NCBI GenBank assembly: GCA_026400815.1 | Contig: JAPLOI010000077.1 | Location: 62,001-126,000, forward strand | Length of the DNA stretch: 64,000 nt | From: Alphaproteobacteria bacterium | Lineage (GTDB): Bacteria > Pseudomonadota > Alphaproteobacteria > Acetobacterales > Acetobacteraceae | Direction: 5' to 3' | Part shown: in pieces, positions 1 to 64,000 of the stretch | Layout of the letters: each line of letters starts with the position of its first letter | Numbering within the stretch: position 1 is the stretch's first letter | Program-made: the position numbers and the translations under genes | Notes under the pieces: generated by a model | Told to the model about the DNA's origin: nothing | Seen by the model: the letters and a program-made list of their open reading frames with translations, nothing else | The model's database searches: none

Positions 1-98
1 AGGGCGTGGCCGACCTGCCGCGCGCCGCGCAGGAGGCCAAGCTGGCCCGTGCGGCGGCCAACTCCGTGCGCGCACTGGCGGCCCCCACCACGCCCTGA
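1..98 (+). CDS. 3' end of an unidentified protein gene (partial)
   Basis: The first 98 bases read as one open frame ending in TGA at 96-98, giving an Ala/Arg-rich tail that finishes RALAAPTTP. The frame has the strong G/C third-position bias of the real genes here, so it is probably the C-terminus of a gene starting outside the window. The residues visible are too few and too low in complexity to name a family. The next 174 bases, up to speD, hold no recognisable gene. Confidence 0.4.
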   Translation, partial: GVADLPRAAQEAKLARAAANSVRALAAPTTP

Positions 99-272
99 GC
101 GCACCCCTGTTCCCACCGGACCTCCGGCATGCAAGCACGGGGTTCGTGGGGGGCGTTTTCCCCTTGCATCCCCCCCCCGATTTCCTCATGTTCCGCCGCC
201 TTGGCCCCAGGGGGCGCGTGCATCCGGCACGCTGCCCAACAGGCCGTCTACTGGTTGACAGAGGGTCGCGGA

Positions 273-737
273 ATGAACGCACTCATGCCACTGGGGATGG
301 TCTCGGAATTCCCGAGCGAGAACCAGACGACGACGATTTCCTCCGCCGGGGCTGAGGAACAGCAGAAAGACTATTTTGTCGAACGCGACGGTATGAAGTT
401 CGCCGGCACGCATCTGCTGATCGACATCTGGGGCGCCACGCGCCTCGATGACCCCACGCATATCGACGAGAAGCTGCGCGAGGCCGCGATCGCCACCGGG
501 GCGACGATCCTGCACAGCCATTTCCATCACTTCTCGCCCAATGGCGGCGTGTCTGGCGTGGTGGTGCTGGCCGAGAGCCATATCTCGATCCACACGTGGC
601 CGGAGCGGAATTTCGCCGCGCTGGATATCTTCGTGTGCGGTGACTGCGATCCGCACCGGGCCATCCCGGTGGTGCAGGAGGCCTTCAGCCCTTCGCGCAT
701 CGACCTCGACGAGCAGCGCCGCGGCCGAGTCGGCTAA
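273..737 (+). CDS. speD: S-adenosylmethionine decarboxylase proenzyme
   Basis: Makes decarboxylated S-adenosylmethionine, the aminopropyl donor for spermidine, in the cytoplasm. The 154-residue product matches the short bacterial (SpeH-type) class. The diagnostic ESHISIHTWPE segment is present; in this family the chain self-cleaves between Glu and Ser (here E101 and S102), and the Ser becomes the catalytic pyruvoyl group. The frame is open upstream to 129, but the extra residues are Pro/Cys-rich and unlike the family, so the ATG at 273 is preferred; it still leaves about 35 poorly conserved residues before the core. Spermidine synthase follows 87 bases downstream on the same strand, so the two form a polyamine pair. 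Confidence 0.93.
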   Translation: MNALMPLGMVSEFPSENQTTTISSAGAEEQQKDYFVERDGMKFAGTHLLIDIWGATRLDDPTHIDEKLREAAIATGATILHSHFHHFSPNGGVSGVVVLAESHISIHTWPERNFAALDIFVCGDCDPHRAIPVVQEAFSPSRIDLDEQRRGRVG

Positions 738-759
738 CGCTTTCCGGCTGAACCTGTGC

Positions 760-789
760 AACGGCCCGGGGTGCGATCCCCGGGCCGTT
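760..789 (+). terminator. Perfect 12-bp hairpin between speD and speE
   Basis: AACGGCCCGGGG (760-771) and CCCCGGGCCGTT (778-789) are exact inverted repeats around the six-base loop TGCGAT. The stem is almost pure GC and lies between the speD stop and the speE ribosome site. No T-run follows, so it is not a classical intrinsic terminator. It could be an attenuator, an RNA-processing or stability element, or a partial terminator that lowers speE relative to speD. Confidence 0.6.
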
Positions 790-824
790 CTGCTGACCAC
801 CGCCGCAATTCACGGAGAACCGCG

Positions 825-1685
825 ATGGCAACCGATTCGTGGGTGAACGAGACGCTCTATGCCGAATGGGGCCAGCGCTTCCTGGTGAAGCGGGAACTGG
901 CACGGGTGCAAAGCGCCTTCCAGGACATCATGGTGTTCGAAAGCCACCTGCATGGCCGCGTGATGCTGCTGGACGGCGTGGTGCAGATCACCGAGGCGGA
1001 TGAGTTCGTCTACCAGGAGATGCTAACCCACGTGCCGCTGCTGGCGCATGGCGACGCGAAGCGCGTGCTGATCATCGGCGCCGGTGATGGCGGCGTGCTG
1101 CGGCGGGTGCTGATGCACAACAACGTTGAGCGCGCGGTGATGGTGGAGATCGATGGCGAGGTGATCCGCCTGGCCAAGGAGCACATGCCGAACATCGCAG
1201 GCGACGCCTGGACCAACCCGCGGGCCCAGGTGATCGTGGGCGACGGCATCGATTATGTGCGCACCGCGCCGGATGCCAGCTTCGATGCCATCATCGTGGA
1301 CAGCACGGACCCGATCGGCGTGGGCGAGGTGCTGTTCACCGACGAGTTCTACATGAATGCCGCCCGCGTGCTCTCGGCCGGCGGGCTGATCGTGAACCAG
1401 TGCGGCGTGCCGTTCATGCAGGCGGATGAGCTGCGCGACACCAGCGCACGCCGGCGTGCCTTCTTCGGCCATGTCGGCGCCTATGTGGCCGCCGTACCCA
1501 CCTATGTCGGCGGCTTCATGACGCTGGGCTTCGCCGCCAAGCAGGCGGGGCTCGACCAGGTGCCGGTGGAGACGATCCGGGCGCGCGCCGCGGCGGCGGG
1601 GATCACCGGGCGCTACTGGACGCCGGAGGTGCACCACGCCGCCTTCCAGCTGCCGCCCTATATCGGGATGCACCTGCCGAAATAG
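825..1685 (+). CDS. speE: Spermidine synthase (polyamine aminopropyltransferase)
   Basis: Transfers the aminopropyl group of decarboxylated SAM to putrescine, the step after SpeD. The 286-residue product has the family's N-terminal beta-domain followed by a Rossmann methyltransferase-like fold. The glycine-rich motif IIGAGDGGVLRRVL lies near residue 80, and the acidic VDSTDPIG segment, which carries the family's catalytic Asp, is near residue 160. ATG 825 is chosen because it follows a GGAGAA ribosome site and begins the conserved MATDSWVNETL-type start; the upstream extension runs through the intergenic hairpin. It ends 12 bases before the convergent neighbour. Confidence 0.95.
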   Translation: MATDSWVNETLYAEWGQRFLVKRELARVQSAFQDIMVFESHLHGRVMLLDGVVQITEADEFVYQEMLTHVPLLAHGDAKRVLIIGAGDGGVLRRVLMHNNVERAVMVEIDGEVIRLAKEHMPNIAGDAWTNPRAQVIVGDGIDYVRTAPDASFDAIIVDSTDPIGVGEVLFTDEFYMNAARVLSAGGLIVNQCGVPFMQADELRDTSARRRAFFGHVGAYVAAVPTYVGGFMTLGFAAKQAGLDQVPVETIRARAAAAGITGRYWTPEVHHAAFQLPPYIGMHLPK

Positions 1686-1697
1686 GCAGGTACCGCC

Positions 1698-2219
1698 TCA
1701 GCCCGCGGCGAGCGGGCCGGAGAAGAGCAGCTCCAGCGGCGCGGTGCGGATCAGCTCCACATGCGACACCGTAGCCGTGAAGGGCGCGAAGGCGGCGCTG
1801 GCGGTGGCCGTGGCGGTCGCCAGCATGGCCCCGTCGGCCAGATCGGCGCCCAGCATCAGATGCGGCACCCATGCGCCACTCGCCCAGGGGCCGCCCGCGG
1901 GATGGCGCGCCAGCAGCTGCGCGTGCCGCACCAGCAGGGCGGAGTTTGTCACCGGCGCGAGCCACAGAGCTGCCGGTGCGCCGGGGGAGATGCCCAGGTG
2001 GGCGAAGCGCACGGGCAGGCGCTTCCACTGCACCGAAAGCCCGGCCGCGGTGGCGGCCAGTGCCTTGGCATCGGCGTCATCGGGATACTCGACCAGGGTG
2101 ATGCGCAGGGCGTGGTCGCGCCCGGCATCAATGATCCCCGCAGCGGCAAGGGCCTGGAGCATGGTGTCGACGGGGGCGCGGTCGGCGTCGTCGAGGCGCA
2201 GGGTGATGGCGTAGGGCAT
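1698..2219 (-). CDS. 2'-5' RNA ligase family (2H phosphoesterase) protein
   Basis: The 173-residue product begins MPYAITLRLDD and has two His-centred segments, HALRITLVEY near residue 49 and WVPHLMLG near residue 125. Their spacing is that of the paired HxT/S motifs of 2H phosphoesterases, which act on 2',3'-cyclic phosphates or 2'-5' linkages. The second motif reads HLM where the family usually has HxT or HxS, so activity is uncertain. It follows fliP by 20 bases on the same strand and may be co-transcribed, but nothing ties it to flagella. Confidence is moderate because the family is very divergent. Confidence 0.6.
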   Translation of the reverse strand: MPYAITLRLDDADRAPVDTMLQALAAAGIIDAGRDHALRITLVEYPDDADAKALAATAAGLSVQWKRLPVRFAHLGISPGAPAALWLAPVTNSALLVRHAQLLARHPAGGPWASGAWVPHLMLGADLADGAMLATATATASAAFAPFTATVSHVELIRTAPLELLFSGPLAAG

Positions 2220-2239
2220 CAGGCGGTATAGCGCGGCTT

Positions 2240-2986
2240 TCAGCCGGAGGCGAAGCTCTGCACCAGGCTGCCGGAGACCAGCCGCCAGCCATCCACCAGC
2301 ACGAAGAAGATCAGCTTGAACGGCAGCGAGACCACGTTCGGCGGCAGCATTATCATGCCCAGGCTCATCAGCACGCTGGCCACGACCATTTCGATGACGA
2401 GGAAGGGCAGGTAGAGCAGGAAGCCCATCTCGAAGGCGCGGCGCAGTTCGCCCACCATGAAGGCCGGCACCAGGGCGCGCCACGGCGTTTGGTCTGGCGA
2501 GGCGGGGTCGGGCAGCTTGGCGAGGTCCAGGAACAGGCGCAGATCGTCGGCGCGCACATTGGCGGCCATGAAGCCGCGGAACGGCTCGGCGGCTAGGCGC
2601 AGCCCCTCGATCTCGCCGACGCGGCCCTCGCTCATCGGCAGCAGGCCCTGCACCCAGGAAGCATCGAGCACCGGCTGCATCACGAAGAAGGTCAGGAACA
2701 GGGCGAGGCCGATCAGCACGGAATTCGGCGGCGTGCCCTGCGTGCCCAGCGCGGTACGCAGCAGCGAGAGCACGATGATGATGCGCGTGAAGGCCGTCAC
2801 CATCACCAGCAGGCTCGGCGCCAACGAGAGCACGGTGATGAGTGCCGTGAGCTGCACCAGCCGCGCGGTGGCACCGGCGCCGCCGGCGGCGCCGAGGTCG
2901 ATGGCGACGGACTGGGCCAGGGCAGGGGAGGCAGCCAGCGGGGCAAGCAGCGCGGCCAGCAGCGCGCCGAGAAGCAGCCGCCTCAT
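2240..2986 (-). CDS. fliP: Flagellar type III export gate protein FliP
   Basis: Core membrane component of the flagellar export gate (FliP5-FliQ4-FliR1). The 248-residue product starts with a cleavable-type leader (MRRLLLGALLAALLAPLAASPALA), a known trait of FliP. The conserved TAFTRIIIVLSLLRTALGTQ and PPNSVLIGLALFLTFFVMQP blocks follow, then the C-terminal membrane region with LPPNVVSLPFKLIFFVLVDGW. Its start overlaps the end of fliO by four bases (ATGA), which indicates translational coupling. It is transcribed away from the flgB-flhB operon. Length is normal for the family. Confidence 0.97.
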   Translation of the reverse strand: MRRLLLGALLAALLAPLAASPALAQSVAIDLGAAGGAGATARLVQLTALITVLSLAPSLLVMVTAFTRIIIVLSLLRTALGTQGTPPNSVLIGLALFLTFFVMQPVLDASWVQGLLPMSEGRVGEIEGLRLAAEPFRGFMAANVRADDLRLFLDLAKLPDPASPDQTPWRALVPAFMVGELRRAFEMGFLLYLPFLVIEMVVASVLMSLGMIMLPPNVVSLPFKLIFFVLVDGWRLVSGSLVQSFASG

Positions 2987-3261
2987 GGCGCGTCCTCCGG
3001 CTTCGGTGCATCTTCGATCCATCCCACCACCACATCCTGCGTGCCGCCGGTGACGAGCAGCAGGTGGCGCTGGTCGCAGCGCACCAGGCACAGGCGGCGG
3101 CGCGGATCGAGCGCCACGGCCTCCACGATGGCCAGCCGCCCGGTGCCGCGCGGCGCCATGCCGCCCCAACGGGCAGCGCGCTGGGCGAGCAGCACCAGGG
3201 AGATCACAAGGGCCAGGGCGGCGAATGCGCCGAGGATGGTATTGAAGGTGAGGACTGGCAT
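2983..3261 (-). CDS. fliO: Flagellar biosynthesis protein FliO
   Basis: Small 92-residue membrane protein with one N-terminal transmembrane segment (about residues 8-26) followed by a cytosolic beta-rich domain (RLAIVEAVALDPRRRLCLVRCD). This is the usual FliO plan; FliO helps assemble the FliP ring of the export gate. The RRRLCLVRCDQRHLLLVTGG stretch resembles the conserved FliO core. It is coupled to fliP by a four-base overlap. The family is poorly conserved, so the name rests as much on position before fliP as on sequence. Confidence 0.85.
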   Translation of the reverse strand: MPVLTFNTILGAFAALALVISLVLLAQRAARWGGMAPRGTGRLAIVEAVALDPRRRLCLVRCDQRHLLLVTGGTQDVVVGWIEDAPKPEDAP

Positions 3262-3295
3262 TTTTGCCGACAGTGCCTTTTGGCGCAGGAGGCGT

Positions 3296-3592
3296 TCAGG
3301 GGGGGGCGGGCTGGTTCAGGCTGGCGTTCAGCGCATCGATCTCCACCAGCAGGGCGGCGAGGCGGGGGCGAAGGGCGCGGCCTTCCTCCGGCGGCAGATC
3401 CAGGCAGCGGGCGCACAGGCGGCCGACCATCTGGTCCAGCCCGTCCAGCTCCACGCGGCGGCCGGACTGCACCATGCCGCGCGCCAGGCGCAGCATGTTG
3501 GCCACGCCCTCGGCCGCCTGCTCGGCAGCCGGTTGGCGGGAGGGGGTGTGGGGCAGGGCGGATGGTGGGGGGTGGTGCTCAGCCTGGGTCAT
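3296..3592 (-). CDS. Hypothetical protein in the flagellar cluster
   Basis: A 98-residue product from ATG 3592; an upstream ATG at 3652 would add 20 residues but no better ribosome site is visible at either. The N-terminal third is Pro/His/Gln-rich and probably disordered. The rest (VANMLRLARGMVQSGRRVELDGLDQMVGRLCARCL) predicts amphipathic helices like small flagellar chaperones or regulators, but no family is recognised. It precedes fliO by 34 bases in the same direction and is the first gene of the minus-strand flagellar group, diverging from flgB. A flagellar accessory role is inferred from position only. Confidence 0.6.
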   Translation of the reverse strand: MTQAEHHPPPSALPHTPSRQPAAEQAAEGVANMLRLARGMVQSGRRVELDGLDQMVGRLCARCLDLPPEEGRALRPRLAALLVEIDALNASLNQPAPP

Positions 3593-3737
3593 GCAGGGCG
3601 AATCATGCCGCGCGGAGGCTGCCAGCAGGTTAACGCGGCCGTGCCGGCGCATGCCCTATGCAAGAGTCTTGGTAAGGAGCTGCGTATGCCCCGGCGCGTT
3701 TACATTTCGTCAGTGTCCGCCAGGGCAGGATGCCGTC

Positions 3738-4118
3738 ATGAACCCCTCGCGCATTCCCCTGTTCGACCTCGCCGACCGCCGGCTTTCATGGATCGGGCAG
3801 CGCCAGCAGTTGCTGTCGCAGAACATCGCCAATGCCGATACGCCGGGCTGGCGCACGCATGATCTGAAGCCCTTTGCCGAGCACCTGGCGCGTGGCACCG
3901 GCATGGCGCCGGCGCGCACCGATCCTGGCCACATCGCCCCCACGCGCAATCCCGCAGGGGCGGGCAAGGTCCAAACCGGCGAACGCGCGCCGGACGGCAA
4001 CTCGGTGTCGCTGGATGTGGAGTTGGCCAAGGTGGCCGACACCGAGTCGGCCCATTCGCTGGTGACCGGGATCTATCAGAAATACCTCGCCATGTTCCGC
4101 ACGGCCGCTGGCCGCTGA
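3738..4118 (+). CDS. flgB: Flagellar basal-body rod protein FlgB
   Basis: Proximal rod subunit exported by the flagellar type III system. The 126-residue product carries the rod-protein signature QQLLSQNIANADTPGW near residue 25 and ends with an amphipathic helix (SLVTGIYQKYLAMFRTAAG) of the kind that packs the rod coiled coil. The frame is open far upstream, but ATG 3738 gives the standard N-terminus and follows a GCAGGA ribosome site. It opens the flgB-flgC-fliE-fliQ-fliR-flhB run. The 145 bases between it and the divergent hypothetical gene must hold both promoters; no convincing sigma-54 or sigma-28 site could be recognised there. Confidence 0.95.
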   Translation: MNPSRIPLFDLADRRLSWIGQRQQLLSQNIANADTPGWRTHDLKPFAEHLARGTGMAPARTDPGHIAPTRNPAGAGKVQTGERAPDGNSVSLDVELAKVADTESAHSLVTGIYQKYLAMFRTAAGR

Positions 4119-4132
4119 CGCAGGAGACCCAG

Positions 4133-4540
4133 ATGGACCTTCAGAAGGCGCTTTCGATCTCGGCCCGCGGCATGAACGTGCAGACCACGCGGCTGCGCGT
4201 GATTGCGGAGAACCTGGCCAACCAGGACACCACCGGCACCTCTCCCGGCACGCAGCCGTATCGCCGCAAAACCGTCACCTTCGCCAATGCCGTGGACAAG
4301 TCCGTGGGCGCGGAAACCGTGCGGGTGAAGAAGGTGGGGCGCGACATGGGCGAGCTGCCGCTGCGCTTCGATCCCGGCCACCCCGCGGCCGATGAGCGCG
4401 GCTATGTGAGGGTGCCGAACGTGAACTCCTTCGTGGAGGTGATGGACCTGAAGGAGGCGCAGCGCAGCTACAGCGCCAACCTCAACGTGCTGCAGGTGTC
4501 GCGCGGGATGATCTCCCGCACCATCGAAATGCTCAAGTAG
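4133..4540 (+). CDS. flgC: Flagellar basal-body rod protein FlgC
   Basis: Proximal rod subunit of 135 residues. It has the N-terminal rod motif (MNVQTTRLRVIAENLANQDT), an internal GYVRVPNVNSFVEVMDLKEA block and the C-terminal helix NLNVLQVSRGMISRTIEML, all standard for FlgC. It lies 14 bases after flgB and 19 before fliE, and the order flgB-flgC-fliE is widely conserved because these proteins stack directly on the MS-ring and export gate. Length is normal. Confidence 0.96.
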   Translation: MDLQKALSISARGMNVQTTRLRVIAENLANQDTTGTSPGTQPYRRKTVTFANAVDKSVGAETVRVKKVGRDMGELPLRFDPGHPAADERGYVRVPNVNSFVEVMDLKEAQRSYSANLNVLQVSRGMISRTIEMLK

Positions 4541-4559
4541 CACCAGGGGAAACCAGAAC

Positions 4560-4889
4560 ATGGCCATCACCCCTGTTGGCGCCGGTGGCTCCCAGGCCGC
4601 GTTGCTCGCCTATCGCGCCATTGATGGCGGCGCGCTGGAAGGCGCGGGTGCCGCGGCGGCGCCCACGCCCGGCGGCGGCTTTTCCGGCGCGCTGAACCGT
4701 GCGCTCGGCGCCGTGGTGGATACTGCGCGCCAGGCCGAGACTGGCGCGATGCAGGCCATCTCCGGCCAGGGCGATATCGGCGCCGTGGTCACGGCCGTGG
4801 CCAAGGCCGAACTCGCCCTGCAGACCACGGCCGCGGTGCGCGACCGGGTGGTGCAGGCCTACCAGGACATCATGCGCATGCCGATCTGA
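4560..4889 (+). CDS. fliE: Flagellar hook-basal body complex protein FliE
   Basis: FliE joins the MS ring and export gate to the rod. The 109-residue product has a variable Ala/Gly-rich N-terminus and the conserved C-terminal half with VVTAVAKAELALQTTAAVRDRVVQAYQDIMRMPI. The terminal YQDIMRMPI is diagnostic of FliE. It is the third gene in the rod operon and is followed 60 bases later by fliQ. Confidence 0.95.
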   Translation: MAITPVGAGGSQAALLAYRAIDGGALEGAGAAAAPTPGGGFSGALNRALGAVVDTARQAETGAMQAISGQGDIGAVVTAVAKAELALQTTAAVRDRVVQAYQDIMRMPI

Positions 4890-4949
4890 GCCTTTCGGGC
4901 TCCATCGGCGCCTCCGGCAAAACGCCAGGGCGGAAGGACAGGAAGACCG

Positions 4950-5222
4950 ATGCAGGAAAGCGATGTGGCCGGGCTGCTGCGCGAGGGCATGCTGGTAACG
5001 CTGTATGTCGGCGGCCCGCCGCTGCTGGCCGCGCTGGCGGTGGGCATGATCGTGTCGCTGTTCCAGGCGGCCACCCAGATCAACGAGCAGACGCTGGCCT
5101 TCGTGCCCAAGGTGGCGGTGATCGGGCTGACGCTGATGGTGCTCGGTTCCTTCATGATGGCCACGCTTTCCTCCTTCACCCTGACGCTGTTCGACCGCCT
5201 GGTGGCCGTGGGCGGGCAATGA
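4950..5222 (+). CDS. fliQ: Flagellar export gate protein FliQ
   Basis: A 90-residue membrane protein with two transmembrane helices (about 15-38 and 50-75). It carries the family core GPPLLAALAVGMIVSLFQAATQINEQTL followed by FVPKVAVIGLTL. FliQ subunits form part of the FliP-FliQ-FliR export pore. The stop overlaps the fliR start (ATGA), a coupling typical of these genes. Length is normal. Confidence 0.96.
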   Translation: MQESDVAGLLREGMLVTLYVGGPPLLAALAVGMIVSLFQAATQINEQTLAFVPKVAVIGLTLMVLGSFMMATLSSFTLTLFDRLVAVGGQ

Positions 5223-5998
5223 CGGAGCAGGACGCGGCGCTTCTGGCAGCACTGCCCGGCTACGCCTTCGCCTTTATCATGGTGCTGGCCCGGGTCGGCT
5301 CGGCGATGATGCTGCTGCCGGGCTTCGGCGAGGCGGAGGTGCCGATGCCGGTGCGCGCCGCGCTGGCCGTGGCACTCACGCTGGTGATGATGCCGGTGGT
5401 GGCCCCGCTGTTGCCGCCGGAACCGGCAGACATGATGCGCGCCCTGCTGGGCGTGGCAGCCGAGGTGATCGCCGGGCTGTGGCTGGGCTGGCTCGCGCGG
5501 CTGCTGGTGCTGGCGCTGCCGATGGCCGCCCAGCTCGCCGCCGGCATGATCGGCCTGTCCAATGTGCTGCAGCCCGATCCCGTGCTGGGGCCGCAAACCT
5601 CGGCGCTGTCGCGGCTGTTCTCCCTGGCGGCGCCGGTGGCGATCATGGCAACGGGGCTGCACGCCCTGCCGCTGGAAGCGCTGGAAGGCAGCTATCACGT
5701 GATCCCGCCCGGGCTTGCGCTGCCCGGCGGCGATGCGGCGCAGGCGGTGGTGCAGGCGGTGGGCAGCAGCTTCGCCCTCGCGCTGCGCCTGGCCGCGCCC
5801 TTCGTGCTGGCCTCCATTGTCTGGAACGTGGCGCTCGGCCTGCTGGCCAAGCTGGTGCCGCAGCTGCAGGTGTATTTCGCGGGCATGCCGGCGCAGATCC
5901 TGGGTGGCATCCTGCTGGTGGGCCTGCTCTCTTCGGCCGTGCTCTCCGCTTGGCTGGGCGAGCTGCGCACCGGCTTCTCCGCCTTGCCGGGGCTGTAG
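5219..5998 (+). CDS. fliR: Flagellar export gate protein FliR
   Basis: The 259-residue, multi-pass membrane protein of the export gate. FliR is structurally a FliP-FliQ fusion and is present in one copy. It has the conserved early segment ARVGSAMMLLPGFGEAEVPMPVRAALA, a central AAGMIGLSNVLQPDP stretch and the C-terminal VPQLQVYFAGMPAQILGGILLV. It overlaps fliQ by four bases and ends three bases before flhB, so fliQ-fliR-flhB are one translational unit. Confidence 0.96.
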   Translation: MTEQDAALLAALPGYAFAFIMVLARVGSAMMLLPGFGEAEVPMPVRAALAVALTLVMMPVVAPLLPPEPADMMRALLGVAAEVIAGLWLGWLARLLVLALPMAAQLAAGMIGLSNVLQPDPVLGPQTSALSRLFSLAAPVAIMATGLHALPLEALEGSYHVIPPGLALPGGDAAQAVVQAVGSSFALALRLAAPFVLASIVWNVALGLLAKLVPQLQVYFAGMPAQILGGILLVGLLSSAVLSAWLGELRTGFSALPGL

Positions 5999-6001
5999 CG
6001 C

Positions 6002-7051
6002 ATGGCCGAAGAAACGGAGTCTGACGACAAAACAGAAGCGCCATCCGGCAGAAGGCTGGAAAAGGCGCGCGAGGAAGGCAACGTCGCGGTTTCCGCCGAG
6101 GTCACCGCCTTCGCGGTGCTGGGCGCCACGGCGCTGGTGCTGACCATGTGGGCCCCCGATCTCGGCCGCATGATGGTGCGGCGCCTGGCGCTGCTGCTGG
6201 AACAGGGCCACCGGATGGAGCCGGTGGCGGCGCTGCATGGCGCGCTGCTGCTGTCCGCCATGATCGCGGGCCCGCTGGTGCTGGCCGCCCTGGTGGCATC
6301 CGCCGCCACCACGCTGGCGCAGACCGGGCTGCTGTTCCACGGCAAGGCGATGGCGCCCGATTTCTCGCGGCTCAGCCCGATAAAGGGGCTGAAGCGGATG
6401 TTCGGCTGGGCGGCGCTGGGCATTGTCGGCAAATCGCTGGTGAAGGTCGCGGTGGTGGGCACGGCGGCGTGGATGGTGCTCGCCGGCGCGCTGCCGGCGC
6501 TGGAACGCTCGGCGGATTGGGATGCCGCGGCACTCGCGGGCAAGTCGATGGCGCTGGTGATGAAGGTGCTGATCGCGATGCTGGTGGCCCAGGCGCTGAT
6601 CGCGACAGCCGACCTGCTGTTCACCCGCATCCGCCACTGGCGCAGCCTGCGCATGAGCCGGCAGGACCAGCGCGACGAATCCAAGGAGCAGGAGGGCGAC
6701 CCGCACGTGAAGGCGCGGCTGCGCAGCATCCGCATGCAGCGTGCGCGCCGGCGCATGATGGCCTCGGTGCCGAAGGCAACCGTTGTCATTACTAATCCGA
6801 CCCATTATGCCGTGGCCCTGGCCTATTCGCGCGACAGCGATGCGGCCCCCAGGATCGTCGCAAAAGGGGTCGATGCCATGGCTGCCCGGATCCGCGAGGT
6901 GGCGACGCAGAATGGCGTTCCGCTCGTTGCCAACCCACCGCTGGCGCGCGCGCTCTACCCGCATGAGATCGACAAGCCGATTCCGGCCGAGTTCTTCCAG
7001 CCGGTGGCCGAGATCATCGCCTATGTCTGGAAGCTCAGGGGGCGCGGATGA
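6002..7051 (+). CDS. flhB: Flagellar export switch protein FlhB
   Basis: Controls the switch of export specificity from rod/hook to filament substrates. The 349-residue product has the N-terminal EETESDDKTEAPSGRRLEKA region, four transmembrane helices (about residues 30-215) and a cytosolic domain. Within that domain lies NPTH at residues 265-268, the site where FlhB cleaves itself between Asn and Pro. The motif is intact, so the switch should be functional. It is the last flagellar gene of the block and overlaps the next gene, a sensor kinase, by four bases. Confidence 0.97.
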   Translation: MAEETESDDKTEAPSGRRLEKAREEGNVAVSAEVTAFAVLGATALVLTMWAPDLGRMMVRRLALLLEQGHRMEPVAALHGALLLSAMIAGPLVLAALVASAATTLAQTGLLFHGKAMAPDFSRLSPIKGLKRMFGWAALGIVGKSLVKVAVVGTAAWMVLAGALPALERSADWDAAALAGKSMALVMKVLIAMLVAQALIATADLLFTRIRHWRSLRMSRQDQRDESKEQEGDPHVKARLRSIRMQRARRRMMASVPKATVVITNPTHYAVALAYSRDSDAAPRIVAKGVDAMAARIREVATQNGVPLVANPPLARALYPHEIDKPIPAEFFQPVAEIIAYVWKLRGRG

Positions 7052-8655
7052 GGCGACTGGCCGAAGGGCTGGGCCGCCTGCGCCGCGCCGGGCGCGATCC
7101 CGCTGCTGCCCTGGCGACGCTGGCCGATCCCGCGGTGCAGTTCCTGTTCGAGGCCGATGGTGCCGCGCGCGTGCTGCTGGATCCCGAGGGAAAGGTGCTG
7201 CGCCTCAGCCCCGGCGTGGTGCCGCTGCTGGGAGCCGGCACCTGGCCGGACCTTGCCGCGCTTGTCCCACCGGAGGGCCAAGCCCCGCTCCGGGCGGCCC
7301 TGGCGCAACCTGCGGCCACCGTGCTGGCGCTGCACGGCCGCCACGCCGATGGCAGCATGGTGCCACTGCGCGCCCGCGTGCTGCCGCTGCGCACCGCCGA
7401 TGGCGTGGCCAGCGGCGCCGTGCTGGTGCTGGAGGATGCAAGGCCAACCCTGCAGCAGGAGGCGGGGCAGCTGCACGCCCGCAAGCTGCAGGCGGTGGGC
7501 GAGCTGGCCGGCGGGGTGGCGCATGATTTCAACAACCTGCTGCAGGCGCTGATCGGCGCGGCGGATGGGCTGGCCGAACGCCCGGAACTCTCGCCCGGCG
7601 CGCGCGAGGAAGTGGCGCTGGTGCAGGGTGCGGCGCGGCGCGGCGCCACGCTGGTGGCCCAGCTGCTCGCCTTCTCCCGCCAGCAAACGCTGCAGCCGCG
7701 CATCGTGGCGGTAAACGCGGCGGTGCGCGACCTCGCCCCTCTGCTCCGCCGCAGCCTCGGCGGCGGGGTGCGCCTTTCCCTGGTGCTGGACGAGCTGGAG
7801 CGCCAGGCGCGCATCGATCCTGGCCAGCTGGACCAGGTGCTGGTGAACCTGGCCGTGAATGCGCGCGACGCCATGCCGCAGGGCGGCACGCTGACGCTGC
7901 GCACCGGGCGGCTCACCGTGCTGGCGCCACGCAGCGTGGGGCCGGCAGCCGGCCAGCTGGAAGCGGTGCCGCCGGGCCGGTACGTGGCGATCGAGGTGCA
8001 GGACAGTGGCACCGGCATTCCGCCCGACGTTCTGCCGCGCATCTTCGAGCCATTCTTCACCACCCGCGGCGCACGCGGCAGCGGGCTGGGCCTGGCCACG
8101 GTGCTGGGCATCGTCCGCCAGTCCGGCGGGTTTCTGGAACTGGAGACGCAGGCGGGGCAGGGCACCACCTTCCGTATCCTGCTGCCCCGGGTGCGGGAGG
8201 AGGCAACCGCCGATCCCGCGCCGGCGTCGCCGCCTGCTTCCCCCGTCGTGGAACGCCCCGCTGCGGGCTCTCGCGGCCGCATCCTGCTGGCCGAGGACGA
8301 GGAGCCGGTGCGCCGCCTTGCCACCGGCCGCCTGGCCCGGCAGGGGTGGGAGGTACTGTCCGCCGAAACCGGCGAGGCGGCGCTGGAACTGCTGGGCGAG
8401 GGCCGCGTGGATGCCATCGTGACGGACATGATGATGCCCGGCATGGACGGCACCGCCCTGGTGGCCGAGGTGCGCCGCCGCCTCGCCCGGCCGGACCTGC
8501 CGGCGCTGATCACCTCGGGATATGCCAACGTGGCGCTGCACGATTCCATTACGGCGGCCGCCACGGTCTTCCTGCCCAAGCCCTATGCCCTGCGGGATCT
8601 GTCGGACCGGGTCGCGGCGCTTGTGCCGGCGCCGGAGGGTGTGGCACCCAGCTAG
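7048..8655 (+). CDS. cckA: CckA-like hybrid histidine kinase
   Basis: A 535-residue hybrid kinase. A PAS-like domain occupies about residues 25-135. The H-box GGVAHDFNNLLQAL follows, with phospho-acceptor H159, then an HATPase_c domain with N-box NLAVNARDAMP and glycine boxes DSGTGIPPDVLP and GSGLGLATVLGI. A C-terminal receiver domain (about 410-530) carries phospho-acceptor D460 in TDMMMPGMDG and the conserved Lys in LPKPY. CckA is the alphaproteobacterial cell-cycle kinase that feeds CtrA through ChpT, and the H-box and the position beside recA fit it. Caulobacter CckA has N-terminal membrane helices; none is visible here, so this copy may be soluble. Translational coupling to flhB suggests a link to flagellar timing. 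Confidence 0.75.
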   Translation: MRRLAEGLGRLRRAGRDPAAALATLADPAVQFLFEADGAARVLLDPEGKVLRLSPGVVPLLGAGTWPDLAALVPPEGQAPLRAALAQPAATVLALHGRHADGSMVPLRARVLPLRTADGVASGAVLVLEDARPTLQQEAGQLHARKLQAVGELAGGVAHDFNNLLQALIGAADGLAERPELSPGAREEVALVQGAARRGATLVAQLLAFSRQQTLQPRIVAVNAAVRDLAPLLRRSLGGGVRLSLVLDELERQARIDPGQLDQVLVNLAVNARDAMPQGGTLTLRTGRLTVLAPRSVGPAAGQLEAVPPGRYVAIEVQDSGTGIPPDVLPRIFEPFFTTRGARGSGLGLATVLGIVRQSGGFLELETQAGQGTTFRILLPRVREEATADPAPASPPASPVVERPAAGSRGRILLAEDEEPVRRLATGRLARQGWEVLSAETGEAALELLGEGRVDAIVTDMMMPGMDGTALVAEVRRRLARPDLPALITSGYANVALHDSITAAATVFLPKPYALRDLSDRVAALVPAPEGVAPS

Positions 8656-8700
8656 TGGGCTGCGCGTTGGTGGGGTACGCCGCCCTTGCGCCACGCATCT

Positions 8701-8715
8701 GTTCCCACTATGTTC
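8701..8715. promoter_or_regulatory. LexA (SOS) operator of the recA gene
   Basis: GTTC at 8701-8704 and GTTC at 8712-8715 are separated by exactly seven bases. This is the direct-repeat SOS box GTTC-N7-GTTC established for alphaproteobacterial LexA. It lies 185 bases upstream of the recA start, inside the only non-coding gap (8656-8899) before that gene, so recA should be DNA-damage induced. The gap between box and start code implies a long leader or a promoter around 8690-8740; clear -35/-10 hexamers were not recognised. Confidence 0.85.
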
Positions 8716-8899
8716 TCGACTCCTCACGGATGGAACAGAGGATGATCAAGCTCTTAACAGCCTGGCGGGTGCGTAACGATCGCGCCCCCTCTGTGCCTGG
8801 CGGCGCCCACGCGCGGCTGGACTCGGTTGCGAGTCGTAAACCATCATCCCTGGTGTCTCCGCGCCTTACCCTGCCACGCCCCTCTCCTGGAGCCTTCTG

Positions 8900-9940
8900 A
8901 TGGACAAGAACAAGGCGCTCGACGCCGCCATGGCGCAGATCGAACGCGCCTTCGGCAAGGGCTCGATCATGCGCATGGGCCAGCGCCCGGGTGACGAGAC
9001 GATTGCCGTCATCCCCTCCGGCTCGCTTGGCCTTGATCTTGCGCTTGGCATCGGCGGCCTGCCCAAGGGCCGCATCGTCGAGATCTACGGGCCGGAAAGC
9101 TCGGGCAAGACCACGCTCGCCCTGCACGCCATCGCCGAGGCGCAGAAGCGCGGCGGCACCTGCGCCTTCATCGATGCGGAACACGCGCTCGATCCCGGCT
9201 ACGCCCGCAAGCTGGGCGTGGACGTGGACAACCTGCTGATCTCCCAGCCCGATGCCGGCGAGCAGGCGCTGGAGATCGCCGACACGCTGGTCCGCTCCGG
9301 CGCGATCGACGTGCTGGTGGTGGATAGTGTTGCCGCCCTGGTGCCGCGCGCCGAGCTGGAAGGCGAGATGGGCGACAGCCACATGGGCCTGCACGCGCGG
9401 CTCATGAGCCAGGCGCTGCGCAAGATCACCGGCAGCGTCAGCCGCAGCAACACCATGCTGATCTTCCTCAACCAGATCCGCATGAAGATCGGCGTGATGT
9501 TCGGCAACCCGGAGACCACCACCGGCGGCAACGCGCTGAAGTTCTACGCCTCCATCCGCATGGAAATCCGCCGCATCGGCCAAATCAAGGACCGTGACCA
9601 GGTGGTGGGCAACCAGACGCGCGTGAAGGTGGTGAAGAACAAGCTCGCCCCGCCGTTCCGCCAGGTGGAGTTCGACATCATGTACGGCGAGGGCATCAGC
9701 AAGGTCGGCGAGCTGATCGATCTCGGCGTGAAGGCCGGCGTGGTGGAGAAGTCTGGCGCCTGGTTCAGCCACGACAGCCAGCGCATCGGCCAGGGCCGCG
9801 AGAACGCCAAGCAGTTCCTGCGCGACCACAAGGAGGTGCTGGAATCCATCGAGAAGAAGATCCGCGACCAGTCCAGCACCGTGGCCAATGCCATGATGAC
9901 CGAGCCGGAGCCGGATGCCGACGCCGACTCGCCCGAGTAG
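8900..9940 (+). CDS. recA: Recombinase RecA
   Basis: DNA strand-exchange protein and SOS co-protease. The 346-residue product has the N-terminal helix with [10 protein letters not shown], Walker [13 protein letters not shown] near residue 68, Walker [21 protein letters not shown], the L1/L2 loop regions with [27 protein letters not shown], and an acidic C-terminal tail ending DADADSPE. It is complete and normal in length. GGAG at 8889-8892 serves as ribosome site, and a GTTC-N7-GTTC box lies upstream. In many alphaproteobacteria alaS follows recA closely; here a 17 kb block separates them. Confidence 0.99.
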
Positions 9941-10385
9941 CCCGTTGAACGGCGACACCCTGCCGTTCCCCGACCTGCCGCTTGATGCCGAGGATGAGGC
10001 CCTGGTCGCCGCCGCCCGCGCGGTGATCACGGCCCATCACCGCCCGTTCTGGCACACCGTGGCCGCGGCGATCCGCAGCACCGATGGCCGGGTCTGGACC
10101 GGCGTGCACCTGGGCGCCACCGTCGGCCGGCTTGCCGTGTGCGCGGAACCCATTGCGCTCGGCCGCGCCATCCTGGAAGGCGACGGCACCATGGCCATCG
10201 GCGTGGCCGTGCGCCACCGCAAGCCGGAGGAAGGGCAGGGCCCGCCAGACGTGGTTTCCCCCTGCGGCGCGTGCCGCGACCTGCTCCTGGACTATGCGCC
10301 CGATGCGCTGGTGATCGTGCCTGGCGCTCATGGGCCGGTGAAGCAGCCGCTGCGCGCCATGCTGCCCCTGCCGTACCGCCGCTGA
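9915..10385 (+). CDS. Cytidine deaminase-like zinc enzyme
   Basis: Product of up to 156 residues with the two zinc-binding motifs of cytidine/blasticidin deaminases: CAEP (Cys ligand plus catalytic Glu, about residue 76) and [10 protein letters not shown] (about residue 115). These fit hydrolytic deamination of cytidine or a related base for pyrimidine salvage. The ATG at 9915 overlaps recA by 26 bases; a TTG at 9945, just after the recA stop, would give 146 residues and is a reasonable alternative. The stop overlaps the next start by one base. Substrate (cytidine, deoxycytidine or a base analogue) cannot be told from sequence. Confidence 0.8.
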
Positions 10386-11383
10386 TGCCCAAGCCGAACC
10401 CCTATTACCAGGGCCCGCCCAGCGACCATTTCGATGGCCGGGTCTTCCACCTGCCCGGCGAAGCGACCGCGCGCGGCGCCGGCGCCACCGACAAGCGACT
10501 GGCGGACCTGCTGCTCTGGCGCTTCGGCGGCGGCAAGGCGTCCTGGCCGAAGCATCATCCCAGCCCGCATGCCGATACCCCGCCGCCGCGCGTCGCCGGG
10601 CTGCGAGTGACCCTCGTCGGCCATGCCAGCTTCCTGGTGCAGGTCGCCGGGCTCAACCTGTTGGTGGATCCCGTCTGGTCGGATCGCGCCAGCCCGCTTC
10701 CCTGGGCCGGGCCGAAGCGCGTGAACCCACCGGGGATCGCCTGGTCTGCCCTGCCGCCGATCGATGCCGTGCTGGTGACGCACAACCACTACGATCATCT
10801 CGATCTCGCCACGCTCGCCCGCCTACGCGCCCGGCAGAAACTGCGCGTCATCACCCCGCTGGGCAACGACAGCATCATCAACCCCACCACCGATGGCGCG
10901 GCGGAGGCGCTCGATTGGGGCGAGATGCGCCCGCTCTCCGCCGATGTCGGTGTCCATCTGCGCCCCGCCCGGCACTGGTCTGCCCGCGGCCTGGGCGACC
11001 GGCGCATGGCGCTGTGGGGTGCCTTCGTGCTCACCACGCCGGCCGGCGTGGTCTATTTGTGTGGCGACAGCGGCTATGGCGACGGCGCCACCTTCCGTGC
11101 CATCCGCACCGAGTTCGGCCCGCCGCGCCTGGCCCTGCTGCCCATCGGTGCCTATGCCCCGCGCTGGTTCATGCAGGCCCAGCACATGGACCCCGACGAA
11201 TCCGTGCAGGCCTTCCAGGATCTCGGCGCCCAGCATGCCCTCGGCCACCACTGGGGCACGTTCCGCCTCACGGATGAGCCGATCGACGAGCCGCCCGCCC
11301 GCCTGGCAGTGGCGCTGGCGGGGCAGGGGATCGCGCCCGCTCGCTTCCCGGCGCTGCGCCCGGGCCAGGTGTGGCAGGCGTGA
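10385..11383 (+). CDS. Metallo-beta-lactamase fold hydrolase (NAPE-PLD-like)
   Basis: A 332-residue MBL-fold protein. The metal motif THNHYDHLD appears near residue 131, preceded by VGHASFLVQVAGLNLLVDPVWSDRASP, and later come a ligand His (RPARHWSARG) and Asp (LCGDSGYGD). This arrangement and the WFMQAQHMDPDESVQAFQDL segment match the L-ascorbate lactonase UlaG/NAPE-PLD-type branch, which hydrolyses phosphodiester or lactone substrates. Translation starts within the TGATG junction with the deaminase gene, indicating coupling. No signal peptide is seen. The specific substrate is unknown. Confidence 0.85.
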   Translation: MPKPNPYYQGPPSDHFDGRVFHLPGEATARGAGATDKRLADLLLWRFGGGKASWPKHHPSPHADTPPPRVAGLRVTLVGHASFLVQVAGLNLLVDPVWSDRASPLPWAGPKRVNPPGIAWSALPPIDAVLVTHNHYDHLDLATLARLRARQKLRVITPLGNDSIINPTTDGAAEALDWGEMRPLSADVGVHLRPARHWSARGLGDRRMALWGAFVLTTPAGVVYLCGDSGYGDGATFRAIRTEFGPPRLALLPIGAYAPRWFMQAQHMDPDESVQAFQDLGAQHALGHHWGTFRLTDEPIDEPPARLAVALAGQGIAPARFPALRPGQVWQA

Positions 11384-11395
11384 TGCAAATTCGAA

Positions 11396-11410
11396 TGCGA
11401 ATGAGTTGCA
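11396..11410. promoter_or_regulatory. Fur-type iron box before bfd-bfr
   Basis: TGCGAATGAGTTGCA matches the 7-1-7 Fur pattern (TGxxAAT-N-ATTxxCA) at all fixed positions except one. It lies 57 bases before the preferred bfd start and just after the preceding gene's stop. Flanking bases (TGCAAAT at 11384-11390) resemble a further half-site. Iron regulation of a bacterioferritin/ferredoxin pair is expected from the known role of these genes. Which alphaproteobacterial regulator (Fur, Irr or RirA) binds is not determined. Confidence 0.55.
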
Positions 11411-11466
11411 ACTAGACCGCGATGTTGGCTAGAACCGTCTCCAACGTGTTCAGGGGATGGGCCGGG

Positions 11467-11649
11467 ATGTATGTCTGCATCTGCAACCGAATCACCGACC
11501 AGCAGGTGCGCGCCGCTGCCCTCTCCGGCGCCAGCCGCCCGGCGGAGGTCTACCCGGCCTGCGGCTGCGCAGCGCAGTGCGGCACCTGCGCCATCACCAT
11601 GCGCCACCTGATCTACGAGCAGGCCAGCCGGATCGCCGCCGCCGATTGA
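11467..11649 (+). CDS. bfd: Bacterioferritin-associated ferredoxin
   Basis: A 60-residue [2Fe-2S] protein that docks on bacterioferritin and reduces its core to release stored iron. Cysteines C4, C6, C38 and C41 in MYVCICNRITDQQVR and CGCAAQCGTC are at the ligand positions known for Bfd. ATG 11467 gives the standard MYVCICN start; the frame is open to 11422 but the extra residues have no family match. Bacterioferritin follows 66 bases later, so the pair forms a release/storage unit behind a Fur-like box. Confidence 0.93.
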   Translation: MYVCICNRITDQQVRAAALSGASRPAEVYPACGCAAQCGTCAITMRHLIYEQASRIAAAD

Positions 11650-11715
11650 GTTCTCTGCCGCGTGGCGCATCTGCACGCGGCACTACATCGCAAAACCATT
11701 CGTCAGGAGGTTTAC

Positions 11716-12201
11716 ATGAAGGGCGACCCTCGCGTTGTGGACATCCTCAACACCGTGCTCACCAACGAGCTCACGGCCATCAATCAGTATTTCCTGCATG
11801 CCCGGACGCTGGACCACTGGGGTGTCACCAAGTTCGGCAAGTTGGAATACAAGGAATCCATTGAGGAGATGCGCCACGCCGACGACCTGATCAAGCGTAT
11901 CCTGTTCCTGGACGGCCTGCCCAACGTACAACGCCTCAACCCGATCATGATCGGCCAGAGCCCAGAGGAAGTGCTGCGCTGCGACCTCAAGCTGGAGGAA
12001 AAGGCGATCGCCGACCTGCGCGAAGGCATCGGCTATTGCGAGCAGGTGCGCGACTTCGTCAGCCGCGATCTGCTGGCCGGCATCCTGCGCGACGAGGAGC
12101 ACCACCAGGACTTCGTGGAGACGCAGCTGGACCTCATTGCCCGCATCGGCATCCAGAACTGGCTGCAGCTCAACAGCGGCGCCACCAACGAGGAAGGCTG
12201 A
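11716..12201 (+). CDS. bfr: Bacterioferritin
   Basis: Haem-containing ferritin that oxidises and stores iron in a 24-mer shell. The 161-residue product keeps every known functional residue at its usual number: ferroxidase ligands E18, E51, H54, E94, E127 and H130, and M52, the axial haem ligand shared between subunits. ATG 11716 is set by a perfect AGGAGG ribosome site at 11705-11710; an in-frame upstream extension is unlikely. A GC-rich hairpin follows the gene. Confidence 0.97.
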   Translation: MKGDPRVVDILNTVLTNELTAINQYFLHARTLDHWGVTKFGKLEYKESIEEMRHADDLIKRILFLDGLPNVQRLNPIMIGQSPEEVLRCDLKLEEKAIADLREGIGYCEQVRDFVSRDLLAGILRDEEHHQDFVETQLDLIARIGIQNWLQLNSGATNEEG

Positions 12202-12226
12202 CCGGCCCCATCACGCATGTGATCCT

Positions 12227-12256
12227 GCCGCCCCGCGCTGCGGGGCGGCTTCTTCC
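12227..12256 (+). terminator. Intrinsic terminator after bfr
   Basis: GCCGCCCCG (12227-12235) and CGGGGCGGC (12241-12249) form a perfect nine-base stem with loop CGCTG, followed by TTCTTCCCC. The T-richness is modest but the position, 25 bases after the bfr stop and before the next ribosome site, fits transcription termination of bfd-bfr. Confidence 0.7.
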
Positions 12257-12305
12257 CCTGCCGCGGATCGGCTAACCTGCCGCCAACCGACAGGAGGAAA
12301 CAACG

Positions 12306-13874
12306 ATGCGCACCCTGCTGCTGGGCGCGGCCGCGCTGCTGGCCGTCGCCATGCCAACTACCGCCCCCAGGGCCCAGCCCACAGAGATACGCATCGCGGT
12401 GCGCACCGATGTCAGCTCCATCGATCCGCACTACCACGCCTACATCCCCAACCGCGCCATCTCGCGCCACATCTTTGACAGCCTTACCGCCGCCAGCCCG
12501 CGCGGTGAGGTGCTGCCCGGCCTCGCCTCCTCCTGGAAGCTGGTGGCCCACGATGTGTGGGAATTCACCCTGCGCGACGCCGCCTTCCACGACGGCAGCA
12601 AGCTCACCGCCGAGGACGTCGCCTTCACCTTCGTGCGTGCGCCTGATGTGCCGAATTCCCCCTCCTCCTACCGCACCTTCATGAAGTCGATCGAGGCGGT
12701 GGAGGTGATCGACCCGCGTACGGTGCGCATTCGCACCAAGGGCCCGGCGCCCACCCTGCTGGTGGACATCGAATCGATCGCGATCCTGTCGAAGAACGCC
12801 GCCGAGGGCCGCTCCACCTCGGATTTCAACGCCGGCCGCGCGGCCATCGGCACCGGCCCGTACCGCTTCATCGAATGGCAGGCCGGCAGCCGCCTGGTGC
12901 TCGAACGCAACCCGGCCTACTGGGGCGGCGCCGAGCCCTGGCCGCGCGTGATCTTCCGCCCCATCGCCAATGATGGCGCCCGTGTCGCCGCCATGCTCTC
13001 CGGCGATGTGGACATGATCGAGGGCGTGCCGGGCGTGGACCGCGCCAAGCTCGCGGCCACCCCCAACCTCGCAGTCCATGAGGCCGATGCCTTCCGCATC
13101 ATCTACCTGCAGATGGACAGCGCGCGCGACAACTCGCCCGGCCTCAAGGACAACGCCGGCAACCCGCTCGCCCGCAACCCGTTCAAGGATGCCCGCGTCC
13201 GCCAGGCGATCAGCCTCGCCATCAACCGCGAGGGCCTGGCCGAACGCCTGCTCAGCGGCCAGGCCAAGCCGGCGTCGCAATACGTGCCGAACTACGTGCC
13301 CGGCGCCAGCCCCAACCTGAAGCCGCTGCCCTTCGATGCCGACCGCGCCCGCACCCTGATGCGCGAGGCCGGCTGGGCGGATGGCTTCCAGCTCGGCCTC
13401 GCCGGCTCCAACGACCGCTACCCGAACGACGCCCAGGTGGCCCAGGCCATCGGCCAGATGCTGGCGCGCATCGGCGTGAAGGTGGATGTGCAGACCATGC
13501 CGGCCAGCCAGCTCTTCAGCCGTGGCAGCAAGCTGGAGTTCAGCGCCATCCTGTCCGGCTGGGTCGGCAATGGCGAGCCCAGCTCCACCCTGGTTTCGCT
13601 GATGGCCACCTTCGATCCGGCCAAGGGCATGGGCGCCTCCAACCGCGGCCGCTGGTCCAATGCCGCCTACGACACGGCACTGGCATCCGCGCTCCGCACC
13701 ATGGATGAGCCGAAGCGCCTTGCCTTTTATGGCCAGGCCGCGGAGATCGCGATCGCCGACATGGGCATGATCCCGGTGTATTTCACCATCAACACCTGGG
13801 CCACCCGCAAGGATCTCACCTACGTGGCCCGCGGCGACGAGACCTCGCTGGCCATGGGCCTGCGGCCGAAATGA
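12306..13874 (+). CDS. ABC transporter solute-binding protein (family 5, peptide/nickel type)
   Basis: A 522-residue periplasmic binding protein. The signal peptide is MRTLLLGAAALLAVAMPTTAPRA, and the mature protein shows the family-5 layout: RIAVRTDVSSIDPHYHAY at the start, HIFDSLTAASPRGEVLPGLASSWK, then LTAEDVAFTFVRA, and later DARVRQAISLAINREGLAERL. This family binds oligopeptides, dipeptides, nickel or glutathione. No permease or ATPase gene adjoins it, so it is an orphan in this window. It is coupled by a four-base overlap to a hydratase-type gene, which hints at uptake of an organic acid or its conjugate, but that is inference. Confidence 0.9.
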   Translation: MRTLLLGAAALLAVAMPTTAPRAQPTEIRIAVRTDVSSIDPHYHAYIPNRAISRHIFDSLTAASPRGEVLPGLASSWKLVAHDVWEFTLRDAAFHDGSKLTAEDVAFTFVRAPDVPNSPSSYRTFMKSIEAVEVIDPRTVRIRTKGPAPTLLVDIESIAILSKNAAEGRSTSDFNAGRAAIGTGPYRFIEWQAGSRLVLERNPAYWGGAEPWPRVIFRPIANDGARVAAMLSGDVDMIEGVPGVDRAKLAATPNLAVHEADAFRIIYLQMDSARDNSPGLKDNAGNPLARNPFKDARVRQAISLAINREGLAERLLSGQAKPASQYVPNYVPGASPNLKPLPFDADRARTLMREAGWADGFQLGLAGSNDRYPNDAQVAQAIGQMLARIGVKVDVQTMPASQLFSRGSKLEFSAILSGWVGNGEPSSTLVSLMATFDPAKGMGASNRGRWSNAAYDTALASALRTMDEPKRLAFYGQAAEIAIADMGMIPVYFTINTWATRKDLTYVARGDETSLAMGLRPK

Positions 13875-14665
13875 GGAACACGCACATGGACGGGTTCGAC
13901 GCACACGCGGTGGCCGGCACGCTTTGGGCGGAATGGCACAAGGGGCGCCACATGCCGGCGGAATGGATGGGCAAGCTCTCGCTGGACCAGGCCTACGCGG
14001 TCCAGCTCGCCCTGCTGGAGGGGTTCGAGGCGGCCGGCGAGAAGCAGGCAGGCTGGAAGGTTGGTCTCACCGCCGCGGCGATGCGCGCGCAGTGGAACAT
14101 CCACGAGCCCTGCTTCGGCTTCCTGCTCGCCAGCGGCCACAAGCCCAGCGGCACCGCGTTCCGCTTTCCCGGCATCATCGCCCCGGGCTTCGAGAACGAG
14201 CTGTGCCTGCGCATCGGCACCCGCCTGCAGGGCCCTGATGTCACGCTGGAACAGGCCATCGCCGCCGTCAGCCACGCGGCCCCGGCCCTGGAGATCGTGG
14301 AGAAGCGCGGCCCGTTCAGCGAGGATATCGCGCTCGCCATGGCCGACAACGCCCAGCAATACGCCTTCGTCACCGGCGCCGAGGTGCCGCTGACGCCTGC
14401 CAACCGCGATCTCGCCGGCTCCACCGTGGTGGTGGAAGTGAACGGCACCCCGATCGACCGTGCCGCCGGCGCGGAGGTGATGGGCGGCGGCGGCTTCCTC
14501 TCCGTGCAATGGCTCGCCAACAAGCTGTCCGAGTTCGGCCGCGCGCTGGAGCCGGGGATGCTGGTGATGTCCGGCTCCTTCACCAAGCAATACCCCATCG
14601 CGCAGGGCGACCGCATCGAGTCCCGCTTCGCCCCCTTCGGAACCGTTTCCGCCCGGTTCGGCTGA
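13871..14665 (+). CDS. 2-keto-4-pentenoate hydratase / oxalocrotonate decarboxylase family enzyme
   Basis: The 264-residue product belongs to the fumarylacetoacetate-hydrolase-like MhpD group, which hydrates 2-oxopent-4-enoate or decarboxylates 4-oxalocrotonate in meta-cleavage of aromatics. The diagnostic GWKVGLTAAAM stretch lies near residue 62, and the metal-binding region ENELCLRIG and a PALEIVEKRG segment follow. It overlaps the solute-binding-protein gene by four bases (ATGA); MDG five codons later is an alternative start. No ring-cleavage dioxygenase lies nearby, so the pathway is incomplete here and the substrate remains open. Confidence 0.85.
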   Translation: MRNTHMDGFDAHAVAGTLWAEWHKGRHMPAEWMGKLSLDQAYAVQLALLEGFEAAGEKQAGWKVGLTAAAMRAQWNIHEPCFGFLLASGHKPSGTAFRFPGIIAPGFENELCLRIGTRLQGPDVTLEQAIAAVSHAAPALEIVEKRGPFSEDIALAMADNAQQYAFVTGAEVPLTPANRDLAGSTVVVEVNGTPIDRAAGAEVMGGGGFLSVQWLANKLSEFGRALEPGMLVMSGSFTKQYPIAQGDRIESRFAPFGTVSARFG

Positions 14666-15016
14666 ACCCTGGCCCCCGGCGGTGGCGGCATAGTGGCGTT
14701 TGCCGGAACAACCACCGCCGCAGTCACGGCATGACGACCCAGCGTCCCCGCTGCGCTGTCCTGGCCGAAGGGGCCGTGGGCCGCGCCGCCCCGGCCCTCG
14801 CCCGGGGCAATGGCTGCGTAGTGCGCTTCGTGCCGCACACCGCGCCGGCCGCGCGGGACCAACTCTGGTCGAACGCGCCGAGGTCCGCCCATGGGGTGTC
14901 CCATTCCGCGATACCTGTCGCGCCGGGTGGACACCCCGGCGCGCCTGCCGTAACAGGCCATCGCGTGCGGCCGTCCGGTCGCCGACTCTTCCACCGCCTC
15001 GCCCGGACACGCCGCC
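14666..15016. other. 351-bp gap without a gene, containing a perfect hairpin
   Basis: No reading frame here has recognisable protein content. The clearest structure is a perfect nine-base inverted repeat, CGCGCCGGG (14919-14927) and CCCGGCGCG (14935-14943), with a seven-base loop TGGACAC and no T-run. It is unusually long for this compact region and may be the remnant of a lost gene or a leader for the TTG-started permease gene downstream. Confidence 0.45.
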
Positions 15017-15775
15017 TTGGACATTGCCACACTTCTGCTTCTCGCCGTTGCTGGCTTCGCTGGCGGCGTCATCAACGCTTTGGCCGGCGGCGGAACGCTG
15101 GTCACCTTTCCTGCCCTGGTCGGCCTCGGCCTGCCGCTGAAGCTGGCCAATGCCACCAGCCAGGTGGCGCTGTGGCCCGGCCGCCTCACTTCGGTGATGG
15201 CCCAGCTGAACGACTTCAAGCAGCTCGGCTCGCGCGCCTGGTCCAGCATCGCGCTCGGGCTCGTCGGCGGCTTCCTCGGCGCCCAGTTGCTGATCGTGAT
15301 GGACCCGAAAGTGTTCCGCGCCCTGGTGCCGTGGCTCATGCTGTGCGCCACGGTGGTGTTCGCGCTTTCGCCCACGATCACCAAGTGGCTCACCGCCAGC
15401 GGCCAGGGCAAGCGCTCCATGCCGATGCAGGTTGCCGGCCGCTTCGTGGAACTATTGTTCTGCATCTATGGCGGCTTCTTCGGCGCCGGGCTCGGCGTGT
15501 TCCTGATGGCCGGCTACGCCATTGCCGGCATCGAGAACGTGAAGCAGACCAACGTGCTCAAGAACATGATGGGCATGGTCATCACCACCACCTCCGCGCT
15601 GACCTTCATCCTGCGCGGCGAGGTCAACTGGCACGCTGCCACGCCGATGCTGGTGGGCGCCCTCGCTGGCGGCTTCGCCGGCGGCACTCTGGCGCGGGTG
15701 ATCCCCGCCGCCTGGCTGCGCGGCGTGGTCACCGTCGGCGCCTCAGCCCTAACCCTGTGGTATTTCGTCGCCTGA
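15017..15775 (+). CDS. TauE/SafE family membrane permease
   Basis: A 252-residue membrane protein with about eight predicted helices in two similar halves. The first half has the hallmark AGFAGGVINALAGGGTLVTFPALVGLGLPLKLANAT. The second half has the matching GGFFGAGLGVFLMAGYAIAG. This family exports sulfite, sulfoacetate or related organosulfur anions, though many members are unassigned. The start is a TTG at 15017 because no ATG precedes the conserved segment; the ribosome site is weak. It is preceded by a 351-bp gap and followed by a repeat element. Confidence 0.88.
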   Translation: MDIATLLLLAVAGFAGGVINALAGGGTLVTFPALVGLGLPLKLANATSQVALWPGRLTSVMAQLNDFKQLGSRAWSSIALGLVGGFLGAQLLIVMDPKVFRALVPWLMLCATVVFALSPTITKWLTASGQGKRSMPMQVAGRFVELLFCIYGGFFGAGLGVFLMAGYAIAGIENVKQTNVLKNMMGMVITTTSALTFILRGEVNWHAATPMLVGALAGGFAGGTLARVIPAAWLRGVVTVGASALTLWYFVA

Positions 15776-15778
15776 GCC

Positions 15779-15884
15779 TAGAGCGGTAGCCGACCTGATA
15801 GACGGTCGGCCACCATTCTAGCTCTTTGTTTTTGCGAGCAACTTAAGCCGATGGGATGATTCCATCCGGTCTGCTGTTGCTCTA
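15779..15884. repeat. 106-bp intergenic element bounded by TAGAGC/GCTCTA
   Basis: The gap between the permease and the Sel1-repeat gene is filled by an element beginning TAGAGC (15779-15784) and ending with its inverse GCTCTA (15879-15884). Inside are a seven-base hairpin GCCGACC/GGTCGGC (15789-15795 and 15804-15810), a T-rich stretch, and GATGG-N7-CCATC (15850-15866). The right end supplies the stop codon of the Sel1 gene. The composition and nested repeats are those of a REP- or MITE-like mobile repeat; it would also act as a terminator between the convergent genes. Confidence 0.6.
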
Positions 15885-18839
15885 ATGCGTCGCCAGCCGG
15901 CGCAGCCATTCCTTGGCGGTGCATGAGCCCGCCGCCGCCGCGATCCGGAACAGCCGCATTGCCTCCTGCGTGTTCTGCTGCACGCCCCAGCCATGGTGCA
16001 GCATCACCGCCAGCTCCGCCGTGGCACTGATGGAGCCGTTCTCCGCCGCCCGGCGCAGCAATGCCACCGCCTGCCGGTCATCGGCCACGGAGCCGCGGCC
16101 CGGCTGCAACTGCATCGCCAGCGTGAAGTCGTACAGGGCCAGCAGGCGCTGGATGCGCGTCTCGCCTTCCAGCCGCAGCGCCTGCTGGTACAGCCGCAGC
16201 GCCGCGCCCAGGTCCGGCGCGGTGGCGATGCCCTCATAGGTCATGCGCGCCGCCGCCCGTGCCGCGCGTGGTTCGTTTTGCTCGGCCGCGCGCAGGTAGA
16301 GCGACAGGGCCAGCGCCTCGTCCTTCGCCACGCCTTCGCCGGTTTCATAGAGCCGCCCCAACGCCAGCTGCGCCTGCGGATGCCGGCGATCCACCGCGCG
16401 CAGGTACCAGGATGCGGCCTGCTCGATATCGCGCGGCACGGCGCGGCCGGCCTCATGGAATACGCCCAGGCGGAACTGCGCCTGCGCCTCGCCCCGGTTG
16501 GCCGCGCGCCGGTACCAGGGCAGGGCAGCGTCGTCGCTTGCCGTCACGCCGTCGCCGGTCTCGTGCATGGAGCCGATGCGCCGCATCGCCTCGGCATTGC
16601 CGCGGTCGGCGGCCTGGTGCAGCCAGCGCAGCGCTTCCTCCAGGTTGCGGAACACGCCGCGGCCCTCGGCATGCGCCACACCCAGCGCCAGCATCGCCCC
16701 GGCATGGCCCTGGGCGGCGGCGCGGCGATACCACTCCAGCGCCCGCACCTCGCTGGCCGGTGTGCCGCGCCCGGCGGCCGTCATTGCGGCCAGGTTGGCC
16801 TGGGCCTCCGCCATGCCGCGATCGGCCGCGCGCCGAACCCAGCTGAAGCCGGCCGCCTCGTCCTTGGCCACACCCAGCCCTTCGGCCAGCATCAGCCCGA
16901 TGCGGTTCTCCGCCGGTGCGAAAGCCTGGTCAGCGGCGCGGCGATACCATTGCAGCGCCGCCTCGCGGTCCTGCGCCACGCCCTCGCCACGATCGTACAG
17001 CCCGCCGAGGTTGAACTGCCCCGCCGGCAATCCCTTGTCGGCCGCGCGCCGGAACCAGATCGCCGCCTGCTCCGGCTGCGGCGCCATGCCGCGCCCGGCT
17101 TCGTACATCAGCCCCAGCGCGTTCATCGCCCCGGGATCGCCCTTTTCCGCCGCCGCCATGAATTGCCCGAAGGCCTCCGCGTCGTCGCGCGGCACGCCAC
17201 GGCCATCAAGGTGCAGGAAGCCCAGTGCCACCCGCGCCGAGGTGTGCCCCTGCGCTGCCGCGCGCGCGTACCACAGCGCTGCCGCCACATCGTCCTGCGC
17301 CCCGCCCAGCCCCTGCGCATAAGCCCGCGCCAGCACATACTGCCCGTTCGGATTGCCGATCTCGGCGGCGCGCTGATACCAGTAGAGCGCCCGGCTGGGA
17401 TCGGGCTGGCCCAGCATCGTGCCCTCGTACAACGAGCCGAGATTGGCCGCCGCCACCCCGTTGCCCTGGTCGGCCGAGGCCTCGAACAGCGCCCGCGCGC
17501 GCACCGGGTCTTTCGGCGTGTCGCGCCCGAAGGCGAGCATGAAGCCCAGATTGTTCTGCGCCACCGCCGCACCCTGCGCCGCGGCGCGGCCGTACCACTC
17601 CATCGCCTGCGCCACGTCGCGCGGCACCCCGGTGCCGTTGTCGTACGCCAGGCCCAACCGCACCTGGGATGCCGCGAGCCCCTGTTCCGCCGCCCGCCGA
17701 TACCAGCGCAGCGCAGCCTCCTGGTCGCGCGCCGTGCCCAGCCCACCCTCGAGCCGCACCGCGAATTCGTGCTGCGCCCCGGCATGGCCCTGCTCGGCGG
17801 CGGCGCGGAACAGCGTGGTCGCAATCGTGTCGTCGCGCGCAATGCCGCGCCCGGCCGCCACCATCCGCGCCAGCAGGAAACGCCCGTTGGAATGGCCGCG
17901 CTCCGCCGCGCGCTGCATCCAGCGCACGGCCTCGGCATCGTCCTGCGGCACGCCCAGACCTTGGGCCAGCACCCGGCCCCAATCGGCCTGTGCTGCCGGC
18001 TCGCCCTTCTGTGCCGCGCTGCGATAGGCGGCCGCCGCTGCTTCCAGGTCGCGCGGCATGGCGCGCCCGGCCTCCAGGAAGCTTCCCAGCCGCCATTCCG
18101 CCACCGCCATGCCCTGCGCCGCCGCGTTGCGGTACAGCGCCAGCGCCTCGGCATCGCGTTCCGGCGTGACGGGCGGGCGGGCCAGCAGGTCGGCCAGCCG
18201 TACCTTGGCCACCGCGAAATCCTGCGCCACGGCGCGGCGATACCAGCTTTCCGCCTCCGCCACGTTGCCGGCGCGCTCCAGCGCCAGCCCCACCGCATCC
18301 TCCGCGGGCGGGAAACCGCGCTCGGCCGCGCGCCGATACCAGCGCAGCGCTTCCGCCTCGCTGGCCGGCACACCGAGCCCGCGCAGATACATCGCGCCGA
18401 TCGTGAACTCGGCGGGCGCATGCCCGGCCTCGGCCGCCTGGGTCAGCAGCTTCAGCGCCGCCGCCTCGTCGCGCGGCACGCCGCGGCCTTGTAGCAGCAG
18501 GTTGCCCAGGTTGAACGCCGCCGCCGGATGCCCCAGCGCCACCGCCCGCTCGAAAAACTGGATCGCTGCTGGGATGTCGGTGGGCGTGCCCTGCTCGCCC
18601 ATCATCAGCATGCCCATGGCATTGGTGGCCGCCGGATGGCCCAGCGCCGCCGCTGCGGCAAAGGCGCTGCGCGCCTCCTCCGGCTGGCGCGCGATCATCG
18701 CGGTCATTCCGCGCCGATACGCGTCCTCCGCCTCCCCGGCGGGGGCCGTGGCCGCGGAAGGCGGATTCGGTTGCGCCACCGCCGGAAGGGGCAGGGCGGC
18801 CAGCAGCAAACCAGTCAGGGCGGCGGGCAACTTCACCAT
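15882..18839 (-). CDS. Large secreted Sel1-repeat protein
   Basis: A 985-residue protein with a signal peptide (MVKLPAALTGLLLAALPLPAVAQ) followed by an almost unbroken array of Sel1-like repeats of 36 residues, roughly 25 in number. Each resembles the pattern A-x-x-W-Y-R-R-A-A-E-x-G plus G-x-G-V-x-x-D. These repeats form alpha-solenoids that scaffold protein-protein contacts, often in the periplasm or at the envelope. ATG 18839 is chosen as it begins the signal peptide; the frame is open much further but only as a shadow of the next gene. It ends inside a repeat element. A partner cannot be named. Confidence 0.9.
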   Translation of the reverse strand: MVKLPAALTGLLLAALPLPAVAQPNPPSAATAPAGEAEDAYRRGMTAMIARQPEEARSAFAAAAALGHPAATNAMGMLMMGEQGTPTDIPAAIQFFERAVALGHPAAAFNLGNLLLQGRGVPRDEAAALKLLTQAAEAGHAPAEFTIGAMYLRGLGVPASEAEALRWYRRAAERGFPPAEDAVGLALERAGNVAEAESWYRRAVAQDFAVAKVRLADLLARPPVTPERDAEALALYRNAAAQGMAVAEWRLGSFLEAGRAMPRDLEAAAAAYRSAAQKGEPAAQADWGRVLAQGLGVPQDDAEAVRWMQRAAERGHSNGRFLLARMVAAGRGIARDDTIATTLFRAAAEQGHAGAQHEFAVRLEGGLGTARDQEAALRWYRRAAEQGLAASQVRLGLAYDNGTGVPRDVAQAMEWYGRAAAQGAAVAQNNLGFMLAFGRDTPKDPVRARALFEASADQGNGVAAANLGSLYEGTMLGQPDPSRALYWYQRAAEIGNPNGQYVLARAYAQGLGGAQDDVAAALWYARAAAQGHTSARVALGFLHLDGRGVPRDDAEAFGQFMAAAEKGDPGAMNALGLMYEAGRGMAPQPEQAAIWFRRAADKGLPAGQFNLGGLYDRGEGVAQDREAALQWYRRAADQAFAPAENRIGLMLAEGLGVAKDEAAGFSWVRRAADRGMAEAQANLAAMTAAGRGTPASEVRALEWYRRAAAQGHAGAMLALGVAHAEGRGVFRNLEEALRWLHQAADRGNAEAMRRIGSMHETGDGVTASDDAALPWYRRAANRGEAQAQFRLGVFHEAGRAVPRDIEQAASWYLRAVDRRHPQAQLALGRLYETGEGVAKDEALALSLYLRAAEQNEPRAARAAARMTYEGIATAPDLGAALRLYQQALRLEGETRIQRLLALYDFTLAMQLQPGRGSVADDRQAVALLRRAAENGSISATAELAVMLHHGWGVQQNTQEAMRLFRIAAAAGSCTAKEWLRRLATH

Positions 18840-18895
18840 CTCGTGAGCATAGCGGCCCCCGGGGGGGCGGCGAAACCGCAAAGACAGCGCCGTTC

Positions 18896-20089
18896 CTATT
18901 GCCTCTCCGAGTTGTGTTCCGGCCCCGCGCCGGCCGCATGCCGATCCACCAGCGCGGCGACCGTTCCCGCGGCATAGCAGGCGGCCCCGAACAGCGGTGC
19001 CGCTGCCGTGCCCAGCGCATCGGCCAAGGCGCCGGCCAGCACCGGCCCCAGCAACTGACCCAGCCCCAGCGCCGCCGTGGCCACGCTGAACGCTCGCGCA
19101 TAATCCGCCGCCGAACTGCGCGTGCGCGCCGCCGCCGTGATCAGCGCCGGGATCGCCGCCATCCCCAGCCCCACCAGCGCCGCCCCCGCGAACGCTGCCA
19201 CCGCGCCGGGCAATGCTGCCACCGCCGCCCCGCAGGCCGCCAGCCCCATCGCCCCGGGCAGCGCGAAGGGCCGCAGCCGCGCCCGCCCCAGCACCCACAG
19301 CGTCAGCAGGCTGCCCGCCAGCGTCGCCGCCCCCACGGCGCTCCACGTCGCCATCACCACCCCGGTCGCCGCCCCCGCCGCAGCCAGCTTGGCGCCGGCG
19401 AAGGTGGCATAGGCGATGTAGCCCAGCCCGAAGCAGAAATACGTCCCCACCAGCCAGGCCCAGCGCGGCGACGCCACGGTCGCCAGCCGGAACCCATCCC
19501 CGCCGGAGGCCGCGGGCGCCGCGCGCGGTGCCGGAAACCCGAGCGCCAGCACCAGGGCCGCCAGCCCCGCCGCCACGAAGGCCAGCCGCCACAACCCCGG
19601 CGCCAGCAGCCAGGGCACCGCCAGCCCGCAGCCCAGCACCGCTGCGGCCATCCCCGTCCAGATCAACACGCTCGCCTGCATGCGCGCGCTCTCGGCGATG
19701 CCCCCCAGCACGGTCACCAGGATCGCGATCACACCCCACCCGCCGCCAAGCCCGGTCAGCAGCCGCCCGGCGCCCAGCACCCACGGCCCCGCCACCGCAT
19801 CCCCCGGCGCCGCCGCACACAGCACGGCACCCGCCACCACCAGCCAATGCCCCAGCTGGCCGAGCCCGCGCAGCCCCAGGCGCGGCATCAGTGCCGCCCC
19901 GGTCAGCGTGCCCAGCAGATATCCCCCCAGATGCACCGCGTTCAGCACCCCGGCCGCGGTGTAGCCGAGCCCGAGTTCCCCCCGCAGCGACGGCAGCACC
20001 ACGCCATAGCCGAACCGCGCCAGCCCGATATGCAGCGCCGTTCCCAGCGCCCCCCAGGCCAGCAGCCGGATCGGCAGGGCAGGGGCCAT
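18896..20089 (-). CDS. MFS transporter (YbfB/YjiJ-like)
   Basis: A 397-residue, twelve-helix major facilitator carrier. The N-terminus ALHIGLARFGYGVVLPSLRGELGLGYTAAGVLN matches the YbfB/YjiJ branch, where ARFGY is a conserved feature of helix 1. The usual loop 2-3 signature is replaced by GYLLGTLTGAALMPRLGLRG, and it is rich in Ala and Gly throughout. The start ATG 20089 overlaps the end of the adjacent SDR gene on the same strand, so it is probably co-transcribed with the two SDR genes. Substrate unknown; a link to the SDR substrate is plausible but unproven. Confidence 0.87.
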   Translation of the reverse strand: MAPALPIRLLAWGALGTALHIGLARFGYGVVLPSLRGELGLGYTAAGVLNAVHLGGYLLGTLTGAALMPRLGLRGLGQLGHWLVVAGAVLCAAAPGDAVAGPWVLGAGRLLTGLGGGWGVIAILVTVLGGIAESARMQASVLIWTGMAAAVLGCGLAVPWLLAPGLWRLAFVAAGLAALVLALGFPAPRAAPAASGGDGFRLATVASPRWAWLVGTYFCFGLGYIAYATFAGAKLAAAGAATGVVMATWSAVGAATLAGSLLTLWVLGRARLRPFALPGAMGLAACGAAVAALPGAVAAFAGAALVGLGMAAIPALITAAARTRSSAADYARAFSVATAALGLGQLLGPVLAGALADALGTAAAPLFGAACYAAGTVAALVDRHAAGAGPEHNSERQ

Positions 20090-20856
20090 TACTCCACCGC
20101 CGGCGCGTCGCCCGCCATGCCGAAGGCCTGCCAGCCGCCATCCACGTTCAGCACCACGCCGGAGATGTAGCTGGCCGCCGGCGAGGCCAGGAACCAGATC
20201 GCCTCCGCCATCTCCTCCGGCGTGCCCAGCCGCCCCAGCGGCGAGCGCCGGGCGATCGCGGAGGTATCCACCTTGCCCTCCTGCTCCAGCTTGGCCATCA
20301 GCGGCGTGCGCACATAGCCTGGCGCGATCGCGTTCACCCGGATGCCGCCGCGCCCCCATTCCACCGCCATGGACCGCGTCATCGAATGGATCCCCGCTTT
20401 CGCCGCGCCATAGGCGTTGCGTCGCGGCAGCCCCATGTTCCCCGCCAGCGAGCCGAGGTTCACGATCGCACCCCCTCCCTGCGCGAGCATCGCCCGCGCC
20501 GCCTCGCGGGAGGCGACGAAGGTGCCCTGCAGGTGGATCGCCAGCAGCTTCATGAAGAACGCGGTCTCCTGCGCCAGCGTCGGCGCCATGGAATCCGGGA
20601 TGCCGGCATTGTTCACCAGCACGTCGATCCGCCCCAGCCGCGCCAGCACCGCGGCCACGGCGACGACCACCTGCGCCTCCTCGGCCACATCGCAGCCCAG
20701 GCCGAGATGTGCCGGCCCCAGCTCCGCCGCCCGCGCCTCGGCCGCGTCGGCGCGCAGATCGGCAATCGCCACCCGATGCCCGCCCGCCGCGAACCGCCGC
20801 GCCGTCGCCCAGCCGATGCCGTCCGCCCCGCCGGTGATGAGAACAACCGGTATCAC
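20089..20856 (-). CDS. Short-chain dehydrogenase/reductase (SDR)
   Basis: A 255-residue classical SDR that oxidises or reduces a hydroxyl/carbonyl with NAD(P). Visible motifs are TGGADGIG (nucleotide loop), NNAG at about residue 84, the catalytic NLGSLAGNMG Ser and YGAAK, and a C-terminal Asp-Gly-Gly. The start is a GTG at 20856 that overlaps the stop of the preceding SDR gene (GTGA), so the two were translationally coupled. It shares a strand and a one-base junction with the MFS gene. Likely role in catabolism of an alcohol or sugar; exact substrate unknown. Confidence 0.88.
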   Translation of the reverse strand: MIPVVLITGGADGIGWATARRFAAGGHRVAIADLRADAAEARAAELGPAHLGLGCDVAEEAQVVVAVAAVLARLGRIDVLVNNAGIPDSMAPTLAQETAFFMKLLAIHLQGTFVASREAARAMLAQGGGAIVNLGSLAGNMGLPRRNAYGAAKAGIHSMTRSMAVEWGRGGIRVNAIAPGYVRTPLMAKLEQEGKVDTSAIARRSPLGRLGTPEEMAEAIWFLASPAASYISGVVLNVDGGWQAFGMAGDAPAVE

Positions 20857-21594
20857 GCGTCGAACCCCGGCCGCGGGATCTGCTGCATCGTGATCTGCGC
20901 CACCCCGCCATCCACGATCAGATCCTGCCCCGTCACATACCCCGCCCGCGGCGAGGCGAAGTAGAGCACCGCATCCGCGATATCCCCCGGCACCCCATAG
21001 CGCTTCAGCGGCGCCAAGCTGGCCCGCGCCGCCGCCACCCCTTGCGCCCGGTAGAACGCTTCCGACATCGGCGTGCGGATCATCCCGGGGCTGACGGAAT
21101 TGCTCCGTACGCCCATCGGCCCCCATTCCAGCGCCAATTGCCGGGACAGCATCGCCACCCCTGCCTTGCCCGGCGAATACGCGCCGGACTGCCCCTGTGG
21201 GAACGACGCGGCGATGGAGGCGATATGCACCAACGACCCCGATTTTCGCTCCAGCATCCCCGCCCCGAAGGCCTGTGCGCACAGCAGGTACCCCCGTCCC
21301 CAACGGCCCCGGCCGCAGGATGCCGGCATTGTTCACCAACACGTCCGCCACCCCCAGCTGCGCCGAAACCGCCTCGCACGCCGCACGCACCGAAGCCTCG
21401 CTGGAGGTATCGCACGCCACCCCCACGCCCCCGATTTCCGCCGCCGCACTGGCCGCCGCCGCGCCATCCAGGTCCAGCAGCGCCACAAGCGCGCCCTGCG
21501 CCGCAAACGCCGCCCCCACCGCGCGCCCGATCCCGCCGGCCCCGCCGGTTACCACGCACACCTGGCCCGCAAGCCCCAGCCACGCATCGGCCAT
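20853..21594 (-). pseudogene. SDR gene interrupted by a frameshift and short deletion
   Basis: Two parts of one SDR lie in different frames. The N-terminal half from ATG 21594 (MADAWLGLAGQVCVVTGGAGG, then NNAG) runs to about 21300. The C-terminal half, with YLLCAQAFGAGMLERKSG and the active-site YSPGK, is read in another frame down to the stop at 20853. At the junction (about 21288-21305, GGGGACGGGGGTACC on the minus strand) roughly 15 residues expected between GPLG and YLLCAQ are missing, including the conserved Asn of helix 4. This is either a true deletion or an assembly error in a G-rich tract. If real the protein is non-functional. Confidence 0.75.
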
Positions 21595-21720
21595 CGCCGT
21601 TTCCTCCGCCCTTTTGCAGAAACGTGACAGCCGCGCCGCGGCGGCGCAACGGTCACAAAACTGTTGCCGTGCATCGTTGCGCTATGTTGCGCTAACCTGC
21701 CGCAAACCAAGGGGGCCACA

Positions 21721-22626
21721 ATGACCGACCAGCTTTCCGCCAACCCGCCCGCGCCGCTCACGCAGCTCGACATCGACCAGCGCGTCTTCGACCTCTACGA
21801 CGAATACTGCCACGGCCACATGGACCGCCGCAGCTTCTTCGCCCAATGCGCCGCCATCGTCGGCGGCCTGGCCATGGCCCAGGCGCTGATCCCCAACTAC
21901 GCGCTCGCGCAAACCATCAGCTTCACCGACAGCCGCATCAAGGCCACCTACGTCACCTACGACAGCCCCGGCGGCAGCTCCGGCAAGATGCGTGGCTACC
22001 TCGTGCAGCCCACCGGCCAGGGCCCGTTCGGTACCGTGCTGGTGATCCACGAGAACCGTGGCCTGAACCCCTACATCGAGGACGTCGCCCGCCGCGCCGC
22101 CGCCGAGGGCTTCCTCGCCCTGGCGCCCGACGGCCTGTTCCCACTCGGCGGCTACCCCGGCAATGACGACGATGGCCGCGACATGCAGTCCAAGCTCGAA
22201 CAGCCCAAGCTGCGCACGGACATGCTGAACAGCGCCAAGTGGCTGAAGGCCCATGCGCTGTCCAACGGCAAGCTCGGCGTTACCGGCTTCTGCTGGGGCG
22301 GTGGCACCACCAACTGGCTCGCCGCGACAATGGGGCCAGACATGCAGGCCGGCGCGCCATTCTACGGCGCTGCCGCCGCGGCGGACACGGTGGCCAACAT
22401 TCGCGCGCCCCTGGTGTTGCACTTCGCGGAGAGCGACGCAGGGATCAACGGCCAGTGGCCCGCCTACGAAGCCGCGCTCAAGGCTGCCGGCAAGACCGCC
22501 GAAGGGCACATCTACCCGGGCACCCAGCACGGCTTCCACAACAACTCCACCCCGCGCTACGAGGAAGCCGCGGCCAAGCTGGCGTGGGATCGCACGGTGG
22601 CGCTGTTCAACAGGACCCTAAAGTAA
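21721..22626 (+). CDS. Dienelactone hydrolase family protein, Tat-type leader
   Basis: A 301-residue alpha/beta-hydrolase. The catalytic Cys is C191 in GFCWGGG, with Asp in FAESDAGIN and His in GTQHGFHNN, the triad of dienelactone hydrolases, which open dienelactones from chlorocatechol breakdown and related esters. The N-terminus is unusual: about 35 polar residues precede DRRSFFAQCAAIVGGLAMAQALIP, a twin-arginine (RRxFF) motif followed by a hydrophobic segment and ALA-type cleavage site, which suggests export of the folded enzyme by Tat. ATG 21721 is preferred; the upstream extension is not conserved. A T-rich palindrome follows. Confidence 0.87.
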   Translation: MTDQLSANPPAPLTQLDIDQRVFDLYDEYCHGHMDRRSFFAQCAAIVGGLAMAQALIPNYALAQTISFTDSRIKATYVTYDSPGGSSGKMRGYLVQPTGQGPFGTVLVIHENRGLNPYIEDVARRAAAEGFLALAPDGLFPLGGYPGNDDDGRDMQSKLEQPKLRTDMLNSAKWLKAHALSNGKLGVTGFCWGGGTTNWLAATMGPDMQAGAPFYGAAAAADTVANIRAPLVLHFAESDAGINGQWPAYEAALKAAGKTAEGHIYPGTQHGFHNNSTPRYEEAAAKLAWDRTVALFNRTLK

Positions 22627-22630
22627 GCGT

Positions 22631-22654
22631 CTTCTTTTTCTGAAGAAAAAGAAG
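22631..22654. repeat. T-rich palindromic repeat, copy 1 (terminator-like)
   Basis: CTTCTTTTTCT (22631-22641) and AGAAAAAGAAG (22644-22654) are perfect inverses with loop GA, right after the hydrolase stop. Read on the minus strand, the adjoining bases include AAAGTCTTTTTG and GCAAGCGAAC, the same flank as copies 3 and 4. On the plus strand it can act as a terminator. See also copies at 24590, 24677 and 40862. Confidence 0.8.
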
Positions 22655-22754
22655 CAAAAAGACTTTGTTCGCTTGCGCCCGTCGCTCCATGGAGAGGCGG
22701 GGGCAGGCGAACCCCTTCCTTCCCTAACCCTGGATCTTGCAGCATCATCCCCCG

Positions 22755-24581
22755 ATGATGCGCAACGACCCCCTCCGTACCGAACACGTCACCACGCGAG
22801 ACGGCATCCGCCTCGCCACGGACATCCGCCTGCCCGCCGGCCCCGGCCCCTGGCCCGTGGTGCTCCAGCGCACCCCCTACGGCCGCCACCTTCCCGGCGG
22901 GCGTGAGAACACCGCCGCCAACCCCGCCATCGCCACGCCCGACGAATTCGCCGCCCCCTTCCTCGAAGCCGGCTACGCCACCGTCGTGCAGGATACCCGC
23001 GGCCGCTTCGGCAGCGACGGTGCCTTCGTGAAATACCTGACCGACGGCGAGGACGGCGAAGACACCATGCGCTGGCTCCTCGCCCAGCCCTGGTGCAACG
23101 GCCAGGTCGTCACCCTCGGCCTCTCCTACGGCGCCCACACCCAGGCCGCGCTCGGCTGCCTCAATCCGCCCGGCCTCCTCGCCCAGGTGCTGGATTGCGG
23201 TGGCTTCCTCGATGCCTGGCATCACGGCGTGCGCCAGAACGGCGCCTTCGAACTCCGCCAGGCCACCTGGGCCTACAAGCAGGCGTTGCTCTCCCCGGAA
23301 GCCCAGGCCAACCCGGTGATGAAAGCCGCGCTGGAAGCGGAGAACATCTTCGACTGGTTCACCCTGCTGCGCCGCGGCATCCTCTGGAAACCCGGCCACT
23401 CCCCCCTGCGCCACCACCCGGACTACGAGGCCTACCTCTTCGACCAATGGCGCCACGGCGCGCGGGACGCATTCTGGACCCAACTCGGCATCAGCACCCA
23501 ATCCTGGCACGAGACCTACAGCCAGGCCGCCGTGGTCCACCTCTCCGCCTGGTTCGACCCCTACACGCTGGGCGCCATCGGCAACTTCCAGGGCCTGCGC
23601 GCCCGCGGCCCGCAATACCTCATCCTAGGCCCCTGGACCCACGGCGAACGCAGCCGCCGCTTCTCCGGCGATGTCGATTTCGGCGCGGCCGCCCCCATCG
23701 ATTCCTGGTGCGGAGACTGGCGCCAATACCGCCTGCGCCTGTTCAACCACGCCACCCAGGGCACCCCGAACCCCGAACCCCCCGTGCGCCTCTTCGTCAT
23801 GGGTGGCGGCACCGGCATGCGCACGCCGGAAGGCCGCCTCGACCACGGCGGCCACTGGATCACCGCGCAGGATTGGCCGCTCCCCGGCACCGCCTTCACG
23901 CCCTTCCACCTGCACGCCAACGGCACCCTCGCCGAAGCCCGGCCCGCCGCCGATGCCGCGCCGCTCAGCTATGATTTCGACCCGTCGAACCCCGTCCCCA
24001 CCATCGGCGGCAACCACTCCTCGCTGGATCCCGTCGCCCATCCCGGCAGCTGGAACCAGGTGGAATCCGCAGATTTCTTCGGCTGCACGCCCCCCTACCT
24101 CCCGCTCGCCAGCCGGCCCGACATTCTGTTCTTCCAGACCGAGCCGCTCGCCGAACCCCTCACCATCGCCGGCCCCATCGAGCTGGACCTCCACGTGTCC
24201 ACCGACGGCCCAGACACGGACTTCACCGCCAAGCTGATCGACGTTCATCCCGCCAGCGCCGACTACCCCGGCGGCTACGCCATGCTCCTGGCCGACAGCA
24301 TCGTCCGCCTGCGCTACGCCGAAGACCCCGCCACCCCGCGCCTGCGCCAGCCCGGCGAGATCGTGCACCTGAAAGTGACCATCTTCGCCACCGCCAACCT
24401 CTTCCTGCCCGGCCACCGCATCCGGCTGGACATCTCGTCGTCCAACTTCCCGCGCTTCGATGTGAACCCGAACACCGGAGAACCCGAAGGGGCCGCCACC
24501 CGCCGCCGCGTCGCCCGCAACACGGTGTTCGCGGATGCCAGCCGCCCGAGCCGGGTCCTGCTGCCCATCATCGCCAAGTAA
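22755..24581 (+). CDS. CocE/NonD family hydrolase (X-prolyl dipeptidyl-peptidase-like)
   Basis: A 608-residue serine hydrolase. The N-terminal alpha/beta domain has GLSYGAH with nucleophile S124, and the C-terminal half is the jelly-roll typical of the S15/CocE group (FHLHANGTLAEARP, LDLHVSTDGPDTDFTAKLIDVHP, RIRLDISSSNFPRFDVNPNTG). Such enzymes cleave esters or amides, for example cocaine esterase and glutaryl-acylases. ATG 22755 (MMRND) is chosen; the earlier TTG only adds MQHHPP-type residues. No signal peptide is evident. Repeats flank both ends of the gene. Substrate unknown. Confidence 0.9.
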   Translation: MMRNDPLRTEHVTTRDGIRLATDIRLPAGPGPWPVVLQRTPYGRHLPGGRENTAANPAIATPDEFAAPFLEAGYATVVQDTRGRFGSDGAFVKYLTDGEDGEDTMRWLLAQPWCNGQVVTLGLSYGAHTQAALGCLNPPGLLAQVLDCGGFLDAWHHGVRQNGAFELRQATWAYKQALLSPEAQANPVMKAALEAENIFDWFTLLRRGILWKPGHSPLRHHPDYEAYLFDQWRHGARDAFWTQLGISTQSWHETYSQAAVVHLSAWFDPYTLGAIGNFQGLRARGPQYLILGPWTHGERSRRFSGDVDFGAAAPIDSWCGDWRQYRLRLFNHATQGTPNPEPPVRLFVMGGGTGMRTPEGRLDHGGHWITAQDWPLPGTAFTPFHLHANGTLAEARPAADAAPLSYDFDPSNPVPTIGGNHSSLDPVAHPGSWNQVESADFFGCTPPYLPLASRPDILFFQTEPLAEPLTIAGPIELDLHVSTDGPDTDFTAKLIDVHPASADYPGGYAMLLADSIVRLRYAEDPATPRLRQPGEIVHLKVTIFATANLFLPGHRIRLDISSSNFPRFDVNPNTGEPEGAATRRRVARNTVFADASRPSRVLLPIIAK

Positions 24582-24589
24582 GGAAGCAC

Positions 24590-24700
24590 GTTCTTTTTTG
24601 AAAAAAAGAACTAAAAAACTTTTATTCGTTTGCGGCTCGCCCTAAAGCGGGCGCAAACGAATGAAGTCTTTTTTGTTTCTTTTTTCTTCAGAAAAAAGAA
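24590..24700. repeat. T-rich palindromic repeats, copies 2 and 3, facing each other
   Basis: Copy 2 is GTTCTTTTTT (24590-24599) with AAAAAAGAAC (24602-24611). Copy 3 is TTCTTTTTTCT (24677-24687) with AGAAAAAAGAA (24690-24700), preceded by GAAGTCTTTTTT. Between them ATTCGTTTGCG (24624-24634) and CGCAAACGAAT (24652-24662) are also exact inverses. The whole 110-bp block is thus a nested inverted pair that ends two convergent genes and will terminate transcription from both sides. Confidence 0.85.
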
Positions 24701-24713
24701 GACCCTTGCTTCC

Positions 24714-25775
24714 CTAGATCAACTTCAACCGTCGCAGCACCACCAGCATAACGACGACGGATAGCACGATCAGCCCCATCGCCGCGGCAAAGCCGTGGCT
24801 GTGTTCGTCCACGAACGGCAGCCGCGCCACGTTCATGCCGAAGATGCCTGAGATCAGCGTGGGCGGCATCAGCAGCGCGGTGATCACCGACAGCAGCGCC
24901 AGCCGCTGGTTGGTCTGCGCCGTCTGGCGCGAGGCGATTTCGTCCTGCAGCGCATGCGCCCGGTTCTGCAGCGCGCCGATGTCACCCGCCAGGCTGTCCA
25001 GCCGTTCGCCCACATAGGCGCATTCCTCCAGCGCATCGGGCGTGAACCAAGCCGGCGGATTTGCCCCCAGCTCGCGCAGCAGCCCCCCCAGTGGTGGCAC
25101 CAGCCGCGCCATCCGTGTCGCATCGCGCCGCACTAGCCCCAGCGCCTCGAACTCCTGTTCGTCGCGGTCCAGCAGCGCATCCTCCACGAAATCCAGCCGG
25201 TCCCCCATGCGCCGCACCAGCAGCGCCATGGAATCGGCCAGCCCGTCGATCACCGCGTCGAACAGGTTCAGCACCCCGGGAAAGCGCCGCCCCGCCAGCA
25301 GCGCCTCGTGCAGCGCGCTCAGCGTGCGCACCTGCCGCCGTCGCGCGGTCACCAGCCGGCGCGGCTGCATCGCGAAGCGCCACGTGGTCATCTTGCGCGG
25401 ATCGGGCTCGGCGCCATGAATGAAGTCGGGCGCCATCCCAGCGATCACCTCTGGTTCGGCGGAAAGCTGGATCATGTCCGCCGGCTCCTCCAGCAGTTCC
25501 AGCGCGTCCGGCGGCAAGCCCGGCAAGGACTGCAGTACTGCGGTGCTGCGCGTATCGGCCAGGTCGAAATGCAGCCAGACCCAGCCCTCGTCCGGCGGCG
25601 GCGCCATCGCCGCGGCATGGTCCAGCCGGGTCGCCCGCCCTTCGGCGTCGAACCGATAGGCCCAGATCAGGCAGGGCACCCCCGCCACGGCCAATCCGGA
25701 ATCCGCAATCCCATCCTGGGTCGTCAAGGTCATCATCATCACCGCAATCGCAACGATACCACAGCACGCCAGCAT
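24714..25775 (-). CDS. CorA-type divalent cation transporter (CorA/ZntB family)
   Basis: Magnesium, cobalt or zinc channel. The product has a large cytosolic N-terminal domain, a long helix (about residues 200-285) and two C-terminal transmembrane helices. The hallmark GMN motif appears as IFGMNVARLP at the end of the first helix, and WALHFDL-type WVWLHFDLAD is near the N-terminus. This layout and the length fit ZntB as well as CorA; the GMN rather than GIN favours CorA-like permeation. ATG codons at 25739 (MMMTL) are a more likely start than 25775. It is convergent with the CocE gene across a composite repeat. Confidence 0.85.
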   Translation of the reverse strand: MLACCGIVAIAVMMMTLTTQDGIADSGLAVAGVPCLIWAYRFDAEGRATRLDHAAAMAPPPDEGWVWLHFDLADTRSTAVLQSLPGLPPDALELLEEPADMIQLSAEPEVIAGMAPDFIHGAEPDPRKMTTWRFAMQPRRLVTARRRQVRTLSALHEALLAGRRFPGVLNLFDAVIDGLADSMALLVRRMGDRLDFVEDALLDRDEQEFEALGLVRRDATRMARLVPPLGGLLRELGANPPAWFTPDALEECAYVGERLDSLAGDIGALQNRAHALQDEIASRQTAQTNQRLALLSVITALLMPPTLISGIFGMNVARLPFVDEHSHGFAAAMGLIVLSVVVMLVVLRRLKLI

Positions 25776-25895
25776 CCTGCCCGCGGCAGGTCATTGAACC
25801 CGGTCGCGCGCCCCCAGGTTCACCGGTCTGCAACAGGACCGGGGTTTGAAACACAACAAGCCCAGCACACTAGCGCATGCCACCGCCGCCGGTGT

Positions 25896-25916
25896 GACAG
25901 GCCGATGAAGCCTGTC
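25896..25916. promoter_or_regulatory. Inverted repeat in the promoter gap of the CoA-transferase gene
   Basis: GACAGGC (25896-25902) and GCCTGTC (25910-25916) form a perfect seven-base inverted repeat with loop CGATGAA, 31 bases before the downstream start. A second pair CCGGTC/GACCGG lies at 25823-25842. The 172-base gap serves divergent genes (the CorA-type gene and the CoA-transferase gene). The repeats could be operators for a dimeric regulator or RNA hairpins; no regulator gene is adjacent. Confidence 0.3.
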
Positions 25917-25947
25917 CGCCACCGCGACCGTCCTGTAGTCTCCAGCC

Positions 25948-27330
25948 ATGAGCACCGCCAGCCCCGCCCAGATCGCCGCCACCCTCTGCGCCCGCGTCGG
26001 GCTGAACGACGCGGCAACCCTCGGCGTGACCGGTATGGAGCCCGCGCTCCCATCCTCCTTCCGCGTTGATGCCGCCGCCGCCGCCAGCATCGGCGCCGCG
26101 GGCCTCGCGGCCGAGGCGATCTGGCGCCACCGCACCGGCGCAGGGCAGGGCGTCTCCATCGATATCCGCCACGCCGCCGCCGAGTTCCGCAGCGAGCGCT
26201 ATCTGCGCGTCGCCGGCCAGGAACCGAAGGAGATCTGGGACCCGATCGCCGGCGCCTATCCCACCGCCGATGGCTGGGTGCGCCTGCACACCAACTTCCC
26301 GCATCACCGCGACGGCATCCTCCAGCTGCTCGGCTGCGCCAACACGAAGGAGGATGTCGCCGCCGCCCTGCGCCGCCGCAAGGCCGAGGCGTTCGAGACC
26401 GAAGCCTGGAAGGCCGGCATGTGCGTCAGCGCCTATCGCAGCTTCGCCCAGTGGGATGCGCACCCCCACGCCCAGGCCCTGTCCGGCATCCCGCCGGTGC
26501 GGCTGGAACGCCTGCGCGATGCCGCGCCCATCCCCTTCGCCCCCAACCCCAGCCGCCCGCTGGAGGGCGTGCGCGTGCTCGATCTCACCCGCGTCATCGC
26601 CGGCCCCGTCGCCGGCCGCACCCTGGCCGCCCATGGCGCGGAGGTGCTGTATGTCGCCAGCCCCACCGTCCCCAATCTCCTGGCCCTGATCGCCGATACC
26701 GGCCGGGGCAAGCGCGCCTGCGCGATTGATCTCGAAACGGAGCAGGGCAGGGCGCAGCTCCGGGCCCTCGTTGAACAGGCCGATATCTTCCTGCAATCCT
26801 ATCGCCCCGGCGCGCTCGCCCGGCACGGCTTCGGCCCGGCCCAGGTCGCCGCCATGCGCCCGGGTATCGTGGTGGCCACGCTGTCGGCCTATGGCGATAC
26901 CGGCCCCTGGGCCGGCAAGCGCGGCTTCGATTCCCTGGTGCAGACCTCCACCGGCTTCAACCATGCGGAAGCCGAGGCTGCCGGCGCCAGCAGCCCGAAG
27001 GTGCTGCCCTGCCAGGCGCTCGATCACGCCAGCGGCTACCTCTTCGCCCTCGGCGCCATGGCCGCCCGCCTGCGCCAGGCCCGGGAGGGCGGCAGCTGGA
27101 AGGTGAGCGTGGCACTCGCCACCACCGGCCACTGGCTGCGCAGTCTCGGCCGCATCGACGGCCTCGCCGCACCAGACCAGGACCTCGCCGCCGTGCAGGA
27201 CCTGCTGCAACCCAGCAGCTTCGGCCCCACCGCCACCACAGCGATCAGCCACGCCGCCCAGCTCTCCGCCACCCCGGCCCGCTGGACCCGCGGCGCCTCC
27301 GAACTCGGGCAGGACCAGCCCGTCTGGTGA
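25948..27330 (+). CDS. CaiB/BaiF family CoA-transferase with permuted halves
   Basis: A 460-residue class III CoA-transferase, which swaps CoA between an acyl-CoA and a free acid. The order of segments is reversed from the usual family. The stretch GQGVSIDIRHAAAEF, which normally lies in the middle, comes near residue 68, while LEGVRVLDLTRVIAGPVAGR, normally the N-terminus, appears near residue 210, followed by RGKRACAIDLET and GYGDTGPWAGK-type segments. ATG 25948 begins right after the promoter gap. It precedes alaS by 86 bases but shares no evident function with it. Confidence 0.82.
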   Translation: MSTASPAQIAATLCARVGLNDAATLGVTGMEPALPSSFRVDAAAAASIGAAGLAAEAIWRHRTGAGQGVSIDIRHAAAEFRSERYLRVAGQEPKEIWDPIAGAYPTADGWVRLHTNFPHHRDGILQLLGCANTKEDVAAALRRRKAEAFETEAWKAGMCVSAYRSFAQWDAHPHAQALSGIPPVRLERLRDAAPIPFAPNPSRPLEGVRVLDLTRVIAGPVAGRTLAAHGAEVLYVASPTVPNLLALIADTGRGKRACAIDLETEQGRAQLRALVEQADIFLQSYRPGALARHGFGPAQVAAMRPGIVVATLSAYGDTGPWAGKRGFDSLVQTSTGFNHAEAEAAGASSPKVLPCQALDHASGYLFALGAMAARLRQAREGGSWKVSVALATTGHWLRSLGRIDGLAAPDQDLAAVQDLLQPSSFGPTATTAISHAAQLSATPARWTRGASELGQDQPVW

Positions 27331-27416
27331 CCAGCCCCTCGCCCCGCGCGCGTGACATGCGGCCCCCCCTGCGCTAGGTGAACCGCCCCGCTTCCACACC
27401 TTGCCCGGGCTGGAAA

Positions 27417-30047
27417 ATGACCTCCTCGAACGATATCCGCGCCACCTTCCTGGATTACTTCGCCCGCCACGGCCACACCGTGGTCGAGAGCAGCCCCCTG
27501 GTGCCGCGCAACGACCCCACCCTGATGTTCGCCAACTCGGGGATGGTCCAGTTCAAGAACGTCTTCACCGGCCAGGAGAAGCGCGCCTACAGCCGCGCCA
27601 CCACTGCGCAGAAATGCGTCCGCGCCGGCGGCAAGCACAACGACCTCGATAATGTCGGCTACACCGCCCGCCACCACACCTTCTTCGAGATGCTGGGCAA
27701 TTTCTCCTTCGGCGACTACTTCAAGGACCAGGCCATCTACCACGCCTGGACCCTGCTGACGAAGGACTTCGCCCTCCCGAAGGACAAGCTGCTCGTCACC
27801 GTCTATTCCGAGGACGAAGACGCCGCTGCCCTGTGGAAGAAGATCGCTGGCCTGCCGGAAAGCCGCATCATCCGCATTTCCACCTCCGACAATTTCTGGC
27901 GCATGGGCGATACCGGCCCCTGCGGCCCCTGCTCGGAGATCTTCTACGACCACGGCGACAAGATCGCGGGCGGCCCCCCGGGCAGCCCCGATGAGGATGG
28001 CGACCGCTTCATCGAGATCTGGAACAACGTTTTCATGCAGTTCGAGGAAGGGCCGCCCGGCGTGCGCAAGCCGCTGCCGCGCCCCTCGATCGACACCGGC
28101 ATGGGCCTGGAGCGCTTCGCCGCCATCCTCCAGGGCAAGCACGACAACTACGACACCGACACGATGCGCGCCCTCATCCTGGCCAGCGCCGAAGCCACTA
28201 GCCAGGACCCGGACGGCCCGTTCCGCGCCAGCCACCGCGTGGTGGCCGACCACCTGCGCGCCACGTCGTTCCTGATTGCCGAGGGCGTCATGCCCAGCAA
28301 CGAGGGCCGCGGCTACGTGCTCCGCCGCATCATGCGCCGCGCCATGCGCCACGCCCACATGATGGGCGCGCGCGACCCGATCATGCACCGCCTCGTCCCC
28401 GCCCTGGTCCGCCAGATGGGCAGCGCCTATCCGGAGCTGGTCCGCGGCGAGACGCTCATCGCCGACACGCTCCGCCTGGAGGAAACCCGCTTCAAGGCCA
28501 TGCTGGATCGCGGCCTGGGCCTGCTGGCGGAGGAAACCGCCATGCTCGCCCCGGGCGACAAGCTCGCGGGCGCCGTCGCCTTCAAGCTCTACGACACCTT
28601 CGGCTTCCCGCTCGACCTCACCCAGGACGCGCTGCGTGAGCAGGGCCAGTCCGTCGATGTCGATGGCTTCAACACCGCCATGGAGGAGCAGCGCAAGCGC
28701 GCCCGCGCCGCCTGGGCCGGCAGCGGCGAGGCCGCCACCGAAACCGTCTGGTTCGACCTCAAGCAGAAGCTCGGCGCCAGCGAGTTCCTCGGCTACGCCA
28801 CCGAAGCCGCCGAGGGCGAGATCACCGCCCTCGTCGTCGCCGGCCATCCGGTCCCGACGGCCGAAGCCGGCCAGGAAGTCGCGGTCATCCTCAACCAGAC
28901 CCCGTTCTACGCCGAATCAGGCGGCCAGGTGGGCGACACCGGCATCATCGCCGGCCCCGGCTTCAGCATCACTATCCACGACACCCAGAAGAAGGTCGGC
29001 GACCTCTTTGTCCATCTCGGCCGCGTCACCGAAGGCGTCGCCGAGATCGGCAAGCCCGTCGCCGCCACGGTGGACCACGCCCGCCGCAGCGCCATCCGCG
29101 CCCACCACAGCGCCACCCACCTGCTGCACGAGGCGCTCCGCCGCCGCCTCGGCGACCACGTGGCCCAGAAGGGCAGCCTGAACGCGCCCGACCGCCTGCG
29201 TTTCGACGTCAGCCAGCCCACCCCCATTACGCGCGACGACCTCGCCGTGGTGGAAGCCGAGGTGAACGCCCGCATCCGCGAGAACGCCGAGGTCACCACC
29301 CGGCTCATGACCCCCGACGCCGCCGTGGCCGAAGGTGCGCGCGCCCTGTTCGGCGAGAAATACGGCGAGGAAGTCCGCGTCGTTGCCATGGGCGACGACA
29401 ATGGCCGCGCCTATTCGATCGAGCTCTGCGGCGGCACCCATGTCCGCCGCACCGGCGATATCGGCCTGATGCGCATCCTGTCCGAAAGTGCCGTCTCTGC
29501 CGGCGTCCGCCGCGTGGAAGCCGTGGTCGGCGAAGCCGCCCTGGCCGCCATCGCCGAGAACGACCGCCGCCTGCTCGAGGTCGCCATCGCCCTCCGCGCC
29601 GCGCCCGCCGAAGTGCCGGAGCGCGTCGCCGCCCTGGTGGAGGAGCGCCGCAAGCTGGAACGCCAGGTGCAGGAACTGCAGAAGAAGCTCGCCACCGGCG
29701 GCACCACCAGCGAGGCGGAAACCGTCAACGGCATCACGCTGGCCGCCCGCAATCTCGGCGAGGTCCCCGCCCGCGACCTCAAGGGCATCGCGGAGGCCAT
29801 CGGCCAGCAGATCGGCGAGGGCGTCGTCGCCCTGGTTTCCACCGCCGAAGGCAAGGCCAGCATCGTGGTGTCTGTCTCCGCCGGCCTCACGGGCCGGGTC
29901 AGCGCCGTCGATCTCGTGCGCGCCGCCAGTGCGGCCGTCGGCGGCAAGGGCGGCGGCGGAAGGCCCGACATGGCCCAGGCCGGGGGCCCTGATGCCGCAA
30001 AGGCCGATGACGCTTTGGCCGCGGTACGGGCGGCGCTCGCGGGCTAA
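27417..30047 (+). CDS. alaS: Alanyl-tRNA synthetase
   Basis: Charges tRNA-Ala in the cytoplasm. The 876-residue product has the class II core ([20 protein letters not shown] near residue 35, then the [14 protein letters not shown] and [19 protein letters not shown]), a tRNA-recognition domain, and the editing domain with [12 protein letters not shown] and the zinc motif [15 protein letters not shown]-terminal C-Ala domain is present. Its length is standard. ATG 27417 gives the usual [15 protein letters not shown] start; the upstream GTG 27378 adds 13 unconserved residues. In many alphaproteobacteria alaS follows recA directly, but here it lies 17 kb away. Confidence 0.98.
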
Positions 30048-30070
30048 GCTCCGATCGCCAAACGCGCCGG

Positions 30071-32575
30071 CTACGGCAGGACCGTCTCCAACACGCGGCA
30101 AAGGTCCTCCCGGCCCGCCTGCCAGAGCGTGAGGTGATAGCCCGGGATCGTGTGGCGCCTGACGCTCCGCGCGAGCCCGGACCAGCCGAGATCATCGGGA
30201 AGACCGGCGAGATGTGGCCCGCTCCCAGCGCTGCGGATCAGCACGAGGTCGAGCGGTGCGGCGCTGGCATGGTATTGGGCGGCGATGCGGTAGCGCCGTT
30301 CGGCGGCGGCCCGCCATGGCGCATCGGGATCCCCTGGTTCGAGGCCGGCGCCGACAGGCGTGGTCGGCGCATCAATGATCACGACGCAGGGCACGGCCCA
30401 GCCGGCCGCCTGCATCTGCGCGCCAAGTTCCCAGGCAAGCCTGCCGCCGAACGACCAGCCGATGGGGATGCCGCCAGGGTGCTCCGCATGGCCGGCGGCG
30501 CGAAGGGCCGCGAACATCAGCGCCGCATGCGCCTCCAGGCTATCGGCGGGCCGCGTGGCATCGTCGCCGGCCGGGTCGCGCAGGCCCAGCCAGGCACGCC
30601 CTGGCGGCATGAGCGGCAGCAACGCCGGAACCCCGTGCCAGCCACCGCCCACGTCGTGCGGCCATAGCAACGGCGCCACATCCGTGGCACCCGCCCGCAG
30701 CGTGGCGATGGCCCCATGCAGGCTGCCGGCACTCGATGAGCTGGCCTCAATCCACGCCGCGATGCGGCGCGGCGTGCGCGCGGCGACAACCGCCTCCAGC
30801 GGCACCAGCCTGCCGAAATGCTGCTCCAGCGCGACCGCAAGGCCGATCATGCCGATGGAATCGCCGCCAAGCGCCAGCAGGTCTTGATCGGCCCCTGGTG
30901 CGGCAGGGAGATCGAGGATTTCGCTGGCGATCGCGGCAATCGTGGCAGACGGGCCGTGGGCGTGCTGGGTATCCGTCGCGGCCAGCGCGGCATCGTCGTG
31001 GGCCAGGGCCGTGCGGTCCACCTTGAAGTTGGGCAGCAGCGCAATCCGGTCCCGGATCACAAGCGTGGCAGGGACCATCGGCGGCGGCAGGATGCGGCGC
31101 AACGCGGCCAGCAGCGCACCCTGGGTGGGCACGATCCCGGTGAGGCGTGGCACCACGTGCCCGACCAGTTGCGGATGCCCGCCAGTCGCCGCTGCGGCCC
31201 GCACCAGAACGGCCGCCTCGGCGACACCGGGCAGGGATTTCAGCGCGACCTCGACGGCGGCGAGCTCCACCCGCTGGCCACCCAGCTTCACCATCTGGTC
31301 CGTGCGGCCGAGATGTTCCAGCAGCCCGTCCGCACGCCAGCATCCCAGGTCACCGGTCCGGTAGCGCCGCCAGCCGGGGCGGGCGGGATCGTCGGAGAAG
31401 CGCTCGGCCGTCAATGCATCGGCACGCCAGTAGCCGCGCGCGATGTAGGGTGAGCAGACGACGATCTCGCCGACCTCACCCCGCGGCACCGCCCGCCCGG
31501 TTTCGTCCACCAGCAGGGCGAGCCGGTCTGGCATGGGGTGCCCAACGGGAACGCGGCCTTCAGGCAGCGGGGCATCGCGGGCGACAAAGCGATGGACGTA
31601 GATGGTGGAGGCCTCGGTCGCGCCCAGGCCGGTATAGAGCAACGCATTCGGAAACAGACGAAAGAACGCGCCGACATCGTCCCGGTCGACGCGGTCGCCG
31701 GCGACATAGCCGAGACGGACGCAGGGCAGCGGGGGTGTATTGGCGGCGGCCAGGTGCCGGAGCAGTGCGGGCACTGAATGGTAGATCGAAGGTGCTGCGT
31801 CGCGCAGGAACTCCGCCATCGCAGCTGTGCCGTGGTGCGGCGGCTGGATATGCAGGCTGGCGCCGGTGAGCAGGGCTGCCCAGATGTCGCGCACGGCGCC
31901 CGCGGTGGCGGGGGAGTAGAACGAGGTCAGCCGGTCCTGCGGCGTGAGATGGGCTGCATTGGCGTATTGCATCACGTCGTGCAGCAGGCCGCGGTGGTCC
32001 TGGAACACCCCTTTGGGCGCGCCGGTGCTGCCGGAGGTATAGAGGATCCAGGCGATGGCCGCCGGATCGGGCGGGATGATGGTCCGGGGGCCTTCGGCCA
32101 GGGTCTCCAGGGCAATCACCGGAATGCCGGGCACGAGCATCGCGGCGCGGGCCACCAGCGGTCCGGCGCTGACCATCGCGGCTAGGCCGGCATTCGCTGC
32201 GATGGCGGCGAGGCGGGCCGCAGGGTGCTGCGCATCGAGCGGCACATAGGCGGCCCCTGCGCGCAAGATGCCAAGCATGGCCGCTGGGGCGCGTGCCTCA
32301 TGCCCCAGCAGGATGCCGACCGGCGCGCCGGTCGGAACAGCGGCGGCAACGCCCGCGGCGATACGGTCCGCAAGGCGGGAGAGGTCCGCGTAGGTGAACG
32401 CGCGCTCTGCGTCGGCCACGGCGAGGCGGCTGGCATGGGCCGAAGCGGTGGCCGCAAAGCGGGAATGTACGCTGGCGCGCAGGGCGCTGTCGGGGAAGGG
32501 AGCGAAGGCACGGTCCACCGGCCCGCCGTGGTCGATCGGGAGCGGGTTCGACAGCCGTGGCGTCGCTTCGGACAT
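30071..32575 (-). CDS. Single-module NRPS-like enzyme (adenylation-thiolation-thioesterase)
   Basis: An 834-residue protein. The adenylation domain (about 40-530) has FTYADLSRLADRI, RAGAAYVPLD, ILYTSGSTGAPKGV, TEAS, YRTGDLG, GRTDQMVKLGGQRVEL and NFKVDR, the catalytic Lys. A carrier domain follows with LALGGDSIG, the phosphopantetheine Ser, near residue 565. A type I thioesterase ends the chain with IGWSFGG, VIIDAPTT and PGYHLTLW as Ser-Asp-His. There is no condensation domain. In motif A4 the segment reads YSPATAGAVRDIW, so the Asp that normally binds the substrate amino group is missing, which points to an acid without an alpha-amino group. Such A-T-TE enzymes can dimerise aryl-pyruvates; the product here is unknown. 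It lies alone between alaS and an ABC-F gene. Confidence 0.85.
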   Translation of the reverse strand: MSEATPRLSNPLPIDHGGPVDRAFAPFPDSALRASVHSRFAATASAHASRLAVADAERAFTYADLSRLADRIAAGVAAAVPTGAPVGILLGHEARAPAAMLGILRAGAAYVPLDAQHPAARLAAIAANAGLAAMVSAGPLVARAAMLVPGIPVIALETLAEGPRTIIPPDPAAIAWILYTSGSTGAPKGVFQDHRGLLHDVMQYANAAHLTPQDRLTSFYSPATAGAVRDIWAALLTGASLHIQPPHHGTAAMAEFLRDAAPSIYHSVPALLRHLAAANTPPLPCVRLGYVAGDRVDRDDVGAFFRLFPNALLYTGLGATEASTIYVHRFVARDAPLPEGRVPVGHPMPDRLALLVDETGRAVPRGEVGEIVVCSPYIARGYWRADALTAERFSDDPARPGWRRYRTGDLGCWRADGLLEHLGRTDQMVKLGGQRVELAAVEVALKSLPGVAEAAVLVRAAAATGGHPQLVGHVVPRLTGIVPTQGALLAALRRILPPPMVPATLVIRDRIALLPNFKVDRTALAHDDAALAATDTQHAHGPSATIAAIASEILDLPAAPGADQDLLALGGDSIGMIGLAVALEQHFGRLVPLEAVVAARTPRRIAAWIEASSSSAGSLHGAIATLRAGATDVAPLLWPHDVGGGWHGVPALLPLMPPGRAWLGLRDPAGDDATRPADSLEAHAALMFAALRAAGHAEHPGGIPIGWSFGGRLAWELGAQMQAAGWAVPCVVIIDAPTTPVGAGLEPGDPDAPWRAAAERRYRIAAQYHASAAPLDLVLIRSAGSGPHLAGLPDDLGWSGLARSVRRHTIPGYHLTLWQAGREDLCRVLETVLP

Positions 32576-32743
32576 CGCAACTATCTTTCACAGGCAGCAC
32601 AGAAGACCCATGCGCCGCGGGGCTCCCCGCCCGGACCTATGGGCCAGGCGCGTTGCCATTCGGTGAAATGTCGGGCGCTGGGAACCGCCCTGGCCGTGCC
32701 GAGCCTTCAGCACACCGGTATCGCCTGGTGGGGGCCGGTCGGC

Positions 32744-34366
<1,623 letters not shown>

Positions 34367-34399
34367 GGCGCGGCGTGCCCGGGGCGGTTGTGCCGCGCC

Positions 34400-35656
34400 T
34401 TATGCCAAACGCTGCTGCGCTGCACCATCGGGGGTGCCGCGCACCAGCCCGGCGAACAGGGCGGCAACCAGGGCGATGGCCCCGGCGGCGAGGAAGATCG
34501 GCAGGTAGCTGCCCAGATGGTCGCGCAGCACGCCACCGGCAAAGGCCGCCACCCCGCTGCCAACCTGGTGGATGGCGTTGATCCAGCCATACATCAGGCT
34601 GCCGCGCTCCGGCCCGAAATGCTGGGTGCACAGCTTCACCATCGGCGGCACGGTGGCGACCCAATCGAGCCCGCTCACCATGATGACGATGGCGAACCCC
34701 ACCGGGCTGTCGAAGCTGAAGGGCAGGAAGGCCAGCGCGATGGCGCGGGTGACGAAGTAGCCGACGAGCAGCAAGCGGCTGTCGAACCGGTCCGTCAGCC
34801 AGCCGGAGGCGAGTGCGCCGATCACGTTGAACACGCCCATGGCGGCCACAACGCCCGCGCTCTGCACCGCGGTGAAGCCGAACTCCATGCAGGCCGGGAT
34901 CATGTGGGTGCCGACGAAGCCGTTGGAGGTGGCGCCGCAGATCACGAAGGCGCCGGCCAGCAGCAGGAAGGTGCGGTTGCGCAACCCCTCGCCGAGGGCC
35001 GAGAAGGTGCGGGCGAACGGGTTGCCGGCCGGCGGCGGCACGGGGCGCGGTGGGCCGGTTTCGCCATAGGATCGCAGGCCGATCTGTTCCGGCCGGTCGC
35101 GCATCCACAGCGCGGTGATCGGAATGAGGGCGGCAAGCACGCCGGCGATGGCCAGCACCATGGCGCGCCAGCCGAACGTCTCGCTGGTCCAGGCCAGCAG
35201 CGGCAGCAGCAGCAGCGTGCCGGCCGCGGCCCCGGCGGTGAGCGCCCCGGTCACCACCCCGCGATGCACCGTGAACCAGCGCCCGGCGACCACCGGCACC
35301 AGCACCATGGAGATCACGCCACCGCCCAGCCCGGCCACCAGCCCCCACAGCACCGTCAGCTGCCAAGTGGCGGTGATCAGCGGCGTGGCAGCAGCGCCGG
35401 CCACGATCAGGGCCAGGGAGGCCAACACCGTGCGGCGCACACCCCAGCGGTCCATCACCGCCACGGCGAACGGGCCGATCAGGCCATACAGCAGCAGGTT
35501 GATCCCGAAGGCGAAGGAGATCGCGCCCGCGCTCCAGCCGAATTCGCGCTGCAGCGGCGGCAGCAGCACGCCAGGCGCGGCGCGCATGCCGGCGGAGGCC
35601 GCGAGCACCAGCAGCGTGACGCCGGCGACGACCCAGGCGTAGTGCAGGCGGTGCAT
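34400..35656 (-). CDS. MFS transporter
   Basis: A 418-residue, twelve-helix major facilitator protein. It has MHRLHYAWVVAGVTLLVLAASAG as helix 1, loop 2-3 element GPFAVAVMDRWGVRR and a central loop rich in Pro/Arg (RPEQIGLRSYGETGPPRPVPPPAGNP). The second half begins NRTFLLLAGAFVICGATSNGFVGTHMIP, a pattern shared with monocarboxylate/oxalate-formate-type carriers. It lies directly upstream of the ABC-F gene on the same strand and diverges from the chemoreceptor gene. Substrate unknown, perhaps an organic acid. Confidence 0.87.
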   Translation of the reverse strand: MHRLHYAWVVAGVTLLVLAASAGMRAAPGVLLPPLQREFGWSAGAISFAFGINLLLYGLIGPFAVAVMDRWGVRRTVLASLALIVAGAAATPLITATWQLTVLWGLVAGLGGGVISMVLVPVVAGRWFTVHRGVVTGALTAGAAAGTLLLLPLLAWTSETFGWRAMVLAIAGVLAALIPITALWMRDRPEQIGLRSYGETGPPRPVPPPAGNPFARTFSALGEGLRNRTFLLLAGAFVICGATSNGFVGTHMIPACMEFGFTAVQSAGVVAAMGVFNVIGALASGWLTDRFDSRLLLVGYFVTRAIALAFLPFSFDSPVGFAIVIMVSGLDWVATVPPMVKLCTQHFGPERGSLMYGWINAIHQVGSGVAAFAGGVLRDHLGSYLPIFLAAGAIALVAALFAGLVRGTPDGAAQQRLA

Positions 35657-35778
35657 GGCGATCCTCCGGCCCTATGGATAACCGCCGCGGGGCAAGGCGG
35701 CCAGACGTGCTGGGGTTTTTCCGCTTGTTAAGGTGAAGGGCGTATGGCGGGCGGGATCAGCAACGGCGGGATCCACCC

Positions 35779-37776
35779 ATGCTCTCATTCCTTCCGATCG
35801 CCTGGCGCATCCACGCCACCACGCTGCTGGCCGTGCTCGGCATGGTGTCCATCGGCACGCTGGCCATGATCGACACCACCGGCGAGCAGGATGCGGCGCG
35901 GCGGGCCGTGCTGCGCCATGTGGTGGAATCCGCGGTCTCCATCGCCGGTACCTACCAGGCCGAGGAGGCCGCCGGGCGGATGACCCGGGCGCAGGCGCAG
36001 GGCGAGGCGGTGCGGGCGCTGCGGGCGATGCGCTATCGCGGCGAGGAATATGTGTGGGTGAACGACATGGCCCCGCGCATGGTGATGCATCCGTTCCGCC
36101 CGGACCTGGAGGGCAAGGAGATCGGCGCGATCGCCGACCCGAACGGCTTCCGGCTGTTCGAGGCGTTCGTGGCCGCGGTGAAGCGCAGCGGCAATGGCGA
36201 GGTGCGCTACCTGTGGCCGAAGCCGGGCAGCGCCGCGCCGGTGGAGAAGATGTCGTATGTTCAGGGATTTGCGCCCTGGGGCTGGGTGATCGGATCCGGG
36301 CTGTACATGGACGATCTGCGCGCTGAACAGCGTGCGACGATGCTGCGTGACGGGCTGATGGTGCTGCTGGGCGTGCTGACCATGGCGGGGCTGGCAACAC
36401 TGGTGGCCAGCGGCATTGTGCGGCCGTTGCGCGTGGTGACCGACGTGACCGCGCGGCTGGCTGGCGGCGATCTGGAGACGGAAGTGCCGGCACAGGCCCG
36501 GCGCGATGAGATCGGCGTGCTGGCGCGGGCGCTGGACGGGTTCCGGCAGGATGGCATCGCCAAGCGCCGGCTGGAGGCGGAGGCGCGGGCCGAGCGGGCG
36601 GCGCGGGACCGGCGGCAGGCGGCGATGGAGCGGCATACCGCGGATTTCGGCGGTTCCGTCTCCGGCGTGATGCGGATGCTGACGGAATCGGCCGAGGCAA
36701 TCCGCGAGACGGCGGGCACGGTGGCGATGGCCGGGCGCGGCACGCGCGATGCGGCGGAGGTGAGCAGCCTCGGCGCGCGGGAATCGACCGACAGCCTGAC
36801 GCAGGTGGCGGCGGCGACGGAGGAGCTGTCAGCCAGCGTGGGCGAGATTGCCCGGCAGGTGGCCGGCGCGGCCCAGGCCGCGGCGCGTGCCGTGGACCGG
36901 GCCGATGCGACATCGGAGCGCATCCGCAGCCTGACGGAGGCGGCGGCACAGATCGGCAACGTGGTGCAACTGATCCAGGAAGTGGCCGGGCGCACCAACC
37001 TGCTGGCGCTGAATGCCACGATCGAGGCGGCGCGGGCCGGGGAGGCCGGCAAGGGCTTTGCCGTGGTGGCGGCCGAGGTGAAGCAGCTGGCCGAGCAGAC
37101 GCGGCGCGCGACCGAGGAGATCTCCCGCCAGGTGGGCGGTATCCAATCCGCCACCGGGGAAGCCGTGGCGGCGGTGGCCGAGGTGGGCGAGGCGATCGGC
37201 CATGTGAACGGCATTGCAGCGGCGATTGCCGCCGCGGTGGAACAGCAGGGTGCGGCCACGCGCGAGATTGCCGGGCAGGTGAACGGCGTGGCCGGGCGCA
37301 CCGTGGCGGTGCGCGATGCCATGGGCTCCCTGCACGACATGGCCGAGGACAGCATGCGCGCCGGCGATGCCGTGCTGTCTTCCGCGGAGGAAGTGGCGCG
37401 GGTGGCCGAGACGCTGAAGAGCGAGGTGGACCTGTTCCTGTCCGCGGCACAGGACGCCGGGACGGACCGGCGCCGGCAGGAACGCATCCTGGGCCTGGAT
37501 CTGCCCTGCACGCTGCTGCTGCCGGGCAACGCCGCGCGGCCAGTGCGGCTGGTCGATGTGGCGCGCGGCGGCGCCGGGCTGAAGGTGGCCGGCGCGCATG
37601 GGCTGATGCCGGGCATTGGCCTGGCGGTGCAATTGCCGGGCGAGACCAGCCCGGCGCAGGCGCGCGTTGCCCGGGTGACGGGCGAGACCGTGGCCGTGGT
37701 GTTCCGCCAGGACGCCGAGACGCTGGCGCTGGTGGAGCGGGTGCTGGCGCGGTTGGAGCAGCCGGCGGCGGCCTGA
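35779..37776 (+). CDS. Methyl-accepting chemotaxis protein with a C-terminal PilZ domain
   Basis: A 665-residue receptor. Transmembrane helices lie near residues 15-35 and 195-215, bracketing a single-Cache-type periplasmic domain with EEYVWVNDMAPRMVMHPF, a known dihaem-free Cache motif. A HAMP linker and the MA signalling domain with the conserved hairpin [34 protein letters not shown] follow. After the normal MCP end, residues about 565-655 form a PilZ-like domain with R-x-x-x-R (RRQER) and DVARGGAG in place of D-x-S-x-x-G. PilZ binds cyclic-di-GMP, so chemotaxis may be tuned by it; the Ser-to-Ala change weakens that. Lone gene. Confidence 0.85.
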   Translation: MLSFLPIAWRIHATTLLAVLGMVSIGTLAMIDTTGEQDAARRAVLRHVVESAVSIAGTYQAEEAAGRMTRAQAQGEAVRALRAMRYRGEEYVWVNDMAPRMVMHPFRPDLEGKEIGAIADPNGFRLFEAFVAAVKRSGNGEVRYLWPKPGSAAPVEKMSYVQGFAPWGWVIGSGLYMDDLRAEQRATMLRDGLMVLLGVLTMAGLATLVASGIVRPLRVVTDVTARLAGGDLETEVPAQARRDEIGVLARALDGFRQDGIAKRRLEAEARAERAARDRRQAAMERHTADFGGSVSGVMRMLTESAEAIRETAGTVAMAGRGTRDAAEVSSLGARESTDSLTQVAAATEELSASVGEIARQVAGAAQAAARAVDRADATSERIRSLTEAAAQIGNVVQLIQEVAGRTNLLALNATIEAARAGEAGKGFAVVAAEVKQLAEQTRRATEEISRQVGGIQSATGEAVAAVAEVGEAIGHVNGIAAAIAAAVEQQGAATREIAGQVNGVAGRTVAVRDAMGSLHDMAEDSMRAGDAVLSSAEEVARVAETLKSEVDLFLSAAQDAGTDRRRQERILGLDLPCTLLLPGNAARPVRLVDVARGGAGLKVAGAHGLMPGIGLAVQLPGETSPAQARVARVTGETVAVVFRQDAETLALVERVLARLEQPAAA

Positions 37777-37778
37777 GC

Positions 37779-38687
37779 CTATTCGCCGCCGCGCAGGCTG
37801 CGCACGAAGCCGGCGTTGAAGCGGGTGTAGCCGGGCTGGACGAAGGCGAGCTTCTCTCGCAGCAGGGCGTGGGCATCGCGCAGGCGGTGGAAGGGGATCG
37901 ACGGGTACAGGTGGTGCTCGGCGTGGAACGGCATGTCCCACATCAGCAGGCGCACGATCCGGTTGGTGAGGGTGGTGCGGGTGTTGGTGAGGCCGTTGCG
38001 GTCCAGCGTGCAGCCGGTGTGCTCGGCCAGCAGGTAGCCGCGTAGGAAGGGCTGGCCGATCAGCTGCGGCAGGACCCAGAACAGGAACGGTGTCTGCCAG
38101 CCCCAGATCAGGGCGGAGCCGATGGCCAGGCCCGCGACGGTGAGCGACATGGCGCGCACGCTGCGGATCACGCCGGGGCGCTGGCGGTCGTTGATGTAGA
38201 AATACTTCGGCCCCTTCATGTCGCCGCGCCAGGCATCGATGATCATGGTGAGGCGGGCGCGGAAATAGCCCACGCCCATGATGCGCTGGGCGTATTCGCC
38301 CAGCGTCTTCGGCTCCGGCAGCATCAGCTCCGGGTCCTGGCCTGGCACGTTGGTGTGCCGGTGATGGATGTAGTGGAAGGCCGCGTAGAAGTGGCTGGAT
38401 TGCAGCGCGGGCAGGAAGGTGAGCCAGCCGACGATCTGGTTGGCGCGGGTGGAGGTGAACACCGTTTGGTGCATCGTCTCATGCGAGGGGGCGAAGAGGG
38501 CCACCTGCACCAAGGCGAGGGCGAGCAGCGCCGGCAGCAGCCACCAGCCCTGGGCCACGGCCACGCCCCAGCCGGCGAGGCCGAGCAGGGTGACGTGGAG
38601 GGCAAGGCGGATCGTGCCCGGCCAGTTGGAGCGGACGGACAGGGCGCGCAGTTCGTTGTTCGCGAGGACGCGGTCGGTGGTGGTCAT
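37779..38687 (-). CDS. Membrane fatty acid desaturase / hydroxylase family protein
   Basis: A 302-residue membrane di-iron enzyme. The histidine boxes are HETMHQ near residue 72, HYIHHRHT near residue 106 and HAEHHLYP near residue 260, the eight-His ligand set of acyl-lipid desaturases and related oxygenases. Four hydrophobic segments surround them. It probably introduces a double bond or hydroxyl group into lipids or a carotenoid-like substrate. ATG 38687 (MTTTDRV) is preferred because GGAGC lies just upstream; the ATG at 38738 is weaker. It ends two bases from the convergent chemoreceptor gene. Confidence 0.9.
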   Translation of the reverse strand: MTTTDRVLANNELRALSVRSNWPGTIRLALHVTLLGLAGWGVAVAQGWWLLPALLALALVQVALFAPSHETMHQTVFTSTRANQIVGWLTFLPALQSSHFYAAFHYIHHRHTNVPGQDPELMLPEPKTLGEYAQRIMGVGYFRARLTMIIDAWRGDMKGPKYFYINDRQRPGVIRSVRAMSLTVAGLAIGSALIWGWQTPFLFWVLPQLIGQPFLRGYLLAEHTGCTLDRNGLTNTRTTLTNRIVRLLMWDMPFHAEHHLYPSIPFHRLRDAHALLREKLAFVQPGYTRFNAGFVRSLRGGE

Positions 38688-38753
38688 TCTTTGCTCCCGG
38701 GATGGCGTGATTGGGCCACTCCCGGAAGCGCTAGGCAAGCATTTCGTGAAAGG

Positions 38754-40109
38754 TCAGAACGCGATCGTGCTGCGCAGGCCGAAGACCCAGGCATCGCGCA
38801 GGGTGCGGCCGGGGCGGTTGGGGTCGGCGATGCCGGCGCCGGGGCGGGCGACGTATTGCAGGCTGGGCTGAAGCTGCCACCAGCCGGCGAGTGCGATCTG
38901 GTAGGTGGCTTCCAGCACGGTTTCGTTGCCGCGCAGCGGGGTGAAGCTGCCGGAGAAGGCCTGGGTATCGCGATCGATCGCGCGGGCGGCGCTGCCCACG
39001 CGCAGGAAGGTGACGCCGAGGCCGGCGGTGTCGTCGTCCCGGCCGGGAATGGCACCCTTCCAGGTGAGGGCAAAGGTGGCCTGCAGGTCGGCGACGTTGC
39101 GGTCTCCCGGGGCGGCCATGAGGCGGGCGGAGGCGCCGATGGACTGGGTGCGTTCCTCCCCGGTCTGGAACAGCAGCTGGTCTGCCATCACGTAGGCGCC
39201 CCAGTTGCCGGCGCGGCGGTGGGGCAGGCCGGTGGAGAGCGGGTGTGCGAGGGAGCGGCCGGCGGTGTCGGTGTACAGGTCGGCGAAGCGCTGGTTGTGG
39301 AACCAGGTGCCGAGGCGATAGGCGCCGGGAAGGGCCTTGTCGTTCTCGCCCTGGTTGCGGTGGTATTGCACTTCCGCCATTGCCAGCGCGCCGCCGCGGA
39401 AGCCGAAGGCGCTGCGGGTCGGGGTGCCGTTGAACAGGGCGAGCTGGATGCGCCAGGCATCGTCTGGCGCGAGCTTCAGCCGGGCGCCGGGGGTGGCGAG
39501 CGGGTAGGCGGGGCCGCCGCTGGGCAGGGCCAGGCCATAGATGCCGGGGAAGCCGAAGCCGCTATTGGTGAACAGCATGCCGGCGCCGCCCCAGTCCTCT
39601 GACTCGCCGTAGGTGCTGGTGAGGAATTCCGTGTCGGCGCGGATCTGGCCGAGGCGCAGCGAGACCTTCTTGTCGGCGAAGGATTGGTCGTACCAGGCTT
39701 CGTAGAGCAGGGCGCCGCGGGTGGCTTCGTTGCTGGAGGGGGACTGGATGCCGCCCACCAGGGCGCTGCCGGGGAAGCGGCCGAAGGTGCCGACGCCACT
39801 GATGAAGAGCTTGCCGCCCTCCCACAGCCCGGCCTTTTCGGTATCGAGTGCCACGCTGGCCAGGCCCATGCCGCCGGTGCGGGTGCCGCGGCGCAGGCCG
39901 CCGGACAGGCCGGACCAGGATTCGCCGGTGAGGGAGAGCGAGACGGTGACGCCCTTGGCGGCCAGGGCAGGGCGCAGGCCGCCGGCTTCGCCCAACAGGG
40001 TTTCCCGTTCCCAGAAGCCCTTCTCCTTGCTGTCGTCGGCCCGCGCGGGTGCGGCAAGGGACAGGGCTGCGAGGCAGGCCAGGGCAAGGGCGGTGGGGCG
40101 TGATGGCAT
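38754..40109 (-). CDS. OprB-type carbohydrate-selective outer-membrane porin
   Basis: A 451-residue secreted protein. The signal peptide is MPSRPTALALACLAALSLAAPARA. The mature chain is built of alternating amphipathic strands and ends in aromatic RSTIAF, the C-terminal Phe signal for outer-membrane insertion. Segments GESWSGLSGGLRRGTRTGG, LRLGQIRADTEFL, FPGIYGLALPSGGPAYP and WFHNQRFADLYTD match OprB-family porins, which import sugars such as glucose across the outer membrane. It is a lone gene beside a desaturase gene; a sugar-acid dehydratase lies further downstream. Confidence 0.9.
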   Translation of the reverse strand: MPSRPTALALACLAALSLAAPARADDSKEKGFWERETLLGEAGGLRPALAAKGVTVSLSLTGESWSGLSGGLRRGTRTGGMGLASVALDTEKAGLWEGGKLFISGVGTFGRFPGSALVGGIQSPSSNEATRGALLYEAWYDQSFADKKVSLRLGQIRADTEFLTSTYGESEDWGGAGMLFTNSGFGFPGIYGLALPSGGPAYPLATPGARLKLAPDDAWRIQLALFNGTPTRSAFGFRGGALAMAEVQYHRNQGENDKALPGAYRLGTWFHNQRFADLYTDTAGRSLAHPLSTGLPHRRAGNWGAYVMADQLLFQTGEERTQSIGASARLMAAPGDRNVADLQATFALTWKGAIPGRDDDTAGLGVTFLRVGSAARAIDRDTQAFSGSFTPLRGNETVLEATYQIALAGWWQLQPSLQYVARPGAGIADPNRPGRTLRDAWVFGLRSTIAF

Positions 40110-40289
40110 CAGTGGAATCCCGGATGGTCCTTACGAAGACATTTCATGGAGGTGAGGTAAATGTCACGTAAAATGGGGATAAAATTCTGCCGCGGGCTGG
40201 CCGGGTGGGGCTGGGCATAAGGCACGAGTCGTGGCCGCGGGGTGCGGGGTTTTCGGGACGGATTCGGGGTGACTCGGGCCGTGTTGCGG

Positions 40290-40655
40290 CTATGGGGGCG
40301 CGCGGGCGATCGGCGACGGGCACGGGGCGGGCGCGTGGTGGCCCGAGAGGGCCATGCCGCGGTTGGGCTGGCCGCGCATGAGCCAGCCGATCTCCGCGCG
40401 CAATTGCAGGAGGCGGCGAAGAGTGTAGGGATTCTGGGCGGAGTCCAGGTCTTCGGTGAGGTCGGTGTTGGTGGAGAAGAGCCAGTCCTGGCGCAGGCGG
40501 CACAGCGTGTGGCGCGGGGCTTCCGCCTTCGAAAAGGCGGCGAGCAGGGAGAGCAGCAGGAGCTTCAAGGCCGCCGGAATCCGGGCGTGCAGAATCGCCC
40601 GCGCCCAGGGGCGCGGTGCATCTGCTTCGCTCGGAGTGGCGGGTTGATGGGTCAT
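40290..40655 (-). CDS. Hypothetical protein, 121 residues
   Basis: No family is recognised. From ATG 40655 (MTHQPATP) the product has a polar Pro-rich start, a Leu-rich segment (IPAALKLLLLSLLAAF, about residues 34-49) that may be a membrane-facing helix, a mid-region LCRLRQDWLFSTNTDLTEDLDSAQNPYTLRRLLQLRAEIGWLMR that predicts helices, and a Pro-rich tail. No clear ribosome site is seen. Coding support is moderate; the opposite strand is also open. It sits between the porin and the dehydratase genes. Confidence 0.4.
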   Translation of the reverse strand: MTHQPATPSEADAPRPWARAILHARIPAALKLLLLSLLAAFSKAEAPRHTLCRLRQDWLFSTNTDLTEDLDSAQNPYTLRRLLQLRAEIGWLMRGQPNRGMALSGHHAPAPCPSPIARAPP

Positions 40656-40861
40656 CACCGGGAAGTGTCGCACAGGCAACACCGGTGGAATAGGAAAAAA
40701 TTATGGATTTTGGCGATTTAACGCGCGTTGACGGCAATTAACGCTAACGGACGCCTGGGGCCTGCCCGGCGAGCGGCGTGGACCCAGTGAAGGATGGCGG
40801 AACCGCTACGCGTTCCGCCCTACGCGGGGTGGTGAAGACGCGGACTCATGAAGTCTTTTTG

Positions 40862-40885
40862 CTTCTTTTTCTTCAGAAAAAGAAG
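40862..40885. repeat. T-rich palindromic repeat, copy 4
   Basis: CTTCTTTTTCT (40862-40872) and AGAAAAAGAAG (40875-40885), loop TC, preceded by GAAGTCTTTTTG and followed by CTCTTGCTTGCGCCC. The sequence matches copy 1 on the opposite strand and copy 3. It sits in the gap behind the dehydratase gene. Confidence 0.8.
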
Positions 40886-40899
40886 GCTCTTGCTTGCGC

Positions 40900-40934
40900 C
40901 CGAAGCGGGCTTGGTGACCGCCCGCTTCGGTTTT
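40900..40934 (+). terminator. Hairpin with T-run next to copy 4
   Basis: CCGAAGCGGGC (40900-40910) and GCCCGCTTCGG (40920-40930) are perfect 11-base inverses with loop TTGGTGACC, followed on the plus strand by TTTT. It lies 10 bases beyond the stop of the convergent-facing dehydratase gene. On the minus strand the stem is preceded by AAAA, so it may end transcription from either direction; a plus-strand gene that needs it is not obvious. Confidence 0.55.
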
Positions 40935-40944
40935 GGTTGGTGCG

Positions 40945-42669
40945 TTACCGCATGGCGGGCGGCAGGCAGAAGGCAAAGTCGCAGCCTTGGTCGGCCTGGG
41001 TGACTTCGTCGATATAGAGCTTGAGGTAGCCGCGATCCGAGCCCGGGTGGGCCGGGGGCGGGACCCATTCGGCGCGGCGGCGGGCGAGCTCGGTGTCTGA
41101 TACCAGCAGGTCGATGGTGCGCTTGGTGGCATCGAGGCGGATGCGGTCGCCGTTCTGGACCAGGCCCAGCGGGCCGCCGACGGCGGATTCCGGGGTGATG
41201 TGCAGCACGATGGTGCCGAAGGCGGTGCCGCTCATGCGGGCATCGCTGATGCGCACCATGTCCTTCACGCCGGCGCGGGCGAGTTTGCGGGGGATGGGGA
41301 TGTAGCCGGCTTCGGGCATGCCGGGGGCGCCCTTGGGGCCGGCGTGGCGCAGGACGAGGACGTCGTTCGCCTCGACGTCCAGCTCGTCGGAATCGAGGCG
41401 GGCGGCCATGTCGGCCAGGCCATCGAACACCACGGCGCGGCCTTCGTGGACCATGAGTTTTTCGCTGGCCGCCGAGCGCTTGATGAGGGCGCCGCCGGGG
41501 GCGAGGTTGCCGGACAGCACGGCGAGGCCGCCACCGACGGCGATCGGGTTTTCGCGGGTGCGGATGACGGTCTGGTTCGGCACGTCTTCGGCGCCGGCGG
41601 CGTAGTCGGCCAGCGTGCCGCCGGCGACGGTGAGGGTGGAGAGATCGAGGTGGGGGGTGATTTCCTTCAGCAGCTTGGGCACGCCGCCGGCCCAGTGGAA
41701 ATGCTCCATGTAGTGGTCGCCGGACGGCTTGAGGTCGACCAGCACGGGGACTTCGAGGCCCATGCGATCGAAGGCCTCCATGTCGATCTTGATGCCGAGG
41801 CGGGCGGCGACGGCGGTGAAGTGGATGACGGCGTTGGTGGAGCCGCCGATGGCCTGCAGCACGGTGTAGGCGTTGCGGAAGGCGGCTTCGGTCATGATGT
41901 CGGACGGCTTGCGGCCGGACTTGGCCAGGGCCACGGCGGCGGCACCGGAGGCTTCGGCGAGGCGGATGCGGTCGGCGTGGGTGGCGGGCGCGGAGCCGGC
42001 GCCGGGCAGGCACATGCCGAGGGTTTCGGTCATGCAGCCGACGGTGCTGGCGGTGCCCATCACCATGCAGGTGCCCTTGGTGGGGGCGAGGCGGCCGGAG
42101 ATGGCGTCGATCTCCGCCTCATCGATCCGGCCGGCGCGGAAATCGGCCCACATGCGGCGGCAATCGGTGCAGGCGCCGAGCACCTCGCCCTTGTGGTGGC
42201 CGACGAGCATGGGGCCGGTGGGCAGCACGATGGCGGGGATGTCGGCACTTGCGGCGCCCATCAGCAGGGCGGGGATGGTCTTGTCGCAGCCGCCGATGAG
42301 CACGACGGCGTCCATCGGCTGGGCGCGCACCATTTCCTCCGTATCGAGCGCCATGAGGTTGCGCAGGAACATGGAGGTGGGGTGGGAGAAGCTTTCGTGG
42401 ATCGAAACGGTGGGGAACTTCATCGGCATGCCGCCGGCCAGCATGATGCCGCGCTTGGCGGCCTCGATCAGGTCTGGCACGTTGCCGTGGCAGGGGTTGA
42501 AATCCGAATACGTGTCGGTGATGCCGATGATCGGGCGGTCCAGCGCGTCATCCGTGTAGCCCATGGCCTTGATGAAGACGCGGCGCATGAACAGGGAGAA
42601 TTCGGCATCGCCATAGGTGGCGAGGCCCTTGCGGAGGCCGGTTTTCTTCGCGTTGGAACCGTCGGTCAT
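40945..42669 (-). CDS. IlvD/Edd family dehydratase, likely a sugar-acid dehydratase
   Basis: A 574-residue iron-sulfur dehydratase that removes water from a dihydroxy- or sugar acid. The cysteines expected to bind the cluster occur in NPCHGN (about residue 60), GGCDKTIPALLMGAAS (about 128) and GTCMVMGTAST (about 200). The GCDKT/CTDCRRMW pattern and the spacing resemble L-arabonate and D-xylonate dehydratases more than the amino-acid enzyme IlvD, whose name would mislead. A YdhR-type gene precedes it by seven bases, so the two are probably an operon. The gene is complete. Confidence 0.88.
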   Translation of the reverse strand: MTDGSNAKKTGLRKGLATYGDAEFSLFMRRVFIKAMGYTDDALDRPIIGITDTYSDFNPCHGNVPDLIEAAKRGIMLAGGMPMKFPTVSIHESFSHPTSMFLRNLMALDTEEMVRAQPMDAVVLIGGCDKTIPALLMGAASADIPAIVLPTGPMLVGHHKGEVLGACTDCRRMWADFRAGRIDEAEIDAISGRLAPTKGTCMVMGTASTVGCMTETLGMCLPGAGSAPATHADRIRLAEASGAAAVALAKSGRKPSDIMTEAAFRNAYTVLQAIGGSTNAVIHFTAVAARLGIKIDMEAFDRMGLEVPVLVDLKPSGDHYMEHFHWAGGVPKLLKEITPHLDLSTLTVAGGTLADYAAGAEDVPNQTVIRTRENPIAVGGGLAVLSGNLAPGGALIKRSAASEKLMVHEGRAVVFDGLADMAARLDSDELDVEANDVLVLRHAGPKGAPGMPEAGYIPIPRKLARAGVKDMVRISDARMSGTAFGTIVLHITPESAVGGPLGLVQNGDRIRLDATKRTIDLLVSDTELARRRAEWVPPPAHPGSDRGYLKLYIDEVTQADQGCDFAFCLPPAMR

Positions 42670-42676
42670 CTTGGGC

Positions 42677-43015
42677 TTACTCCGCGGCGAGCTGCACCGG
42701 CGCGAGGCCGGGAACGGGGGCGTGGGTGATGGCGCTCATGCGTTCGCGCACATCGGACAGGGTGAAGCGCAGGTCGGCGACGTTGGGGTTGGCCTTCATG
42801 CCGGCGACGATGGGGCCGGCGAGGTAGGCTTCCGCGTTGGCGCGCGTGTCGAACAGGTAGATGCCGCCGACATTGGTGCCTTCGCCGTCGAGCCAGATTT
42901 TCCACTGCAGGCCGGCGACGGACAGGAATTTCTGGCCTGTGGCGTCGGTGTAGCGCTTGGCCCATTCCTCGGCGGTGACGTTCTGGAAGCGGTAGTTGAT
43001 CTGCAGGACGACCAT
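42677..43015 (-). CDS. YdhR-family monooxygenase-like protein
   Basis: A 112-residue small alpha/beta-barrel protein with MVVLQINYRFQNVTAEEWAKRY at the start and KFLSVAGLQWKIWLDGEGTNVGGIYLFDTRANAEAYLAGP in the middle, the YdhR hallmark. YdhR proteins are dimers related to cofactor-free monooxygenases, but their substrates are uncertain. The ATG at 43015 is chosen from this conserved start. It is the first gene of the pair ending with the dehydratase gene; a role in aldonic-acid metabolism is possible only by association. Confidence 0.8.
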   Translation of the reverse strand: MVVLQINYRFQNVTAEEWAKRYTDATGQKFLSVAGLQWKIWLDGEGTNVGGIYLFDTRANAEAYLAGPIVAGMKANPNVADLRFTLSDVRERMSAITHAPVPGLAPVQLAAE

Positions 43016-43400
43016 GGCGGGTGCTCCGTTGCGCGGCGTGGGCCCGGTTGGCGGCAGGATGGACAAGCCCATGCCGCCCCTGGGTTTTGCGGGATGATAG
43101 GGGGGGATGGTGCCCGGCGCTACCTCCCGGCCAGGCGGGTTTGGCCGAGAGAGGCTCGATTTCCGCATGGGCACGCCTTGGTCATTCGATACGATTATTT
43201 TACGAAAATGAACCCAAAGTATTCCGGGTCTCCCTGGCGCGTTTTGGCCATCCATCGTTAACAAGAGGCAGAATATCCTTGGCACATGAGGCTGTGACGC
43301 CAGCCGTGATGTTTGCTTTCAGACGGCCCGGAACCACTGGTTAGTTCACGCCAGGGCAGGATCGGGTGAGCACGAGTTTCCGCACGAACCCGAGGGATAT
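43016..43400. other. 385-bp divergent intergenic region
   Basis: No gene is visible. This gap separates the YdhR gene (minus) and a chemoreceptor gene (plus), so both promoters must lie here. The most AT-rich stretch is 43186-43215 (GATACGATTATTTTACG and surrounding), a plausible promoter core for the minus-strand genes. TTGGCAC near 43278 resembles a sigma-54 -24 element but lacks a matching -12 element, so it is not called. Confidence 0.4.
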
Positions 43401-45089
43401 ATGTCATTTTTTGCCAACCTCTCGATCTTCCGCAAGTTGACGGCGGCGTTTTCCATGCTGATCGCCGTGATGACGATCGCCAGCACCACCGTTTACTTGA
43501 AGATTGACTATATCCGGGAGGATACAGGCTGGACCACGCACACCTATGTGGTGCTGGAGAAGCTGAACCTGGCGATGGCGGCCATGGTGGACCAGGAAGT
43601 GGGGGTGCGCGGCTACCTGGTTGCTGGCGATGAGGTGTTCCTGGAGCCCTATCACAAGGGCGGCGAGGCCTATGCCGCGGCCTTTGCCGCGTTGAAGAAG
43701 CTGACCTCGGACAATCCGGCCCAGCAGATCCGCCTGGACAAGATGAACCAGTCTGCCCAGGCGTGGCGCAAGGAGATCGCCGAGAAGGAGATCGCGTTGA
43801 TGGCCAGGCCGGAGACGCGGGAGCAGGCGCGGGCGATGGAGGCCTCGGGCGCCGGGAAGAAGTGGATGGACAGCGTGCGCGCCAGCGTTGCGGAGATCGA
43901 CGCTGTTGAGCGTGCGCTGCTCACGGCACGCTCCGAAGCCTTGGCATCGGCGTTCTCGGTCAGTTTCCTGACGACGATCATGGGCGGCGTGGCCTCGCTT
44001 GTGGTGGCGTTGCTTGCGAGCCTGGCGCTCACGCGGGGGATTTCCGCGCCGATCCAGGCGATGCGCGCGGTGATGGAGCAGCTGGCGCGCGGCGACACCT
44101 CGGTTGTGATTCCCGGGGTTGGCCGCAAGGACGAGGTGGGCGGCATGGCCGAGGCCGTGCGGGTGTTCAAGGACACCATGATCGAAACCGAGCGCCTGCG
44201 CGCCGAACAGGAAGCGCTGAAGCGACGTGCCGAGCTGGACCGCCGCGAGGCCATGCTCACGCTGGCCGGGCGGTTCGAGACCAGTGTCGGCGGCATTGTG
44301 GAAAGCGTGGTGGCGTCTGCCCTGGAGTTGCAGACGACATCGAGGTCGATGGCTTCGACATCGCAGGAGACGTCGCAGCGTTCCACCACGGTGGCCGCGG
44401 CCTCGGAGCAGGCGACGCAGAACGTGCAGACCGTGGCTTCCGCCGCCGAGGAGCTTTCCGCCTCGATCCGCGAGATCAGCCAGCAGGTGACGCATGCCGG
44501 CACCGTGATCCAGCAGGGCGTGCAGCAGACCATCCAGTCCAACTCGCATGTGCAGGGGTTGGCGAAGGCGGCGGAGAAGATCGGCGAGGTGGTGCGGATC
44601 ATCAGCGACATCGCCGGGCAGACCAACCTGCTGGCGCTGAATGCCACGATCGAGGCGGCGCGGGCCGGGGATGCCGGGAAGGGGTTCGCTGTCGTGGCCT
44701 CTGAGGTCAAGACGCTGGCCACCCAGACGGCGAAGGCGACCGATGAGATTTCGGCCCAGATCAGGATGATCCAGGAGGCAACCGGCCTGGCGGTGCAGTC
44801 TATCCTGGGGGTGACCGAGACCATCGGCCGGGTGAACGAGACCGCGGCCGCGATTGCCGCGGCGGTTGAGGAGCAGGCGGCGGCGACGCAGGAGATTTCC
44901 CGCAATGTGGTCCAGGCGGCCCAGGGCACGCAGGAGGTCTCGGGCAATATCGTCGGGGTGCGGCAGGCGGCGCAGCAGGCGGGGGATGAGGCGGCGCATG
45001 TGCTGGCCTCGGCCGATGGTCTGTCTCGGACCGGGGAGGCCCTGAAGGGGCAGGTTGCCGCCTTCCTGCAGGAGGTGCGGGCGGCCTGA
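43401..45089 (+). CDS. Methyl-accepting chemotaxis protein, CHASE3-type
   Basis: A 562-residue receptor. The N-terminal helix (8-30) leads into a helical CHASE3-like periplasmic domain ([24 protein letters not shown]). The second helix is near 190-210, then HAMP and the MA domain with [43 protein letters not shown]3 is a four-helix bundle found in sensors; its ligand is usually unknown. The gene is alone and should signal to a CheA-CheY system not present in this window. It lacks the PilZ tail of the receptor at 35779. Confidence 0.92.
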
Positions 45090-45118
45090 GTGCCGGCCGG
45101 GGCGATGGGCCCTTCGGG

Positions 45119-45928
45119 TCAGCCCTGGCCCGGTTGCGGCATGCGGATGGTGGCGCGGTAGGCGTGCCAGGTGGCATGGCCGAGCAGCGACAGGGTGATG
45201 GCCAGGCCGATGTAGCCGGCCAGCAGGCCAGCGCCGGTGAAGACCACGACCAGCGCGGCCCAGACGGCCATGGCCTTTGCGTTCAGCACCACGGCGACGA
45301 CGCTGGTGACCAGGGCTTCCAGCAGGCCCACCTTGCGGTCGAGCAGCAGCGGCAGGGAGAAGGCGCCGGCGGCGAAGGCGATGGTGGCCATGATGCCGCC
45401 GACGAGCGTGCCGACGAAGAGGAAGGACAGGCCCTGCGTGGTGAACAGGGTGGCGTTCACCAGGGCCTGCACATCGAGCATGGCGTAGGGGAAGAAGATC
45501 GCGAAGATCAGCGCGGCGAAGCGCATCCAGAGCACGAGGAAGGCGACCAGGGCGAGGCCGAGGCAGAGGATGGGGCCGGGGTTGGCGCGCCAGGCGGTGA
45601 GGGCGGCGGCCAGCGCGGGGGGGCGGCCGGCTTCCACATCCCGGCTGATGGCGTAGTAGGCCACGGTGAGCGAGGGGCCGACGAGCAGGAAGCCGACGAT
45701 CAGTGGGGCAGTGAGGTAGAAATAGCCGGCGAGCGCCAGGCCGGCGGTGAGCAGGAAGCCGGCGACCACCACGATGAGGCCGATGGCGATGCTGGCGGCA
45801 GGGGCCGTGCGAAAATCGCGCCAGCCGGCGGCGAGCCAGCGGAAAGGTTCTTCCGTGCCCACGGCGCGGATGCGATCGGCATAGGGCAGGCCGGTGCGGG
45901 CGAAATCGGCCTCGGTATCGTCGGGCAT
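45119..45928 (-). CDS. DUF2189-family integral membrane protein
   Basis: A 269-residue inner-membrane protein with about six helices. It has RIRAVGTEEPFRWLAAGWRDF near the N-terminus, the family's cytosolic start, then PLIVGFLLVGPSLTVAYYAISRDVEAGRP and GHATWHAYRATI at the end. DUF2189 has no established function. ATG 45928 is chosen as the conserved MPDDTEADFARTGLP start follows a strong GGAGGG ribosome site; the frame is open further upstream. It ends 29 bases from the convergent chemoreceptor gene. Confidence 0.85.
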   Translation of the reverse strand: MPDDTEADFARTGLPYADRIRAVGTEEPFRWLAAGWRDFRTAPAASIAIGLIVVVAGFLLTAGLALAGYFYLTAPLIVGFLLVGPSLTVAYYAISRDVEAGRPPALAAALTAWRANPGPILCLGLALVAFLVLWMRFAALIFAIFFPYAMLDVQALVNATLFTTQGLSFLFVGTLVGGIMATIAFAAGAFSLPLLLDRKVGLLEALVTSVVAVVLNAKAMAVWAALVVVFTGAGLLAGYIGLAITLSLLGHATWHAYRATIRMPQPGQG

Positions 45929-45978
45929 GTCGCTCCCTCCAGAGTCACGCTCCGGTTGAGGGGGAGTATGCGCCGGCT

Positions 45979-46443
45979 TCAGCGAACGACAAAGAAGCGG
46001 ATGAGCACGCCATTGGGGTGGCGCTGGCCGGTGGCGACGAAGATGTGGCGGGCGAGCCATTCGTGCGGGCCGGCGGGGGCTTCGAAGACCGGGGTGGTGC
46101 GGAAATAGATCAGGGCGGGATCGACGGCTTCGCCGGCGTTGAGGCGGGCGAGGAGCTCGGGCGGGCCGTGGCGGAGGCCGCGGTTGACGACGCCGATCAG
46201 CGTGCCGTCCGCCGCCTCGATGGTGTAGCGGGCGGTGAGGTCGATGAGGCCGTCGGGCTGGACGAGTTGCCAGTCTGCGCCGCCGGGGATGACGTGGCCG
46301 GTGAGCAGCGGGCCCACGACGGTGCCGCCGGTGATGGGGATGACGCGGCGCTCGCCGCCATGGACCTGGCCGAGGGAGAAGCGCGGCGAGACGGAGACGG
46401 CGGCCGCGAAGGCGAATTCGAGGGTGGGGACGGGGTGTTGCAT
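45979..46443 (-). CDS. DUF3237-family protein
   Basis: A 154-residue soluble protein of the DUF3237 (UPF0311) type, with LTARYTIEAADGTLIGVVNRGLRHGP, DPALIYFRTTPVFEAPAGPHEWLARHIFVATGQRHPNGVLIRFF as the conserved C-terminal half. The structure is a small beta-barrel; the function is unknown, though family members sit next to aromatic-compound genes. ATG 46443 begins MQHPVPTLEFAF. The longer frame upstream is a shadow of the SDR gene that diverges from it at 46522. Confidence 0.85.
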   Translation of the reverse strand: MQHPVPTLEFAFAAAVSVSPRFSLGQVHGGERRVIPITGGTVVGPLLTGHVIPGGADWQLVQPDGLIDLTARYTIEAADGTLIGVVNRGLRHGPPELLARLNAGEAVDPALIYFRTTPVFEAPAGPHEWLARHIFVATGQRHPNGVLIRFFVVR

Positions 46444-46521
46444 GGCGCGAGCCTGCCCGCGCGGCGCTTGCGGGGCAAGGCGGGTGGCGGCAAAAGCGGG
46501 GTGCAACGAAGGAGACGCGGC

Positions 46522-47283
46522 ATGGAACTCAACGGCATTTCGGCCATCGTGACCGGCGGCGCATCCGGCCTGGGCGGCGCGACGGCGCGGGCGATGGCGG
46601 CAGCGGGGGCGAAGCTGACCATCGTGGATGTGAACCGCGAGGCGGCGGAGGCGATGGCGCGGGAGCTGGGCGGGATCGCGGCAGTGTGCGACGTGGCCAA
46701 TGCCGAGGCGGGCGAGCAGGCCTTTGCGGCGGCGCGGGCGGCGCATGGGCCGGTGCGGGTGCTGGTGAACTGTGCGGGCATCGGCACCGCCGGGCGGATC
46801 GTGGGCAAGGACGGGCCGCTGGCGCTGGGCGCCTATGAGCGGGTGATCCGGGTGAACCTGATCGGCACGTTCAACATGCTGCGGCTGGCGGCGGCCGAGA
46901 TGAGTGCGGCGGAGCCGTTCGCGGATGGGGAGCGCGGGGTGATCATCAACACCGCCTCCGTGGCCGCCTATGAGGGGCAGGTGGGGCAGGCGGCCTATGC
47001 CAGCTCCAAGGCGGGGGTGGTGGGGCTGACGCTGCCGGCGGCGCGGGAGCTTTCGCGCTTTGGCGTGCGGGTGGTGACGATCGCGCCGGGGCTGTTCATG
47101 ACGCCGATGATGGCCAGCCTGCCGCCGGAGATCCAGGCTTCGCTGGGCGCCTCCGTGCCGTATCCGCCGCGGCTGGGGCAGCCGGAGGAATATGCGTCGC
47201 TGGCGATGCATATCGTGGCCAACCGGATGCTGAACGGCGAGACGATCCGGCTGGATGGGGCGCTGCGGATGGCGCCGCGGTAG
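46522..47283 (+). CDS. SDR-family dehydrogenase (3-hydroxyacyl-CoA dehydrogenase type 2-like)
   Basis: A 253-residue SDR. It has TGGASGLGGATA, NCAGIGTAGRI, catalytic NTASVAAYEGQVGQAAYASSK (Ser and YxxxK) and APGLFMTPMM. The NCAG in place of NNAG and the PGLFMTPMM motif are typical of the human type-2 3-hydroxyacyl-CoA dehydrogenase (17-beta-HSD10) group, so it probably oxidises a 3-hydroxyacyl-CoA. AAGGAGA precedes ATG 46522. It diverges from the DUF3237 gene and converges on a MarR-type regulator. Confidence 0.87.
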   Translation: MELNGISAIVTGGASGLGGATARAMAAAGAKLTIVDVNREAAEAMARELGGIAAVCDVANAEAGEQAFAAARAAHGPVRVLVNCAGIGTAGRIVGKDGPLALGAYERVIRVNLIGTFNMLRLAAAEMSAAEPFADGERGVIINTASVAAYEGQVGQAAYASSKAGVVGLTLPAARELSRFGVRVVTIAPGLFMTPMMASLPPEIQASLGASVPYPPRLGQPEEYASLAMHIVANRMLNGETIRLDGALRMAPR

Positions 47284-47294
47284 GCTTTTGTCTG

Positions 47295-47343
47295 AGCGCG
47301 TGATTCACGCCTCCGGCGGTTCCGCCTCCGACGATCACGCGCT
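47295..47343. terminator. Bidirectional hairpin between convergent SDR and MarR genes
   Basis: AGCGCGTGAT (47295-47304) and ATCACGCGCT (47334-47343) are exact ten-base inverses; within the loop GGCGG/CCGCC forms a second small stem. The right arm includes the MarR stop codon. There is no T-run, but as the only sequence between two convergent genes it is a candidate bidirectional terminator. Confidence 0.5.
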
Positions 47344-47809
47344 AGTCCGGCAGGGGCCGGGCGAGGCGGCGGAGCAGGCTGAGAAGCTGCTCGCGCCCGC
47401 CGGGGCCGAGGCGTTCGGCCAGCCGGAACTCGTGCGCGGCGGCGTTGGCTTCGAGGCGGGCGAGGGTTTCGGCGCCCAGTTTCGTGAGGAACAGGCCGCG
47501 GGCGCGGCGGTCCCCGGGGACCACGCGGCGTTCGGCCAGGCCGCGTTGTTCCAGCCCGTCGATCAGCGGCACCAAATTGGTGGGCTGGATGCCGAGGGCG
47601 AAGCCGACCTGGATCTGGCGCAGGCCGGGATTGCGGGCGAGCACGACCAGGATGGCGAAGGGCAGGGGGCGCATGTCTTCCACGGCGAAGCTGGCCTGCA
47701 GCTCCTCCAGCACCTGGGCCTGGGCATCGCGCAGGGCGTGGTGGAGCATGGCGGCGAGCGGGCCGAGATCGATGGCGGCATCGTCGTTCGCGGGTGGGGG
47801 GGTGTTCAT
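47342..47809 (-). CDS. MarR-family transcriptional regulator
   Basis: A 155-residue winged-helix regulator. The helix-turn-helix/wing region is LPFAILVVLARNPGLRQIQVGFALGIQPTNLVPLIDGLEQRGLAERRVVPGDRRARGLFLTKLG, with DRRAR as the conserved wing. MarR proteins bind small aromatics and repress nearby operons. ATG 47809 (MNTPPP) gives the usual size; the frame is open further. It converges on the SDR gene and diverges from the Tad-type pilin genes, either of which could be a target; no operator was identified. Confidence 0.88.
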   Translation of the reverse strand: MNTPPPANDDAAIDLGPLAAMLHHALRDAQAQVLEELQASFAVEDMRPLPFAILVVLARNPGLRQIQVGFALGIQPTNLVPLIDGLEQRGLAERRVVPGDRRARGLFLTKLGAETLARLEANAAAHEFRLAERLGPGGREQLLSLLRRLARPLPD

Positions 47810-47955
47810 GCTGCGCGAGCCTATCGCCTGCCCGGTGCCGCGGCCAGGGCGCGGTGGGCATCGGCCCAGGCTGTAAGGGCGTTGTAGGACTTTCGTGGCA
47901 TTTCGAAACACGGCCGGTGTCCGGAGTGTGGGCGCCAGATGCCCGCGAGAGACCC

Positions 47956-49425
47956 ATGCCCCCAGAAGCGGCTTTGCGTCCCGACCTGTTCCGACCGATC
48001 GCTGCGTGCCGTTCCGGCGCGGTCTCGCTGTGGCTGGCGATGGCGATTCCGCTGTTCCTGGTGGCGGGTGGGGTGGCGCTGAATGTGGGCGAGGCGATGC
48101 TGGCGCGCCAGCGGGTGCAGCTGGCCGCTGATCTTGCCGCGCAGGCGGGTGCGATTTCCTACGGGCGGGATGTGGATGCGCAGCGCGCGGCGGGCGTGGC
48201 GGCGGATGTGGCGGAGCTGAACGGGGCCGCCAGCGCCAGCCGGAGCTGGAATGCCGCGACCAAGACCATGACGGCCGGGCAGGCGACGGTGACGCTGAGC
48301 GCCGGCGTGACCGACGCTTCGCGCACGGCGGTGAGCGTGACGGTGGCCAAGCCGGTGGACCTCGCCTTTGCGTCGCTGATGGGTGCGCTGTCCCGCAACG
48401 TTTCGGCCACCGGGGTTGCGGAGGCCTGGAACCTGCCGTCGGGCGGCGGTTCCGGCAGCGGCACCTGCGTGCTGGCGCTGCACCCCAGTGCGGCAGGCGC
48501 GATCAAGGCGGACAATATGGGGCGGATCGACAACGCCGGGTGCGACATCTTTGCCAATTCCACCGCGGCGGGGACCGGGGTGAATGCGGCGATCTACCTG
48601 AACAGCGGCACGCTGCGGGGTAAGACGATCTCCACGCCGGGCAAGGCCTGCCTTTCCAACAGCGGGTCCAACACCGTCTCCCCCACCATCCCCAACAACT
48701 CCTGCATCTCGCCGGGGGCGGCGGCGCGGTCTGATCCCTATGGCGCGCTGGCTCTGCCGTCGCCGAGCCAACCGGCCGGTTGTTCCGTGAATGCCACCTA
48801 TGGGGCGTGCTGCATTCCGCCGGTCACCGGCACCGTGGGCAGCTACAACAGCGCGCAGACCAATGTGGTGAATGCCTCCTACACCGCGTGGCAGGCGACC
48901 TCGCGCAGCTTCAACCCGGGCAATGGCGGCGTGTTCTGCGGCAACACGACGATCGGCGGCAACGGAGCCACGGATAGCTTCGCGCCCGGGATTTACTACG
49001 TGATCAACGGCAACCTGACCTTCACCAACTCCAACATCATCTCGGCCAACGGGGTGAGCTTCGTGCTGCTCGGGCGCAATGGCGGCAACCCCGGCGCGAT
49101 CAGCTGGACCAACTATTCCAACACCATGGCGCTGACGGCACCGGCGAGCGGGCCGACGGCGGGGATCGTGTTCTGGCAGGGCTGCAAGGCGGATGGTACC
49201 GCGCCGACCAACACGATGGCGGGCGGGTCGACGCTGACCATGGGCGGCGCGTTCTACGCCAAGTGCGGCGCGCTGAGCATGACCAACAACATCCAGATGA
49301 ACGCGGCCAGCGGTGCCACCTTCCGGGTGGTGGCGAGCACGATCTATGTCGCGGGGTCGGCGGGCATCAACGCGGCGGCGAGCGCCCCGGCGGCGACTGC
49401 GGCCAACGTGGCGCTGGTGCGATGA
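47956..49425 (+). CDS. TadG-like pilus assembly / surface protein
   Basis: A 489-residue exported protein. The N-terminal AVSLWLAMAIPLFLVAGGVALNVGEAMLARQRVQLAADLAAQAGA is the TadE/TadG-type hydrophobic helix and amphipathic extension. The rest is a Gly/Asn/Ser/Thr-rich region with CVLALHPSAAGAIKADNMGRI and scattered Cys, typical of TadG-like proteins of alphaproteobacteria. These help assemble Flp/Tad adhesive pili. ATG 47956 is taken from the conserved MPPEAALRPDLFR start. It is the first of three coupled genes (next overlap ATGA), but no tadA/B/C or Flp gene is present here. Confidence 0.8.
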   Translation: MPPEAALRPDLFRPIAACRSGAVSLWLAMAIPLFLVAGGVALNVGEAMLARQRVQLAADLAAQAGAISYGRDVDAQRAAGVAADVAELNGAASASRSWNAATKTMTAGQATVTLSAGVTDASRTAVSVTVAKPVDLAFASLMGALSRNVSATGVAEAWNLPSGGGSGSGTCVLALHPSAAGAIKADNMGRIDNAGCDIFANSTAAGTGVNAAIYLNSGTLRGKTISTPGKACLSNSGSNTVSPTIPNNSCISPGAAARSDPYGALALPSPSQPAGCSVNATYGACCIPPVTGTVGSYNSAQTNVVNASYTAWQATSRSFNPGNGGVFCGNTTIGGNGATDSFAPGIYYVINGNLTFTNSNIISANGVSFVLLGRNGGNPGAISWTNYSNTMALTAPASGPTAGIVFWQGCKADGTAPTNTMAGGSTLTMGGAFYAKCGALSMTNNIQMNAASGATFRVVASTIYVAGSAGINAAASAPAATAANVALVR

Positions 49426-49877
49426 GGGGCTGGCCAAAGCTTGGGCGCCGGGGGGCGGCGGCGGTGGAACTGGCCACCGCGCTGCCGCTGACGGCGGTGC
49501 TGTTGGGCAACCTGGTGGATTACGGGATGATGCTGCGCCGGCACGCCCAACTGGCCGTGGGTGTGGCCAATGCCGCCAGCTATGCCGCGCGCAGTGGCGC
49601 CGGGGTTTCCACCGCCACACTGTCTGGCATCGCGACTTCCAGCTCCTGGCTGACGGGGGCGACGGCGAGCGCCACCGCGGCGACCTGCCATTGCCCCACC
49701 GGCACGCCGCGCGCCCTGGGAACGGCGGTGGCCTGCACCGCCACCTGCGCGGATGGCGGCACGGCGCAGCGCTACATGACCGTGACGGGCAGCTATAGCT
49801 TCGTGCCGAGTTTTCCTCTTGTTTCGGCCGCGGGGCCGCGCACGCTAAGCCACAGTGCGACGGTGGTGGTGCGATGA
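49422..49877 (+). CDS. TadE-like pilin-related protein (first)
   Basis: A 151-residue small exported protein with RGAAAVELATALPLTAVLLGNLVDYGMMLRRHAQL, the E-containing TadE motif in a hydrophobic helix. After it comes a Ser/Thr/Ala-rich domain with CHCPTGTP and CTATCADGG cysteines. TadE pseudopilins are processed and help Flp pili. It overlaps TadG-like gene by four bases and the next gene by four bases. The paired Cys motifs suggest a disulfide-bonded surface loop; function unproven. Confidence 0.8.
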   Translation: MRGWPKLGRRGAAAVELATALPLTAVLLGNLVDYGMMLRRHAQLAVGVANAASYAARSGAGVSTATLSGIATSSSWLTGATASATAATCHCPTGTPRALGTAVACTATCADGGTAQRYMTVTGSYSFVPSFPLVSAAGPRTLSHSATVVVR

Positions 49878-50284
49878 GGCGCCTGCTGGCGCGGGATCGG
49901 CGCGGTGCCGTTTCCGTGGAGTTCGCGGTGGCCGGGGTGATGATGCTCAGCGTGACCTTGGGCCTGGTGGGGGTGCGGCTGATCGGCTGGACGCGCAGCG
50001 GGTTGCAGGCCGCGGCCAGCGCCACGGCGCGCTGCGTGGCGCTTGGGGCGCCGGCCTGCGCGGCACCGGCCAGCTATGCCGCGACGCTGGCGGGGCAGTG
50101 GGTGTTCCCCGGCATCATCACCGCCGCCGAGGTGAGCGTGACGACGACGACCAGCTGCAACGGTGCCGCCGGGCAGTATGCGCGCGTGGCGATCGCCGGT
50201 ACGCATTGGCTGGGCAGCGTGCTGCCGACGGGGCAGAACGGGATCACGGTTTCCGTCACTGCCTGCCATCTTTCCGGGACCTGA
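49874..50284 (+). CDS. TadE-like pilin-related protein (second)
   Basis: A 136-residue exported protein with RRGAVSVEFAVAGVMMLSVTLGLVGVRLIGWTRSGLQAAASATARC, the TadE helix with Glu after the hydrophobic start, then a Cys- and Thr-rich tail (VSVTTTTSCNGAAGQYARVAIAGTHWLG). It is coupled to the previous TadE-like gene by an ATGA overlap and ends the three-gene set. Convergent with a VOC-type gene five bases away. Confidence 0.78.
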   Translation: MRRLLARDRRGAVSVEFAVAGVMMLSVTLGLVGVRLIGWTRSGLQAAASATARCVALGAPACAAPASYAATLAGQWVFPGIITAAEVSVTTTTSCNGAAGQYARVAIAGTHWLGSVLPTGQNGITVSVTACHLSGT

Positions 50285-50288
50285 CGCC

Positions 50289-50663
50289 TCAAGGTGCGTG
50301 GGTGTGGGCCTCGATGCGGTAGCCGTCGGGGTCGATGGCGAAGGCGGCGTAATAGTCGGGCCCATAATTCGGGCGCAGGCCCGGCGGGCCGTTATCGGTG
50401 CCGCCATGGGCGAGTGCCGCCTGGTAGAACGCATCCACCTGCGCGCGCGTTTCGGCGTGGAAGCAGACATGCAGGCCGGAACCCATGTTGGGCGGCACCG
50501 GGCTGGGGGTGACATGGACCCAATAGACCGGCACCTCCCGGCCATAGCCGGCGTAGTCCTCGCCGGTGTGGTGCGCCTTGGCCCCGAGCGTGGCGAAGAC
50601 GGCATCGTAGGAGGCGCGGGCGCGGGGGAAATCGCGCACGCCGATGGAGACATGGTCGAGCAT
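50289..50663 (-). CDS. VOC-family (glyoxalase/dioxygenase fold) protein
   Basis: A 124-residue vicinal-oxygen-chelate protein with MLDHVSIGVRDFPRARASYDAVFATLG at the N-terminus, the metal-ligand His in LDHV, and the C-terminal DYYAAFAIDPDGYRIEAHTH with Glu ligand. It shows two beta-alpha-beta-beta-beta modules. Members include glyoxalase I, dioxygenases and resistance proteins; the substrate here is unknown. It converges on the TadE-type genes. Confidence 0.87.
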   Translation of the reverse strand: MLDHVSIGVRDFPRARASYDAVFATLGAKAHHTGEDYAGYGREVPVYWVHVTPSPVPPNMGSGLHVCFHAETRAQVDAFYQAALAHGGTDNGPPGLRPNYGPDYYAAFAIDPDGYRIEAHTHAP

Positions 50664-50747
50664 TGGGCGCTCCCTGGATCGCGGCCATCATCCTAGGGGC
50701 CGGGCAGGCTGGGCTCCACTCCCCGGGGGGAATGGAGCCCGTTTGGG

Positions 50748-51854
50748 CTACTGCGCGGCGATGGCCACCGGCATAGGCACCAGATGGGCGGTGCGCGGCT
50801 TCACTTCCTCGGCGATCAGGCGCAGCGAGGTCTGCCAGGCGGCGGGGTTCTCGACATAGTCGAAGCCAAACACCAGCAACTGCCCGAAGCCGCCGACATC
50901 GTTGTAGACGGCCTCGATCTTCTTCGCGACCGTCTCCGGCGAGCCGACCAGCCAGTTGTGGTGGGCGCAGTATTCCACCGTCACTTCCTCATCGGGCACC
51001 GAGGGGTCGTGCTTGAGGTATTCCTTGAAGCCGAAATTGGAGAGCAGCGGCAGGAAATACTCGCGCATCATGCGGCCCATCGGGCCGTTCACCGCCAGTT
51101 CCCACGCCTTCTCGTCCGTCTCGGCCACGAATATCTCGCGCACCAGGCGCCAGTCCCGCCGATCCGCCGTGCGGCCGGATTTCGCGGCGCCCGCCTCCAC
51201 GCTCTCCCAATGGCTTTTCACGTAGCCGGGGTTGAGGTTGAGGCTCATCGGCAGGTAGCCGAATTCACCGGCCATCTTCAGCGTGTCGGAGTTCTTGGAC
51301 AGGCCGGCGACGCCGATGGGCGGGTGCGGCTGCTGCAGCGGGGTGATGTGCGGCTTGAGGAAGCCGAACATCGTATCCGGCTTGTTCACCGTCCAGTGCT
51401 TGCCCTTGTGTTCCCATGGGCCGGGCGTGCCCCACATCTTCAGGATGATGTCCAGCGCCTCGCGCGTCATCTCCCGGTTGGCGCCGCTCATGCCGTCCAC
51501 GTTGAACATGGCCCAGTCGCTGGGCAGGCCGGAGGCGGCGATGCCGAAATTGAGGCGACCGCCGGAGAGGTGATCCAGCATCGCCACGCGGTTCGCGAGT
51601 TCGGCGGGGTGGTGATAGGGCAGCAGGAAGCCGCCGGGCCCGATGCGGATGCGCTTGGTTTGCAGCAGGGCCTGGGCGATCAGCAGATCCGGCGCCGGGT
51701 GCGGCTCCCACGGGGCGGTGTGGTGCTCGCCGATCCAGATCTCGGAGAAGCCCATCTCATCGAGCCAGCGGAAGGTTTGCAGGTCCCAGTCGTGCCCGTC
51801 CTTCAGGCTCCGCTCCGGCGGATGGGAGGGCATGGTGAAGTAGCCGAATTCCAT
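50748..51854 (-). CDS. LLM-class flavin-dependent monooxygenase
   Basis: A 368-residue luciferase-like TIM-barrel monooxygenase. It begins MEFGYFTMPSHPPERS and has FSEIWIGEHHTAPWEPHPAPDLLIAQAL, GPGGFLLPYHHPAELANRVAMLDHLSGGRLNFGI and HPPIGVAGLSKNSDT, all standard for the LLM class that oxidises organics with FMNH2 and O2. The closest known type cannot be fixed. It needs a flavin reductase from elsewhere. Lone gene. Confidence 0.9.
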   Translation of the reverse strand: MEFGYFTMPSHPPERSLKDGHDWDLQTFRWLDEMGFSEIWIGEHHTAPWEPHPAPDLLIAQALLQTKRIRIGPGGFLLPYHHPAELANRVAMLDHLSGGRLNFGIAASGLPSDWAMFNVDGMSGANREMTREALDIILKMWGTPGPWEHKGKHWTVNKPDTMFGFLKPHITPLQQPHPPIGVAGLSKNSDTLKMAGEFGYLPMSLNLNPGYVKSHWESVEAGAAKSGRTADRRDWRLVREIFVAETDEKAWELAVNGPMGRMMREYFLPLLSNFGFKEYLKHDPSVPDEEVTVEYCAHHNWLVGSPETVAKKIEAVYNDVGGFGQLLVFGFDYVENPAAWQTSLRLIAEEVKPRTAHLVPMPVAIAAQ

Positions 51855-51979
51855 GGTGATGTTCCCCTCGGTCGCGGGCCGTCGTTGCGGCCCTTGCGGG
51901 GAGCATGCCAGGAGGGCGGGGCGCGTTCCAGCCTGGATTCATATATCGTTAATGATGGTATCGAAACCAAACGGGTGCC

Positions 51980-52246
51980 CTATCGGGCCTTGGCACCTGT
52001 GGGGCCCCAGCCGTGTTCCAGCACCAGCTGCCACCAGCCCACCACGCAGCCGCCGCCATGCGGCATCTGCTCCAGCTGCTTCACGGTTTCGGCGGCTACG
52101 GCGCGGGCCATTTGCGAGCCGCCGGGCAGGGTGGCGCGCATTTTCTGTTCCAGGGCGCGGCAGGGGCTTTCGGTGCCTTCCTGGATCTGCGGCACGAACC
52201 AGGCGGCCACGGCGGCGGCGGCCACGAGTACCACCAGCATGCGCAT
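51980..52246 (-). CDS. Small exported protein of unknown function
   Basis: An 88-residue protein with a short N-terminal hydrophobic anchor or signal (MRMLVVLVAAAAVAAWFVPQ) and a soluble part with CRALEQKMRATLPGGSQMARAVAAETVKQLEQ and a C-terminal CVVGWWQLVLEHGWGPTG. Two Cys (SPCRAL and GGCVVG) could form a disulfide. No family recognised. It starts one base after the NUDIX gene stop, so it is probably the last gene of that minus-strand run. Confidence 0.65.
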   Translation of the reverse strand: MRMLVVLVAAAAVAAWFVPQIQEGTESPCRALEQKMRATLPGGSQMARAVAAETVKQLEQMPHGGGCVVGWWQLVLEHGWGPTGAKAR

Positions 52247-52247
52247 G

Positions 52248-52691
52248 CTACAGCTCCAGAAGGTGCCGGGCGATGGTAATCACCCGGTGCGCCTCGCTCC
52301 AGAGCTTGTAGCCTTCCAGCGCATCGACGCGGGCCCATTCCACGTGGGAGACGTCGTCGCCGGCCACCGCTTCGTCGCCCTGCCAGAGGGCGGCGAAATC
52401 GATGATGGTGTAGTGGTAGCGCACGCGGCCGGCGCTGTCGGTGTGGATGGAATCGACATTGGCGGCGAGGTGCACCGCCTCCAGCCGCAGGCCGCATTCC
52501 TCCAGGATCTCGCGCCTTGCGGCATCGGCCGCGGTTTCGCCCAGCTCCTGCGCGCCGCCGGGCAGGGCCCAGCTGCCGAGATTGGGGGGCTTGCCGCGGC
52601 GCACCAGCAGCACCTCCGGCACGCCATCGCCGGGGCGCAGCACGGCAACCCCGATGCCGACGATCGGGCGGTCGGGATACTCGCGGCTCAT
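52248..52691 (-). CDS. NUDIX hydrolase
   Basis: A 147-residue pyrophosphohydrolase. The Nudix box G-x5-E-x7-REUxEExGU is intact as GGAQELGETAADAARREILEECGL (about residues 45-68). The protein cleaves a nucleoside diphosphate linked to X, with Mg2+ bound by the box. Substrate not predictable. The gene lies 19 bases after the DUF4340-type gene and one base before the small exported gene, on the same strand. Confidence 0.9.
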   Translation of the reverse strand: MSREYPDRPIVGIGVAVLRPGDGVPEVLLVRRGKPPNLGSWALPGGAQELGETAADAARREILEECGLRLEAVHLAANVDSIHTDSAGRVRYHYTIIDFAALWQGDEAVAGDDVSHVEWARVDALEGYKLWSEAHRVITIARHLLEL

Positions 52692-52710
52692 CCCGCCCGC
52701 CTTCCTGCCG

Positions 52711-53763
52711 TCATTCGCTTTCTTTCTTCTCGGCCTCGGGGTCGGCGGACTTTTCGGGCTCGTCGGCCTTCAGTTCATCGAGCTTGGGCACGAAGGATTT
52801 CTCCTTCCAGGAGCCGAGCTGGTAGGCCCAGCCGGCGACGCGGCGGTTGAGCGCCTCGGCCTTGGCCTTCGCCTCGCCGTCTCCGGCGGCCTGGAACTGG
52901 GCCCAGACATCGACGTCGGCGCGGAAGACGGTGACCGTCACTGTCATGCCGTCGGTGAGGGTGTAGATGGCGCTGCCCACCTTCTCGCCGGGCTGTTCCG
53001 TGGCGGGCTTCACGTCGGTGAGCGTGAGGGAGTCGAGCCCGCGGAACACGTCTTCCACGCGGTATTCGTCCAGTTTCGGCTGCTCGGCGGGGGCCTTCAG
53101 CACCAGGGTCTCGCCGTCCTTGCCGAATTCCAGCATGCCCTCGGCGCGGGTGCTGACGATGCTTGCCACCTGCTCCTTGCGGATGTTGGTGATCTCGCGC
53201 TCGAACCACAGCTGCGGGTCGGCATCCACCGGCAGGCGGCCTTCGGCGAGCCAGGACTGCGCCTCGCCCACGCGGCGGATGTAGATGCTTTCGGGCACGT
53301 TCCCGGCGGTGCGCACGCGGCGGTGGCCGACGACCAGCTCCGCGATCACGCGGTCCTGCGCGCCCAGCACGCGCACGAGTTGCGCGGTGGTGGTGGGCTT
53401 GTTGGGGTCGCCGACGCCGAGGCGGTCGTATTGCTCGGGGTCCGACGTGCGCTGTTCCGTCACGCGCAGTTCGGTGAGGCCGGTGAGGAGTTCGCGCAGC
53501 CGGTCTTGCTGGGCGCGGTAGCCGCCGCGTTCGGCGATGCCCCAGATGCCGTCCTTTCGGACCAGGGTGAGGGTGCGGCCCTTGGTGGTGATGGTAACGC
53601 GCTCGGCCTCCTGCAGCTTCGTGGCGAGGCCGGGGAAGACGAGGGTGCCGGGGGCAACGGCCATCTGGCCGGTTTGGCCGGGCGTGCCGAACTGCCAGCC
53701 GGCGATCAGCGCGATGGCGCCGGCGATGGCCAGCAGAAGGGTGGTGCGCAGGTTGCGGTTCAT
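52711..53763 (-). CDS. DUF4340-domain envelope protein
   Basis: A 350-residue protein with one N-terminal transmembrane helix (LRTTLLLAIAGAIALIAGW) and a periplasmic, beta-rich body with GIAERGGYRAQQDRLRELLTGLTELRV and EREITNIRKEQVASI, the DUF4340 signature. The C-terminus is highly charged (Glu/Lys/Asp). DUF4340 proteins co-occur with Gld-like ABC transporters. It is the fourth gene of the ATPase-permease-GldG-DUF4340 run. Its biochemical role is unknown. Confidence 0.85.
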   Translation of the reverse strand: MNRNLRTTLLLAIAGAIALIAGWQFGTPGQTGQMAVAPGTLVFPGLATKLQEAERVTITTKGRTLTLVRKDGIWGIAERGGYRAQQDRLRELLTGLTELRVTEQRTSDPEQYDRLGVGDPNKPTTTAQLVRVLGAQDRVIAELVVGHRRVRTAGNVPESIYIRRVGEAQSWLAEGRLPVDADPQLWFEREITNIRKEQVASIVSTRAEGMLEFGKDGETLVLKAPAEQPKLDEYRVEDVFRGLDSLTLTDVKPATEQPGEKVGSAIYTLTDGMTVTVTVFRADVDVWAQFQAAGDGEAKAKAEALNRRVAGWAYQLGSWKEKSFVPKLDELKADEPEKSADPEAEKKESE

Positions 53764-53776
53764 GCGTGCGCCCTCC

Positions 53777-55678
53777 CTAAGCCCGCGCCCGCGCGCGCCG
53801 TTGCCGGCGGGCGAGGCCGAGCAGGATCGCCAGCACCGCCAGCACGGCCGGGACCAGCACGATGTTGAACAGGCGCAGCTGCGTTTCCAGCGAGCGGATG
53901 TCGCGCCGCAGTTCCAGCTGCACGTTGCGCAGCTTGCCGCGGGTGTCGGCGATGTCCCGGCGCAGGGCGTCGATCGTCTCGCGCTGCTGTTCCGAGATCA
54001 CGGCGTTCTGGCTCTGGCTGCCGCGGCCGGTGCGGAGTTCCGCCAGCTTCTTCTGGGTCTCGTCCAGGTGCTTGGACAGTTCCTGCTCCGTTGCGCGGAA
54101 ACGGGCTTCCGCGCTGCGGTTCATGTCTTCCACCAGTTCGAACGGCCGCAGCGAGGTGCCGCGCGAGCGCAGGCCGATCAGCGCATCACCACCCGCCAGC
54201 GTGCCGACGAGGTTGGCCACGAAGGCGCCGTTGTCGCTGAAGGGGGTGGCTTCCTGCTGGCCGAAGAATTCCTGCACGCGCACCCAGTAGCGGTCGGCCA
54301 GGATGTCGCTGTCGGCGACCACCACCATGTTGGCGGGGCCGTCGGTCTTGGCGCGGTACTCGGGCAGCGTGACCTTCTCGCGCGCATCCGGAAGCGGGGC
54401 AGGGGGGGTGGCGAAGGCGGATTGCAGTTCGCCGCGCACGCGCGCCGCGATCACCCGGCGCTGCCCGTCCGGACGGAATTCGCCCAGGATGCGGCCGGGA
54501 TCGGGCATCATCTTCACCTTCTCCAGCGGCACGGGGCCGGACAGCTCGGAGCTGGAGAGCAGGGGGGTGAACTCGATATTGGCGCCGTCTTTCTTGGACA
54601 GCGATCCGGCGGAGGCGACCGTTACCTGGCTCAGCTCCACCGTGGCGGGGTCGTTGGTGTTGAGCCCGTCGCGGATGTTGTACCAGGCGACGTAGTCCAC
54701 CACCTGCGCCCGGTCGGTGGGCGAGCCGCGCACGCGCCAGGCGCCCTTGAGGTCGCCGACGATCTGGGTGTTGTCGAAGCCGATGCCCCAGGCATCGAAC
54801 AGCTTGGCAAGATTGCTGCCGGTATCGCGCGGCGGCTGGCCGGTTTGCGGATCCGCCACCGCGCCCTGTGCCTCGCTGTGCGGATCGACCATGGCCATCA
54901 GCCGGCCGCCGCGCATCACGAACTGGTCGATGGCATACAGCGTGTTGTCCGACAGGTTCTGGGCGTGGGCCACCAGCAGCACCTGGATCTCGGGGTCGAT
55001 CACCTGTGCATCGAGCGGCACCTGGCGGATGCCGAAGGCCTGGCGCAGCTGCATGGAAGCAACCCAGGGCTGACCGGCCGCGCGGTTCTGCGTCATCATC
55101 ATCATGCGCGGGTCGCCATCGAGCGGCAGCGACGACATGACGCCGATCAGCGGGCGCTTGGGGCTGGACAGCTCATAGACCAGGCGGGTGAGGTCGAATT
55201 CCAGGAAGCGTTCGCGCTCCGGCTGGAAGAAGGCGATGGTGCGCTCGTTGTCCAGCAGGTTGCTGGCTGCGAGGCCGAAATAGACCTGCTCGCCCGATTG
55301 GTCGATCGGCACGCCCTGCAGCCCATAGGCCACGGCGCGGTCCTCGGTGGGGCTGAACGGCTCGGGGTCGTAGAATTCCAGGCGGATCTTGCCGCCCGAG
55401 GCGCTGGCGTATTCGCGCAGCATCTCGCTGATCCTGTCCGCATAGGCGCCGTACATCGGGATGCGGCTGCCCAGCGTGCGCGAATAGTAGAAGCGCAGCG
55501 TGATGGGGTCTTTCAGGTCGCCCAGGATCTTCCGCGTGCCCGGCGCCAGCGTGTAGAGGCGCTGCTGGGTGAGATCGAGCTTGGATTGGGCCAGGCGGTA
55601 TTCCGCCAGCAGGTTCACGCCGACCAGGATGGCAAATACCGCCACCACGCCGACGACAGAGGTCCAGAGACGGCGCAT
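53777..55678 (-). CDS. GldG-like ABC transporter accessory protein
   Basis: A 633-residue protein with an N-terminal membrane helix, a large periplasmic region with LDLTQQRLYTLAPGTRKILGDLKDPITLRFYYSRTLGSRIP and YADRISEMLREYASASGGKIRLEFYDPEPFSPTEDRA, a coiled-coil region (about residues 535-600) and a C-terminal transmembrane helix before the Arg-rich end. It is the GldG/IFT52-like partner of ABC-2 transporters. In gliding bacteria this complex works with GldA and GldF; outside that group its cargo is undefined. It follows the permease gene by three bases. Confidence 0.88.
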   Translation of the reverse strand: MRRLWTSVVGVVAVFAILVGVNLLAEYRLAQSKLDLTQQRLYTLAPGTRKILGDLKDPITLRFYYSRTLGSRIPMYGAYADRISEMLREYASASGGKIRLEFYDPEPFSPTEDRAVAYGLQGVPIDQSGEQVYFGLAASNLLDNERTIAFFQPERERFLEFDLTRLVYELSSPKRPLIGVMSSLPLDGDPRMMMMTQNRAAGQPWVASMQLRQAFGIRQVPLDAQVIDPEIQVLLVAHAQNLSDNTLYAIDQFVMRGGRLMAMVDPHSEAQGAVADPQTGQPPRDTGSNLAKLFDAWGIGFDNTQIVGDLKGAWRVRGSPTDRAQVVDYVAWYNIRDGLNTNDPATVELSQVTVASAGSLSKKDGANIEFTPLLSSSELSGPVPLEKVKMMPDPGRILGEFRPDGQRRVIAARVRGELQSAFATPPAPLPDAREKVTLPEYRAKTDGPANMVVVADSDILADRYWVRVQEFFGQQEATPFSDNGAFVANLVGTLAGGDALIGLRSRGTSLRPFELVEDMNRSAEARFRATEQELSKHLDETQKKLAELRTGRGSQSQNAVISEQQRETIDALRRDIADTRGKLRNVQLELRRDIRSLETQLRLFNIVLVPAVLAVLAILLGLARRQRRARARA

Positions 55679-55681
55679 GGC

Positions 55682-56413
55682 TCAGTCCGCCTTCCGATGT
55701 TCGACGATGACGGTATTCAGATACAGCCAGAAGCCGATGAAGCTGGCGAAGTAGATGATGTCGCGCAGCGACACCACGCCGCGGGTGAAGCCCTGGAAGC
55801 GTTCGGCGACGCTCAGGCGGCGGGCCACCTCGGCCAGGGTGGGCACCGTTTTGGACAGGAAGTCGGTCACCACGGGGTAGCTGGCCACGGCGAACAGGAA
55901 GCACACGGCCACGGCCAGCACGAAGGCGATCACCTGGTTCTTGGTGGCGGCCGACAGGGCCGAGCCGATGGAAAGGAACGCGCCGGCCACCAGCAGCGCA
56001 CCGAGATAGCCGGTGGCGATCACGCCGTTATCGGGGTTGCCCAGGTAGTTGACCGTGATGATGAACGGGAAGGTGAGCGCCAGCGCGATGGCGCAGAACG
56101 CCCAGGCGGCGAGGAACTTGCCCACCACCGCCTGGCCCTGCGTGATCGGCAGGGTCAGCAGCAGCTCGATCGTGCCGAGCCGGCGTTCCTCCGCCCATAG
56201 CCGCATGGTGATGGCCGGCACCAGCAGCAGGAACACCCAGGGCACGAAGTTGAAGAAGGGCGCGAGGTCGGCCTGGTTGCGGTCGAAGAAATTGCCCATG
56301 TTGAACGTGAGCACGCCCTGCAACGCCAGGAAGATCACGATGAACACCACCGCCACCGGGGTGGCGAAGTAGCCGCCCAGCTCGCGCCGGGCCACGATGA
56401 AGGTATTGCGCAT
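55682..56413 (-). CDS. ABC-2 type permease (GldF-like)
   Basis: A 243-residue membrane protein with six helices. RNTFIVARRELGGYFATPVAVVFIVIFLALQG is the usual start and LWAEERRLGTIELLLTLPITQGQAVVGKFLAA is the conserved ABC-2 signature after helix 2. It ends with VSLRDIIYFASFIGFWLYLNTVIVEHRK. It sits between the ATPase gene (one base apart) and the GldG-like gene (three bases), so the three make one transporter. Confidence 0.9.
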   Translation of the reverse strand: MRNTFIVARRELGGYFATPVAVVFIVIFLALQGVLTFNMGNFFDRNQADLAPFFNFVPWVFLLLVPAITMRLWAEERRLGTIELLLTLPITQGQAVVGKFLAAWAFCAIALALTFPFIITVNYLGNPDNGVIATGYLGALLVAGAFLSIGSALSAATKNQVIAFVLAVAVCFLFAVASYPVVTDFLSKTVPTLAEVARRLSVAERFQGFTRGVVSLRDIIYFASFIGFWLYLNTVIVEHRKAD

Positions 56414-56414
56414 G

Positions 56415-57161
56415 CTACGCTGCCTTCGGTTGGGTGATGTCGCGGAACACGTCGTCCAGCTTGCCGGAGGGATGGCGCTTCACCAGCTCCGCCGGCGTGG
56501 CATCGGCCAGCACCTTGCCGCGGGCGATGATGATGGCGCGGGTGCAGATGGCCTCCACCTCCTCCAGGATATGGGTGGAGATGACGATGGCCTTCTCCGG
56601 CGCCATCTGGTTGATCAGCGTCCGCACCTCGTGCTTCTGGTTCGGGTCAAGCCCGTCTGTCGGCTCGTCCAGCACCAGCACTGGGGGATCGTGCAGCAGG
56701 GACTGCGCGAGGCCGACGCGGCGCTTGAAGCCCTTGGAGAGCGTTTCCACCGGCTGCAGCCGCACGCCCTGGAGCGTGGTGAGCTCGATGGCCCGGGCAA
56801 TGCGGCGTGCTGCCTCCTTGCCGCCATAGCCACGGATGGAGGCGACGAAGGCAAGGAAGGCTTCCACCGTCATCTCGGGATAGGTCGGCGCACCTTCGGG
56901 CAGGAAGCCCAGTGTGCGGCGGGCGGCCACGCTGTCGGTTTGCACATCGTGGCCGCAGATGCGGGCGGTGCCTGCGGTGGGGGTCATGAACCCCGCCAGC
57001 ATGCGCATGGTGGTGGATTTGCCGGCGCCGTTCGGGCCGAGGAAGCCCAGCACCTCGCCACGCGAGACGGTGAAGGACACGTTGTCCACCGCTGTGAATG
57101 CGCCGAAGCGCTTGGTGAGCCCCTCGATCTCGATGAGCGGGGCTTTGCGGTCGGTTGCCAT
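56415..57161 (-). CDS. ABC transporter ATP-binding protein (GldA-like)
   Basis: A 248-residue ATPase. Walker A GPNGAGKSTTMRMLAG near residue 40, Q-loop FLPEGAPTYPEMTV, signature LSKGFKRRVGLAQSLLHDP (here with SKG in place of SGG), Walker B VLVLDEPTDGLDPNQ, and H-loop STHILEEVE. It powers the Gld-like transporter. ATG 57161 follows GGGGGA and gives the MATDRKAPLIEIEG start; the upstream extension is not conserved. The altered signature is common in this subfamily. Confidence 0.92.
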   Translation of the reverse strand: MATDRKAPLIEIEGLTKRFGAFTAVDNVSFTVSRGEVLGFLGPNGAGKSTTMRMLAGFMTPTAGTARICGHDVQTDSVAARRTLGFLPEGAPTYPEMTVEAFLAFVASIRGYGGKEAARRIARAIELTTLQGVRLQPVETLSKGFKRRVGLAQSLLHDPPVLVLDEPTDGLDPNQKHEVRTLINQMAPEKAIVISTHILEEVEAICTRAIIIARGKVLADATPAELVKRHPSGKLDDVFRDITQPKAA

Positions 57162-57245
57162 GGTTGTCCCCCACGCTGGTACAGCGCATCTCGCGATGGG
57201 CGGAGATAGCGCAACGCAGCCGTATTGCAAGCCGTGGCAGGCTGG

Positions 57246-59315
57246 CTATCCCGATTGCAATGTTCGCACCGCGGCTCGTTTCTCGAACAGCGCCAGCAGC
57301 ATGCGCACCGCCTTCCCGCGCGCGGTCTCCAATTTCGGGTCCTTCTGCACCAGCAGCTCGGCATCGCGCCCGGCCATGTGCAGCAGGTCTTCGTCGCGGT
57401 CGATCAGGGCCAGGCGCCAGCCGGGCTGGCCGGATTGGCGGGTGCCCAGCAGGTCGCCGCCGCCGCGCAGGCGGAAATCCTCGTCGGCGATCACGAAGCC
57501 GTCCTCGGTGTCGCGCAGCAACGACAGGCGGCGGCGGGCGGTTTCGTTCAGGCCGTCGGCGTGCAGCAGCAGGCAGAAGCTCTGCGCGCTGCCGCGGCCC
57601 ACGCGCCCGCGCAGCTGGTGCAGCTGGGCCAGGCCGAAGCGCTCGGCGTGCTCCACCACCATCACCGTGGCCTCCGGCACGTCCACGCCCACCTCGATCA
57701 CGGTGGTGGCCACCAGCACCTTGGTGCGCCCGGCGGCGAAATCGATCAGCGCGGCCTCGCGCACCGCCGAGTCCTGGCGGCCATGCGCCAGCCCGACCAC
57801 GGGGCCGAGATACTGGCCGAGATACTGGGTGAGTTCGGCGAAGCGCGCCTCGGCGTTGGCGAGGTCGATCATCTCGCTCTCCTCCACCAGCGGGCACACC
57901 CAGTAGATGCGCGCGCCATCCTCCAGCTTGCGGCGCAGGGCTTCCACGATGTCCACCAGGGTGGAGAGCGAATGGATGGTGGTGCGGATCGGCTGGCGGC
58001 CGGCGGGCTTGCCGGCGAGGCGGCTGGTCTGCATTTCGCCCCACTGGGTGAGCAGCACGGTGCGCGGAATGGGCGTGGCGGTCATCACCAGCACGTCCGT
58101 CGCTTCGCCCTTGGCGCCGATGGAGAGGCGGTGTTCCACGCCGAAGCGGTGCTGCTCGTCGATCACCGCGAGCGCCAGGTCCTGGAATTCCACGCCTTCC
58201 TGGATCAGCGCGTGGGTGCCGACCACGATCGGCACGGAGCCATCGGCGAGCCCGCCAAGCACCCGCGCCCGCGCCCGGCCGGTGACGGAACCGGTGAGCA
58301 GTTCCACCGGGACCGGGCAGATGCGCGACAGGGTGCGGTGGTGCTGGCGGGCCAGCAGCTCGGTGGGTGCCATCAGCGCGGCCTGGGCGCCGGATTCCAC
58401 GGCGGTGAGCATCGCCAGCGTGGCCACCAGCGTCTTGCCCGCACCGACGTCACCCTGCAGCAGGCGCAGCATCCGGCGCGGGGAGGCGAGGTCCTCGTCG
58501 ATCTCCGCCAGCGCCGCGCGCTGGGCATCGGTGGGCGTGTGGCCGAAACGGGAAAGCGCCTCCTGCCGCAGCCGGCCATCCCCCTTCAACGCGCGACCGG
58601 GGCGGGCCCGCACCCGGCGGCGCAGCAAAGCGAGGGCCACCTGGTCGGCGAACAGCTCGTCATAGGCCAGGCGCCGCGCCGCGTCCGGCCCGGGGGGCAG
58701 CGGGGGTGTCTGCACCGTGACCAGTGCTTCGCGGAAGCTGGGCCAGCCCTCGCGCTTCAGCAGCGGGCCGTTGTGCCATTCCTCCAGTTCCGGCACCCGG
58801 CCCACGGCCTCGGCCACCGGCTTGCGCAAATGGTAGCCGAACAGCCCGGCCGTCAGCGGCCAGACCGGCTCCACCGCCGGCAGCATGTCTGGCCGATCCG
58901 CCGGCACGATGAAATCGGGGTGCGGCATCTGCCGCCCTTCGCCCCACTTGCCGGAGACGAGCACCTTGGCGCCCACGGGCAGACGCCCGGTGGGATAGCG
59001 GTTGAAGAAGACGAGTTCCGCGAACTCGCTGCCGTCGGTCACCCGCACCTTGGTGGGCTGGCGCCGCGTGGCCGGGGGCTCGATGCCCACCACCTCCACC
59101 TCCAGCGTGCCCATCTCGCCCGGCCCCATGTCCCGGATGCGCCTTCGCACTCGCCGGTCGATGTAGCTGTCCGGCAGGTGGAACAGCAGGTCCACCACCC
59201 GCTCCCCGCCGGCGGCGCGCGCGATCAGGGTGGACAGCGCCTCGCCGACGCCGCCCAGCGAGGTCAGCGGCTCGAAAAGCGGTGCGAGTGGGGTAGGGGG
59301 CTCAGGCGCCTTCAC
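57246..59315 (-). CDS. recG: ATP-dependent DNA helicase RecG
   Basis: Processes stalled forks and Holliday junctions. The 689-residue product has the N-terminal wedge domain (LLFHLPDSYIDRR, PPATRRQPTKVRVTDGS), then helicase motifs: Walker A LLQGDVGAGKTLVA near residue 285, VIDEQHRFGVEHR as DEQH in place of DEAD, TATPIPRT and QLRGRVGRGSAQSF. Its start is a GTG at 59315, overlapping the pyrF stop by 14 bases; the frame is open further but the extra 45 residues are unconserved and Arg/Trp-rich. It is the second gene of pyrF-recG. Confidence 0.97.
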   Translation of the reverse strand: MKAPEPPTPLAPLFEPLTSLGGVGEALSTLIARAAGGERVVDLLFHLPDSYIDRRVRRRIRDMGPGEMGTLEVEVVGIEPPATRRQPTKVRVTDGSEFAELVFFNRYPTGRLPVGAKVLVSGKWGEGRQMPHPDFIVPADRPDMLPAVEPVWPLTAGLFGYHLRKPVAEAVGRVPELEEWHNGPLLKREGWPSFREALVTVQTPPLPPGPDAARRLAYDELFADQVALALLRRRVRARPGRALKGDGRLRQEALSRFGHTPTDAQRAALAEIDEDLASPRRMLRLLQGDVGAGKTLVATLAMLTAVESGAQAALMAPTELLARQHHRTLSRICPVPVELLTGSVTGRARARVLGGLADGSVPIVVGTHALIQEGVEFQDLALAVIDEQHRFGVEHRLSIGAKGEATDVLVMTATPIPRTVLLTQWGEMQTSRLAGKPAGRQPIRTTIHSLSTLVDIVEALRRKLEDGARIYWVCPLVEESEMIDLANAEARFAELTQYLGQYLGPVVGLAHGRQDSAVREAALIDFAAGRTKVLVATTVIEVGVDVPEATVMVVEHAERFGLAQLHQLRGRVGRGSAQSFCLLLHADGLNETARRRLSLLRDTEDGFVIADEDFRLRGGGDLLGTRQSGQPGWRLALIDRDEDLLHMAGRDAELLVQKDPKLETARGKAVRMLLALFEKRAAVRTLQSG

Positions 59316-60021
59316 GCATCTGCGCCAGGATGGCCCGTGCGGCCGCTGCCGGGTCGGGCTGCGCCACGATCGGGCGGCCGACCACGAGGTAGTCCGATCC
59401 GTCGCGGATCGCCTGCGAGGGCGTGGCCACGCGCTTCTGGTCGCCCACATCGGCGCCGGCCGGGCGGATGCCGGGGGTGGCGATCAGCAGGCCGGGCGCG
59501 CCGGCCGCCGCACGCAGCTGGGCCGGCTTGTCCTCCGGCGAGGCGATGATGCCCGCACAGCCCGCCTCCGCGGCCTGGCGCGCGCGGCGGGCCACCAGTT
59601 CCGAGACGCCCATGCGGTAGCCAATCTCAGCCAGGTCCGCGTCGTCCAGGCTGGTCAGCACCGTCACGCCGAAGATCATCAGGCCGCTGCCGGCCGCCCC
59701 CTTCACCGCGGCCTGCATCACCGCCGGTTCCGCGTGAACGGTCAGCAGGTCCACCCCGCGTTCGGCCAGCCTTGCCGCGCCGATTTCCACGGTTTGCGGA
59801 ATGTCGTGCAGCTTGGCATCCAGGAAGATGCGCTTGCCGGCCGCCTTCAGCTCCGCCAGCAGCCCGTCGGCGCCCGGCGAATAGAGCAGCCAGTAGCCCA
59901 CCTTGTAGAACCGCACCGCATCGCCGATCCGCTCCACCAGCGCGTGCGCCTGGGCGATCCCTGGCACGTCCAGCGCCACGATCAGCCGGTCTTCCATCGC
60001 GTCCGGGCGTGTCTGGGCCAT
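59302..60021 (-). CDS. pyrF: Orotidine 5'-phosphate decarboxylase
   Basis: Final step of UMP synthesis. The 239-residue product has RLIVALDVPG and the hallmark LDAKLHDIPQTV with its catalytic Lys and Asp (about residue 68), GVTVLTSLDDADLAEIGY and ATPGIRPAGADVGDQKRVATP, then VVGRPIV for phosphate binding. Length is that of the standard bacterial form. It overlaps recG and diverges from sdhE, with 142 bases between the chosen starts. Confidence 0.98.
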   Translation of the reverse strand: MAQTRPDAMEDRLIVALDVPGIAQAHALVERIGDAVRFYKVGYWLLYSPGADGLLAELKAAGKRIFLDAKLHDIPQTVEIGAARLAERGVDLLTVHAEPAVMQAAVKGAAGSGLMIFGVTVLTSLDDADLAEIGYRMGVSELVARRARQAAEAGCAGIIASPEDKPAQLRAAAGAPGLLIATPGIRPAGADVGDQKRVATPSQAIRDGSDYLVVGRPIVAQPDPAAAARAILAQMREGA

Positions 60022-60163
60022 GGCAGTTCTCCGCGTAATCGGCCGCTTCTACGGGCAGCGGCCAAGGCGCAGCAACCCGCGTGTGCACGCCCCGCATGCA
60101 TTCCGTGGAGATTCCAGCACCGGATGGGCTGCAAGCTTCGCGATGAGAGCGTATGTGACGGGG

Positions 60164-60466
60164 ATGACACCGGACGACTCCACCCCAGACGAGAATGGCG
60201 CCCTCGAACACCGCCGCCGCCGTTTGCTCTTCCGTGCCACGCATCGCGGCACCAAGGAGTGCGACCTGATGATCGGCGGCTTCGTCGCCGCCCGGATGAC
60301 CACGCTCGGCCATGCCGAGATGGATGCGCTGGAAGCGGTGATGGAATTGCAGGATACCGACCTCACGGACTGGCTCACCGGCCGCGTGCCGATCCCGCCC
60401 GAGGCCGATAGCCCGATGCTGCGCGAGATCCTGGCCTTCGTTGCCGGCGGCGGCACCCACCGATGA
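60164..60466 (+). CDS. sdhE: Succinate dehydrogenase assembly factor 2 (SdhE)
   Basis: Small 100-residue protein that helps attach FAD to the succinate dehydrogenase flavoprotein. The RGxxE motif, RGTKE, sits in RRRRLLFRATHRGTKECDLMIGGF (about residue 28) and is the flavinylation motif. It continues MELQDTDLTDWLTGR. ATG 60164 is preferred; 60143 (MRAYVTG) is an alternative start. Its end overlaps mfd by four bases, a common arrangement in alphaproteobacteria. Confidence 0.93.
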   Translation: MTPDDSTPDENGALEHRRRRLLFRATHRGTKECDLMIGGFVAARMTTLGHAEMDALEAVMELQDTDLTDWLTGRVPIPPEADSPMLREILAFVAGGGTHR

Positions 60467-63400
60467 CCCTGAGCGTCTACGGCGCCCCGGAAGGCTGGGA
60501 TGCCGTCCTGCTCGCCCGCCGTAGCGCGGAGCACAAGGGCCCGCTGGTTCACGTGGCGCGCGACGATGCCCGCATGGCGCGCATGGCCGAAGCACTCGCC
60601 TTTTTCGCGCCGGATGCCGAAGTGCTGCGCTTCCCGGCCTGGGATTGCCTGCCCTACGACCGCGTTTCGCCCAACCCGGAACTGGTGAGCGAGCGCATCG
60701 CCACCCTTTCCCGCCTGCTGGAACCCGCCCAGGGCACCCGCATCCTGCTCACCACGGTGAACGCCCTGGTGCAGCGCGTGCCGCCGCGCCACGCCTTCCA
60801 CGGCGGCAGCCGCAGCTTCAAGCGCGGCGACCGCATCCGGCCGGAGGAGCTGGCCCGCTTCCTCGAAGCCAACGGCTACGGCCGCGCCGCCACGGTGATG
60901 GAGCCGGGCGAATTCGCCATCCGCGGCGGCATCATCGACATCTTCCCCTCCGGCGTGCCGGAACCCCTGCGCCTCGATCTGTTCGGCGACGACATCGAGG
61001 ACATCCGTAGCTTCGATCCCGCCACCCAGCGCAGCGGCGCCAAGGCTGACAAGCTGATGCTGCGCCCGGTCTCCGAGGTGTTCCTCGACAAGGACAGCGT
61101 CGCCCGCTTCCGCACCGCCTGGCGCGAGCTGTTCAGCCCGGCCGCCGCCGCCGACCCGATCTACATGTCCATCTCCGATGGCCGCCGCCATCCCGGCATG
61201 GAGCACTGGGTGCCGCTGTTCCACAGCAGCATGGAAACCCTGCTGGACTACCTGCCCGGTGCGTCCGTCAGCCTCGACAACCAGTCCGACGAGATCCTCA
61301 CCGCCCGGCTGGAGATGATCGCCGACCACTACGACGCCCGCCGCACCCTGCCGCGCGACGGCGAGACGCCCTATCGCCCGCTGCCGTCGGAGCGGCTGTA
61401 CCTCACCCGTGAGGATTGGGACGCGATGCTGGCCAGCGGGCCCGCCTTCGCCTTCACCCCCTACGGCAAGCCGGATGGCGCCGAAGGCCCGGATGCCGGC
61501 GGCCGCCCCGCGCCGATCTTCGCCCAATCCGGTGGCGGTCCGGGCATCAGCGTGTTCGACCAGCTGAAGGCGCAAGGCGATCGCTGGGCCAGCGAAGGCC
61601 GCCGCCTGATCCTGGCCGCCTGGACCACCGGCTCGCGCGAGCGCCTGGGCAATCTGCTGCGCGAGCACGGCTTCAAGACCGAAACAGCGGAGACGTGGGA
61701 AGCCGCCCGCGCCCTGCCGCGCGGCCCGGTCATCCTCGTCTCCCTGGGCATCGAGCGCGGCTTCCTCGCCGAGGATACCGCCATCGTCTCGGAGCAGGAC
61801 CTGCTCGGCGAGCGCATCGCCCGCCCGCCGCGCCGCCGCAAGCGCGCCGACCAGTTCATCGCCGAGGCCACGGAGATCGCCGAGGGCGACCTCGTGGTGC
61901 ACCAGGACCACGGCATCGGCCGCTACGACGGGCTGGTCACGCTGCAGGTCAACAACGCCCCGCATGATTGCCTGCGGCTGATCTACGACGGCGGCGACAA
62001 GCTGTTCCTGCCGGTTGAGAACATCGAGATGCTGTCGCGCTTCGGCAGCGAAAGCGCCGGCGTGGCGCTGGACAAGTTGGGCGGGGCCTCCTGGCAGGCG
62101 CGCAAGGCCAAGATGAAGTCCCGCGTGCGAGACATGGCCGCCGAACTTATCCGCATCGCCGCCGCCCGCAAGCTGCGCGACGCCGATGCCATGATGCCGC
62201 CGGAAGGCGCGTGGGACGAATTCTGCGCCCGCTTCCCCTTCGCCGAGACGGAGGACCAGACCCGCGCGATCTCCGACGTGCTGGAAGACCTCGCCTCCGG
62301 CCGCCCGATGGACCGCCTGATCTGCGGCGACGTGGGCTTCGGCAAGACCGAGGTGGCGCTGCGCGCCGCCTTCGTCGCCGCCATGTCCGGCATGCAGGTG
62401 GCCGTGGTGGTGCCCACCACGCTGCTGTCGCGCCAGCATTTCCGCACCTTCTCCGCCCGCTTCGCCGGCCTGCCGATCAAGGTGGCCCAGCTTTCGCGCA
62501 TGGTGGCGGCGAAGGAAGCCAACGAGGTGCGGGCGGGCCTGGCCTCTGGCGACGTGAACATCGTCGTCGGCACCCATGCCCTGCTGGCCAAGAGCGTCAC
62601 CTTCAACCACATCGGCCTGCTGATCGTGGACGAGGAGCAGCATTTCGGCGTCGCCCACAAGGAGAAGCTGAAGGCGATCAAGGAGGACGTCCACGTCCTC
62701 ACCCTCACCGCCACGCCCATCCCGCGCACGCTGCAACTGGCGCTGACCGGCGTGCGCGAGATGAGCCTGATCGCCACGCCGCCGGTGGATCGCCTCGCCG
62801 TGCGCACTTTCATCATGCCGTTCGACGGCGTGGTGATCCGCGAGGCCCTGCAGCGCGAACGCTTCCGCGGCGGCCAGGTGTTCTGCGTGGTGCCGCGGCT
62901 GGAAGACCTCGACCGCATGGCCGCTCGCCTGCGCGAGATCATCCCCGATGCCCGCATGGTCCAGGCCCATGGCCGCCTGGCGCCGACCGAGCTGGAACGG
63001 GTGATGACCGAGTTCGGCGACGGAAAATACGACATCCTGCTCTCCACCAACATCGTGGAGTCGGGCCTCGACATGCCCGCGGTGAACACGCTGGTGATCC
63101 ACCGGGCAGACATGTTCGGCCTAGGCCAGCTCTACCAGCTGCGCGGGCGCGTCGGCCGCGGCAAGCAGCGCGGCTACGCCTACCTCACCTGGCCGCCCAA
63201 CCAGCGCCTGTCCGCCGCCGCCGAGAAGCGCCTGGCGGTGATGCACACGCTGGACACGCTGGGCGCCGGCTTCACCCTGGCCAGCCACGACCTCGACATT
63301 CGCGGCGCCGGCAACCTTCTGGGCGACGAGCAATCCGGCCATATCCGCGAGGTCGGCATCGAGCTCTACCAGCAGATGCTGGAGGATGCCGTGGCCGAGC

Positions 63401-63900
63401 AGCGCGCCAGCAAGGGCCGCCGCAGATCGCTGGACCGGGATTGGACGCCGAACATCAATCTCGGCCTGCCCGTGCTGATCCCGGATACCTATGTGCGCGA
63501 CCTCCCGGTCCGCCTCGGCCTCTACCGCCGCATCGGCGCGCTGGAAGACGACGCGCAGAGCGAAGCCATGGCCGCCGAACTCGTCGACCGCTTCGGCAAG
63601 CTGCCGCCGGAGGTGGAAAACTTGCTCCAGGTCGTCGGCCTCAAGCGCCAGTGCAAGGCCTCGGGCGTGGAGAAGCTGGACAGCGGGCCGAAGGGCATGG
63701 TCGTCGGCTTCCGCGGCAACGCCTTCTCCAACCCCGCCGGGCTGGTGCAATGGCTCGCCAGCAAGGGCGGCACCATCCGCCTGCGCCCCGACCACAAGCT
63801 GGCCATCGTGCGCGACATGCAGGTGGGCGAGCGCATCCGCGTGGCGCGCGACATCATGGCCAACCTGGAACGCATCAGCCAACAGGCCAAGGCGGCCTGA
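60463..63900 (+). CDS. mfd: Transcription-repair coupling factor Mfd
   Basis: Removes RNA polymerase stalled at DNA damage and recruits UvrA. The 1145-residue product has the UvrB-like N-terminal domain, the RNA-polymerase interaction domain with EGDLVVHQDHGIGRYDGLVTL near residue 475, then the RecG-like translocase: Walker A CGDVGFGKTEVALRA near residue 622, DEEQHFGV, TATPIPRTLQLALTG, SGLDMP, and QLRGRVGRGKQRGYAYLTW, with the C-terminal TRCF domain. It is complete and standard in length. It is coupled to sdhE by ATGA. Confidence 0.99.
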   Translation: MTLSVYGAPEGWDAVLLARRSAEHKGPLVHVARDDARMARMAEALAFFAPDAEVLRFPAWDCLPYDRVSPNPELVSERIATLSRLLEPAQGTRILLTTVNALVQRVPPRHAFHGGSRSFKRGDRIRPEELARFLEANGYGRAATVMEPGEFAIRGGIIDIFPSGVPEPLRLDLFGDDIEDIRSFDPATQRSGAKADKLMLRPVSEVFLDKDSVARFRTAWRELFSPAAAADPIYMSISDGRRHPGMEHWVPLFHSSMETLLDYLPGASVSLDNQSDEILTARLEMIADHYDARRTLPRDGETPYRPLPSERLYLTREDWDAMLASGPAFAFTPYGKPDGAEGPDAGGRPAPIFAQSGGGPGISVFDQLKAQGDRWASEGRRLILAAWTTGSRERLGNLLREHGFKTETAETWEAARALPRGPVILVSLGIERGFLAEDTAIVSEQDLLGERIARPPRRRKRADQFIAEATEIAEGDLVVHQDHGIGRYDGLVTLQVNNAPHDCLRLIYDGGDKLFLPVENIEMLSRFGSESAGVALDKLGGASWQARKAKMKSRVRDMAAELIRIAAARKLRDADAMMPPEGAWDEFCARFPFAETEDQTRAISDVLEDLASGRPMDRLICGDVGFGKTEVALRAAFVAAMSGMQVAVVVPTTLLSRQHFRTFSARFAGLPIKVAQLSRMVAAKEANEVRAGLASGDVNIVVGTHALLAKSVTFNHIGLLIVDEEQHFGVAHKEKLKAIKEDVHVLTLTATPIPRTLQLALTGVREMSLIATPPVDRLAVRTFIMPFDGVVIREALQRERFRGGQVFCVVPRLEDLDRMAARLREIIPDARMVQAHGRLAPTELERVMTEFGDGKYDILLSTNIVESGLDMPAVNTLVIHRADMFGLGQLYQLRGRVGRGKQRGYAYLTWPPNQRLSAAAEKRLAVMHTLDTLGAGFTLASHDLDIRGAGNLLGDEQSGHIREVGIELYQQMLEDAVAEQRASKGRRRSLDRDWTPNINLGLPVLIPDTYVRDLPVRLGLYRRIGALEDDAQSEAMAAELVDRFGKLPPEVENLLQVVGLKRQCKASGVEKLDSGPKGMVVGFRGNAFSNPAGLVQWLASKGGTIRLRPDHKLAIVRDMQVGERIRVARDIMANLERISQQAKAA

Positions 63901-63912
63901 GGGGCAGGGGAG

Positions 63913-64000
63913 GTGGCATCGCCCGGCGCCCTCCCCCGCCTGCGCACGCTCTGCCTCGCCCTGCCGGAGGCCGAGCAGCGCGAAACCTGGAACACCCAGA
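63913..64000 (+). CDS. Start of an MmcQ/YjbR-family protein gene (partial)
   Basis: A GTG at 63913, preceded by GGGGAGG, opens a frame that reads VASPGALPRLRTLCLALPEAEQRETWNTQ before the window ends. LRTLCLALPEAEQRETW is close to the start of MmcQ/YjbR DNA-binding-like proteins (lralclaLPea-type). Only 29 codons are visible, so the family call is tentative. It follows mfd by 12 bases. Confidence 0.5.
   Translation, partial: MASPGALPRLRTLCLALPEAEQRETWNTQ

Follow-up and report, generated by a model that had tools for sequence, protein, structure and literature searches.

SDR1, the first gene of a three-gene set on the minus strand, has probably been inactivated by a real and recent deletion and would be an ordinary young pseudogene, as judged from comparison of its sequence with intact orthologues. 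The set consists of SDR1 (21594-20853), SDR2, and a YbfB-type MFS transporter, in that order. It lies in a window that comprises the whole 64,000-nucleotide stretch analyzed, positions 62001-126000 of contig C18 in a 5.1 Mb draft genome that is 97.55% complete. An initial annotation of this DNA described two well-conserved SDR halves in different frames, about 15 residues missing near their junction, and a second SDR that is intact and coupled to the first, all of which our analysis bears out. Pfam assigns the N-part of SDR1 (21594-21289) to PF00106 (profile positions 2-92) and the C-part (21299-20856) to PF13561 (profile positions 106-235), in a different frame. In a profile scan of the genome, the locus likewise appears as two separate matches. 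The GTGA overlap that couples SDR2 to SDR1 is also present in orthologous loci L005 and L006. The features are collected in Table 1.

Table 1. Features of the SDR1-SDR2-MFS set and its flank (window coordinates).
Feature	Coordinates	Strand	Basis
SDR1 N-terminal part: Rossmann nucleotide-binding half with TGGAGGIG and NNAG, original frame	21295..21594	-	PF00106, 2.8e-16; alignment with intact relatives
SDR1 C-terminal part, shifted frame: tetrad Ser, Tyr, and Lys columns and original stop codon	20853..21294	-	PF13561, 3.8e-35; tetrad columns
Deletion junction: 44 bases of relatives missing between 21295 and 21294	21287..21304	-	Alignment
SDR2, intact; GTG start overlapping SDR1 stop (GTGA)	20089..20856	-	PF13561, 4.3e-67
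501-codon ORF: SDR1 N-part, about 150 out-of-frame residues, and complete SDR2	20089..21594	-	ORF reading
MFS transporter, YbfB type, third gene; TAATG overlap with SDR2	18896..20089	-	PF06779, 1.5e-27; overlap from sequence
Most diverged patch, covering the SDR1 start and the region between genes; maximum of 18 window-only substitutions in 100 bases	21541..21721	.	2038 sliding windows
Dienelactone-hydrolase family ORF, divergent; flank for synteny	21664..22626	+	PF01738, 1.1e-39

The break was defined by alignment with six same-genus relatives, metagenome-assembled genomes labelled Acetobacteraceae, Rhodospirillales, or Asaia (loci L005-L010, corresponding to genomes G007, G001, G004, G002, G005, and G003). 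SDR1 differs from all six by a single 44-base gap at the junction. Because this gap equals 14 codons plus two bases, the frameshift and the roughly 15 absent residues are one event. The data are also compatible with a 45-base loss between two ACG triplets combined with one extra G in the next G run. The plain 44-base loss has no microhomology and the 45-base version requires the extra G, and both points count against a real deletion. Junction repeats amount to three bases at most. A hairpin-driven deletion was rejected, since 141 bases of L006 around the site, treated as single-stranded DNA, fold no better than shuffled sequence (z 0.58). A homopolymer or base-calling error was rejected as the sole cause because 44 bases are missing. 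Such an error could account for at most one junction G, and even with that G corrected, the SDR1 enzyme would still lack one residue of its catalytic tetrad, the Asn.

The Asn-Ser-Tyr-Lys tetrad is part of the SDR active site and has a role in activity. In 25 chosen orthologues, the corresponding residues N113, S141, Y154, and K158 are invariant. The deleted segment corresponds to residues 101-115 of the intact orthologue and thus includes N113, which lies within helix 103-131 of the predicted orthologue structure (mean pLDDT 88.5), together with the first half of that helix. A classical SDR carries a Rossmann half with TGxxxGxG and NNAG, which the N-part retains, and a full tetrad in one frame; here the N113 column is deleted, and Ser, Tyr, and Lys stand in the other frame. 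We propose that ancestral SDR1 encoded an ordinary short-chain dehydrogenase using NAD(P) within the SDR1-SDR2-MFS set, and that one 44-base deletion in this lineage would have removed the tetrad Asn and half a helix while shifting the frame. The gene would then yield no enzyme. Apart from the locus itself, the sequence in the genome that best matches the SDR1 C-part is only 45% identical, so no close spare copy is seen, and metabolic readings of the gene set should count SDR1 as lost in this lineage. Among 85 PF13561 matches in the genome, the three partial ones inspected (on C33, C50, and C55) each lie within a continuous ORF, and none is a further split SDR gene.

From the best 80 of 313 passing loci, the first 46 (L005-L050) were examined. 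SDR1 is uninterrupted and stop-free from end to end in 43 of these; the other three (L023, L034, and L043) are cut by contig ends. The deleted segment is whole in 45 of the 46, L043 starting within it, and the break is absent from all visible sequence of the 46 loci. In L007, the contig end is reached just before the SDR1 stop, and the gene is otherwise intact. SDR1 is present in six of eight same-genus genomes, with background similarity only in G006 (68% complete) and G008 (96% complete). In G008, the flanks of the set are kept and about 230 bases stand in place of window 18742-21688 (L165, G008:C137 2150-2420), so that SDR1, SDR2, and the MFS gene are all missing from between conserved flanks; a search of this genome for SDR1-like sequence gave nothing above background. 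SDR1 is thus dispensable within the genus.

The substitution pattern bears on the age of the break. Singleton changes in SDR1 number 17 silent to 5 replacement in the window and 23 to 7 in the three relatives together, and neutrality would give about 2.4 replacements per silent change for a gene of this composition. There is no excess of replacement changes in the window gene, and the break therefore looks recent. If 15% of the branch had been unselected, 10.6 replacements would be expected, and five or fewer has P = 0.047. Under simple assumptions, and with counts that are small and partly unpolarised, the break would fall roughly within the last 15% of the branch or less.

The break adjoins the most diverged patch in the comparison. 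The top 100-base interval among 2038, at 21601-21700, has 18 window-only changes against a median of 1. Window-only sites make up 33 of 422 in 21300-21721 and 188 of 11,927 in the surroundings (Fisher P 7e-13), and they are not accelerated elsewhere in the set (7/425 in the C-part, 9/558 in SDR2, and 11/1199 in the MFS gene). At the DNA level, identity to the three closest relatives is about 95.5% for the C-part and 90-93% for the N-part. With G002 as the outgroup, window-only sites are clearly window-derived in only 10 of 18 intergenic cases and 7 of 15 N-part cases; 4 and 6, respectively, are common to G002, and the remainder are ambiguous in polarity. This polarity counts against a simple acceleration on the window side. 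The pattern would be explained if a tract had entered by recombination from an unsampled lineage and the deletion sat at its edge. No donor emerged when 120 genomes were searched with 21295-21715: outside the genome, the best match was the G001 orthologous site (89%), and within the genome at E 1e-8 the single match was the site itself. A second patch with at least 12% window-only substitutions lies at 14781-14901, between two plus-strand genes.

The initial annotation had left open whether the break reflects recent gene decay or an assembly error in a G-rich run. Recent decay is favored by the single deletion, the 43 unbroken loci, and the lack of a replacement excess, whereas an error in the G run fails as the sole cause because of the 44 absent bases. 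A misassembly or collapsed strain variant at this locus is possible; a wrong contig join, or a variant from a co-occurring strain collapsed into the assembly, would mean that the genome's own copy of SDR1 is intact. We consider such a local artefact unlikely. It would fit a draft of 89 contigs and a junction at the edge of a diverged block with many window-only substitutions, which assembly or strain mixing could produce, and the GeneTack survey (PMC3711429) expects many singleton frame transitions to be sequencing errors. However, indels were surveyed between the window and G001, G004, and G007, over 41,038 bases where two or more of these relatives align (all three in 28,164), and with gene positions called roughly. 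Across the 41,038 bases, no frame-breaking indel within a called gene other than the 44-base loss distinguishes the window from all relatives that cover the site. (BLAST split this gap into two 22-base gaps for G001, which was read from the full gap list.) Generally poor assembly is therefore unlikely, and the same result weighs against a local error. Moreover, junction repeats of three bases or fewer would be too short for the usual k-mer join, and the window-only changes of the N-part are mostly silent (11:4), like those of real coding DNA. Among 154 distinct gaps, three events are specific to the window when it is set against G001, G004, and G007. Besides the 44-base loss, they are a one-base gap at 21618, before the start of SDR1, and an intergenic repeat near 15778-15885 (104 bases versus G001 and G004, 64 versus G007). 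A few small gaps relative to both covering relatives (e.g., 40186-40188 and 40786) fall between called genes.

The frames themselves bear on how SDR2 is made and underlie further readings of the locus. The initial annotation's description of the locus can be extended by a 501-residue ORF, since the frame of the SDR1 N-part is that of SDR2 and is stop-free until 20089. On the preferred deletion reading, ribosomes entering at the SDR1 start would pass the overlapping stop and read to the end of SDR2, which would then be made as the tail of this product, from its own GTG start, or both. It is a long shot that the out-of-register deletion thereby fused the two coupled genes, so that SDR2 is now produced within a 501-residue protein that also contains a defunct nucleotide-binding half and some 150 out-of-frame residues; if true, the locus would offer a view of frame capture as it fuses genes in GC-rich operons with open alternative frames. 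That the deletion produced a working fusion of the SDR1 N-part and SDR2 maintained by selection is very improbable. The 501 codons contain no internal stop, and longer proteins with two SDR parts make up a curated family (NCBIfam NF005067, 524 positions). However, the corresponding frame is already open in L005 and L006 (260 codons, 0 stops), which makes the open frame here a by-product of base composition. The middle of the product is out-of-frame sequence, and its single-sequence fold has a mean pLDDT of 38.8, too poor to inform on structure. The best Pfam stretch of the ORF is SDR2, and two complete SDR domains are not found in it, the first stopping after about 97 residues. Least credible of all is a programmed frameshift or other recoding that keeps SDR1 working. 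The G-rich junction and the open out-of-frame region would suit it, but the 43 orthologous loci that are fully visible all lack a frame transition, and a product that bypassed the shift would still lack the tetrad Asn and half a helix. A real loss-of-function deletion is the reading we prefer.

The intact enzyme and its neighbors allow a limited view of what was lost. Among the best 25 of 230 matched NCBIfam families, none is above cut-off for the intact orthologue, the top being NF005559 at 211 versus 215 bits; SDR2, at 227.2 bits, clears the cut-off of this broad subfamily model. In 8 of the 46 loci, SDR1 is followed within 105 bases by the gene for a protein with 57% or higher identity to SDR2; some of the other loci end just after SDR1. 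A FAD_binding_2 flavoprotein is encoded upstream of the SDR1-SDR2 pair in all three of those eight that were scanned (L031, L039, and L048, whose records carry the labels Pseudooceanicola, Ahrensia, and Methylobacterium), a hint that the set may be catabolic. Literature searches on freshwater Acetobacteraceae genomes and on frame-capture fusions contributed nothing to these readings.

Structured repeats occur elsewhere in the window. An intergenic repeat of about 135 bases at 24575-24718 has many copies in G001, G004, G007, and G008 and folds far more stably than shuffled sequence (z about -7). The structured repeat of about 104 bases at 15775-15890 (z about -6) is missing from the corresponding site in G001 and G004, and in part from that in G007, and has copies elsewhere in relatives. 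A stretch of about 480 bases at 40200-40704 recurs many times, mostly at 70-86% similarity, elsewhere in three relatives, on other contigs. Rfam at gathering scores gave no match in the entire window.

The locus can be compared with several known systems. NF005067/PRK06484, which we take to be tandem SDR proteins, likewise have two SDR-derived parts in one ORF, and SDR2 matches the first half of the family with 304 bits (cut-off 713); here, in contrast, only part of the first SDR domain is present, and out-of-frame sequence comes after it. In programmed frameshift genes, the transition is conserved in homologues, whereas that of SDR1 is not (43 fully visible loci of 46). The singleton transitions of the GeneTack survey (PMC3711429) resemble SDR1 in that the transition lies inside one Pfam domain, is confirmed by homologues, and is not common to the homologues examined. 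The survey expects many single frame-broken genes with intact homologues to reflect sequencing error and not real indels, whereas a 44-base loss is no homopolymer error. A recent deletion pseudogene should have few secondary lesions and the substitution pattern of a constrained gene, as SDR1 does, and intact orthologues with the break in one lineage, as seen in the 43 of 46 loci and in the six same-genus relatives with the segment. Among Salmonella pseudogenes with a single inactivating mutation, short deletions predominate (141/346; Kuo and Ochman 2010, PMC2916853). The young pseudogenes of that study are like SDR1 in having one deletion of less than 20% of the gene, conserved neighbors, and a break in one lineage among the genomes examined; they differ in that the shifted frame of SDR1 runs open into the next gene, with no early stop.
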